NCBI GenBank assembly: GCA_017937195.1
Contig: JAGBEA010000022.1
Location: forward strand, 1-37,117
DNA: 37,117 nt
Reading direction: 5' to 3'
From: Oscillospiraceae bacterium
Lineage (GTDB): Bacteria > Bacillota > Clostridia > Oscillospirales > Oscillospiraceae
This document shows positions 1 to 37,117 of this stretch, in pieces. Position numbers and translations under genes: made by a program. How positions within the stretch are numbered: the stretch's first letter is position 1; the number at the start of each line of letters is the position of its first letter. The notes under the pieces were generated by a model. That model saw only the letters and a list, made by a program, of their open reading frames with translations, was not told the DNA's origin and did not search any database.

Positions 1-309
1 GATTGGCGCTCCGGGGGCAGTCTGCCCGAAAGCATTGTGATGGCCTACGGCTATAACTTCCCCGACGGTCTGTGCGCAGGTCTGCTGGGCTACGAGATGG
101 GCGCTCCGCTGATCCTTACCGCCAACGGTGATGAGACGCAGGCTGCGCTGTATGCCGGCACACTGGGTGTTACTCAGGGCGTTGTTCTGGGCGGCCCCTC
201 TTTGATCAACGATGAAGCCGTGCGCACCATTCTGTCTCTGCACGAGGATGATGAGGTTGTCTCCTTTAGCAATATGTCTGCTATGGTAATGGCACTTGGC
301 AGACGCTAA
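1..309 (+). CDS. CWB2 cell-wall-binding protein, C-terminal part (5' end outside window)
   Basis: The frame is open from base 1 and ends at TAA 307-309, so only the last 102 codons are present. They carry the end of a cell wall binding repeat 2 (CWB2, PF04122) unit: YNFPDGLCAG followed by APLILTANGD and GVVLGG. In clostridial surface proteins three such repeats anchor the protein non-covalently to the wall. The same segment recurs at the end of the next gene (YNFPDGLCAGPL, APLILTANGD), so the two genes are tandem paralogues. The missing N-terminus would define the function. A terminator follows 39 bases after the stop. Confidence 0.88.
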   Translation, partial: DWRSGGSLPESIVMAYGYNFPDGLCAGLLGYEMGAPLILTANGDETQAALYAGTLGVTQGVVLGGPSLINDEAVRTILSLHEDDEVVSFSNMSAMVMALGRR

Positions 310-347
310 GCATCCACCGACAACGCAAGTAAATCTTACAGATACCA

Positions 348-380
348 GAGGACGGAGCAGCTGCTCCGTCCTCTTATTTT
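348..380 (+). terminator. Rho-independent terminator of the first CWB2 gene
   Basis: A perfect inverted repeat (348-360 with 361-373, arms of 13 bases, GAGGACGGAGCAG) is followed by TTATTTTTT. The central bases must form the loop. Confidence 0.85.
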
Positions 381-409
381 TTCTTGATAACGGTTTCAGG
401 ATTTTTCCA

Positions 410-438
410 TTGCGCGCAGGCGGTGTATTTGGTACAAT
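410..438 (+). promoter_or_regulatory. Sigma-70-type promoter of the CWB2 gene
   Basis: TTGCGC (410-415) and TACAAT (433-438) are separated by 17 bases. They lie between the preceding terminator and the start at 473, so this gene probably has its own transcript. Confidence 0.6.
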
Positions 439-472
439 TTATATAACTTTGGAATTCAAATGAGGTATCACT

Positions 473-2704
473 ATGAAAAACCGCGCCAAAAAACTGACCG
501 CCACACTGATGGCTCTTCTTCTGCTGCTTACGATGCTGCCCGCGGCGGCGGACGCTGCCGGCAACATCTATGTGGCCGGTGTGTCGATGGCAGAAGGCAC
601 ATGGCTGGCAGAGGGCGCGTCAACCGCTTCCTCCTCCGCTTTGAGCGACAACTACGCCCACTATGAAAACGGCGTGCTGACACTGAAAAACTTCCGCTAC
701 AGCGGCAAGGGTACTCAGCGCAGCAGCGGCGCGTACGTTGTCTACGCCGCCGCCGACCTGACCCTCCGTCTGGAGGGCAGCAGCGCACTGGAGCAGACGG
801 ACAGCTCCGTTGTCAGCTGCGGCATCTATGCCGGCGGCGATATGACCGTCAGCGCGGTGGATGGCGGCGAGCTGAGCGTCAGCGCGGCAGGCGGCAACGG
901 CATCGAAGCCCACAGCCTGACGGTCAACAGCGGCAAGCTGACAGTGCTTGCTCCGTGGGCACTGTACTTAAACGGCGGCTTGGGCAAGCTGACCGCCTCC
1001 GACGGAATGAATGTATTTGCGCTGAAAAAGGACAGTCTTGACCACCGGCTTGTAGCATACGATGCAGAGAAAACCGGCAGCTACAACGGCATCATCGTTC
1101 AGCCCGCCGGCGCCATCTATGTGGGCGGCGTGAGGCTGACGGACGGGATGTGGCTTGCCGAGGGCAGCTCTGCTGCTTCTACTTTCCCGAAGAGCGACAA
1201 TTTTGCCCACTACGAAAACGGCGTGTTGACGCTGAAAAATTACAACTATCGCGGAGCAGGCTATGGCTATCGGGATGCTTTTTACGGCATCTATACCGAC
1301 GCACCGCTGATGGTACAGCTGGAGGGCGAGAACGGCGTAGCCCTGACCACCGATGAATTTATCTCTTACGGCATCCGCGCCGAAATGTTGGCCATTGATG
1401 CGGCGGCGGAGGCGAAGCTCTACTCGGGTCCCGTTATTGTCGAGGGCAGCTTTGCCCAATACGGCGGTGCCATAGATTTGGGCGGCTATGCGGTGGGGCT
1501 GCAGGCAAACAGTGTGTATCTGGGCGGCGGTCGGCTGCGTGGGCACAGCCAAGCATCTTTTGGCATTGACGCGCCTTCCATCCACGCCCACCGCGGCATA
1601 CTGGTCGCGCAGACAGCGGATTCCCCTTCCACTGCCTTCTCCGGCTCTTTAGAGACACTGCGCATAGACGACCCTCTGCAGCTCTATATGGGAGAGTCTC
1701 TTACCCCGGTGGATACATATGACCCCACCTCTCCGGATGCCTCCTATGTGACGATCCAGCAGGAGGCCTCCGCCACCCGACTGGCGGGACGCAGCCGCTA
1801 TGACACCGCTTTCCTCTCTGCCGATGCGCTGAAGGAGCAGCTGGGTGTTTCCCGCTTCTCCAACGCCATTGTGACCAGCGGCGAAAATTTTGCCGATGCG
1901 CTGGCAGGCAGCTATCTGGCTGCCCGCAAGGACGCCCCCATCCTGCTGACCGACAACAGTAATATGAGTGATGTGATCGCTTATATCCGCGCAAATGTAG
2001 GCACTGACGGCAGGATCTACGCATTGGGCGGTGCGCCGGTGGTGTCTGACGGGCTGTTCGCGCTGGAGCAGTATGGCTACGATGTGGTGCGTCTTTCCGG
2101 TAACACCCGTTTTGATACTAACCTTGCCATTCTGGAGGAGGCCGGCATCGAAAGCGGTATGCCCGTTCTGGTCTGCACCGCCTACAACTTTGCTGACAGC
2201 TTGTCCGCCTCTGCGGTGGGTCTGCCCATCCTGCTGGCGGACGATGCGCTGACACAGCAGCAGCTGCGCTTCCTGCGGCGGAATACGGATGGCTCGTTCC
2301 TGCTGGTGGGCGGTACCGGTGCGGTGACCTCCACTGTGGAAGATCAGCTGCTCAATGACGGCTCGTGGGTCTACCGCCTTGCAGGCAAAACCCGCTTTGA
2401 GACCTCCACTATGCTGGCACAGTTTCTCTACAACGACGGCAGCGGTATGTTTAACTCCCCCTCCTCCGTCACGCTGGTGTACGCCTACAACTTCCCCGAC
2501 GGTCTGTGCGCCGGTCCTTTGGCTTACGCTATGAACGCGCCGCTGATCCTCACTGCCAACGGCGATGAAGCTGCCGCCGCGCATTATGCCTCCACGCTGG
2601 GCATCCGGCAGGGCGTCGCTTTGGGCGGAGAATCGCTGATCAGCAGTTCTGTGATGCGCAGCATTCTGTCGCTGCAAAGTACAGACAATATCTCCGGAAA
2701 CTGA
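473..2704 (+). CDS. Secreted surface protein with two N-terminal repeats and three CWB2 wall-binding repeats
   Basis: The 743-residue product starts with a signal peptide (KNRAKK, then a Leu-rich core, cleavage near ADAAG at 27-30). Two homologous units follow, starting near residues 30 and 213. Both begin IYV.GV....WLAEG and contain AHYENGVLTLKN, and they look like a beta-helical carbohydrate-binding-like fold. From about residue 430 come three CWB2 repeats, opening with TRLAGRSRYDT, VRLSGNTRFDT and YRLAGKTRFET. These should hold the protein on the cell wall. The start is the ATG at 473 with GAGG at 462-465; an overlapping small frame from 460 has no ribosome site. The function of the N-terminal repeats is not known. 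No catalytic motif was seen. Confidence 0.9.
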   Translation: MKNRAKKLTATLMALLLLLTMLPAAADAAGNIYVAGVSMAEGTWLAEGASTASSSALSDNYAHYENGVLTLKNFRYSGKGTQRSSGAYVVYAAADLTLRLEGSSALEQTDSSVVSCGIYAGGDMTVSAVDGGELSVSAAGGNGIEAHSLTVNSGKLTVLAPWALYLNGGLGKLTASDGMNVFALKKDSLDHRLVAYDAEKTGSYNGIIVQPAGAIYVGGVRLTDGMWLAEGSSAASTFPKSDNFAHYENGVLTLKNYNYRGAGYGYRDAFYGIYTDAPLMVQLEGENGVALTTDEFISYGIRAEMLAIDAAAEAKLYSGPVIVEGSFAQYGGAIDLGGYAVGLQANSVYLGGGRLRGHSQASFGIDAPSIHAHRGILVAQTADSPSTAFSGSLETLRIDDPLQLYMGESLTPVDTYDPTSPDASYVTIQQEASATRLAGRSRYDTAFLSADALKEQLGVSRFSNAIVTSGENFADALAGSYLAARKDAPILLTDNSNMSDVIAYIRANVGTDGRIYALGGAPVVSDGLFALEQYGYDVVRLSGNTRFDTNLAILEEAGIESGMPVLVCTAYNFADSLSASAVGLPILLADDALTQQQLRFLRRNTDGSFLLVGGTGAVTSTVEDQLLNDGSWVYRLAGKTRFETSTMLAQFLYNDGSGMFNSPSSVTLVYAYNFPDGLCAGPLAYAMNAPLILTANGDEAAAAHYASTLGIRQGVALGGESLISSSVMRSILSLQSTDNISGN

Positions 2705-2723
2705 TTTTCTCCTGAACTGCAAA

Positions 2724-2760
2724 AAGCTCCCGAGGGACGATTCCCTCGGGAGCTTTTTTG
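2724..2760 (+). terminator. Rho-independent terminator after the CWB2 gene
   Basis: A 14-bp stem (2724-2737 with 2742-2755, AAGCTCCCGAGGGA arm, CGAT loop) is followed by a T run. Confidence 0.88.
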
Positions 2761-2767
2761 ATTTCTT

Positions 2768-2899
2768 TCAGCGCTGGATGCCGCCGGAGCCGTCGCCGCC
2801 GGCCACGCGGTCGATGATGTGCAGGTCATACTTCTTGGAGAAGCAATATTCGTCTGCTGCCACGTTGTACAGCATGGCGCTCCAGCCGTTATCAAAGGC
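2768..2899 (-). pseudogene. Remnant of a PfkB-family sugar kinase, 2-keto-3-deoxygluconate kinase-like
   Basis: Read on the minus strand this stretch gives DNGWSAMLYN, then CFSKKYDLHIIDRVAGGD, then a stop (2768-2770). The order resembles the C-terminal half of KDG kinases, where DRVGGGDSFGGG holds the catalytic Asp. Here the motif is altered (DRVAGGDGSGG) and the protein stops a few residues later, so both ends are missing. There is no start codon with a ribosome site. Immediately to the right the plus strand becomes the tail of an AraC regulator. Family assignment is from motif memory and could be another PfkB kinase. Confidence 0.55.
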
Positions 2900-3041
2900 G
2901 CGGGAGCTGCTGGAGGCGGGACAGCCGCCGGGTGCCGTGTGCCAAAGCTGCGGCTTTGGCGACTACGCCAACTTTTATCGGGCATTTAAGGGCGAATACG
3001 GGGTGGGCCCCCGTGAATTTGTCGCCACCTTTGGCGAATAA
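2892..3041 (+). pseudogene. Remnant of an AraC-family regulator (second helix-turn-helix only)
   Basis: The plus-strand frame reads SKARELLEAG, then VCQSCGFGDYANFYRAFK, then VGPREF before the TAA at 3039-3041. This is the usual end of the AraC/XylS DNA-binding domain (second HTH plus the GxxPxxF/Y motif). The first HTH and the sensor domain are absent. The residues upstream in this frame are antisense to the sugar-kinase remnant and do not look like protein. The fragment cannot act as a normal AraC regulator. Confidence 0.75.
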
Positions 3042-3053
3042 GCAATATTTTTG

Positions 3054-3082
3054 TGGAAAACACCGCTCACATCTGCTACAAT
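3054..3082 (+). promoter_or_regulatory. Extended -10 promoter for the membrane protein gene
   Basis: TGCTACAAT (extended -10, hexamer 3077-3082) lies 17 bases after a weak TGGAAA (3054-3059). It sits just after the AraC remnant and about 50 bases before the start at 3134. Confidence 0.55.
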
Positions 3083-3133
3083 AGACGCAACCCCATACAC
3101 ACGCCGCAAAAGAGGCGGCAGAAAGGTACCCTT

Positions 3134-3988
3134 ATGAGAGAACTGACCATTCAGCGCGCCATGAGCCGCGCCGCAGCCCGCATTCCCGCCAAGGTCTACA
3201 TTGAGGACAACCGTGCGCCGGAGCTGACCATCAACGAGATCCCCTGCCGCCTGCTGGGCGAGGTGAAGAACGGCCAAGCGCAGACCTTCTCCATCAGCGA
3301 AGAGCCCGCCAGCCTGTTCGTTATTGCCGACGACCACAGCGGCGAGCTTGCCTGCGAGGCATATCCCATCGAGGCAGGCGAGGAGAATCTCACCCTGCGC
3401 GGCAAGACCTGCCTGCGCGAGGAGGACAGTACCACCGTCTTCTGCTTTGGCGAGTTTGAGGACGAGGAGGTCAAAAAGCCCCTCAATCTCAAGAGCATCG
3501 CCTCGCTGGCGCTGTTTGTTGCCATCGGCACGCTGCTGGGCTGGCTGATCGGCAATCTGATATTCGACGGATTCCCCGCACCTGCCAAGACCTTTACCCA
3601 GGACGGCTATTCCATCAAGCTGAACGAGGACTTCGTGGACACGGGCGTAGAGGCGTATCACGCCAGCTATGAGTCTGAAGATGTGGTGGTCTTTTCCTCA
3701 ATGCAGCCCTATGAGGAGCTGGGAGGCAAGGATACCTACTCCCTGCAGGAGTACGCCCAGATGATGGTGGACGACAACCAACTGACTAATTCCACCGTGG
3801 CGGAAAAGCGGGGCGTAACGTACTTTGAGTATGAGTACAGCTCGGGCATCTTCTCCTATCACTATACCGTGGCCGTCCACGAGGGCAGCGAGGGCTATTG
3901 GCTGACCTACTTCGCCGTGGACAGTGAGGACTACAAGGAGTATAAAAATGACATCTTCAAGTGGGCACGCTCTGTGCAGGTGCCCTGA
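3134..3988 (+). CDS. Single-pass membrane protein of unknown function
   Basis: The product has 284 residues from the ATG at 3134, preceded by GAAAGG at 3121-3126. An in-frame extension back to 3053 crosses the promoter and is unlikely. Residues 1-118 are soluble and acidic, with no recognised domain. Residues 120-143 (SIASLALFVAIGTLLGWLIG) form one transmembrane helix. Residues 150-284 follow as a probable extracytoplasmic domain rich in Tyr, Asp and Glu; it contains DGYSIKLNEDF, which recalls PsbP/DUF-type lipoprotein folds, but I cannot assign it. It is a single-gene transcript ending at a shared terminator. Confidence 0.75.
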   Translation: MRELTIQRAMSRAAARIPAKVYIEDNRAPELTINEIPCRLLGEVKNGQAQTFSISEEPASLFVIADDHSGELACEAYPIEAGEENLTLRGKTCLREEDSTTVFCFGEFEDEEVKKPLNLKSIASLALFVAIGTLLGWLIGNLIFDGFPAPAKTFTQDGYSIKLNEDFVDTGVEAYHASYESEDVVVFSSMQPYEELGGKDTYSLQEYAQMMVDDNQLTNSTVAEKRGVTYFEYEYSSGIFSYHYTVAVHEGSEGYWLTYFAVDSEDYKEYKNDIFKWARSVQVP

Positions 3989-4004
3989 TCCCCCTGATAC
4001 AGCA

Positions 4005-4034
4005 AAAAAGGAGAGGCATCTGCCTCTCCTTTTT
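4005..4034. terminator. Bidirectional terminator between convergent genes
   Basis: A 14-bp stem (4005-4018 with 4021-4034, AAAAAGGAGAGGCA arm) has A and T tracts on its two sides. It lies between the plus-strand gene ending at 3988 and the minus-strand gene ending at 4046. Confidence 0.88.
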
Positions 4035-4045
4035 GTTTTGCTCTT

Positions 4046-5245
4046 TTATTCCTCGCAGCCGACGGCATCGGCGTAGAACTGATCCATCTCCTCGCGGGTA
4101 GGGAAGGTGGCAACATACATCTGGTTGCCCATCGCACCGCTGAGGGCGTCGGGCATACGCTCCGCCATACGCATATGGCTGCCGTACTTGGCCATCAGTG
4201 CGTCGTGATCCAGCTTGAAATTCTTGCCGTCACGGCGGCCTGCGAAGGCGCAGAACTGATGCTCACCCACGCTCATCTCGCTGCGGTCAAAGGCGATCAT
4301 ATCCGCCCAGATCTTATACACATTGGTGCTGTAGGCATAGTTGATCATATCGGGGGTGAATCCGCCGCAGGGGCGCATATTCACCTCCAGCGCCATCACA
4401 TCGCCCTTCTTGCCCAACCCCTCGTGATCGGCTTTCAGACGGAAGAACTCAAAATGGACGAAACGGCTCTTAACGCCAAAGCTCTTCACCGTGGCACGGC
4501 CTGCCGCGCGAACATCCTCCGCCAGATCGCGGACAATGTAGTAGATGGAATTGTCGTTGTTGTTGACGATGTCCATCACGCTGTCAGGGGTCACATTACC
4601 CGTTTCAAAGATAGGCTCGCCGTTGGAGTCGATGATGGCGTCATAGGAGTTGACCTCGGCATTGACGAACTCCTCCATAATGTAGGGCACGCCCTCGGGA
4701 CGGGAGTTCATAAACGCCACCAGATCCTCGTCGCACTTGAGTTTATAAGTCGCCGCAGCGCCCACGCCGTTGTCGGGCTTGACCACCACGGGGTAGCCCA
4801 CCTTCTTCAAAAAGGCGCGGCACTTCTTGATGTCGTCGGTGACCAGATGATAGCGGGCGGTGGCGATGCCAGCGCGCTGGTAGTACTTCTTCATCTTGGA
4901 CTTATACTTGATGCGGGGCATATCCTCGGTCTGGAATCCGCTGGTGATGTGGAAATCGGTGCGCAGCGCAGCGTCCTTCTCCAGCCAGTACTCGTTATTG
5001 CTCTCCAGCCAGTCGATGCGGCCGTACTTGTGGATGAAGAATGCCACAGCGCGGTAGACCTCATCATAGTTTTCAAGGCTGCCCACCTTGTAATACTCGG
5101 TCAGACTCTGCTGCAGCTCAGGCATCAGCTCGTCATAGGGCGCCTCACCGATGCCCAGCACGTTCAAGCCGTTGTTGCGCAGCTCACGGCAGAACTGCCA
5201 GTAGTTGGTGGGGAAATTGGGGGAAATAAAAACCACATTTTTCAT
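4046..5245 (-). CDS. ATP-grasp carboxylate-amine ligase-like protein
   Basis: The product has 399 residues. An N-terminal Rossmann-like pre-ATP-grasp region (VVFISPNFP, residues 4-12) is followed by the ATP-grasp fold. YPVVVKPDNGVGAAAT (151-166) holds the ATP-binding Lys156, MEEFV (190-194) is the adenine hinge, and ALEVNMRPCGG (285-295) gives the Mg-binding Glu and Asn. ATP-grasp enzymes activate a carboxylate as acyl phosphate and join it to an amine or thiol. The substrate cannot be read from the sequence. It is the last gene of a tight operon behind two alpha/beta-hydrolases, with AAAAGGAG upstream of the ATG. This suggests that a product is made by the ligase and trimmed or transferred by the hydrolases. 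Confidence 0.88.
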   Translation of the reverse strand: MKNVVFISPNFPTNYWQFCRELRNNGLNVLGIGEAPYDELMPELQQSLTEYYKVGSLENYDEVYRAVAFFIHKYGRIDWLESNNEYWLEKDAALRTDFHITSGFQTEDMPRIKYKSKMKKYYQRAGIATARYHLVTDDIKKCRAFLKKVGYPVVVKPDNGVGAAATYKLKCDEDLVAFMNSRPEGVPYIMEEFVNAEVNSYDAIIDSNGEPIFETGNVTPDSVMDIVNNNDNSIYYIVRDLAEDVRAAGRATVKSFGVKSRFVHFEFFRLKADHEGLGKKGDVMALEVNMRPCGGFTPDMINYAYSTNVYKIWADMIAFDRSEMSVGEHQFCAFAGRRDGKNFKLDHDALMAKYGSHMRMAERMPDALSGAMGNQMYVATFPTREEMDQFYADAVGCEE

Positions 5246-5282
5246 GGGGCGATTGCTCCTTTTCTTATGTAATGGCCGAAAG

Positions 5283-6014
5283 TCAGGCTTCCAGCAGCTT
5301 GGGGACGAAATATTCTACCTGCTTATACCACCAAGGCCAGTCGTGCGCCACATCGTGACCCCAGTAGTCCACCCACACATCGATGCCCTTGCTGCGGAAC
5401 ACCGTGTCCAGCATACGGGTGGTTTCGGGCACCTCCCAGTCGCCCTGACCGACGCAGATGATGCCCTGATTGCGGTTGTACTTCTTGATATAGGGGTGTC
5501 CCAAGGGCATATCGTGGAGATAGTGGACGGGGGAGTTGCGGTAGACCACATCGTCCATATAGCCGTTGAAGCCGTAGTCGGCGCTGTAGATACCGCTGAG
5601 CGCCAGCAGACCCGTGAACTGGTCAGGAAAGCGGAAATACAGATTCACCGCGTGGGTGGCACCGAGGCTGCAGCCAAAGGCGATGATGTCGCCGCGCCCC
5701 ATCACAGCATTCACAAAGGGGACCACCTCGTCCACGATGTAGTGCATCCACTGTTCGTGGCGGCGGATGCGCTGATAGGCGTCGCCGTGGGCAGACCATG
5801 TTTCCTTATCCAGCGTGTCAATGGCGATGACCTGCACCTGCCCGCTCTCGATCCAGGGCGCCCAGGTGTCGGTCATATGATAGTTTTCAAAGTCGTAGAA
5901 CCGCCCATCCTGGCATGGGATGAACAGCACGGGGCGACCTGTGTGGCCGTAGATCTTGCTCTCCATATCCCTCTGCAGTGCGGGGCTATATTCCTTATAG
6001 TAGCGCATTTCCAA
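5283..6014 (-). CDS. Alpha/beta-hydrolase, esterase-like
   Basis: The product has 243 residues. The nucleophile elbow is GCSLGA (114-119, Ser116). Likely partners are an acid near GQGDWE (189-194) and the His in GHDVAHDW (219-226). The sequence resembles the small putative esterases of the COG4947/EstD type. No signal peptide is present, so it is probably cytoplasmic. Start choice: a TTG at 6012-6014 lies seven bases after AAGGAGAGG, while the in-frame ATG at 6006-6008 would be 13 bases away, so TTG is preferred. It lies 19 bases after the previous gene of the operon. The substrate is unknown. Confidence 0.85.
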   Translation of the reverse strand: MEMRYYKEYSPALQRDMESKIYGHTGRPVLFIPCQDGRFYDFENYHMTDTWAPWIESGQVQVIAIDTLDKETWSAHGDAYQRIRRHEQWMHYIVDEVVPFVNAVMGRGDIIAFGCSLGATHAVNLYFRFPDQFTGLLALSGIYSADYGFNGYMDDVVYRNSPVHYLHDMPLGHPYIKKYNRNQGIICVGQGDWEVPETTRMLDTVFRSKGIDVWVDYWGHDVAHDWPWWYKQVEYFVPKLLEA

Positions 6015-6033
6015 GGGGGATCCTCTCCTTTAC

Positions 6034-6807
6034 TCATCCAAGATCGTATAACAAAGCGGCTATAAACCAGGGGATCTGCCGTTCCCAGCAGGCCTCGCAG
6101 TGGTCGCCGTTGGGCACAATGCGGCTGATGAGATGCACATCCCGCTCCAGAAGCCGCGCCGTCACACGGGCGAACTGCCGTTTCATATTGGGGTGGAATT
6201 TCATCTCATTGGAGCCGTAATCCATATAGATCACCGTTCCCTCCGCCAGCGGCGCGGTGCGCAGCAGACGGTCCAGCTGCTCCGTAGCAAACCACAGCGA
6301 CGGGGACAGACACGCCGCGCGGGAAAACCAGCGGTTATACTCCGTCACCGCGTACAGACTCATCAATCCGCCCATCGAGCTGCCGCCGATGAAGGTATGC
6401 TCGCGGTCGGGAATGGTGGGAAACTGTGCATCGATCATCGGCTTGAAGGTGTGCACCAACCACTCCATAGTGGTGCGCCCGCGGCCGATGATACGCCCCT
6501 CGCCCAGCGCAGGCTCCACCACTGTGAAGGGGGAATACTCGCTGAGCCGTCCGTTGTTGGGGTTGTGGTTACACTCCACGCCCACCACAATCATGGGCGT
6601 TTCACTCTGTTCCATATAGTCCGCCATGCCCCAGCTTTTGCCGTAGGTGGCGTGTTCATCGAAAAAGACGTTGTGTCCGTCAAACATATACAGCACCGGA
6701 TAGCGGCGCTCATCGTCCTCCTCCCAGCCCTCCGGCAGACAGACGTACGCACGGCGCGGCTCGTCGCCGGTGAGAGGGGGGATGGTGATTTCCCAGGTAA
6801 TGACCAT
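6034..6807 (-). CDS. Alpha/beta-hydrolase, enterochelin-esterase/COG2819-like
   Basis: The product has 257 residues. Features of the Fes/COG2819 group are YPVLYMFDGHN (36-46), GGSSMGGLMS (141-150, nucleophile Ser144) and the late His in NGDHCEACW (233-241). The frame stays open far upstream to 8559, but that part is antisense to other genes. The ATG at 6805-6807 has AAAGGGA six bases before it. It is the first gene of the three-gene operon ending at 4046 and is read from the promoter at 6840-6868. Such enzymes cleave ester or amide bonds in peptides and siderophores; the substrate here is not known. Confidence 0.87.
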   Translation of the reverse strand: MVITWEITIPPLTGDEPRRAYVCLPEGWEEDDERRYPVLYMFDGHNVFFDEHATYGKSWGMADYMEQSETPMIVVGVECNHNPNNGRLSEYSPFTVVEPALGEGRIIGRGRTTMEWLVHTFKPMIDAQFPTIPDREHTFIGGSSMGGLMSLYAVTEYNRWFSRAACLSPSLWFATEQLDRLLRTAPLAEGTVIYMDYGSNEMKFHPNMKRQFARVTARLLERDVHLISRIVPNGDHCEACWERQIPWFIAALLYDLG

Positions 6808-6839
6808 AATTGCTCCCTTTCCAATTGGGGTATGGTGGT

Positions 6840-6868
6840 AGTGTATCATACCGTACAGCAAAATGCAA
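6840..6868 (-). promoter_or_regulatory. Promoter of the ATP-grasp/esterase operon
   Basis: On the minus strand TTGCAT (6868-6863) is 17 bases before TACACT (6845-6840), with a TGA extension giving an extended -10 (TGATACACT). Confidence 0.55.
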
Positions 6869-6911
6869 TTCACGAACTGTCGAAAAGAAGCACACATTCG
6901 GCGCATTCTTC

Positions 6912-6940
6912 TTGGTTTCTCCCGAAAACTGTGGTACAAT
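6912..6940 (+). promoter_or_regulatory. Promoter of the ATC-hydrolase/aldo-keto reductase operon
   Basis: TTGGTT (6912-6917) and TACAAT (6935-6940) are 17 bases apart, with TGG directly before the hexamer. It is divergent from the promoter at 6840-6868. Confidence 0.65.
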
Positions 6941-6975
6941 CTTCTCAAATCCATCTGTAAGGGAGCTGTGCCACC

Positions 6976-7476
6976 ATGAGCATCAAAAACGAACCCAAAA
7001 TCAAGAATCCGCTGATCGTCGCCATCCGCGAGCAGCTGGAGCACCGCGCGCTGTGGATGTATCTGCTGTGCGACGAGGCGAAGAAGAAAGGGCTTGCCCC
7101 CGAGGAATATGCCCCTGCCGCCATCCGCCGCTGCGGTCTGTATCAGGGCGCCAATCTGCGGGCAAAAGCCGGCGGCGGCGAGTCGCTGAAGGGCTTGAAG
7201 AAGACGCTGTTCACCAAGCCTGCCCAGTGGGTGTTTGAGATGGATGTCAAGCGCTGCACCGATGACAATCTGGACATTGACTTCCACTACTGCCCGCTGG
7301 TGAAGGCGTGGCAGAAGCAGGGCTGCAGCGATGAGGAGATCCGGCTGCTGTGCGACCACGCTATGTGCGGTGACCGCGGCATTGCCGAAAGCTTCGGCTG
7401 TGAGCTGGATCTGCCTGCCACCATCGCCCGCGGCGACGATGTGTGCAAGATCCGCTTCGTGCGGCGCGAGAAATAA
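6976..7476 (+). CDS. L-2-amino-thiazoline-4-carboxylic acid hydrolase-like protein
   Basis: The 166-residue product matches the PF14196 family in its C-terminal signature: DFHYCPLVKAWQKQGC (about 112-127), then DEEIRLLCDHAMCGDRGI, then TIARGDDVCKIRF. In Pseudomonas members of the family open the ATC ring on the way to L-cysteine. In Clostridia the role is mostly unproven, so the substrate should be treated as open. Conserved Cys and His residues suggest a metal or thiol centre. The ribosome site AAGGGAG precedes the ATG. It is followed after 12 bases by the aldo/keto reductase, so the two are co-transcribed. Confidence 0.8.
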   Translation: MSIKNEPKIKNPLIVAIREQLEHRALWMYLLCDEAKKKGLAPEEYAPAAIRRCGLYQGANLRAKAGGGESLKGLKKTLFTKPAQWVFEMDVKRCTDDNLDIDFHYCPLVKAWQKQGCSDEEIRLLCDHAMCGDRGIAESFGCELDLPATIARGDDVCKIRFVRREK

Positions 7477-7488
7477 GGGAGGCCCTCT

Positions 7489-8664
7489 ATGATCTATCAT
7501 TCTTTTCAGGACAAGCAGCTCTCCGCATTGGGCTTTGGCACCATGCGCCTGCCCCTGCTGGCTGACGGCGTGACCATCGATGAAGCCCAGCTGCAGGATA
7601 TGGTGCGCTGCGCCATGGAAAACGGCGTCAACTATTTTGACACCGCCGTGCCCTACCATCAGGGCAACTCCGAGATCGCCATCGGCCGCGCACTGGCGCA
7701 GTATCCCCGCGACAGCTGGTATCTGGCGGACAAGTTCCCCGGTCACCAGATCGCGGAAACTTACGACCCCGCCGCCGTATTTGAAGAGCAGCTGAAGAAG
7801 TGCGGCGTGGAGTATTTTGACTTCTATCTGCTGCATAATGTGTACGAAAACTCTGTCCACACCTATATGGATCCCAAATGGGGCATCGTGGACTATTTTG
7901 TGGAACAAAAGCGCTTGGGGCGCATCAAGCATCTGGGCTTCTCCACCCACGGCAGCCTTGCGGTGATGGAACAGCTGCTGGACTACTGCGGTGAGCATAT
8001 GGAGTTCTGCCAGATCCAGCTGAACTATCTGGACTGGACGCTGCAGGATGCCAAGGCCAAGGTGGAGCTGCTGAACAGCCGCAACATCCCCATCTGGGTG
8101 ATGGAGCCGGTGCGCGGCGGGAAACTGGCAAATCTGGCCGACGAGGATGAAGCCGTGCTGCGCGGTCTGCGCGGCGACGAGTCCATCCCCGCGTGGGCGT
8201 TCCGCTGGCTGCAGGGCATCCCCGGCGTGACAGTGGTGCTCAGCGGTATGTCCAATATGGCGCAGATGCAGGACAACATCAAGACCTTTGCCGCCCCCAA
8301 ACCGCTGACGGACGAGGAGACCGCCGCGCTGATGCGCTCGGCAGAGAAGCTGAAAAGCTCCGTGCCCTGCACCGCCTGCCGCTACTGCTGCGACGGCTGC
8401 CCCGTGGAGCTGAACATCCCCGAGCTGCTGGCCATCTACAACGAGCTGCGCATCAATCCCAGCTTCCTTGTGGGTATGCGCGTGGAGGGTATGCCGGCAG
8501 AAAAACAGCCGCAAGCCTGCCTCAACTGCGGACAGTGCAGCGCTATGTGTCCCCAGCACATCGATGTGCCTGCCGCGCTGGAGAATATGGTGGAGATTTT
8601 GAAGACCGTCCCCCGCTGGACGGACATCTGCCGCGAACGGGAAGCGGCCGCCAAGAAAAACTGA
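7489..8664 (+). CDS. Aldo/keto reductase with two C-terminal [4Fe-4S] motifs
   Basis: The product has 391 residues. The AKR barrel starts with LGFGTMRLPL (14-23). The tetrad is Asp51 and Tyr56 in YFDTAVPYHQG, Lys82 in LADKFPG and His116 in FYLLHNVYE. The tail adds two ferredoxin-type sets: C294, C297, C300 and C304 (CTACRYCCDGC), and C344, C347, C350 and C354 (CLNCGQCSAMC). Such fusions are common in strict anaerobes and suggest electron transfer from ferredoxin or to a nicotinamide. The substrate is unknown. AAGGGAGG lies just before the ATG and the gene ends at a shared terminator. Confidence 0.92.
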   Translation: MIYHSFQDKQLSALGFGTMRLPLLADGVTIDEAQLQDMVRCAMENGVNYFDTAVPYHQGNSEIAIGRALAQYPRDSWYLADKFPGHQIAETYDPAAVFEEQLKKCGVEYFDFYLLHNVYENSVHTYMDPKWGIVDYFVEQKRLGRIKHLGFSTHGSLAVMEQLLDYCGEHMEFCQIQLNYLDWTLQDAKAKVELLNSRNIPIWVMEPVRGGKLANLADEDEAVLRGLRGDESIPAWAFRWLQGIPGVTVVLSGMSNMAQMQDNIKTFAAPKPLTDEETAALMRSAEKLKSSVPCTACRYCCDGCPVELNIPELLAIYNELRINPSFLVGMRVEGMPAEKQPQACLNCGQCSAMCPQHIDVPAALENMVEILKTVPRWTDICREREAAAKKN

Positions 8665-8668
8665 ACAT

Positions 8669-8700
8669 AAAAAATGACACCCGATGGGGTGTCATTTTTT
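8669..8700. terminator. Bidirectional terminator
   Basis: A 14-bp stem (8669-8682 with 8687-8700, AAAAAATGACACCC arm, GATG loop) lies between the convergent genes ending at 8664 and 8706. Confidence 0.9.
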
Positions 8701-8705
8701 ATGCG

Positions 8706-9731
8706 TTACTTGATGATCCGCACGCCATCCAGCAGCTCCGCCTCGAAAGCTTCGCGGTGGTGACGGGTATAAAGACCGGGGAAACCGCCGGTGTGCAGGA
8801 AGATGACCTTCTCGCCCTTGGCGATCTTGCCCTCGCGCACCATCTCCAGCAGACCTGCGAAGGCCTTGCCGGTATAGCAGGGATCCAGCAGCACTGCTTC
8901 CTTCTGCGCCACATAGCACACGGCGTCGCGCACCTCGCGGCTGAGGTTATTGTAGCCGCCGCGGGTGTAGTCCTTGACGATGTCGAAATCCTCGCGGACA
9001 GCGTCGATGTCCAGACCAAACTGCGCCTTCATCTCAGCAAAGTAGTTGACGATCCGCTTTTCCTTATACTCGCCGAAGGGGGAGATGGCAATGCCGGTCA
9101 GGCGCAGGGGAGACCCCTCATTCTTCAAGCCGCAGTACAGACCCATAAAGGTGCCCATAGAGCCTACCGCATCGATGACGCGGGCGTCGCCCAGCCGCAT
9201 CTCCGCAGCCTGCTCCGTCAGTTCCACGGCGCAGTCATAATAGCCCAGTGCGCCCAGCGCGTTGCTGCCGCCCATGGGGATATAGTAGACCTTCTCGCCC
9301 TTTTCCTCATACTCGGCAGTCAGCTGTGCCACCAGCTCGTCAAACTGCAGGTTCTCATCCCGTCCGTCATCGGACTTGAGCACCACATCACAGCCCATAA
9401 TGCGGTCCAGCAGGATGTTGGCGGACACCTCGCCGGGATACTCGTCGATGGCGGCGATGCAGCACTTGAGACCGTACTTGGCAGCCACAGCGGCGGTCAG
9501 ACGGCCGTGGTTGGTCTGTGCGCCGCCCACCGTCAGCAGCATGGTGGCACCCTGCTGCAGCGCCTCTGCCACCAGATACTCCAGCTTGCGCAGCTTGTTG
9601 CCGCCTGCGCCCCAGGAGGTCAGGTCATCGCGCTTGAAATACAGCTGGATCCCCAGCTCGCGGGACAGTGTGGGCATATATTCAACGGGGGTCTTACCCA
9701 CCAAGGACAGCTTTTTGATACCGAAAGGCAT
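8706..9731 (-). CDS. dcyD: D-cysteine desulfhydrase / ACC deaminase-family PLP enzyme
   Basis: The product has 341 residues, the normal length for the family. GAGGNKLRKLEYL (41-53) carries the PLP Lys46. GGAQTNHGRLTA (69-80) is the substrate loop and LHTGGFPGLY the C-terminal active-site loop. D-cysteine desulfhydrases release pyruvate, ammonia and sulfide; ACC deaminases open the cyclopropane ring. Most bacterial members lacking the ACC-specific pattern act on D-cysteine or related D-amino acids, so the symbol is tentative. AAAAAGGAG precedes the ATG. It lies downstream of lysA beyond a terminator and no good promoter was seen in the 70-base gap, so it may depend on read-through. Confidence 0.8.
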   Translation of the reverse strand: MPFGIKKLSLVGKTPVEYMPTLSRELGIQLYFKRDDLTSWGAGGNKLRKLEYLVAEALQQGATMLLTVGGAQTNHGRLTAAVAAKYGLKCCIAAIDEYPGEVSANILLDRIMGCDVVLKSDDGRDENLQFDELVAQLTAEYEEKGEKVYYIPMGGSNALGALGYYDCAVELTEQAAEMRLGDARVIDAVGSMGTFMGLYCGLKNEGSPLRLTGIAISPFGEYKEKRIVNYFAEMKAQFGLDIDAVREDFDIVKDYTRGGYNNLSREVRDAVCYVAQKEAVLLDPCYTGKAFAGLLEMVREGKIAKGEKVIFLHTGGFPGLYTRHHREAFEAELLDGVRIIK

Positions 9732-9755
9732 AGCAATTACACTCCTTTTTCCTTG

Positions 9756-9792
9756 AAAAAAGCGGGAGATATGATGTATCTCCCGCTTTTTT
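9756..9792 (-). terminator. Terminator after lysA
   Basis: A 16-bp stem (9756-9771 with 9777-9792) with AAAAAAGCGGGAGATA arm and five-base loop lies between lysA and the desulfhydrase gene. On the minus strand it ends in TTTTTT. Confidence 0.85.
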
Positions 9793-9801
9793 GATTATTT
9801 C

Positions 9802-11103
9802 TTACAGATCGTTCATGCACAGGTCAGCGAAGGACTCACGGCGCACAGCAACATAGCTCTCGTTGCCGCCGCGCAGCATTACGATGGGAGCGCGAGGCAG
9901 ACGGTTATAGTTGGAAGCCATAGAGTAGTTGTAAGCGCCGGTGGTGCACACAGCCACGGTGTCGCCGCGACCCACGCTGGAGGGAACGCTGACGCCTTCC
10001 TGAATGATGTCGCCGCTCTCGCAGCAGCGGCCCACGATGGAGGCAACAAAGTCGCACTCCTCGTTCATCTTGTTGGCCACCAGGCAGGTGTACTTGGAGC
10101 CGTACAGAGCGAAGCGGGGGTTATCGGGCATACCGCCGTCGATGGACACATAGTTCTTATAGCCGGGGATCTTCTTCACGGTGCCGCAGGTATACAGCGT
10201 CATACCGGCAGCGGCCACGATGCTGCGGCCGGGCTCCATATGGATCTCGGGCATCTCGATGTTCAGACGGGCGCAGGCCTCCTTGATGGCGGCAGCCACC
10301 TGACCGACCTTGGTGTCCACATCCAGATAGGGATCGGACTCCACATAGCGCACGCCATAACCGCCGCCCAGGTCCAGCTGGGGTGCCATATAGCCGTGCT
10401 TGTTCTTCATATCAGCGATGAACTCCAGCATCACAACAGCGGCGCGCTCGAAGATGTCCTCACCGAACACCTGAGAACCGACGTGGCAGTGGAAGCCCAT
10501 CAGCTCCACGTGAGGCTGTGCCAGGGTGAAGACAGTGATCTCCTCGGCCTGACCGGTCTCGATGGCGGAGCCGAACTTGGAGTCCACCTTACCGGTGGCG
10601 ATGGCCTCATAGGTGTGGGGGTCAATGCCGGGGGTCAGGCGCAGCAGCACCTTCTGGCGGATGCCGCGGCGGGCAGCCTCAGCCTCGATGGCCTTGATCT
10701 CCTCCACGTTGTCAGCCACGAAATATCCGATGTTGTTGTCCATACCGTAGGCAATGTCGGCATCGGTCTTGTTGTTGCTGTGGAAATAGGCGTGGCTCAG
10801 GTCATAGCCGGCCTGAATGGCGGTGTACATCTCGCCGGAGGACACCACATCGATGCCCATATTCTCCTCGCGCATGATCTCATAGATGCGCTTGAAGCAG
10901 TTGGCCTTGGAGGCGTACAGGGGGCGGGCGTTCTCGCCGAAATGCTTCTTGAAAGCAGCGGTATAGACGCGGCAGCTCTCGCGGATCTTATCCTCGTCCA
11001 TCAGGTACAGGGGCGTGCCGTACTGCTTGGCCAGTTCCACGGTGTCCTGACCGGCAAAATACAGATGGCCGTTCTGGCCCACGGTAATGTTATCGCAGAT
11101 CAT
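9802..11103 (-). CDS. lysA: Diaminopimelate decarboxylase
   Basis: The product has 433 residues. It decarboxylates meso-diaminopimelate to L-lysine with PLP. The alanine-racemase-like barrel carries PLYASKANC (61-69, PLP Lys66), HCHVGSQ (205-211), the glycine loop LGGGYG (245-250) and EPGRSIVAAAG (290-300). The CESGD motif near residue 365 supplies the second-subunit Cys. Start choice: an ATG at 11112 abuts the AAGAAGG site directly, whereas the ATG at 11103 is nine bases away, so 11103 is preferred. It lies near dapF, consistent with a lysine/wall-precursor neighbourhood, but a 230-base gap with a hairpin separates it from the symporter gene. Confidence 0.93.
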   Translation of the reverse strand: MICDNITVGQNGHLYFAGQDTVELAKQYGTPLYLMDEDKIRESCRVYTAAFKKHFGENARPLYASKANCFKRIYEIMREENMGIDVVSSGEMYTAIQAGYDLSHAYFHSNNKTDADIAYGMDNNIGYFVADNVEEIKAIEAEAARRGIRQKVLLRLTPGIDPHTYEAIATGKVDSKFGSAIETGQAEEITVFTLAQPHVELMGFHCHVGSQVFGEDIFERAAVVMLEFIADMKNKHGYMAPQLDLGGGYGVRYVESDPYLDVDTKVGQVAAAIKEACARLNIEMPEIHMEPGRSIVAAAGMTLYTCGTVKKIPGYKNYVSIDGGMPDNPRFALYGSKYTCLVANKMNEECDFVASIVGRCCESGDIIQEGVSVPSSVGRGDTVAVCTTGAYNYSMASNYNRLPRAPIVMLRGGNESYVAVRRESFADLCMNDL

Positions 11104-11247
11104 TGGTAGCATCCTTCTTTCTTTCGTTCTTTCTTATGTATCAGAAGAGTCGCCCACAGGCGGCTTCGTATACTCGAAGTTAATAGGGGGTTGCGCTTGT
11201 TGACAGATGTTTCGGTATTACGGGAATTTTCGGTCATTTGAGGAGGT

Positions 11248-11287
11248 GGCGGGAGACCGCGGCTCAACCACACCGCGGCCGCCCGCC
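11248..11287 (-). terminator. Strong GC hairpin downstream of the symporter gene
   Basis: GGCGGG (11248-11253) pairs with CCCGCC (11282-11287) and CCGCGG (11257-11262) with CCGCGG (11273-11278), with a small internal loop. No T tract follows on either strand, so it may be an intrinsic terminator of poor quality or a 3' stabilising hairpin. The rest of 11104-11333 shows no gene and no clear lysA promoter. Confidence 0.45.
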
Positions 11288-11333
11288 TAAGTAAATCACT
11301 CTATATCAGAGCAAAAATGCTTTTCAGCTGTGC

Positions 11334-12593
11334 TTATTCAGCAGCAGCGCCCTTCTTGGAAGCCAGAGCCTTCTGCAGCCAATCCTTGCCGTCCACGAAA
11401 CGGGAGACGATGAAGCAGACGACATAGTCGCCGGCGGAGTTGATCATGGTTGCGGGAGGATCGACCAGGTTGCCGATGGCCACCAGGATGGGGAATGCCA
11501 GCTCGATCTGGGTGGGGAAGAAGATGGAGCAGATGATGTACTCACCGATGTAGCCGCCGCCGGGGACGCCGGACATACCAACGGAGGACAGAACGGCGAC
11601 CAGAACGATCAGAGGCAGGGAGCCCCAGGTCACTTCCTTGCCGAACACACCCCAAACAAACAGGATCTTCAGCACGCAGGAGAAGCAGGAGCCGTCCATG
11701 TGCATGGTAGCACCCAGGGGGCAGACCATCTCAGCAACGTCCTTGGAGATGCCGGTATCAGCGGCAGCATCCAGGTTGGTGGGGATGGTAGCAACGGAAG
11801 AGCAGGTACCCAGAGACACAACCGCGGGGCGGGTGATGTGCTGGAACATGGTCTTGATGCCGCCCTTGCCGCCGCCGAACCATGCGAACAGGGGGAAGGC
11901 GGTGAAGATGTACACGAAGCACAGAGGATAGTACACAGCCAGAGCGCGGCCATATGCACCGGCCATCTGAGGACCGTAGGTAGCCATCAGGTCGGCGAAG
12001 ATAGCGAAGAACGCAACGGGAGCGTAGTAGGTGATGATCTTGACGAACTTCATCATCACGTCGCTCAGGGCGCTCAGCCACTGGGCGATGGGGCCATCGG
12101 GACCGCCGGCCAGGTTGGCAGAGAAGCCAAACAGCACGGAGAACACGATCAGGGGCAGCATAGCCTTGCGGCTCAGCAGACCGGCAAAGTCGCTGACGGT
12201 GAAGAAGTTGACGATCATGTCGGACAGGGAGGCGTACTCGCCCATCTCCTCGCCAGAGATGTTGGTCCAGGGCTCCAGAACGGGAGGCACGACCTTCAGG
12301 ATGACGAACATGATGACAGCGGCGATAGCGCCGGTGACAACGAAGGTAGCAACGGTGGTGCCCATGATCTTACCGGCGCGCTTGCGGCTCTTGGTGCAGG
12401 CGACGGAGGTGGAGATAGAGGCAAACACCAGGGGAACGACCACGCAGAACATCATGTTGATAAACACGGTGCCCAGGGGCTTGATCACAGCAGCGAAGTC
12501 GGGGAACAGCCAGCCGACGAGGCAGCCGAGGACCATTGCGCCCAGCAGGATAGCCAGGAACGCATAGTTTTTCATGACGGATTTCTTATCCAT
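11334..12593 (-). CDS. DAACS-family dicarboxylate/amino acid:cation symporter
   Basis: The 419-residue membrane protein has the DAACS (PF00375, GltP/SstT/DctA) architecture. Signature parts are the serine-containing hairpin LGTCSSVATIPTNLDAA, the TM7 motif GATMHMDGS and the TM8 region DPPATMINSAGD, where glutamate carriers usually have DxxRTxxNVxGD. The Arg that pairs with the acidic side chain is not in its usual place (DPPATM), so substrates may be neutral or small amino acids instead of glutamate or aspartate. AGGAGG lies 11 bases before the ATG. It is 76 bases behind dapF on the same strand and should share the sigma-54 promoter. Confidence 0.87.
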   Translation of the reverse strand: MDKKSVMKNYAFLAILLGAMVLGCLVGWLFPDFAAVIKPLGTVFINMMFCVVVPLVFASISTSVACTKSRKRAGKIMGTTVATFVVTGAIAAVIMFVILKVVPPVLEPWTNISGEEMGEYASLSDMIVNFFTVSDFAGLLSRKAMLPLIVFSVLFGFSANLAGGPDGPIAQWLSALSDVMMKFVKIITYYAPVAFFAIFADLMATYGPQMAGAYGRALAVYYPLCFVYIFTAFPLFAWFGGGKGGIKTMFQHITRPAVVSLGTCSSVATIPTNLDAAADTGISKDVAEMVCPLGATMHMDGSCFSCVLKILFVWGVFGKEVTWGSLPLIVLVAVLSSVGMSGVPGGGYIGEYIICSIFFPTQIELAFPILVAIGNLVDPPATMINSAGDYVVCFIVSRFVDGKDWLQKALASKKGAAAE

Positions 12594-12669
12594 ACTTAGA
12601 AACTCCTCCTAACAGAATTTTGCGGTTGATTTTATTTTATGTGAAGCTTTGCTTGCTTAACATACGAAT

Positions 12670-13509
12670 TTACAGCGTCAGCTCATCATCCAGCACCTCG
12701 CCGCAGCACACCATATTGGTGGGGCCGGTGAGATACAGATTCTTGATGGTGTCGCCCTCGCGGTCGATGTCGATGATCAGCTGACCGCCGGTCATATTGA
12801 CCTTCACGTTCTTGCCGCTGACAAGACCCTTCATGGTCAGTACGCTGACCAGAGAGCCGGTGCCGGTGCCGCAGGCGTAGGTGAAATCCTCCACGCCGCG
12901 CTCGTAGGTGCGCTCCAGCACCTCGTCCTCGCCGGTGATCTCATAGAAGTTGACATTGGCGCCCTTGGGGAACGCCTCGTGGTAGCGCAGCTTGCGGCCC
13001 AGATCGAACAGCAGACGTTCGGGGAAATCGGCCAGACCCTCGATGGGCACCACTGCGTGGGGGATGCCGGGGTTGCCCAGCTCCACATAGGCGCAATCGC
13101 GCATGGTGCCGTCCAGCTCCACGGGGTAGTTCACCTCCAGAACGGAGGGATCGTTGAGGCGGATCTTGTAAAGGCGCTTGTTGATGCGGTGGCCGATCAC
13201 CACGCCGGCAGTAGTCTCCACCGTCTGCACATCGCCTGCCAGACCGGTTTCATAGCCGAAGCGGCAAATGCAGCGTGCGCCGTTGCCGCACATCTCGCCC
13301 ATGCTGCCATCAGAGTTGTAGAACATCATACGGTAATCCGCATCGCCCAGAGGCTTTTCCACAAACATCATACCGTCAGCGCCGATAGACATATGACGCT
13401 CACACAGCGTTTTTGCAATGATACCGTACTTGGCAGGATCGATGGCGCCATCCATATTGTTGATGATGACAAAGTCATTGCCTGCGCCGTTCATTTTCCA
13501 GAACTTCAT
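12670..13509 (-). CDS. dapF: Diaminopimelate epimerase
   Basis: The product has 279 residues, the usual size. It interconverts LL- and meso-diaminopimelate without cofactor, using two Cys. Both are present: Cys74 in MCGNGARC (73-80) and Cys213 in ACGTGTGS (212-219). GNDF (10-13) and FYNSDGS (63-69) bind substrate. The GNPHxV loop carries a short insert (GNPGIPHAVV, 145-154). AAAAGGAG precedes the ATG. The gene is preceded by a sigma-54 promoter at 13567-13583, unusual for a housekeeping lysine enzyme, so a role as an amino-acid epimerase in catabolism is also possible. Confidence 0.92.
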   Translation of the reverse strand: MKFWKMNGAGNDFVIINNMDGAIDPAKYGIIAKTLCERHMSIGADGMMFVEKPLGDADYRMMFYNSDGSMGEMCGNGARCICRFGYETGLAGDVQTVETTAGVVIGHRINKRLYKIRLNDPSVLEVNYPVELDGTMRDCAYVELGNPGIPHAVVPIEGLADFPERLLFDLGRKLRYHEAFPKGANVNFYEITGEDEVLERTYERGVEDFTYACGTGTGSLVSVLTMKGLVSGKNVKVNMTGGQLIIDIDREGDTIKNLYLTGPTNMVCCGEVLDDELTL

Positions 13510-13566
13510 ACTCGTCTTCTCCTTTTCTGACGGGCAGCTGTGCTGCTTTTTTCATTTCTTTTATAT

Positions 13567-13583
13567 AGCAATTTTTATGCCAA
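13567..13583 (-). promoter_or_regulatory. Sigma-54 (-24/-12) promoter of dapF and the symporter gene
   Basis: The minus strand reads TTGGCATAAAAATTGCT. The GG of the -24 box and the GC of the -12 box have exactly the spacing of the consensus TGGCACG-N4-TTGCW, with TTGC and TTGGCA both intact. The expected start is near 13556, giving a leader of about 47 bases to dapF. A sigma-54 activator gene ends about 210 bases upstream. Confidence 0.75.
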
Positions 13584-13623
13584 CTCTTGCTTGTTTTCCC
13601 ATTTTTGGAACAGCTCACAAAAC

Positions 13624-13691
13624 TACTGCGTCTTTTTCGGCGAATCCACCGAGGAATTCGCCCGAATTTCACCGTATTTTTCGACGCAGTA
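13624..13691. repeat. Nested inverted repeat upstream of the sigma-54 promoter
   Basis: TACTGCGTC (13624-13632) is inverted at 13683-13691. Inside lies a second inverted repeat (TTCGGCGAAT at 13636-13645 with ATTCGCCCGAA at 13656-13666, one bulge). It sits 70-135 bases upstream of the predicted transcription start, where enhancer sites for sigma-54 activators usually lie. Confidence 0.5.
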
Positions 13692-13723
13692 AGGATTTTT
13701 TCTTCATCCTGTGACAAAAGCAT

Positions 13724-13776
13724 CACCTTGAGTTCTATTTTCGGGACTACTATTCCCGTTTTTAGAACCCAAGGTG
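13724..13776. repeat. Interrupted inverted repeat at the 3' end of the activator gene
   Basis: CACCTTG (13724-13730) pairs with CAAGGTG (13770-13776), GTTCTA (13732-13737) with TAGAAC (13763-13768), and CGGG (13742-13745) with CCCG (13755-13758). It begins just after the activator's stop and could be its terminator, although the following T tract is weak (GATGCTTTT on the minus strand), or an activator binding site. Confidence 0.5.
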
Positions 13777-13791
13777 ATTTCTTCTGTTTCT

Positions 13792-15603
13792 TCAGCTCAA
13801 TTGATACTCTTTCAGCTTGCCGTAAAACACGGTTTTGGACAGCCCCAGCTCCTCCATAGCGGCGGTACGGTTGCCGCCGCACTGTGCCAGCGTCTGGCGG
13901 ATGATCCGTTTCTCCTCCGCTTTGAGCCGGTCTTTCAGTGTCAGCCGCTCCGGCTCGCTTTCCAGCCGGATATGCTCGGCATAAATAATGTCCGATTCCG
14001 ACAGCGCCACCGCACTCTCCAGCACATTCTCCAGCTCGCGGATATTGCCGGGCCAGTCGTACATCAAAAGACGGCTGAACGCCTCGCCGGAGAGATATTT
14101 GTCCGGCACACGGTACTTCTCACGGATGCGGTCCATCAGGTTGTTGATCAGCACATACAGATCCTCCTGACACTCCCGCAGCGGCGGCAGCTCCACAGCA
14201 AAGGCGCTGAGCCGGTAGTACAGATCCTGCCGGAAACGACCGGCGGACACCTCCTGCCGCAGATTGCGGTTGGTAGCGGCAATGATGCGCACATCCACCG
14301 GGATCGTCTTGGTGGAACCCACGCGGGTCAGCGTCTTATTTTGGATCACATTCAGCAGCTTCGCCTGAATGTTCAGCGGGATCTCGCCAATCTCATCAAG
14401 AAAGATGGTGCCGCCGTCCGCCTCCTCGAAGAAGCCGGCCTTGCCCTTGGGATTGGCGCCGGTAAAGGCGCCGCCCACATAGCCGAACATCTCACTTTCA
14501 AAAAGGGTGGGGGTCACAGTGGAGCAATCCACCGTGATGAACGGACCTTTTCGGGGCTGTGCCTGCGCGATGGCGCGGGCGAGGAAGGATTTGCCGGTGC
14601 CGCTCTCGCCGGTCAGCAGCACATTGCAGTCCAGCTGGGACAGCCGGTACGCGTAGCGCCGCACCGACGCCATAGCCGGCGAGTTGCCGAACAGCGCCGT
14701 AAATTCCATATTTTCCGCCGGCAGCCCCAGCTCCGCCGCACGGAATTTGCGCTCCGCCGCAGAGATGGCGCTGTTGCGCTCCATAATGGTCACCCGAATA
14801 TCCTCAAAGCGGCGGAATTTGACGATGACGCCGCTGATGGTACCATCCTCCTCCACCGGCAGGATAGACGCCGACAGCGCGTAGCCGTTGATCTCGTACT
14901 CCTCGTCCTCATAGCGGGACACCTTGCCGCTGAGCACATCCTGCAGATGCTGTTCAAACCGGTCGCCCTCGAAAAACTCGCGGAAATAGTAGCCCTCCAC
15001 CTTGATCTCACCGTCGGGGCTCTTGGCCTGGAAGGAGGCGCCGCGCAGCAGATTGCCGATACCCTCCTTGCGGGCGGAGTAACCCTTTTCCTCCCAGAAC
15101 TTCACCTCGCCGGTTTTGCCGTCCAACACAACACACTGGCAGATGGACATAAAATAGCTGATGGCATAAGTCGTGTCGTGTACTGTGACAGAGACCTCTT
15201 TGCCGTCTATGGCGATGCGGATGGGAATGCCCTCCCACACCGTCTCCAGATGCAGCGCGGTGGCATCGCGGCGGCGCAGATATTTATACACCGGACGCAG
15301 TTGGGATTCGCCGAACACGCCCACCGCCGCCAGCATATCACCGGGCTGCAGCTTCTTGTCGCAGATACCCAGCACCGCCAGATCCTCCTGCTGCAGACCG
15401 CCGTCATCGGCGCCCATAGCGCTGGTGGCCATGATGATCAGATCGCCCTGCTCCAGCCGTCCGGCAGGATGGGACTCGCTGCTGTGATTGAAAAGACCGA
15501 ACCGCTCCTTGGCCTGACGGTTGATATGTGTGACGATGCCGTCGTGGTCAAGGGCAAAAATCGAATGAGATGAGCTGTCCAGCAGGCTTTCCAGAATGTT
15601 CAT
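13792..15603 (-). CDS. Sigma-54-dependent transcriptional activator with PAS domains
   Basis: The product has 603 residues from the ATG at 15603 (AAGGAG seven bases before). A PAS domain lies near 5-40 (HSIFALDHDGIVTHINR) and a PAS-like region near 185-270. The AAA+ domain has Walker A GESGTGKS (332-339), the sigma-54 contact loop GAFTGA (378-383), Walker B GGTIFLDE (397-404) and the arginine-finger region FRQDLYYRL (457-465). A Fis-type HTH ends the protein (GGNRTAAMEELGLSKTVFY, 576-594). It should remodel sigma-54 polymerase in response to an unknown ligand. The nearest target is the sigma-54 promoter just downstream, in front of dapF and a DAACS symporter, so the signal may be an amino acid. 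Confidence 0.95.
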   Translation of the reverse strand: MNILESLLDSSSHSIFALDHDGIVTHINRQAKERFGLFNHSSESHPAGRLEQGDLIIMATSAMGADDGGLQQEDLAVLGICDKKLQPGDMLAAVGVFGESQLRPVYKYLRRRDATALHLETVWEGIPIRIAIDGKEVSVTVHDTTYAISYFMSICQCVVLDGKTGEVKFWEEKGYSARKEGIGNLLRGASFQAKSPDGEIKVEGYYFREFFEGDRFEQHLQDVLSGKVSRYEDEEYEINGYALSASILPVEEDGTISGVIVKFRRFEDIRVTIMERNSAISAAERKFRAAELGLPAENMEFTALFGNSPAMASVRRYAYRLSQLDCNVLLTGESGTGKSFLARAIAQAQPRKGPFITVDCSTVTPTLFESEMFGYVGGAFTGANPKGKAGFFEEADGGTIFLDEIGEIPLNIQAKLLNVIQNKTLTRVGSTKTIPVDVRIIAATNRNLRQEVSAGRFRQDLYYRLSAFAVELPPLRECQEDLYVLINNLMDRIREKYRVPDKYLSGEAFSRLLMYDWPGNIRELENVLESAVALSESDIIYAEHIRLESEPERLTLKDRLKAEEKRIIRQTLAQCGGNRTAAMEELGLSKTVFYGKLKEYQLS

Positions 15604-15693
15604 GGGCAGTCTCCTTTCTCCGCGCAGCGCGCATTTTGATATCTTATTGTACAATATCCGCTCCGCTATTGCAAGGCAAAGCCCCCACATTGG

Positions 15694-15722
15694 TTTCCCC
15701 TGACGGCGGCGGCACATATAAT
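15694..15722 (+). promoter_or_regulatory. Possible promoter of the ABC importer operon
   Basis: A perfect TATAAT (15717-15722) has only a weak TTTCCC (15694-15699) 17 bases upstream. No TPP riboswitch signature is present in the short leader. Confidence 0.4.
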
Positions 15723-15763
15723 GACCTCGGAGAGTGTTTTCTCCGGTAAGGAGGCTCAAAGCT

Positions 15764-16522
15764 ATGATCATCGAAGTCCGCGGCGCGGCTATGACCTACC
15801 AAGCTCCCGACGGCGAGGTGGAGGCGCTGCGTGACATATCCTTTGATATGAAAGAGGGGGAGTTCTGCAGCATCGTAGGTCCCTCCGGCTGCGGCAAGTC
15901 CACGCTGCTGGGTGCCATCGCAGGGCTGGAGCCGTTATCCGGCGGCAGCATTTTGGTGGACGGCGAGGAGGTTCGCGCACCGTCTTCCAAAATCGCACTG
16001 ATGCCCCAGCGCGATCAGCTTTTCGAGTGGAAGACCATCTGGGACAATGTGATACTGGGGCTGTGCGTGCAAAAGCAGAACACGCCGCAGCGGCGCACCT
16101 ATGTGCGGCAGCTTCTTGCCCGCTACGGCTTGGCGGATTTTGCCCGAAAGCGCCCGGGGCAGCTGTCCGGCGGAATGCGGCAGCGCTGCGCACTGATCCG
16201 CACGCTGGCGCTGGAGCCACGGATCCTGCTGCTGGATGAGCCGTTTTCCGCGCTGGACTATCAGACGCGGCTGGCGGTATCCGCCGACATTCACGGTATT
16301 CTGCGCCGCGAGGGCAAAACGGCGCTGCTGGTGACCCACGACATCGCCGAGGCGGTCAGTATGTCCGATCGGGTCATCGTTTTGTCCCAGCGTCCGGCGA
16401 TCGTAAAAAATGTCCACGATCTGTCCTCTTTGAGCGGATTGACGCCGCTGCAGCGGCGGGATGCCGCAACATTCCATACCTACTTTAACGCCATATGGAA
16501 GGAGCTGGATATCCATGCCTGA
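15764..16522 (+). CDS. ABC importer ATPase, SsuB/TauB/NrtD/ThiZ type
   Basis: The product has 252 residues from the ATG at 15764, with TAAGGAGG (15747-15754) nine bases before; a frame extension to a GTG at 15734 crosses that site. Walker A is GPSGCGKST, the Q-loop LMPQRDQLFEW, the signature LSGGMRQR, Walker B ILLLDEPFSALD, and the switch His is in VTHDIAEA. It powers the permease encoded next, overlapping it by eight bases. The group imports sulfonates, nitrate, bicarbonate or thiamine precursors; the ATPase cannot tell them apart. Confidence 0.92.
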   Translation: MIIEVRGAAMTYQAPDGEVEALRDISFDMKEGEFCSIVGPSGCGKSTLLGAIAGLEPLSGGSILVDGEEVRAPSSKIALMPQRDQLFEWKTIWDNVILGLCVQKQNTPQRRTYVRQLLARYGLADFARKRPGQLSGGMRQRCALIRTLALEPRILLLDEPFSALDYQTRLAVSADIHGILRREGKTALLVTHDIAEAVSMSDRVIVLSQRPAIVKNVHDLSSLSGLTPLQRRDAATFHTYFNAIWKELDIHA

Positions 16523-17330
16523 TGCTGTACCGTCCTCCGCCCGTCTGATGTGGCTGCGCCGGCAGGCAAAACGGCGGCGGATAATCCGCGTGTGGCAGCT
16601 AATGCTGCTGGTAGGCTTGTTTGCGCTGTGGGAGCTGTCTACCCGCCTCGGCTGGAGCGACGGCTTTCTCATCTCCAGCCCCAGCCGGATGGCGGATACC
16701 TTTTTGAATCTCTGCCGCGGCGGCGAGCTGCTGGTTCACATCGGCACCTCTTGTCTTGAAACGGTGGTGGGCTTCACCGCCGGCACACTGATCGGAACAC
16801 TGATTGCCGTTTGTATGTGGTGGTCCGACACGCTGTCGCGGATCCTTGACCCCTATCTGGTGGTGCTCAACGCGCTGCCGAAAACGGCGTTGGGTCCCAT
16901 CTTCATTGTATGGATGGGCGCCGGTATGGGGTCGATCATTATGATGACGCTGGCTATCTCACTGATCGTCACGATTTTGAATATGTACGCAGGCTTTCTG
17001 TCCACAGACGGTGAAAAGATCCGGCTGATGCGCTCGCTGGGTGCAAGCCGCGGACAGATTCTGTGGATGCTGGTGTTTCCTGCCAACTATCCCACGCTGT
17101 TCAACACGCTGAAGGTGAATGTGGGGCTTTCGTGGGTCGGCGTCATTATGGGTGAGTTTCTTGTCTCGCAGGCCGGTCTTGGCTATCTCATCGTCTACGG
17201 CTCGCAGGTGTTCAACATGGATCTGGTGATGACCAGCGTGCTGATCCTTGCCATCGCCGCGGTGGTGATGTACCGCTTGGTGCTGTGGGCGGAAAAAATA
17301 TTGCATCATTTCTGGGGGGTACAATCTTGA
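16515..17330 (+). CDS. ABC importer permease, SsuC/TauC type
   Basis: The product has 271 residues from the ATG at 16515, inside the end of the ATPase gene and after AAGGAG. A basic N-terminus (RRQAKRRRIIR) precedes about six transmembrane helices. The EAA-like loop RSLGASRGQILWMLVFPANYP is the coupling site for the ATPase. It is read with its neighbours as one operon: the stop overlaps the TTG start of the lipoprotein. Confidence 0.92.
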   Translation: MPDAVPSSARLMWLRRQAKRRRIIRVWQLMLLVGLFALWELSTRLGWSDGFLISSPSRMADTFLNLCRGGELLVHIGTSCLETVVGFTAGTLIGTLIAVCMWWSDTLSRILDPYLVVLNALPKTALGPIFIVWMGAGMGSIIMMTLAISLIVTILNMYAGFLSTDGEKIRLMRSLGASRGQILWMLVFPANYPTLFNTLKVNVGLSWVGVIMGEFLVSQAGLGYLIVYGSQVFNMDLVMTSVLILAIAAVVMYRLVLWAEKILHHFWGVQS

Positions 17331-18322
17331 AAAAACTGATTCTCTTTTTATTGACGCCGCTTCTGCTGCTGCCGCTGCTGTGCGGCTGCGGCGCGGACAG
17401 CGGCAACACGGTGGTGCGCCTGAACGAGGTGACCCACTCCGTATTCTATGCGCCGCAGTATGTGGCCATGAGTCAGGGCTTCTTCGCCGAGGAGGGGCTG
17501 ACGGTGGAGCTGACCAACGGCGGCGGCGCCGACAAGGTGATGACCGCGGTGGTATCCGGACAGTCCGACATCGGGCTGGCAGGACCGGAAAGCTGCATCT
17601 ACGTATATAATCAGGGCAAGGAGGACTATCCCGTCATCTTTGCCCAGCTGACCAAGCGGGACGGCTCGTTCCTTGTGGGGCGCACCGATGAGGCTTTCGC
17701 GTGGGAAAATCTGCGGGGCAAGACCGTCATCGGCGGGCGAAAAGGCGGTATGCCGGAGATGACGCTGGAGTATGTGATGGCGCAAAACGGCGTCATCCCC
17801 CATGTGGACGCGGTGGTGGACACCACGGTGCAGTTTAATATGATGGCCGGCGCGTTCACCGGCGGTATGGGCGACTATGTGACACTCTTTGAGCCCACCG
17901 CCACCGAGGTGGAGCTGGCAGGCAAGGGCTACATCCTCTGCTCCATGGGCGAGGAGAGCGGCGAGATCCCCTACACGGCATATTTCGCCAGCCAAAGCTA
18001 TATGGCAGAAAATCCTGACGTGATCCAAGGCTTCACCAACGCCATCGCCAAGGCGCAGCGCTGGATCCGCGAACACTCCGACCGTGAGGTGGCGGAGGCT
18101 GTCGCCGACCAGTTCCCCGACACCTCCATTGACCTTTTGGAGAAGGTGATGGCGCGGCACCGTGAGTGCGATGCGTGGAACGCCACCCCCGTGATGGAGC
18201 AGCAGGCACTGGAGCGGCTGGAAACGGTAATGGAGCACGCCGGCGAGCTGACGCGACAGCAGTGGGTGGATTTTGATAGGCTGGTGGATAACAGCTTTGC
18301 CGAAAAAGCGGCACAAAACTGA
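17327..18322 (+). CDS. ABC importer substrate-binding lipoprotein, NMT1/SsuA-like
   Basis: The product has 331 residues if it starts at the TTG at 17327-17329, which overlaps the permease stop (TTGA) and follows GGGGGGT. This gives a clean lipoprotein signal: KKL, a hydrophobic run and a lipobox LCGC with Cys21. The mature part follows the NMT1/THI5/SsuA pattern: FYAPQYVAMSQGFFAEEGL, then GQSDIGLAGPE, and GGRKGGMPEMTLEYVM. It should bind a small anionic or heterocyclic ligand such as a sulfonate or a pyrimidine. No thiamine riboswitch or thiamine gene is nearby, so the ligand stays open. Confidence 0.9.
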   Translation: MKKLILFLLTPLLLLPLLCGCGADSGNTVVRLNEVTHSVFYAPQYVAMSQGFFAEEGLTVELTNGGGADKVMTAVVSGQSDIGLAGPESCIYVYNQGKEDYPVIFAQLTKRDGSFLVGRTDEAFAWENLRGKTVIGGRKGGMPEMTLEYVMAQNGVIPHVDAVVDTTVQFNMMAGAFTGGMGDYVTLFEPTATEVELAGKGYILCSMGEESGEIPYTAYFASQSYMAENPDVIQGFTNAIAKAQRWIREHSDREVAEAVADQFPDTSIDLLEKVMARHRECDAWNATPVMEQQALERLETVMEHAGELTRQQWVDFDRLVDNSFAEKAAQN

Positions 18323-18324
18323 AC

Positions 18325-18361
18325 AAAAAAGAACGGGGTGCAATGCACTCCGTTCTTTTTT
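18325..18361. terminator. Bidirectional terminator
   Basis: A long stem (18325-18342 with 18344-18361, AAAAAAGAACGG outer arm, one G-T step) lies between the importer operon and the convergent gene ending at 18373. Confidence 0.88.
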
Positions 18362-18372
18362 GTAGAATCAAA

Positions 18373-20055
18373 TCAATCAAAGGCGGGCATCAGGCTGTAA
18401 TACTTGCCGGTGCTGGATGCGCCGTGCCAAGTCATATAGCCGCCGGTGTTGCCGGTATCCTCCAGCGCCTCGATCTGATCTGCCACCTGTGTGGGACCGT
18501 AATAGGTATACGGCTCGCGGATGGCGTTATAGCACTGGATCCAGGTGCGCACCACAGCGGGGGATGCCGTTTCGGTCTGGCGCTCGGCCGCCTTGGCGCC
18601 GAAGGCATACATGGTGTCGTAGGGATGCTCCCAGGGCAGCCAGCTGCCGGAGGCGGCATAGTGGTCAGGATAGGGCATAGCGCTGATCACATCCACCACA
18701 TTGCTGATGGCGGGCCAGTACTGGCCGTAGGCGCACACATAGTCCTCGGCACACTCACCGAACACGTCAGCGCTGACATACACGCCGGCAGCGTGCAGGC
18801 GGTCAGCAGCGTACATCAAAAAGCGCTGCACGGCCTGCGCCTTGCTCTCGTTATATGTATTGTGATAGTCGATCTCCCAGTCCTCATAGTACCAGGTGCC
18901 GTCAGGGAAACGGACATAGTCAAACTGGATCTCGTTGAAGCCCATCAGCTCCACTGCCTCCAGCGCCAGATCCACCTTGTACTGCCAGATAAAGCGGCTG
19001 TACACGCTGGGCCAGTACATACCCACGATCTTCATAGGATCGCCGGTAGCCGTGCTGGCAATGACATGCTCGGGGTGATCTTCTGCCATATTGGGGTCGT
19101 TGAAAGCAGTGATGCGGCCGATGACATAGTAACCGGCATCCTTGATCTTCTTCACCGCCGCCTGATACTCCGCCAGCGTGTTATAGGCGCTTTCATAGGC
19201 GGAGGGAGAATACTTCTGCATGGTGGGGGAGTCGTAGCCGATGGCGCCGCCGTCCTGAATGTCGATGACGAAGGCGTTGATGCCGCAGTTATCGGCGATA
19301 TCCAGATAGGTGTCCAGCTCGCCGATAAACTCCACATTCAGATACAGCGCCTTCACCTTATCGGGCATCACATTGTCGGTGAACTTGCCCTTCTCGCGGG
19401 GGAAGTAGTCCAGACCCGCCGCGTCGCCGCCGCCCCAATCGTCACCGCGATCCACATGGAGCTGATAGGCGGCATCATCGTACTGCGCCTTGGCGTCACT
19501 CTCGGTGCGGCACAGATAGCCGGCACGGACATAGCCCTGCGCCTCGCCTGCCTGCACGATATAGCGGGCGATCACGCCGTCAGCATCCATACCGTCCCAG
19601 CCGACCACCGTCAGCGCCTGTCCCTTGTCCACCAGCGCGCCGGCTTCAGCGCCGGTCACATCGGTCAGGTTCACGGGGGTGCGGACATACATGGTCTTGG
19701 TGGTGACGATGGCGTTTGCGTCCTCGGTCAGATTCTCTTTCTTGACCCACGCAAAGTCATCCTCACCCATCACAAGGCGCACCAGACCGGGATAGTCCTC
19801 ATCCTCTTCCTCCACCACATAGGTCACCGCCGTGCCGCGCACCAGCGATTCACGCACGGTTCCCTCCTCGGTGTACAGCTCCGCCGTTTCAAGGTCGGCG
19901 GCAATATATCCGGGTGCCGTCACCAGCGGACGGGGCCAGAAGATGATGGCCAGCACCACAGCCACGACCACTGCCGCGGCAATGCCCACGATCAGCGGTC
20001 CGCGCTTTTTCCTGTGAGTCCGCTCCACACGGGGGGTATCTTTCAAGTTTTCCAT
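18373..20055 (-). CDS. Membrane-anchored putative glycoside hydrolase (DUF4015-like)
   Basis: The product has 560 residues. A basic N-terminus (RTHRKKRG) leads into one transmembrane helix (19-41) with the bulk outside. Residues of about 60-190 look like SH3-type or variable surface modules (MYVRTPVNLTDVTG, ALTVVGWDGMDADGV). The C-terminal half resembles the DUF4015/GHL TIM-barrel group: VKALYLNVEF, INAFVIDIQDGG, YYVIGRITAF, FNEIQFDYVRFP and VSADVFG. The Asp in QFDYVRFP and the Glu or Asp near SADVFG are likely catalytic. Substrate unknown; the position next to wall-directed genes suggests a surface polysaccharide. Confidence 0.82.
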   Translation of the reverse strand: MENLKDTPRVERTHRKKRGPLIVGIAAAVVVAVVLAIIFWPRPLVTAPGYIAADLETAELYTEEGTVRESLVRGTAVTYVVEEEDEDYPGLVRLVMGEDDFAWVKKENLTEDANAIVTTKTMYVRTPVNLTDVTGAEAGALVDKGQALTVVGWDGMDADGVIARYIVQAGEAQGYVRAGYLCRTESDAKAQYDDAAYQLHVDRGDDWGGGDAAGLDYFPREKGKFTDNVMPDKVKALYLNVEFIGELDTYLDIADNCGINAFVIDIQDGGAIGYDSPTMQKYSPSAYESAYNTLAEYQAAVKKIKDAGYYVIGRITAFNDPNMAEDHPEHVIASTATGDPMKIVGMYWPSVYSRFIWQYKVDLALEAVELMGFNEIQFDYVRFPDGTWYYEDWEIDYHNTYNESKAQAVQRFLMYAADRLHAAGVYVSADVFGECAEDYVCAYGQYWPAISNVVDVISAMPYPDHYAASGSWLPWEHPYDTMYAFGAKAAERQTETASPAVVRTWIQCYNAIREPYTYYGPTQVADQIEALEDTGNTGGYMTWHGASSTGKYYSLMPAFD

Positions 20056-20088
20056 AGAACACCTCTGTCATTTCATACTGTAGTCCCT

Positions 20089-20117
20089 ATTATACGGGAT
20101 ATTCCGACAAATTTCCA
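20089..20117 (-). promoter_or_regulatory. Promoter of the glycoside-hydrolase-like gene
   Basis: On the minus strand TGGAAA (20117-20112) is 17 bases before a perfect TATAAT (20094-20089). Confidence 0.6.
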
Positions 20118-20185
20118 CAGGAATCTTCTGTTTTCTGCAAAAGCTGTCCATTTTTTCCCAATCCGGCACTTTTCCTATTTTAATG

Positions 20186-20215
20186 TGGACAATCCCACGC
20201 GCCGCGTGCTATACT
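20186..20215 (+). promoter_or_regulatory. Promoter of the dockerin/cohesin operon
   Basis: TGGACA (20186-20191) is 18 bases before TATACT (20210-20215), which has a TGC extension (TGCTATACT). It is divergent from the promoter at 20089-20117. Confidence 0.65.
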
Positions 20216-20262
20216 GACGATGATTAGCATTATGTAAATCTCGGCTTTTCAGATTGGATGAT

Positions 20263-22677
20263 ATGATGAAGCTCTTGAAAAAACACTTACGCGGTGCACT
20301 GTGTCTGCTGCTGGCAATCTCCCTGCTGGGCGGCACGCTGCTGTACGCCTTCGGCACCGCCGCCGACGATTTTGAAGAGACGATGCTGGGCGAGCTGAGC
20401 AAGGACTTTGAGTCCGGCGACCCGGGTACCATCTCCTCCGGTGACGGCGACCCCGGCGGCAAGTCCTACGGCGCGTTCCAGTTCGCCAGCAAGCACGACG
20501 GTCCGCGGCAGTTTTTCTACTGGTGTCTGGGCTCGGAGCGCAGCCCCGCCTATCAGGCCATCGGCGCAAGACTGCGCCAAGCCTACATAGATGATACCAG
20601 CTCCACCGGCTACGGCGATGTCTTTGACGCCGAGTGGCGTGCCATTGCCGAAGAGCAGCACGACACCTTCCTTGCCGCCCAGCGCGACTATGTGGAGGTC
20701 AGCTACTATCAGCAGGCGGTGGACGATATTGCCGAGGCATATCCCGGCTTTGACATCAGCAACTACAGCATCGCCCTGCGCAATGTGATCCTCTCCCGCG
20801 CCGTGCAGCACGGCAGCGGCGGCGTGGTCAGTGTGATGGACTATGTGTTCGCCAAGCTGGGCGGCTTCAAAAATCAGCCGGAGACTGAGCTGATCCAAGC
20901 CATCTATGAGGAGAGCGGCGAGGTGCGCGAGCCCCGTGCTGACCGGGATGAAGAGGTGATGGAGGGCAGCAGCGCCCAGAAGTACGGCGTGGCCGGTAAG
21001 GTGATGAGCTGGTTCTGGGGCAGCAGCGCCGATGTGCAGATCGGCGTGTATATGCGCCTGCGCATCAACGAGCCTGCCATGGCACAGAATATGCTGGCCA
21101 GATATGGCTATGCAGACGCCCCCATCCCTGAGGGCGTGTACCGCTTCTCCCCCGAGAGCAACGCCAACCTCTCCGTGGTGGCAGACGGCGACTCGCTGAC
21201 CTTGAACACCACCGCCAAGGAAAAGGCACAGCAATTCCGTTTTACTTACTATGCCAGCGGCTATTACATCATTACCAATGAACAAAACGGTCTGCGGCTC
21301 ACCGCCAATACCGACGGCTCTCTGACCATGACCGCGCCCACCGCCGACAACAACCAGATGTGGAAGCTGGAGAATCTGAACAGCGGCTTCTCTGTAAAAA
21401 ACCGCGCCACGGGTCACTATCTCTCCACCGCCAACGCCGCGGCAGGCGATGCGGTGACAGGCGGCACGGATGCGGTGCAGTGGCAGATCGCCAAGTCCGG
21501 CTCCTCCTGGACGCTCAGCGGCGCCACCTATCCCACTTACGCCAATTTCCTGCGCGAAGGCTACGGCTTTAACCTGCGCGGCACCCTGCGCTGCGTGGAT
21601 GCCATTGCGGATGTCACCGTCTCCGTTGTCAACCATCAGGGCGGCGTGGAGATGTCCGTCTCCACCGGTCCTTTGAACAGCCGCGACTTCGACCTCTCTG
21701 AGGTGGACGGCGACATTGATTTCGGCGATCTGTCCGCCGGCAGCTACACATTGGTGATCTCCGCCACTTCTGTGGGCGAGAGTGACAACACCTATCGCAT
21801 AGAGAGTAAATTCTTCGTGTCTGACGGCAAGTATCTCATCTCCTTTGACGCCTGCGGCGGCACCGCCTCCGCTGAGACGATGACCGTGCTGGCAGGTCAG
21901 GCGTACGGCAAGCTGCCCACTGCCGCCAAGGACGGCTACGTCTTCATCGGCTGGTTCACCCAGCCCGAGGGCGGCACGCAGATCACCGCCAACTCCACCA
22001 CCGGCGCGTCCAATCAGGTGCTCTACGCCCAGTACGCGCAGGCGTTGACTTATCAATTTTTGAACTATGACGGCTCTGTCTTTGCCGAGGGTCAGCTGCG
22101 CGCCGGCGATGTGATTCCGCTGCCCGCCGGCACCCCCGTCCGCCCTGCAGACGCGGTATATTACTACGCATTCGCAGGTTGGGACGGCTACAGCGAAGGA
22201 ATGACCATCAGCGAAAATGTGTCCTTCAAGGCTCTCTTTGATGCCGTAGCCGTGGGCGCGATGCCGGAGATGGTGACGGAAGTCTACCGCATCGACGGCG
22301 AATGGCTGCGCGCCATCGCGCTGGGCACCAAGGCGGATACGCTGCACGAAAATTTGGCGCCCGGTGAGCATATCACCATCACCAGGGGCAGCGCCACCGT
22401 CAGCGATACAGCTGCCACCGGAATGACCGTGGAATACGCGCTGGACGGCATCACCGTGCAGAAGCTGACCGTTGTGGTCACCGGCGACACAAACGGCGAC
22501 GGCAAATATACTATCACCGATATGGTGCAGATTCAGGCCCATCTGCTGGGCCGCTCCACGCTGAGCGGCGCTGCACTGCAGGCCGCCGATCTCAACGGTG
22601 ACGGCGCGGTCACCATCACCGATATGGTGCAGGCCACATCCGCTATGCTGGGCAAAACCAGCATCAAGCCCCATTGA
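20263..22677 (+). CDS. Secreted lysozyme-like multidomain protein with C-terminal dockerin
   Basis: The product has 804 residues. A signal anchor (KLLKKHLRGALCLLLAISLLGG, split here as a basic start and hydrophobic core, 3-24) precedes a domain at about 38-285 with FESGDPGTIS (49-58) and GGKSYGAFQF (65-74). These match the VgrG3 C-terminal lysozyme-like domain, Glu50 being the likely catalytic acid. Next come a ricin-type beta-trefoil (about 290-413), an Ig-like region (420-520), an InlB B-repeat (524-592) and a second similar repeat (596-662). A type I dockerin (740-804) has two Ca-binding loops, DTNGDGKYTITD and DLNGDGAVTITD. The start is uncertain between ATGs at 20263 and 20266; the ribosome site is weak. 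The cohesin gene follows 18 bases later. Confidence 0.87.
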   Translation: MMKLLKKHLRGALCLLLAISLLGGTLLYAFGTAADDFEETMLGELSKDFESGDPGTISSGDGDPGGKSYGAFQFASKHDGPRQFFYWCLGSERSPAYQAIGARLRQAYIDDTSSTGYGDVFDAEWRAIAEEQHDTFLAAQRDYVEVSYYQQAVDDIAEAYPGFDISNYSIALRNVILSRAVQHGSGGVVSVMDYVFAKLGGFKNQPETELIQAIYEESGEVREPRADRDEEVMEGSSAQKYGVAGKVMSWFWGSSADVQIGVYMRLRINEPAMAQNMLARYGYADAPIPEGVYRFSPESNANLSVVADGDSLTLNTTAKEKAQQFRFTYYASGYYIITNEQNGLRLTANTDGSLTMTAPTADNNQMWKLENLNSGFSVKNRATGHYLSTANAAAGDAVTGGTDAVQWQIAKSGSSWTLSGATYPTYANFLREGYGFNLRGTLRCVDAIADVTVSVVNHQGGVEMSVSTGPLNSRDFDLSEVDGDIDFGDLSAGSYTLVISATSVGESDNTYRIESKFFVSDGKYLISFDACGGTASAETMTVLAGQAYGKLPTAAKDGYVFIGWFTQPEGGTQITANSTTGASNQVLYAQYAQALTYQFLNYDGSVFAEGQLRAGDVIPLPAGTPVRPADAVYYYAFAGWDGYSEGMTISENVSFKALFDAVAVGAMPEMVTEVYRIDGEWLRAIALGTKADTLHENLAPGEHITITRGSATVSDTAATGMTVEYALDGITVQKLTVVVTGDTNGDGKYTITDMVQIQAHLLGRSTLSGAALQAADLNGDGAVTITDMVQATSAMLGKTSIKPH

Positions 22678-22695
22678 TAGCAGGTGGTATCCGTT

Positions 22696-24306
22696 ATGAA
22701 AAAATGGTTGTTTCACATTTTACTTCCCTCTCTGCTGGCAGCAGTACTGATCCTTGCGCCGCAGCGCGCAGAGGCCGCCGGCTCCAGCTTTGAAGGTGAT
22801 GATGAACTGCGTGCCGGCGACCGCGTGACAGTTACCTACTATGTCAGCGGCGACAATCTTTACGGCATCACCGCCAGTATGGATTATGACAGTTCCAAGC
22901 TGGAGTGGCTGAGCATTTCCTGTGAGCTGGGCGGCGGTTGGGAACTGCAGGAAAATGGCAGCGCCCACATTTTGCTGAACGATTCTGATATGTCCGACCC
23001 CATTGACGGCTGGGAAGCTGCCTTCTCCGTTACCTTCCGCGTCCGCAGCGGTGTATCCGCCGGTGCGACGGTATCCGCCTCTGTCAGCGGCACCGCCTCC
23101 GACGGCAGCAGCGACAGCTCGCTGGGCACCGCCTACTGGGAGGCGGAGATCCTGCCCCCGCTGTCTGACGATGCCGAGCTGGACGATCTGTGGTGCGATG
23201 AGGCCGACATCGGCTTTACCGGCGGCAGCGAGTACAGCATCGAGGTTCCCTACGATGTTACGGAGCTGGAGCTGGATTGGGAGAAATCCCACAGCGGCGC
23301 ATCTGTGTCCGTTTCGGGCAACAGCTTGTCGGTAGGCTCCAACACGGTGACACTTACCGTTACGGCGGAGGATGGCACCGTCCGCCGCTACTATCTCTAT
23401 GTCACCCGTGGGCAAGATCCCAATTATAAGCCCGGCAGCGATGCCGCGCTGTCCGCGCTGTCCGTATCCGGCGGTCAGCTGAGCCCCTCGTTCCACCCCG
23501 ATGTGACGGAATATGTGGTGTATCTGCCCTATGAGGCGGTGGAGTTTTATGCCAGCGGCACTGCCCGCGACAGCAAAGCGATCGGTGTGAAGCAAAGCGA
23601 TCGGCGCATTCTCGCTTTAGGTGAAAATGTACTGCGCGTAATCTGTACGGCAGAGGACGGCACCACCACAAAGGAGTACCGCATCACCGCCATCCGTATG
23701 CCCCAGTATGCCGGAACCGTTCCCGCTCAACCCTCCAAACCTACTACGACGCCTGACCCCACTCCCGAAAAGGGTTGGAGTCTCCCCGAAACGCTGGAGC
23801 TGCCCTATGTGGGTGAGGTGGAGCTGCTGTGGGTGGTAGTTGCCGCAGGCGTGCTGCTGCTCCTGCTGCTGGTGCTTTTGCTGTTGATCGTCTGGTTTGC
23901 CGGTAAGCAGCACGGCAAAGCTGCGGCTGCCAAGGCGGCTGCCGAAAGCAGCGCGCCGGCAGAGGAACCGATCGCGGCGGAGGAAACGCCTGCAGATCCT
24001 GTGGAAATCGCAGAAGAAACTCCTGCTGTTGAGACGTCTCCTGCCGAGGATGTACCTGCTGAGGCTCTCCCCGTTGAGGAACCCTCTGCAGAGGAAACTC
24101 CCAAAGACAACGTTGTTGAGGAGATCTCTCCTGCCGAGGAAATTCCCGCTGAGGAGCCTGCCATTGAAGAAGCTCCTGCGGAAGCGCCGCCTGCGGAAGT
24201 TCCCGCTGAAGACGCGCCTCCTGCTGAGGAAGCGCCCACAGAGGAGGAACAGGATGTCAGCCGTATGACACTCTCCCAGCTGCTGGACGAGATCCGTAAT
24301 ATGTAA
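22696..24306 (+). CDS. Membrane-anchored cohesin protein with cadherin-like domains and acidic tail
   Basis: The product has 536 residues. The ATG at 22696 follows AGGTGG by eight bases; an in-frame GTG at 22684 lies over the ribosome site. A signal peptide ends near AEA (25-27). Residues 30-155 look like a cohesin: AGDRVTVTYYVSGDNLYGI, a YDSSKLEWLS strand, a VTFRVRSGVSAGATV strand and LGTAYWEAEI. Two cadherin-like beta-sandwiches (157-238 and 248-333; PF12733) end in EDGTVRRYYLYVTRG and EDGTTTKEYRITAIR. A Pro/Thr linker, a transmembrane helix (376-401) and a Lys-rich inner flank follow. The last 115 residues are Pro/Ala/Glu repeats, ending in an amphipathic MTLSQLLDEIRNM. It should dock the upstream dockerin protein. 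Confidence 0.85.
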   Translation: MKKWLFHILLPSLLAAVLILAPQRAEAAGSSFEGDDELRAGDRVTVTYYVSGDNLYGITASMDYDSSKLEWLSISCELGGGWELQENGSAHILLNDSDMSDPIDGWEAAFSVTFRVRSGVSAGATVSASVSGTASDGSSDSSLGTAYWEAEILPPLSDDAELDDLWCDEADIGFTGGSEYSIEVPYDVTELELDWEKSHSGASVSVSGNSLSVGSNTVTLTVTAEDGTVRRYYLYVTRGQDPNYKPGSDAALSALSVSGGQLSPSFHPDVTEYVVYLPYEAVEFYASGTARDSKAIGVKQSDRRILALGENVLRVICTAEDGTTTKEYRITAIRMPQYAGTVPAQPSKPTTTPDPTPEKGWSLPETLELPYVGEVELLWVVVAAGVLLLLLLVLLLLIVWFAGKQHGKAAAAKAAAESSAPAEEPIAAEETPADPVEIAEETPAVETSPAEDVPAEALPVEEPSAEETPKDNVVEEISPAEEIPAEEPAIEEAPAEAPPAEVPAEDAPPAEEAPTEEEQDVSRMTLSQLLDEIRNM

Positions 24307-24308
24307 AA

Positions 24309-24342
24309 AAAGCTCCCTGCTCTTGCATGAGCAGGGAGCTTT
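24309..24342. terminator. Bidirectional terminator
   Basis: A 14-bp stem (24309-24322 with 24329-24342, AAAGCTCCCTGCTC arm) lies between the cohesin gene and the convergent truA. Confidence 0.88.
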
Positions 24343-24347
24343 CTTAC

Positions 24348-25085
24348 TTAATAATCCACCTTCATCAGACACAGCCCCTCGGGCGGAGCAGTGGGGCCAG
24401 CCTGCTTGCGATCCTTGGCGTCCAGAATCGCCTGCACCTGCTCCACCTCCCAGTAGCCGCGTCCCACCTCCAGCAGCGTGCCCACCAGAATGCGCACCAT
24501 ATTCTGCAAAAAGCCGGTGCCGTGGAAGGTGAAATGGATACGGTCGCGGTTGCGCTCGATGGTGATGGAGTCCACCACGCGCACCGTAGATTTTTTCATA
24601 CGGGGATTGCCGCAGAAGGAGCGGAAATCGTGCTCACCCGTCAAAATCGCAGCGGCGGCGCGCATTTTTTCGATGTCGGGGCTGTAATCCAGCATGGTCA
24701 CATAGCGCCGGTCAAACACCGGCTTCACCGCGCCGTCAAAGCAGGTGTAGCGGTAGGTTTTGCCGATGGCGTTATAGCGGGCGTGAAAGCGGTCACCCGC
24801 CTCCTTCACCTCACGCACGGCGATGGCGTCGGGCAGATAGCGGTTCATATAGTCGCGGATCTCCTCGCAGCTGTGGGGCACATCCATCCGCACAGATGCC
24901 ACCATAGCACGGGCGTGAACGCCGGCATCGGTGCGCCCCGCGCCGATCACATCCACCGCGCCGCCGCACAGCTTGCCCAGCACGCTCTCCAGCTTGCCTT
25001 GGATTGTCTCGCGGTCGGGCTGGCGCTCCCAGCCGAAAAAGCGGGTGCCGTCATAGGCGATAGTCAGCTTATAATTCTTCTCCAT
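24348..25085 (-). CDS. truA: tRNA pseudouridine(38-40) synthase TruA
   Basis: The product has 245 residues, the normal length. It isomerises uridines 38-40 in the anticodon arm. GAGRTDAGVHA (48-58) holds the catalytic Asp53. Other family blocks are YDGTRFFGWERQP (11-23), FHARYNAIGKTYRY and HDFRSFCG, and HGTGFLQNMVRILVGTLLEVG near the end. AAGGAG precedes the ATG. It is read from its own unit: the nitroreductase gene upstream ends in a terminator. Confidence 0.96.
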   Translation of the reverse strand: MEKNYKLTIAYDGTRFFGWERQPDRETIQGKLESVLGKLCGGAVDVIGAGRTDAGVHARAMVASVRMDVPHSCEEIRDYMNRYLPDAIAVREVKEAGDRFHARYNAIGKTYRYTCFDGAVKPVFDRRYVTMLDYSPDIEKMRAAAAILTGEHDFRSFCGNPRMKKSTVRVVDSITIERNRDRIHFTFHGTGFLQNMVRILVGTLLEVGRGYWEVEQVQAILDAKDRKQAGPTAPPEGLCLMKVDY

Positions 25086-25122
25086 AAGTTGCTCCTTGAC
25101 CGTTTTTTCTCATTATAGCAGA

Positions 25123-25151
25123 AAAACCGCCGCTTTCCAAGCGGCGGTTTT
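25123..25151 (-). terminator. Terminator after the nitroreductase gene
   Basis: A 13-bp stem (25123-25135 with 25139-25151, AAAACCGCCGCTT arm, TCC loop) is flanked by T runs in both senses; on the minus strand it follows the stop at 25165. Confidence 0.85.
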
Positions 25152-25164
25152 ATTCTGTTGCGGT

Positions 25165-25683
25165 TTATTCCACCCAGTACACATAGTTTTCCTTGCGCGG
25201 TGCAGGCGCTGGCTGCTCGCAATCGGCATAGCCGAGGATGCAGTGTCCCACACCCTCATACTCACCCTCGATGCCCAGCGAGGCGAGTATCTCCTTGCCC
25301 TCGTCCGTGTCAAAGACCTCGCGGGCGCGGTTGATCCAGCAGCTGCCGATGCCCAGTGCGTGGGCAGCCAGCATCAGGTTTTCCATCACCACACTGCCGT
25401 CCGCCACAGCGGTGCGCCAGCCCTTTTCCGCCAGCACATTCAGCACCACGGGTGCGCCGTAAAAGGGGTCGGAGTCAGTGTTCAGCACGCGGGCATTCAG
25501 CGCCGACAGCTTGTCGCGCACGGCGCGGTCGGTCACCGCCACGATGATGGGAGACTGGTGGTTGTGTCCCGTGGGGGCATAGACACCTGCCTCGATGATC
25601 TTTTCGATCACCTCACGGGGCAGCATCTCAGCTTTATACTTGCGGATACTTCTTCTGGTCAGCAGATTGGTCATTGCATCCAT
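25165..25683 (-). CDS. Nitroreductase-family flavoprotein
   Basis: The product has 172 residues from the ATG at 25683. An upstream in-frame ATG at 25704 would place the AAGGAGG site inside the gene, so 25683 (eight bases from AAGGAGG) is preferred. The FMN-binding start is RRSIRKYK, with GVYAPTGHNHQSP for the first flavin loop and GIGSCWINRA near the middle. The C-terminal VGHCILGYAD is the last flavin contact. Small nitroreductases use NAD(P)H to reduce quinones, nitro groups or related substrates. Its ribosome site overlaps the stop of the upstream exporter gene, so the two are translationally coupled. Confidence 0.9.
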   Translation of the reverse strand: MDAMTNLLTRRSIRKYKAEMLPREVIEKIIEAGVYAPTGHNHQSPIIVAVTDRAVRDKLSALNARVLNTDSDPFYGAPVVLNVLAEKGWRTAVADGSVVMENLMLAAHALGIGSCWINRAREVFDTDEGKEILASLGIEGEYEGVGHCILGYADCEQPAPAPRKENYVYWVE

Positions 25684-25696
25684 TTCATTTTCCTCC

Positions 25697-26320
25697 TTAC
25701 ACATTGACCCAGCCCATCAGCTGCACAAAGCTCCACAGCAGCTTGCAGCCATAGAAGATGATGACCGCGCCGCAGATCTTGTTGATGACGGTGAGGATCT
25801 TATCGTTGAAGCGGGCAGAGAACAGCGAGATGAGGGCGGAGATTCCCAAAAACCAAGTGACACTGGCGCTGGCAAAGCCGCCGATGAAGAACGCATCCGT
25901 GCCCGCAGGCAGGCTGGCGCGGAACGCGCCCAGCATCATAGTGCCGTCGATGATGGCTTGGGGGTTGAACCATGTGACCACGCAGGCGGAGGTGATCACC
26001 TTCCACAGCGGCAGGTTCACATTGGTGGAGGTGTCCATCGACGCCTTGGCACGCAGCAGGCCGATACCGATCCAGATGACGATCAGGCTGCCCACCGCCA
26101 AGATCACCTTCTGCAGCCAAGGCAGCGCCTGCATCAGCGCGCCCACGCCCAGGAAGCAGGCAAGGCCCAGCGTGATGTCAAAAAAGATGACGATCAGTGC
26201 GGTGAGAAACACACGGCTGCGCTTTTGGGTCAGCGCGGTATTGATAACAAACAGGTTCTGCAGACCGATGGGTGCCACATAGGCAAGACCCATGGTCAGA
26301 CCTTGCAGATAAATATCCAT
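25697..26320 (-). CDS. LysE/ArgO-type amino-acid exporter
   Basis: The product has 207 residues and six predicted transmembrane helices. The start YLQGLTMGLAYVAPIGLQN is the LysE-family first helix and PxG motif; later blocks are IFFDITLGLACFLGVG and VVTWFNPQAIIDG. Members export basic amino acids (LysE, ArgO) or homoserine and threonine (RhtB). The QN after PIGLQ is typical of the LysE/ArgO branch. GAGGAG is 11 bases before the ATG. It shares its promoter region with the divergent glucokinase gene, but a link to sugar use is not evident. Confidence 0.88.
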   Translation of the reverse strand: MDIYLQGLTMGLAYVAPIGLQNLFVINTALTQKRSRVFLTALIVIFFDITLGLACFLGVGALMQALPWLQKVILAVGSLIVIWIGIGLLRAKASMDTSTNVNLPLWKVITSACVVTWFNPQAIIDGTMMLGAFRASLPAGTDAFFIGGFASASVTWFLGISALISLFSARFNDKILTVINKICGAVIIFYGCKLLWSFVQLMGWVNV

Positions 26321-26328
26321 AATGTGTG

Positions 26329-26357
26329 TTTACTCCTCTTTTTGTATTTGCTATAAT
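26329..26357 (+). promoter_or_regulatory. Promoter of the ROK glucokinase gene
   Basis: TTTACT (26329-26334) is 17 bases before TATAAT (26352-26357), with TGC before the hexamer (extended -10). Confidence 0.65.
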
Positions 26358-26383
26358 AGTACCATATTTTTCGGCGATTACAA
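26356..26383 (-). promoter_or_regulatory. Promoter of the LysE-type exporter operon
   Basis: On the minus strand TTGTAA (26383-26378) is 16 bases before TACTAT (26361-26356), with a TGG extension. Its -10 box overlaps that of the opposing promoter by two bases. Confidence 0.5.
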
Positions 26384-26422
26384 GAGCGCCGTTTACCTTT
26401 TATCGTGAAAGGAACTGTTTAT

Positions 26423-27349
26423 ATGTATCGTATCGGTATCGATCTGGGCGGCACCAACATTGCCGTTGGCGTCGTCAATGCACAATATGAGATCATCGCC
26501 CACCACAGCGTACCTACCCTTGCCCAGCGCAGCGCGGAGGAGGTCATCCGCGATATGGGTGACGCAGTGGAGACGGTGCTTGCCAAGGCAGGGCTGACCG
26601 CCGCCGACTGTGAGAGCATCGGCATCGGCTCGCCGGGCACCTGCGACAGCGAAAAGGGCATTGTCGCCCGCGCCTATAATCTGGGCTGGTTCAATGTGCC
26701 CATCTGCGACATACTGCGTGAGCGGTTCGGCATCCCCGCCCGCTTGAGCAACGATGCCAACTGCGCGGCCCTTGCCGAAACGGTGGCAGGCGCCGCCATC
26801 GGCTGCAAGAATATGGTGCTCATCACGCTGGGCACCGGCGTGGGCGGCGGCATCATCATTGACGGTAAGATCTACGCCGGTATGCGCTCTGCCGGAGCCG
26901 AGCTGGGTCACACGCTGCTGGTGCTGGACGGCGAGCAGTGCTCCTGCGGTCGCCGCGGCTGCTGGGAGACCTACGCCTCCGCCACGGCGCTGATCCGTCA
27001 GGCGGAAAAGGCAGCTGCCGAGCATCCCCAGTCCCTGCTGGCGCAGGTGGAGCAGATGACGGGGCTTGCCGTATTTCAGGCGGCGGACAAGGGCGACGCG
27101 GCGGCGCAGGCGGTCATCGACCGCTACTGCGTGTATGTGGCGGCAGGCTTTACCGACCTTGTCAACTCGCTGGCGCCGGAGATGATTTTGCTGGGCGGCG
27201 GCATCAGCCGTCAGGGCGAGCGGCTCCTTGCCCCCATCCGCGAATATGTGGTCAACAACTGCTTCGGTCAGAAGGACGGCGCTGTGCCTGTGATCGCAGC
27301 GGCCAAGCTGGGCAACGAGGCCGGCATCATCGGCGCGGCGGCGCTCTGA
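26423..27349 (+). CDS. ROK-family glucokinase
   Basis: The product has 308 residues from the ATG at 26423 (AAAGGAA eight bases before). It phosphorylates glucose with ATP. DLGGTN (7-12) is the phosphate loop. ARLSNDANCAALAE (106-119) carries the catalytic Asp111. AELGHT (159-164) has the metal His163, and the zinc motif CSCGRRGCWE spans 173-182. LLGGGIS is the adenosine motif. The length and zinc motif fit glucokinases of Bacillota, rather than ROK repressors, which would have an N-terminal HTH. A terminator follows eight bases after the stop. Confidence 0.93.
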   Translation: MYRIGIDLGGTNIAVGVVNAQYEIIAHHSVPTLAQRSAEEVIRDMGDAVETVLAKAGLTAADCESIGIGSPGTCDSEKGIVARAYNLGWFNVPICDILRERFGIPARLSNDANCAALAETVAGAAIGCKNMVLITLGTGVGGGIIIDGKIYAGMRSAGAELGHTLLVLDGEQCSCGRRGCWETYASATALIRQAEKAAAEHPQSLLAQVEQMTGLAVFQAADKGDAAAQAVIDRYCVYVAAGFTDLVNSLAPEMILLGGGISRQGERLLAPIREYVVNNCFGQKDGAVPVIAAAKLGNEAGIIGAAAL

Positions 27350-27357
27350 ACACTTGA

Positions 27358-27395
27358 AAAATCTCCTTTGGCGCAGTTCAAGGGAGATTTTTTTG
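27358..27395 (+). terminator. Terminator after the glucokinase gene
   Basis: AAATCTCC and GGAGATTT arms (27358-27370 with 27379-27391, with a TTTG/CAAG inner part including one wobble) are followed by TTTTT. Confidence 0.82.
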
Positions 27396-27444
27396 TCACA
27401 TTTTTCCGTTTCATTCGTTATACAGGCAGAGAGGGGGGCGCGCC

Positions 27445-27936
27445 ATGCACGAGGATATACTGGAAAAGCTGTATCGGCAGTATTACAGCGCGGCGCTGCT
27501 GTATGCCCTCTCCCTGTGCCGCGACCGCCATCTGGCGGAGGAGCTGGTTCAGGAATCCTTTGTGCGGGCGTTTTTGTCGCTGGGTGACGACGCACCATCG
27601 TTCCCCTTTTGGCTGATGAAGGTGTGCCGCAATCTCTACTACGACCACGCGCGGCGGCAGAAATTTCTGACCGATACACCCATTCCCGAGCAGGCGGACA
27701 CCGCTACCCCCGAATCGGCATTGTTGGCAAAAGAGGAGACAGCGGCGCTGTTTCGGGCCATGGAACAGCTGGAGGGTATCGAGCGCGAGCTGATTGCACT
27801 GCACTATTTTGCCGCGCGGCCTGTACAGGAGGCGGCGGAGATTTTGGGCTTGCCCTACGCCGCCGCAAGACAGCGGCTGCGCCGCGCACGGATTCGGCTG
27901 CGCAAACTTATGGAGGAGGACGGCTATGAAATTTGA
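27445..27936 (+). CDS. ECF-type RNA polymerase sigma factor
   Basis: The product has 163 residues. Region 2 covers about 8-75, with RHLAEELVQESFVRAF and PFWLMKVCRNLYYDHAR for -10 recognition and core binding. Region 4 covers about 105-155, with IERELIALHYFA and the HTH EAAEILGLPYAAARQRLRRAR. Only these two regions are present, as in ECF sigma factors. AGAGAGGGGG precedes the ATG. A possible promoter has TATACA at 27419-27424 but no strong -35. The next gene overlaps it by 11 bases and encodes its likely membrane regulator. Confidence 0.92.
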   Translation: MHEDILEKLYRQYYSAALLYALSLCRDRHLAEELVQESFVRAFLSLGDDAPSFPFWLMKVCRNLYYDHARRQKFLTDTPIPEQADTATPESALLAKEETAALFRAMEQLEGIERELIALHYFAARPVQEAAEILGLPYAAARQRLRRARIRLRKLMEEDGYEI

Positions 27937-29020
27937 AGAATTGCTGAAACGGTATCAGGACGGCACGGCTTCCGCCGAGGAAATCGCCGCCGTGGAGGAG
28001 GAATTGGCAAAAGCGCGGCTGATTGAAGAATTCTTGGCCGCGCAGGACGCGCTGCCCCTGCCCAAGGTGAGCGACGAGGCGAAAACGCAGATGAAGTCCG
28101 TGCAGCGCACCATCAAGCGGCGCACCCGCGGCGTGGCGCTGGCAGTGGTGTCGGCGGTGCTGGCGCTGTTGCTGCTGCTGCAGTTTGTGCTGCTGCCGCT
28201 GGCCAACCGCCGCGTGTTTGACGATTCCGACTACAATCCCGACCCGCGATACCTGTCCGAATACGAGATGAGTATGGACATCCTCACCCAAATTTTTCTG
28301 CCCTTCTACCGCTACCACGGCTCTGATAAGTCCACCACGGGCTTCGGGCAGTGGACGGTGTACAATGCTTTCTGGGGCTTGAACGGCGAGTATGCGACCC
28401 CCGAATTTACGGTGACGGCAGGCAGGCTGGACACCGCATCGGAGGAGTTTTTCTGGATGTTCCCCCCAGTGAACACCGTGGACATCACTGATCGCTATCA
28501 GCAGGAGGGGTACAACAGCGGTGACGAAGCCCTTGCGCGGCTGGACGACTCCATTGAAGTGGCAGCAAGCGTCTCCTTTAACCGCGTGCTGACGCTGGAG
28601 GAGGTGCTGGCACTGCGTGAGGCGTACAAAGGCGAGGTGGAAGTCTATTCCGCAGTGCTGGATTGGAGATGGAACCGTCCAATTCAGCTGTCCTTGGAGC
28701 CCAACGCCATCGGCTGGGGCGAAGCGGTCAACGAGGGGTATCCGCTGATGTGGAGCTGGAATCAAAAGGACTTCACCACAGAGGACTGGCATCAGCATTT
28801 TGAAAGCCAGCTGCGCTATCTTGCTGACCACGGCGAGGCGCTGTGGCGCAAGTTTGATGAATACAGTTCTCCCGAAAAAATGCTGGCAAAGCTTGCCGAG
28901 AGCGGGCTCACCTTCAAGGGCCTGTGGGTCGTGGGCACAGGCGAGGCGATCCTTTCGCTGTACGACAGCGGCGTGGTGGGCGATGTCTGGGGACAGAGCG
29001 CTTACATCAACCTATATTAA
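27926..29020 (+). CDS. Membrane-bound sigma factor regulator (probable anti-sigma)
   Basis: The product has 364 residues and starts inside the sigma gene (ATG 27926, after GGAGGA). Residues 1-66 are a cytoplasmic helical segment (FEELLKRYQDGTASAEEIAAVEEEL). A transmembrane helix lies at 69-93. The large outer part (100-364) is Tyr/Trp-rich and follows the Sigma_reg_N/Sigma_reg_C order (PF13800, PF13791), including a middle block DSIEVAASVSFNRVLTLEEV. It should hold the ECF sigma factor inactive until an extracytoplasmic signal arrives. There is no zinc-binding HxxxCxxC motif, so it is not a classical ZAS anti-sigma. Confidence 0.8.
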   Translation: MKFEELLKRYQDGTASAEEIAAVEEELAKARLIEEFLAAQDALPLPKVSDEAKTQMKSVQRTIKRRTRGVALAVVSAVLALLLLLQFVLLPLANRRVFDDSDYNPDPRYLSEYEMSMDILTQIFLPFYRYHGSDKSTTGFGQWTVYNAFWGLNGEYATPEFTVTAGRLDTASEEFFWMFPPVNTVDITDRYQQEGYNSGDEALARLDDSIEVAASVSFNRVLTLEEVLALREAYKGEVEVYSAVLDWRWNRPIQLSLEPNAIGWGEAVNEGYPLMWSWNQKDFTTEDWHQHFESQLRYLADHGEALWRKFDEYSSPEKMLAKLAESGLTFKGLWVVGTGEAILSLYDSGVVGDVWGQSAYINLY

Positions 29021-29022
29021 GC

Positions 29023-29048
29023 AAAAAGGGTGCGCAAGCACCCTTTTT
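29023..29048 (+). terminator. Terminator after the sigma-regulator gene
   Basis: An 11-bp stem (29023-29033 with 29038-29048, AAAAAGGGTGC arm) with a GCAA tetraloop ends in TTTTT. Confidence 0.88.
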
Positions 29049-29185
29049 CTGCTGTTGTTCCCCTGTTTTTTCGTCCGTTTTCAGAAACTTTGTAAACTTT
29101 TGTAATTTTTGCTTTCCTTTTGTCACTTTTGCTGTTATACTATTATGGAAAATTCGACAACACTCGGCAAAAGGAGCGTTTTGAT

Positions 29186-30151
29186 ATGAAACAAATGATG
29201 AAATGGGCGGTGCTTGCACTGCTTTTGGTGTGCTGCGTCAGCACCCTTTGGGGTTGCGGCGCGGAAAAGAAGGAGCCCACTCCCCCCGTCGGCACCACCG
29301 ATGTGCCCGATCTGGACCATCCCGATAACGACGGCACGACCCAGACCGTGGTGGTGGAGGAGTCTGTGGTGTTCAACAGCGGTGATCTGACGCTGCGCTT
29401 TGTCAAGAACGCGCAGGACAAGTGGGTGTGGAAAGAGGACGTCTCCTTCCCCCTGCAGCAGAGCTATGTGACGGACATCCTCGCCGCCGCGCAGGAGATC
29501 CTGGCCGCCACGCCGCTGGATGCCGCCGCTGCAGCAGGTGACCACGGCTTTGACTCCAGCAGCGAGTTCCTCACTGTGACAAACGACAAGAGCGGCAGCA
29601 CCACCTTCTATTTTGGTAATCTCGCCGCTGACGGCCGCTATTATGTCCGCTATGGCACTGACATCGAGAAGGTCTATCTGGCTCCCGCCAAGCTGACGGA
29701 GCTGCTGAAGTGCACTATCTACGATATGGCGATCCTGCCTGAGCTGCCCCAACTGGAGCTGAAGAATCTTCGCAGCATCACCGTGGCAGACAAGAGCGGC
29801 AAGACCGTGACCGTCCACGCCGATGAAAGCGGCAAGTGGGTCAACGAAGCAGGCACAAGCGTGACCATGAAGATCAACGCCTTTTCTCAGGTGCTGCCCG
29901 CGCTGCAGATCCGCTCCTGCGCTGACTATAACCCCAGCAGCGGCGCGGCAGGTATCTGCGGTCTCAGCCCTGCCAATCTCTCCGTCACCATCGACTATGT
30001 CAACTCCGTGGGCTCTAACACCACGATGAAGCTGGCCTTTGGCAACGCCATCGGCGATCAGAGCTTTGTTCTGTTCAACGAAGGCACCACCATCTATCGG
30101 ATGGACACCGCCGTTGGCACCGCACTGTCCGCGTTTTTGACGCAGGAATAA
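29186..30151 (+). CDS. DUF4340-like lipoprotein
   Basis: The product has 321 residues from the ATG at 29186, with AAAGGAG about 10 bases before; a longer frame to 29120 covers the promoter region. The signal peptide ends in a lipobox LWGC (Cys24). A Pro/Asp/Gly linker follows. The mature part contains two similar segments (LRFVKNAQDKWVWKED and TVHADESGKWVNEAGTSV), each with the LPxQxSYV- or MKINAFSQVLPAL-type helix typical of DUF4340 proteins. DUF4340 often occurs beside ABC-2 exporter/Gld genes, but none is present here. A possible promoter has TATACT at 29136-29141 but a poor -35. Function unknown. Confidence 0.82.
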   Translation: MKQMMKWAVLALLLVCCVSTLWGCGAEKKEPTPPVGTTDVPDLDHPDNDGTTQTVVVEESVVFNSGDLTLRFVKNAQDKWVWKEDVSFPLQQSYVTDILAAAQEILAATPLDAAAAAGDHGFDSSSEFLTVTNDKSGSTTFYFGNLAADGRYYVRYGTDIEKVYLAPAKLTELLKCTIYDMAILPELPQLELKNLRSITVADKSGKTVTVHADESGKWVNEAGTSVTMKINAFSQVLPALQIRSCADYNPSSGAAGICGLSPANLSVTIDYVNSVGSNTTMKLAFGNAIGDQSFVLFNEGTTIYRMDTAVGTALSAFLTQE

Positions 30152-30164
30152 TGTAAACAAACCA

Positions 30165-30202
30165 AAAACCCTTCTGAAAGTGCTTGCTTTCGGAAGGGTT
30201 TT
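30165..30202 (+). terminator. Terminator after the lipoprotein gene
   Basis: A 16-bp stem (30165-30180 with 30187-30202, AAAACCCTTCTGAAAG arm, one wobble pair) ends in TTTT. Confidence 0.85.
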
Positions 30203-30241
30203 CGTTCAAAATAGAGGCATCTTTCAGAAAGGAGCCCGGTT

Positions 30242-30919
30242 ATGCGGATTTTGATCGTTGAAGACGAGGTGCGGCTGGCTGCCACGCTGGCAGAGCTGCT
30301 GCACCGTCAGGGCTATACCACCGATATCTGTCACGATGGGCTCAGCGGACTGGACAACGCTATGGGCGGCATCTATGACCTGATCATGCTGGACGGGATG
30401 CTGCCCAAGCTGGACGGCTTTTCCCTGCTGCGGCAGCTGCGCGGCAGCGGCAACACCACCCCCGTGCTGATGCTGACCGCCCGCAGCGAGGTGTCCGACC
30501 GCGTGGAGGGCTTGGACAGCGGTGCGGACTACTATCTGACCAAGCCCTTTGAGGTACCGGAGCTGCTGGCCTGCGTGCGCCTGCTGCTGCGCCGCAGCGG
30601 CGAAGCGCGAAACGACGACGCCATTATCTGCGGCGACCTGCGGCTGGAGCAGGGCACCTTCCTGCTGCACTGCGGTGACCGCTCCGTGCGTTTGAGCCGG
30701 CGGGAATACGACCTGATGGAGCTTTTGATGCGCAACTATAAGCTGATCGTCACCAAGGAGCAGATTTTGCTGAAGGTATGGGGCTACGATGCCGAGGTGG
30801 AGGACAACAATGCCGAGGTGTACATCTCCTTCCTGCGCCGCAAGCTGACGCATCTGCACTCCACTGTAAAGATCCGCACCATCCGTATGGTGGGCTACTG
30901 TCTGGAGGTGGCGGAATGA
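30242..30919 (+). CDS. OmpR-family response regulator
   Basis: The product has 225 residues. The receiver domain holds the acidic pair Glu7/Asp8, the phospho-acceptor Asp51 in IMLDGMLP, and Lys101 in YLTKPF. The C-terminal winged helix covers about 130-225 (SRREYDLMELLM, AEVYISFLRRKLTHL). AAAGGAG precedes the ATG. Its stop overlaps the histidine kinase ATG (ATGA), so the two are coupled. The promoter is not clear: the best pair, TTGCTT (30184-30189) and CAAAAT (30207-30212), is weak and starts within the previous terminator. Confidence 0.95.
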   Translation: MRILIVEDEVRLAATLAELLHRQGYTTDICHDGLSGLDNAMGGIYDLIMLDGMLPKLDGFSLLRQLRGSGNTTPVLMLTARSEVSDRVEGLDSGADYYLTKPFEVPELLACVRLLLRRSGEARNDDAIICGDLRLEQGTFLLHCGDRSVRLSRREYDLMELLMRNYKLIVTKEQILLKVWGYDAEVEDNNAEVYISFLRRKLTHLHSTVKIRTIRMVGYCLEVAE

Positions 30920-32118
30920 TCCGAAAGCTGCGCTGGAAAGTGGTGGGTATCACCATGCTGTTTGTCACCGCCGTGCTGCTGGCGGTGCTGGGCGGTATGT
31001 ATATCGCCGCCAAAAACAGCCTGCAGGAAAACACGGAGCAGCAGCTGCGGCAGGCACTGCAGGTGGGCGCTATGGACTCCTTCCGCCCGGGCGCGGAGAA
31101 CGGCACATCCCTGCCCTGCTTTGTGGCGGAGGTGTACGGTAATGGCTCTATCCACGCCATTGGCAGCAGCTATTATCAAATGGACGATTCGACGCTGCGC
31201 CACATCGTGCAGCAAGCACTCGCCCAAAATGAGGATGCAGGGGTGCTGCAGGAGTATCATCTGCGCTATCTGCGGCAAGGCTCCCCTATGGGGCTGCGCA
31301 TCGCCTTTACCGACAGCTCGTTGGAGCAGCAGACATTGCGCTCGCTGATGCGCCAGTGGCTGCTGATCGGCATCGCCGCCATTGCTGTGCTGCTGGTGTG
31401 CTGCTATTTCCTCTCGGGGCTGATCACCGCCCCCGTGGAGAAGGCGTGGCAGGAACAGCGCCGCTTCTTATCCGATGCCTCCCATGAGCTGAAAACACCG
31501 CTGACGGTGATCCTCTCCTCCGCCGACCTTTTGGCAGAGCAGACCGCCGACAGCGACGGCGCCGCGCCCTATGTGGACAACATCCGCGCCGAGTCGCGGC
31601 GGATGCGCGCGCTGGTGGAGGGGATGCTGACACTGTCGCGCACAGAGAGCGGACAAGCCGCCCAGCCTCGCGCGGCGGTGAATCTGAGCGATCTGGCTAT
31701 GGACTCGGCGCTGCGCTTTGAGCCCGTGGCATACGAGGCAGGGCGCGTGCTGGCATATGACATTCAGGAATCGCTGACGCTGACCGCCGACGGCGAGCGG
31801 CTGCGACAGCTGCTGGGGATTTTGCTGGACAACGCCATCAAATACGCCCCCCGCGGCAGTGAGGTGCGGCTGCGGCTATACCGCGGAGAAAAAACCGCGA
31901 TACTGGAGGTGGAAAACGGCGGCGAACCGATTCCGCCGGAGCATCTGCCTCATTTGTTTGAGCGGTTCTACCGCGCCGACAGCAGCCGCAGCGACCACGA
32001 CAGCTTCGGCTTGGGGCTGTCCATCGCGCAGGCCATTGCCCGCGAACACGGCGGCGAGATCCGCTGCCGCAGTGATGTGCGCGGCACGGTTTTCACGGTG
32101 ACGCTGCCGCTGAAATAA
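30916..32118 (+). CDS. Membrane sensor histidine kinase
   Basis: The product has 400 residues. Transmembrane helices lie at 8-31 and 147-170, with an extracytoplasmic sensor of about 115 residues between. The dimerisation box is SDASHELKTPLTVI, with phospho-acceptor His190. The ATP-binding part has the N box ILLDNAIKYAP, the G1-like ENGGEPI and the G2 box FGLGLSIAQAI. The G1 motif reads VENGGEPI, not DxGxG, a common OmpR-class variant. It should act on the regulator encoded just upstream; the signal is unknown. The ATG overlaps that gene's stop. Confidence 0.94.
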   Translation: MIRKLRWKVVGITMLFVTAVLLAVLGGMYIAAKNSLQENTEQQLRQALQVGAMDSFRPGAENGTSLPCFVAEVYGNGSIHAIGSSYYQMDDSTLRHIVQQALAQNEDAGVLQEYHLRYLRQGSPMGLRIAFTDSSLEQQTLRSLMRQWLLIGIAAIAVLLVCCYFLSGLITAPVEKAWQEQRRFLSDASHELKTPLTVILSSADLLAEQTADSDGAAPYVDNIRAESRRMRALVEGMLTLSRTESGQAAQPRAAVNLSDLAMDSALRFEPVAYEAGRVLAYDIQESLTLTADGERLRQLLGILLDNAIKYAPRGSEVRLRLYRGEKTAILEVENGGEPIPPEHLPHLFERFYRADSSRSDHDSFGLGLSIAQAIAREHGGEIRCRSDVRGTVFTVTLPLK

Positions 32119-32149
32119 GCAATACTATCATAAGAAAGAGGGTCTTTCT

Positions 32150-32914
32150 ATGCTGCATAAAATTGTACGGATCGTGGAGCAGGCGGGCGAGATGATCCGC
32201 TGCGCCCACGATGTTGAGCGCGACACCGTGGAAAAGGGCACCCCCTCCGATCTGGTGACCAAATACGATGTGGCGGTACAGAATTTCCTGCACCGTGAGC
32301 TGATGGCGCTGCGCAGTGACGCGGATTTTCTGGGAGAGGAGGGCGAACACGCTCAGCTGACCCAGCCGTGGGTATGGGTGGTGGATCCCATTGACGGCAC
32401 CGCCAACTTTGTGCGCAATATGGGCTACAGCAATATCTCTGTGGCGCTGGTACACAACGGTGCGGTGGAGTATGCGGTGGTTTATAACCCCTTCCGTGGT
32501 GATATGTTTGCCGCGCAGCGGGGCAAGGGCGCCACGCTGAACGGAAAGCCCATCCGCGTGTCCGACTATGATGCCGCCCACGGCTTGGTGCTGTGCGGCT
32601 CCACGCTGTATGACCGCGATCTGTCTGACCGCCACTTTGCTATGATGCGGGCGCTATACGATCGCTGCGCTGATTTCCGCCGTTTTGCCGCTGCCGCACT
32701 GGATCTGTGCCACATCGCCTGCGGACGGGCGGAAATCTACTTTGAATGCCGACTGCGCCCTTGGGATTTTGCCGCAGGCAGTCTGATCCTCACCGAGGCG
32801 GGCGGCTATGTGGTGCAGCTGGACGGCTCGCCGCTGGATGTGCTGGGCAACAGCTCCATCTTCGCCACCAATGCGGTTTGCCGCGATGAGCTGGAAGCGG
32901 TGCGCGGACTATGA
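32150..32914 (+). CDS. Inositol monophosphatase-family phosphatase
   Basis: The product has 254 residues. The metal-binding motifs of the family are complete: GEE (62-64), DPIDGT (79-84) and WDFAAG (205-210). It should remove phosphate from a small sugar- or polyol-phosphate using Mg. The family also includes SuhB and CysQ-type 3'-phosphoadenosine phosphatases, so the substrate is not fixed by sequence. AGAGGGTC precedes the ATG. It lies 31 bases behind the histidine kinase and its stop overlaps the next gene's ATG (ATGA), indicating one operon. Confidence 0.92.
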   Translation: MLHKIVRIVEQAGEMIRCAHDVERDTVEKGTPSDLVTKYDVAVQNFLHRELMALRSDADFLGEEGEHAQLTQPWVWVVDPIDGTANFVRNMGYSNISVALVHNGAVEYAVVYNPFRGDMFAAQRGKGATLNGKPIRVSDYDAAHGLVLCGSTLYDRDLSDRHFAMMRALYDRCADFRRFAAAALDLCHIACGRAEIYFECRLRPWDFAAGSLILTEAGGYVVQLDGSPLDVLGNSSIFATNAVCRDELEAVRGL

Positions 32915-33456
32915 GCAGTTTCCGCCAACAAAGCCGCCGCATGGCGCTGTGCGGCGTCCTCGCCGCGCTGGCACTGGTCTTTTTGTGTCTGGGCAGCATC
33001 GTTCCCTTTGCCACCTTCTGCTGCCCCATCCTCGCCATGGTGTGTATGGTTCCCGCGGTAGAGGAGTACGGCGCAAAAACCGCCTTGGTTTTCTATGCCG
33101 CCGTTATGCTGCTGGCGCTGCTGATTGCTCCCGACAAAGAAGTGGCGCTGCTGTACGCATTTTTAGGCTGCTATCCCGCGCTGCGTCCGTGGCTGGAGCG
33201 CCGTATCCGCCAGCCGCTGCTGCGTCTGCTTTTGAAGCTGGCGCTGGGCATTGCCGCCGTAACGGCTATGTACTCCCTCGCCATTTTCGTGCTGGGGATG
33301 ACCGCCCTCGCGGAGGATTATGCCAACGAGGGAACGGTGCTGCTGGTGATCACAGCGGTGCTGGGCTGCGCGGTGTGGGTGCTGTGTGATATGGTGCTGG
33401 CGCGCTTCACGCAGCTATACCGCCACAAGCTGCACGGCAAAATTTTCCGCACTTGA
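32911..33456 (+). CDS. Hydrophobic membrane protein of unknown function
   Basis: The product has 181 residues with about five or six hydrophobic helices (starting near 10, 36, 60, 104 and 140). The N-terminal RRMALCGVLAALALVFLCLG, and then FCCPILAMVCMVPAVEEYG, are the kind of start seen in ECF-transporter S components and related small membrane proteins, but I cannot assign it. It overlaps the phosphatase gene by four bases, so it is made from the same message. It ends in a basic tail (YRHKLHGKIFRT). Confidence 0.75.
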   Translation: MSSFRQQSRRMALCGVLAALALVFLCLGSIVPFATFCCPILAMVCMVPAVEEYGAKTALVFYAAVMLLALLIAPDKEVALLYAFLGCYPALRPWLERRIRQPLLRLLLKLALGIAAVTAMYSLAIFVLGMTALAEDYANEGTVLLVITAVLGCAVWVLCDMVLARFTQLYRHKLHGKIFRT

Positions 33457-33518
33457 ATAATGGCATCTTTGCCGCCGTTTCTGCATACACTGTTGGGTAA
33501 GCAGAGAGGAGGCGGCAT

Positions 33519-33590
33519 ATGGATCCCAAGAAAAATCTGGATGTAGACGATCTGATCTATCAGGACGAATGGCAGGTCAGTCAACGATAA
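33519..33590 (+). CDS. Small ORF of 23 codons with a strong ribosome site
   Basis: The ATG at 33519 follows AGAGGAGG by five to six bases, the best ribosome site in the neighbourhood. The peptide begins MDPKKNLDVDDLIYQDEW and ends VSQR, acidic and without a hydrophobic segment. Its stop at 33588-33590 runs straight into a strong terminator, so it is the last cistron of the 30242-33590 operon. No homologue is recognised. It may be a real small protein or a leader-like peptide; no coding-bias test was possible on 23 codons. Confidence 0.5.
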   Translation: MDPKKNLDVDDLIYQDEWQVSQR

Positions 33591-33623
33591 AAGGAGCCTT
33601 GTGTCACGCACAAGGCTCCTTTT
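33589..33623. terminator. Bidirectional terminator
   Basis: A 15-bp stem (33589-33603 with 33609-33623, AAAAGGAGCCTTGTG arm, TCACG loop) lies between the small ORF and the convergent gene ending at 33638. Confidence 0.9.
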
Positions 33624-33637
33624 TATCGCATATAAAA

Positions 33638-34549
33638 TCAACCCGCACCGGGCAGATCCTTATGTAAAAGCGCAGAGTGTCCACCGGCGATCAGCACCAG
33701 TATAGCAATGATGAAAAGCGAGAAAAACACGCTGTGCCACTTGCCTCTGTCATCCTTCCGCAGCAGCACAATCCTGCCAAAATACCGCCGGTGCGTCTGT
33801 ATGCAGCGCATTCCCTCCATACATATCAGCAGCGCATAGAGAACGCGCAGCATTTCGTTGGTCATAGTCGCGCCGTAGACGCTCCATCCGGCCAGCGCCT
33901 GGGCTGCCAGTGTTACCAAATACATCAGCGTGAACGCCTTGTTCAACCCAAACTGCGGTGTATCGCCGACCTGCTCCCGCAGCTCCTCGTACCACCAGTA
34001 GTTGCGCATCCCCTTTGTCCACTTGCGGATTTCCCCCTCCCGCAGGGTTCTTCGCAGCTCGCTGTGGATATGGCTGCGAAAGACACCGTAAAAGGGCAGC
34101 GCCATCATCAAAAAGATGTAGGTGACAAAATAGTGCGCCACCATATTCTGGCTGATCAGACCGGAAGCCGCCGGGTCATACTGCATCACCAACGAAGTCC
34201 GAAACAGGGTCTGACCCAAGCCCAAAAACAAAACCGTCGGTACAACGCCCCAGCAGGCACGGCGCAGCGCACCTATCAGGGAAGCAAGTCCCATACCCAG
34301 AAACAGCGCTCCCAAAACCGACAGCACGCCCCACGCACCGTTGAGCGCTGCCTTCCACATCGTCAGTATCACATAGACCGCAAGGGGCAGTGCAAACACC
34401 AGCCACTGTAGTCCCGACACCAACAAGTGCAGCCACGGATGATCCGCAGCAAAGAGCTTTTGCCCGTAAAAATCCAGCGCAAAGCGGTTGGGCGGCGACA
34501 TATTTCGCCGGTACTTCATCCGCTTTTTATCTTTTTTCGACAGTTTCAT
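33638..34549 (-). CDS. Multi-pass membrane protein of unknown function
   Basis: The product has 303 residues. A very basic start (KKDKKRMKYRRN) precedes about six hydrophobic segments, near 42-65, 72-95, 99-118, 138-157, 205-230 and 275-292. A Trp/Tyr-rich soluble patch (WTKGMRNYWWYEEL) lies in the middle. No family is recognised. Its ATG overlaps the mnmA stop (ATGA), so it is translated after mnmA from one message. It is followed by the shared terminator at 33589-33623. Confidence 0.75.
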   Translation of the reverse strand: MKLSKKDKKRMKYRRNMSPPNRFALDFYGQKLFAADHPWLHLLVSGLQWLVFALPLAVYVILTMWKAALNGAWGVLSVLGALFLGMGLASLIGALRRACWGVVPTVLFLGLGQTLFRTSLVMQYDPAASGLISQNMVAHYFVTYIFLMMALPFYGVFRSHIHSELRRTLREGEIRKWTKGMRNYWWYEELREQVGDTPQFGLNKAFTLMYLVTLAAQALAGWSVYGATMTNEMLRVLYALLICMEGMRCIQTHRRYFGRIVLLRKDDRGKWHSVFFSLFIIAILVLIAGGHSALLHKDLPGAG

Positions 34550-35592
34550 TCCTGTGTTCCCTCAATCGTTCCGCCGCCGAGGCACACCTCGCCGTCATAG
34601 AGCACCACCGCTTGTCCTGCGGTGATGGCGCGCTGCGGTGTGTCGAACTGAAGGCGCAGCCGTCCGTCCTCCAGCGCCTCCGCCGTGGCGGCAGCCTCGG
34701 TCTGGCTGTAGCGGGTCTTGGCGGTGCAGCGGATGGGCGCATCGGGTACTTCGCCTGCGATCCAGTTGACGCGGCAAGCGGTGAGGGTATCGGCAAACAG
34801 CTGCTCCTCGTCACCTATCAGAATCGTATTGTCCGTGCCGTTTTTGCCCAGCACATATACATGCTTGCCCGCACTGATGCCCAAGCCCTTGCGCTGTCCC
34901 AGTGTATAGCAGGGCAGACCCTTATGGCGACCCAGCACGCGACCCTCCGCGTCCACAAAATCGCCCTCCGTCAGCACCACGCCCCACTCACGCAGAAAAC
35001 GGGTATAGTCGCCGTCGGGAATAAAGCAGATATCCTGACTATCCGACTTGTCAGCGTTGGCAAGACCCGCATCGCGGGCATTCTCGCGGATCTGCGCCTT
35101 GTCGAACTCCCCCACGGGCAGCAGGAGATGCGCCAACTGATGCTGCGTCAGCTGATAGAGCATATAGCTCTGATCCTTGCGATGATCCGCGCCCCGCAGC
35201 AGCTGATATTTTTGGGTTGTTTCGTCATAGCCCACGCGGGCATAGTGTCCCGTGGCCAGATAGTCATACCCCAGCTCCAGCGCCCGATCCAGCAGCAAGC
35301 CGAACTTCAGACAGCGGTTGCAATCAATGCAGGGATTGGGGGTGCGCCCTGCGCAGTATTCGCTGACAAAATGCTCCATCACCTGCGCGCGGAACTGCTG
35401 CGCGCCGTCGATGAGATGAAACTCCATCCCCAGCCGCTCCGCGGCGGCACGGGCATCGGCGGTATCGTTGCCCTCGGGCAGCAGATCCAGCATAGCGCCG
35501 GCGCAGTGATAGCCCTGCCGCTGCAGCAAAAGCGCGGCAGTGCTGCTGTCCACGCCGCCGGACATAGCAATGAGTACTTTCTTTTTGTTCAT
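34546..35592 (-). CDS. mnmA: tRNA 2-thiouridylase MnmA
   Basis: The product has 348 residues. It thiolates U34 of tRNA for Lys, Glu and Gln using sulfur relayed from a cysteine desulfurase. The PP-loop is MSGGVDSS (10-17). The catalytic Cys pair is Cys91 in PNPCIDCNRCLKF (85-97) and Cys189 in DSQDICFIPD (184-193). GHYARV is the tRNA-contact block. Start choice: AAGAGGG is two bases from an ATG at 35595 and five from the ATG at 35592, so 35592 is preferred; a frame extension upstream is not coding. An inverted hairpin separates it from the kinase-like gene. Confidence 0.93.
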   Translation of the reverse strand: MNKKKVLIAMSGGVDSSTAALLLQRQGYHCAGAMLDLLPEGNDTADARAAAERLGMEFHLIDGAQQFRAQVMEHFVSEYCAGRTPNPCIDCNRCLKFGLLLDRALELGYDYLATGHYARVGYDETTQKYQLLRGADHRKDQSYMLYQLTQHQLAHLLLPVGEFDKAQIRENARDAGLANADKSDSQDICFIPDGDYTRFLREWGVVLTEGDFVDAEGRVLGRHKGLPCYTLGQRKGLGISAGKHVYVLGKNGTDNTILIGDEEQLFADTLTACRVNWIAGEVPDAPIRCTAKTRYSQTEAAATAEALEDGRLRLQFDTPQRAITAGQAVVLYDGEVCLGGGTIEGTQE

Positions 35593-35635
35593 CATATCCC
35601 TCTTATATCCGGTTCGTTTCCTTTTCAAACAGCTC

Positions 35636-35657
35636 GACCCCGGCAAATGCCGGGGTC
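35636..35657. terminator. Weak hairpin between mnmA and the kinase-like gene
   Basis: GACCCCGGCA (35636-35645) pairs with TGCCGGGGTC (35648-35657). No T tract follows on the minus strand, so it may attenuate or mark a boundary rather than fully terminate. Confidence 0.45.
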
Positions 35658-35669
35658 TTTGCGAATTTG

Positions 35670-36482
35670 TCAATCAATGTGCCGCGGACGGAACGCGCCG
35701 TAGGGCAGTGCATCCGCCAGCTCCACCAGTACCGTCTGGAAGCCGCCTGCATAGTGGAACGATACATCGCGCACCATATCTCCGGCAGCGCGGCGATCCG
35801 GCAGCGCGGCGGTGACAGTCGTGCCCTCGCCTTCCCGCGACTGCAGCAGCAGCCGTCCGCCGTGACCCTCCGCAATGCGGCGGCACAGCGGCAGACCCAG
35901 ACCCAAGCCGTGGGGCAGGGGATCCATCCGCTGGGGATGGAGATAGCGGTCAAACACCGTCTCCTGCAATTCCTCGCTGATGCCGCAGCCGTTGTCTGCC
36001 ACACTCAGCAAAACTTGTCCTCCGTTTACACGCAGCGAAACGGAGATCTCGCCGCCGCGGGGCGTAAACTTGATGGCATTGGACAGCAGATTCCACACCA
36101 ACCGCTCCAGATGCTCCTTGTGGATGCCAATGGTATGGCGGCTTAGCTGGCAGGTGAAAGTCAGCGCTACACCCGCCTCCTCCGCCAGCGGCTGCGCCTG
36201 ACGGCACAAGCCATCCAGCCACTCCACCAGCTCCACATTCTGCAGCAGAAACGGCGTTGTTTCCAGCAGCATAGGCGCGGCGGAAAGATTGTTCACCACG
36301 CGCAGCAGGCGGTAGTAGCTCTGGTTGATGATGGCCAGATCCCGCTCACCCTCTGTGCCCTCCTCGCCGGTGGGGGCGAGATGCTGCAGCGCCACATGGA
36401 TATTCCCCAGAGACCCGCGCAGCTGCGAGGCCACATTGGGCAATATTTCATTAAGCAGCTTTTCTTCCTTGGGATCTTTCAC
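35670..36482 (-). CDS. Soluble histidine kinase-like protein lacking the phospho-acceptor His
   Basis: The product has 270 residues if it starts at the GTG at 36482, eight bases after AAGGAGG; the ATG at 36503 lies upstream of that site and has none of its own. Residues 10-70 form a helical region like HisKA, but the expected SHELRTPLN box reads ASQLRGSLG, with Ser in place of His. The ATP domain is complete: N box NLLSNAIKFTP (131-141), DNGCGI (163-168) and GLGLGLP (192-198). There is no membrane segment or sensor domain. The C-terminus has an extra 40 residues (PYGAFRPRHID end). It may bind ATP and act as an adaptor or pseudokinase. Confidence 0.85.
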   Translation of the reverse strand: MKDPKEEKLLNEILPNVASQLRGSLGNIHVALQHLAPTGEEGTEGERDLAIINQSYYRLLRVVNNLSAAPMLLETTPFLLQNVELVEWLDGLCRQAQPLAEEAGVALTFTCQLSRHTIGIHKEHLERLVWNLLSNAIKFTPRGGEISVSLRVNGGQVLLSVADNGCGISEELQETVFDRYLHPQRMDPLPHGLGLGLPLCRRIAEGHGGRLLLQSREGEGTTVTAALPDRRAAGDMVRDVSFHYAGGFQTVLVELADALPYGAFRPRHID

Positions 36483-36568
36483 GCGCGGCACCTCCTTGTT
36501 CATAAACTTGCATCATTCCGGGCATAATATCCGCGGCAAAAGAAACCAACATTCCGCGGTCAAGCCAA

Positions 36569-36597
36569 ACTATACCAAAAAATGCGCCAAAATACAA
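36569..36597 (-). promoter_or_regulatory. Promoter of the kinase-like/mnmA unit
   Basis: On the minus strand TTGTAT (36597-36592) is 17 bases before TATAGT (36574-36569), with a TGG extension. Two CCGCGG palindromes (near 36525-36531 and 36554-36559) lie in the leader. No gene was seen in 36504-36747. Confidence 0.65.
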
Positions 36598-36644
36598 GGT
36601 ATTTCGTCTATTTTCGGCAATTCTTAAAATTTTGACAGAAAAGG

Positions 36645-36673
36645 GTTGCTTTTTTGTCCAAACCGCATATAAT
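36645..36673 (+). promoter_or_regulatory. Promoter of gapA
   Basis: TTGCTT (36645-36650) is 17 bases before a perfect TATAAT (36668-36673). A nearby TTGACA (36632-36637) is 30 bases from the -10 box and is not used with it. Confidence 0.7.
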
Positions 36674-36676
36674 ACT

Positions 36677-36693
36677 AAATGTACCATACATTT
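36677..36693. promoter_or_regulatory. Candidate operator at the gapA transcription start
   Basis: AAATGTA (36677-36683) and TACATTT (36687-36693) form a perfect seven-base inverted repeat with a three-base spacer. It covers the expected start point just after TATAAT, a typical place for a repressor site. The protein is unknown. Confidence 0.5.
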
Positions 36694-36747
36694 GATATAT
36701 TCCATTATTGCGAATATACATAAAAATGAGGAAGGAAGATTTTCATC

Positions 36748-37117
36748 ATGAGCATTAAAGTTGCAATTAACGGTTTCGGTCGTATCGGTCGTCTGGCTTT
36801 CCGTCAGATGTTCGGCGCTGAGGGTTACGAAGTCGTCGCTATCAACGACCTGACCTCCCCCGCTATGCTGGCACACCTGCTGAAGTATGACTCCACTCAG
36901 GGCGCATACGTGGCTCCCTTCGGCACTCACACTGTTGAGGCCGGCGAGGATTGCATCGTTGTCGATGGCAAGAAGATCACCATCTATGCCAAGGCCAACG
37001 CTGCTGAGCTGCCCTGGGGCGAGCTGGACGTGGACGTGGTTCTGGAGTGCACCGGTTTCTACACCTCCAAGGCCAAGGCTCAGGCTCACATCGATGCCGG
37101 CGCCAAGAAGGTCGTTA
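36748..37117 (+). CDS. gapA: Glyceraldehyde-3-phosphate dehydrogenase, N-terminal part (3' end outside window)
   Basis: The first 123 codons are present. The start is the ATG at 36748, after GAGGAAGGAAG. The Rossmann motif [13 protein letters not shown] is followed by [19 protein letters not shown] and [18 protein letters not shown], as in GapA. The catalytic Cys lies beyond the window. Whether it prefers NAD or NADP cannot be told from what is here, though INDL after the second strand is NAD-type. It has its own promoter and a candidate operator. Confidence 0.96.

Follow-up and report, generated by a model that had tools for sequence, protein, structure and literature searches.

A probable one-to-one cohesin-dockerin tether for a VgrG3-like lysozyme-fold protein in an Oscillospiraceae bacterium

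OlpA of Clostridium thermocellum is a single-cohesin anchor on the cell surface. ScaE of Ruminococcus flavefaciens is likewise a single-cohesin surface anchor, fixed by sortase according to the available part of the source (PMC2930009), and the single cohesin of R. albus, as far as the accessible portion of the account goes, likely serves as the anchor for isolated enzymes that bear dockerins (PMC6118326); cellulosomal surface anchors may also be fixed by SLH domains (available text of PMC5817068). The protein described here, the product of gene B in a window of 37,117 nucleotides (contig JAGBEA010000022.1; by window we mean the whole stretch of DNA that was analysed), resembles these anchors in that one surface cohesin would hold dockerin-bearing proteins. 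However, the cellulosomal anchors serve many plant-fibre enzymes or a scaffoldin, whereas gene B appears to serve one neighbouring gene, gene A, that encodes a probable wall hydrolase, and where the former are held by sortase or SLH domains gene B has a transmembrane helix.

Cohesins are also borne by the glycosidases of Clostridium perfringens themselves, which pair with one another. These cohesins (2vo8, 2jh2, 2w1n), in non-cellulosomal use, are the best structural matches of the gene B cohesin, although in gene B the domain sits on a non-enzymatic membrane socket. Gene A belongs to the same family and fold as the C-terminal muramidase of VgrG3 from Vibrio cholerae (4noo, 4nso), with the Glu and Asp aligned, but it has no spike part, is exported by a signal peptide and ends in an apparent dockerin tether. 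The GH73 autolysin glucosaminidases (6fxo, 4pi7) are matched by the commonest other cargo on the socket, and such autolysins attach to the wall through their own repeats rather than a dockerin. The mucinolysome of Limousia is also a gut bacterial cohesin-dockerin system with a target other than plant fibre, but in the part of its description available it uses tandem-cohesin scaffoldins and many enzymes (PMC12997984), in contrast to the one plug and one socket of genes A and B. No cohesin-dockerin pair for peptidoglycan hydrolases was found in the literature searched, in which subscription papers are sparsely covered.

Gene A encodes a signal peptide, a VgrG3-like domain, a ricin-type lectin, an InlB-type repeat and a two-loop dockerin, and gene B follows it after 18 bases (Table 1). 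A first-pass annotation of the window had described a secreted lysozyme-like protein ending in such a dockerin, and 18 bases on a gene for a cohesin-like domain, two cadherin-like domains and a transmembrane helix. Pfam and the hydropathy scan agree with this description, and the three profiles named for its verification all score above their cut-offs: PF21277 (VgrG3-like_C, 100.8 bits against 27), PF00404 (Dockerin_1, 39.4 against 22.9) and PF00963 (Cohesin, 29.1 against 24.1). Its observation that a type VI-associated domain occurs here in a secreted protein also stands, as gene A matches PF21277 and has no Pfam match to a gp27/gp5-like VgrG core or spike part. The ricin-type lectin (RicinB_lectin_2), the Listeria-Bacteroides repeat, the tail with its C-terminal motif and the exchange of cargo had not been named. 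The NCBIfam models gave a CelK match to the dockerin part alone and nothing useful besides.

Table 1. Coordinates of the two genes, their domains and the flanking signals in the window
Feature	Position	Strand	Basis or remark
Promoter-like site, TGGACA-18-TATACT, TG before second hexamer	20186..20215	+	consensus match only
Gene A, VgrG3-like lysozyme-fold secreted protein with C-terminal dockerin	20263..22677	+	first likely ATG 20263; mechanical ORF has TTG start at 20254
VgrG3-like lysozyme-fold domain	20386..20928	+	PF21277 E 1.2e-28; residues 45-225 of 20254 ORF
Candidate catalytic E53	20410-20412	+	in VgrG3-like domain
Candidate catalytic D66	20449-20451	+	in VgrG3-like domain
Ricin-type beta-trefoil lectin region	21121..21528	+	RicinB_lectin_2, PF14200 E 9.8e-13; best stretch 325-399, wider bounds inferred
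Listeria-Bacteroides (InlB-type) repeat	21832..22032	+	PF09479 E 2.7e-15
Type I dockerin, two 12-residue calcium-type loops (DTNGDGKYTITD, DLNGDGAVTITD)	22468..22659	+	PF00404 E 6.8e-10
Gene B, membrane-anchored cohesin protein	22696..24306	+	likely ATG 22696; mechanical ORF from GTG 22684
Cohesin domain	22783..23148	+	PF00963 E 1.3e-6
Two cadherin-like beta-sandwich domains	23167..23700	+	PF12733, Pfam Cadherin-like, two stretches, E 2.2e-15
Transmembrane helix	23833..23901	+	hydropathy scan
Pro/Glu/Ala-rich tail, C-terminal motif TLSQLLDEIRNM at 24268-24303	23902..24303	+	pattern searches
Terminator-type hairpin 3' of gene B	24309..24342	+	-29.1 kcal/mol, z -7.2

The promoter-like consensus occurs at four sites in the region against 1.5 expected and is weak evidence. 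In the genome from which the window comes (1.61 Mb, 92% complete) there is a single dockerin at E <= 0.001 and a single cohesin even at E <= 10, and since these are neighbours the adjacency of genes A and B is not due to chance. The pair had been called private, which is true of this genome; it does not extend to the relatives G036 and G187, in which gene A has full-length homologues (40% and 38% identity, respectively) and which contain eight and three dockerins.

The VgrG3-like domain matches 4noo by profile (E 7.1e-19), and a Foldseek search with its predicted structure also returned 4noo and 4nso as the best matches, with a TM-score to 4noo of only 0.54 when normalised by the model's own length. 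Both E53 and D66 are invariant (24 of 24 aligned sequences), and E53 aligns with the Glu of KYES in 4noo, which we take to be the catalytic residue of the VgrG3 C-terminal domain. For VgrG3cp, in the part of the report available, the residue tested is an Asp, D867, and hydrolysis of peptidoglycan is shown (PMC9927483). The next matches after VgrG3 are chitosanases, both by profile (7c6c, 1chk, 4olt) and by fold (4olt, 4ily, 7c6c), and with these fold matches and the TM-score to 4noo, peptidoglycan can be called no more than the probable substrate of gene A. Alternatively, the enzyme could act on a host glycan or on a glycan resembling chitosan or chitin, such as those of anaerobic fungi, and the rumen or gut origin of many relatives would suit such a substrate. 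We nevertheless consider this distinctly unlikely, as by sequence VgrG3 is much the closer match (E 7e-19, compared with 0.11 for the chitosanases) and the GH73-like proteins that partner this kind of socket have their matches among wall glucosaminidases.

The modelled gene B cohesin has the jelly-roll fold of cohesins, its top Foldseek matches being 2vo8, 2jh2 and 5nrm (TM at most 0.78 of the target). A single-chain dockerin-cohesin model, one model of the cognate pair, was predicted with a pLDDT of 90.9 and a pTM of 0.82; these scores are in keeping with the predicted interface that the first-pass annotation had asked for and suggest that the dockerin docks on the cohesin of the neighbouring gene. 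The dockerin has D-N-D-D at calcium-ligand positions 1, 3, 5 and 12 of both loops, and among 73 pairs position 12 is D in every first loop and in 71 second loops. The fold input comprised 25 of 27 in-frame pairs (without L067 and L143); of the 28 other pairs 18 are separate rows, L191 and L193 being represented by the dockerin only. Distances between dockerins track those between cohesins (partial correlation 0.55) better than those between the cadherin domains of the cohesin proteins (0.19). Among the top 50 covarying pairs, 24 involve recognition positions for dockerin and cohesin compared with 17 for the dockerin-cadherin control, the cohesin contributing 112 columns and the cadherin 88, and the list is led by dockerin positions 10, 17, 18 and 21; shuffles gave a mean of 8 to 9, but shuffling breaks relatedness. 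Standing only modestly above the control, the covariation is no more than suggestive of pairing. In 43 of the 73 pairs both dockerin repeats share the dipeptide at positions 10-11 (shuffled mean 6.5), a likeness that fits the dual-binding mode without being proof of binding.

Conservation of the two genes as a unit, which had been proposed as a check, was found both within the genus and outside it. The socket gene is present in 29 of 32 genus genomes and the VgrG3-like domain in 25, one copy each; in 23 of these 25 the VgrG3-like gene shares a contig with the socket and precedes it by a few kb, and all 23 distinct pairs carry the dockerin. In G414 the VgrG3-like protein is on a 4.7 kb contig that has no dockerin or cohesin match. 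Scanning the whole gene A protein against the genome contigs gave no matches; the search that worked used a profile of the socket protein, of which the best 80 of 146 matches, at 77 loci, were considered. From a sample of the family we hand-picked 26 near full-length socket genes (E <= 1e-20, match beginning before profile position 50; a weaker match, G245:C14 at E 9e-11, and a partial one, G063:C72, fall outside), and 20 of them adjoin a dockerin gene. Ten of the 26 are rows of the profile itself, nine of these with a dockerin, and the fairer figure is therefore 11 of 16. No adjacent dockerin was found for the remaining six of the 26, of which two are cut by contig ends and one, G013, has a neighbour that bears choline-binding repeats instead; neither circumstance accounts for the other three (G373, G255 and G156). 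Altogether 73 of 87 distinct sockets have an adjacent dockerin, loci L061-L080 having been selected mostly for the presence of both domains, and the arrangement of one plug and one socket recurs in the family and beyond.

The Pfam cohesin model detects these sockets unevenly. Of nine socket proteins from relatives, L068 and L072 alone score above the cut-off, and three lack a cohesin match at E <= 0.1. The model misses the sockets of G036 and G187, whose assignment relies on their position, on their likeness to the window protein and on the socket profile, which has a row for each. Of the two, L061 resembles the window socket in its cohesin (4e-4) and cadherin (8e-42) parts, L062 in the cadherin part only.

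The cargo varies while the socket is constant. VgrG3-like cargo occurs in the genus of the window only; a GH73-like glucosaminidase, the commonest other partner, is widespread, the cultured isolates Pseudoflavonifractor sp. An44 and An85 being among its carriers, and has its matches among wall glucosaminidases of known structure (Autolysin E, 4pi7, at 4.4e-14; the bifunctional autolysin, 6fxo, at 9.1e-14), and a deacetylase, a papain-like protease and adhesin-like proteins are found elsewhere. Twenty-two cargos fit neither enzyme profile, 13 of them extending past the analysed stretch with the N-terminal part outside view. Some clades bear LRR, GLUG, Big_3 or papain-like cargo, so that the socket as such is not wall-specific, and we rejected a general reading of the pair as a peptidoglycan module; at this locus the two-gene cohesin-dockerin module with a VgrG3-like domain, as described in the first-pass annotation, is supported, with the lysozyme being one cargo among several. 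It might be argued that the locus is the remnant of a reduced cellulosome, as its cohesin and dockerin come from cellulosome families and some family members have at least 30 scored dockerin matches. This is most improbable and was rejected: a genome that is 92% complete contains a lone cohesin and a lone dockerin in place of a multi-cohesin scaffoldin with several dockerin enzymes, gene B has neither tandem cohesins nor a carbohydrate-binding module by Pfam, the one-to-one arrangement recurs well outside this genome, and cargo type clusters by socket clade.

On balance we favour, with somewhat better than even confidence, the view that genes A and B form a one-to-one, calcium-dependent tether that keeps a peptidoglycan hydrolase on the membrane of the producing cell. 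The anatomy of the pair, its uniqueness in the genome and its conservation as a unit are the observations behind this view, to which the modelled fold of the two key domains and the modelled docking are added; from these we infer calcium dependence, a peptidoglycan target, an inner-wall location, an own-wall role and a function for the tail. The enzyme would be exported, and its C-terminal dockerin would bind, in the presence of calcium, the single cohesin of the gene B product, whose one helix anchors it to the cytoplasmic membrane. With its cohesin and two cadherin-like modules, the short ectodomain would hold the enzyme near the membrane, within the cell's own wall or against its inner face. 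There the VgrG3-like domain, aided by the lectin and InlB-type modules, would probably cut peptidoglycan in its glycan backbone, in the service of growth or of cell separation. Cleavage of either the wall or prey and host glycans had been suggested earlier; because the ectodomain is short and membrane-anchored, the cell's own wall seems the likelier target. The enzyme might conceivably be displayed or set free and so attack other bacteria's walls, in competition or for feeding on wall debris, given that its nearest solved relative is the antibacterial C-terminus of VgrG3 of Vibrio cholerae and that foreign glycans are possible ligands for its lectin and InlB-type modules. We regard this as unlikely, as the neighbouring gene encodes a membrane socket whose ectodomain seems too short to span a thick wall, the nearest flanking genes (a DUF4015 glycosyl hydrolase and a tRNA pseudouridine synthase) are not of immunity type, and the presence of the module in most of the genus suggests housekeeping.

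The own-wall tether would probably be positioned from inside by the tail with its genus-specific C-terminal motif. Acidic residues before the helix and lysines after it indicate that the C-terminus of gene B is inside, and the tail, about 134 acidic, low-complexity residues beyond the helix, is presumed to be cytoplasmic. A strict DNA pattern for the motif was found in 12 of 21 genus genomes, a single time in each; a regular expression for it picks out 26 of 28 genus sockets and none of 59 others, or none of 54 when five sockets cut at the C-terminus are set aside. It is kept also in genus members with GH73-like cargo, such that within one genus ectodomains and cargo from two distant clades are joined to closely similar tail motifs, which is what binding of the tail to an unchanging partner inside the cell would lead one to expect. 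Such a partner could be, for example, the growth or division machinery. The length and acidity of the tail and the retention of its motif also with GH73-like cargo might equally be read as pointing to a signalling receptor that reports occupancy or the state of the wall, with the enzyme as sensor head, but the tail is of low complexity and Pfam finds no signalling domain in it, and we think this very unlikely. Returning to the tether, a wider scheme may be put forward tentatively, and we would sooner expect it to fail than to hold: in gut Bacillota generally, a membrane cohesin receptor encoded directly after its cargo would act as a socket for exchangeable plugs, its lineage-specific tail motif steering from within the cell whichever wall enzyme it carries, be it a VgrG3-like lysozyme, a GH73-like glucosaminidase or a deacetylase.

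Cohesins and dockerins are almost automatically taken as parts of cellulosomes. The module described here suggests that in many gut Bacillota, also where the genome has no cellulosome, the two domains serve in single pairs as a tether to the membrane, in many cases for a probable wall hydrolase, and it offers a testable function for 'orphan' single cohesins and dockerins. The 73 distinct adjacent natural pairs, in which the recognition residues vary, are a resource for work on specificity. That an ordinary secreted protein carries a domain named after the type VI spike calls for caution in annotation. The steering of wall hydrolases from the cytoplasm across a non-covalent joint also becomes testable.

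The contig that holds the two genes belongs to a genome of 1.61 Mb, 92% complete. Both genes are on the same strand, with 18 bases between the stop of gene A, which encodes the secreted cargo, and the next likely ATG, that of gene B, which encodes the membrane socket. This layout, a dockerin on one product and a cohesin on the other, had been proposed in the first-pass annotation together with the VgrG3-like domain of gene A, and Pfam searches bear out both. A strong hairpin at the 3' end closes the unit, and a promoter-like site 5' of gene A provides weak evidence. The flanking genes examined, including those for a DUF4015 glycosyl hydrolase, a tRNA pseudouridine synthase and a nitroreductase, are all on the opposite strand to the pair. 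The DUF4015 gene adjoins it, recurs within the fetched stretch at ten further loci of the genus, and possibly encodes a further wall or glycan enzyme.

Features of the gene pair, its neighbour and two loci of relatives (domains in N- to C-terminal order)
Gene or locus	Position	Strand	Feature	Evidence
DUF4015 gene	18373-20055	-	putative glycosyl hydrolase	
Gene A	20263-22677	+	signal peptide	read from sequence
Gene A		+	VgrG3-like domain	PF21277, E 1.2e-28 (Pfam)
Gene A		+	ricin-type lectin	E 9.8e-13 (Pfam)
Gene A		+	InlB-type repeat	E 2.7e-15 (Pfam)
Gene A		+	dockerin	E 6.8e-10 (Pfam)
Gene B	22696-24306	+	signal peptide	
Gene B		+	cohesin	E 1.3e-6 (Pfam)
Gene B		+	two cadherin-like domains	E 2.2e-15 (Pfam)
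Gene B		+	transmembrane helix	hydropathy scan
Gene B		+	tail of ~134 residues, Pro/Glu/Ala-rich	
L209 (genome G414)	1674-4613		VgrG3-like protein	no dockerin match
L072 (genome G013)	873-3731 and 3832-5376		GH73-like protein beside cohesin-cadherin gene	no dockerin match

The pairing is also kept by relatives as a unit, a point on which the first-pass annotation had left its reading to depend. The 32 genomes of the genus include 29 with the cohesin-cadherin protein and 25 with exactly one PF21277 protein. Coordinates place the gene for the latter on the cohesin gene's contig, a short way upstream of it, in 23 of those 25. In G400 the two are on different contigs, and in G414 the 32-genome search gave no cohesin match; the VgrG3-like protein of the latter is on a 4.7 kb contig, itself without a cohesin match. 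All 23 distinct VgrG3-type pairs seen in sequence carry the dockerin. A TruA-like gene recurs within the fetched stretch at 17/32 genus loci (16/28 distinct) and a DUF4015 gene at 11/32, so that the site is often the same and inheritance looks vertical. In the wider family, a 400-genome search yielded 26 near full-length cohesin-cadherin genes, 20 of them with a dockerin gene no more than 300 bases away (11/16 without the profile's own rows). When all loci are pooled, some of them picked because both domains were present, a dockerin gene lies upstream of 73 of the 87 distinct sockets; 70 of these pairs are on the same strand, 64 of them no more than 31 bases apart or overlapping, and three are divergent (Faecousia type). 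At 1e-20 the socket profile matches 50/391 class genomes, many in the cadherin part only. Oscillospiraceae, Lachnospiraceae and unclassified Clostridia make up most of the named relatives among the best 80 of 146 socket-profile matches; many of these relatives are metagenome bins from rumen or gut, and two are Pseudoflavonifractor records (An44, An85). One contig with a cohesin-cadherin protein and a dockerin neighbour (L143) is labelled Candidatus Saccharibacteria, possibly a binning error. In one family genome (G373; L084/L166) no dockerin was found in the stretch around the cohesin-cadherin-membrane gene, and the next gene resembles another membrane-anchored surface protein.

The pair had been described as private, and this holds in the window genome, where the single dockerin (E <= 0.001) adjoins the single cohesin (even at E <= 10), which goes beyond what chance would give. 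It is not general, since two genus members have eight (G036) and three (G187) dockerins. Nor is it a feature of the family, as dockerins occur in 91 and cohesins in 58 of 200 surveyed genomes, with at least 30 scored dockerins in some.

Because genes A and B share one frame, dockerin, intergenic linker, signal peptide and cohesin could be modelled as a single chain read through the stops (alignment of 59 rows). The predicted structure has a mean pLDDT of 90.9 and a pTM of 0.82, against about 0.54 expected for an undocked pair from domain lengths, which suggests that dockerin and cohesin are confidently placed relative to each other. In Foldseek the cohesin model groups with Clostridium perfringens non-cellulosomal cohesins and with cellulosomal ones. 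Dockerin distances track cohesin distances beyond those of the same protein's cadherin domain (partial correlation 0.55 versus 0.19); positions 10, 17, 18 and 21, which have a known role in recognition, are among the dockerin positions that covary most, with the cadherin control not far behind. The lysozyme domain model (pLDDT 88.7, pTM 0.85) best matches 4noo and 4nso (TM 0.68 and 0.70 of target, 0.54 and 0.55 of model), followed by chitosanases and, weakly, pesticin; E53, aligned with the VgrG3 glutamate, and D66 are invariant in 24/24.

What the socket holds is less constant. PF21277 occurs in 5/300 family genomes and in one of 106 genera, the window's own. Among the 73 pairs, 23 cargos have the VgrG3-like domain, 28 match a combined SH3 and GH73-like profile and 22 match neither, though 13 of these run off the fetched stretch with the N-terminal part unseen. 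The GH73-like region matches solved glucosaminidases, as a single sequence (6fxo, E 1e-8) and as a profile (6u0o, 1.4e-15; 4pi7, 4.4e-14). Other cargos scanned include a polysaccharide deacetylase with Big_2, a papain-like protease with a lectin, and GLUG, Big_3 or LRR proteins. The last, at five loci (L085, L086, L087, L089, L090), are large proteins rather than wall enzymes; the part covered is 980 to 1965 residues long, and the L090 protein continues past the stretch. In G013 the GH73-like protein has choline-binding repeats, and wall-binding repeats perhaps took the place of the dockerin plug. On a quick tree of the 73 sockets the distribution of cargo types requires 6 changes, compared with 34.7 in shuffles. 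The VgrG3-type sockets fall within a single starred set of 25; in the remaining two members of that set the cargo is truncated at a contig end. Socket and cargo are thus inherited together, with few switches.

The socket's tail, cytoplasmic to judge from the charges flanking the helix, ends in a motif of its own. The strict DNA pattern for LLx[DE]IxNM plus stop occurs once in each of 12/21 genus genomes, and by a looser rule the motif ends 26/28 distinct genus sockets versus 0/59 others (0/54 intact ones, five being cut at the C-terminus). Of the two exceptions, L161 has a single-letter difference and the other socket is truncated at a contig end. Three genus members (G369, G403, G410; loci L171, L207, L206) have sockets placed among the GH73-type ones in the quick tree, their exact position being unsure owing to a long shared branch of 1.35; these nonetheless end in a motif closely like that of the genus, so that the tail appears to go with the genus rather than the ectodomain.

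Most likely, the enzyme is exported and then tethered to the membrane socket by the predicted dockerin-cohesin binding, which would be calcium dependent, and acts on the cell's own wall. The socket's short reach suggests work at the wall's inner face, where the tail probably positions the enzyme. Single cohesins as surface anchors are described in two reports (PMC6118326, PMC2930009). Non-cellulosomal cohesins, such as those of C. perfringens, are likewise known. A search of the cohesin-dockerin literature, thin on subscription papers, found no arrangement like the present one. The features that appear to be new are a pairing of neighbouring genes, one to one, in which the anchor is a transmembrane helix and the tail is lineage-specific; the use of wall-type hydrolases as dockerin cargo; and the exchange of cargo on a conserved socket.
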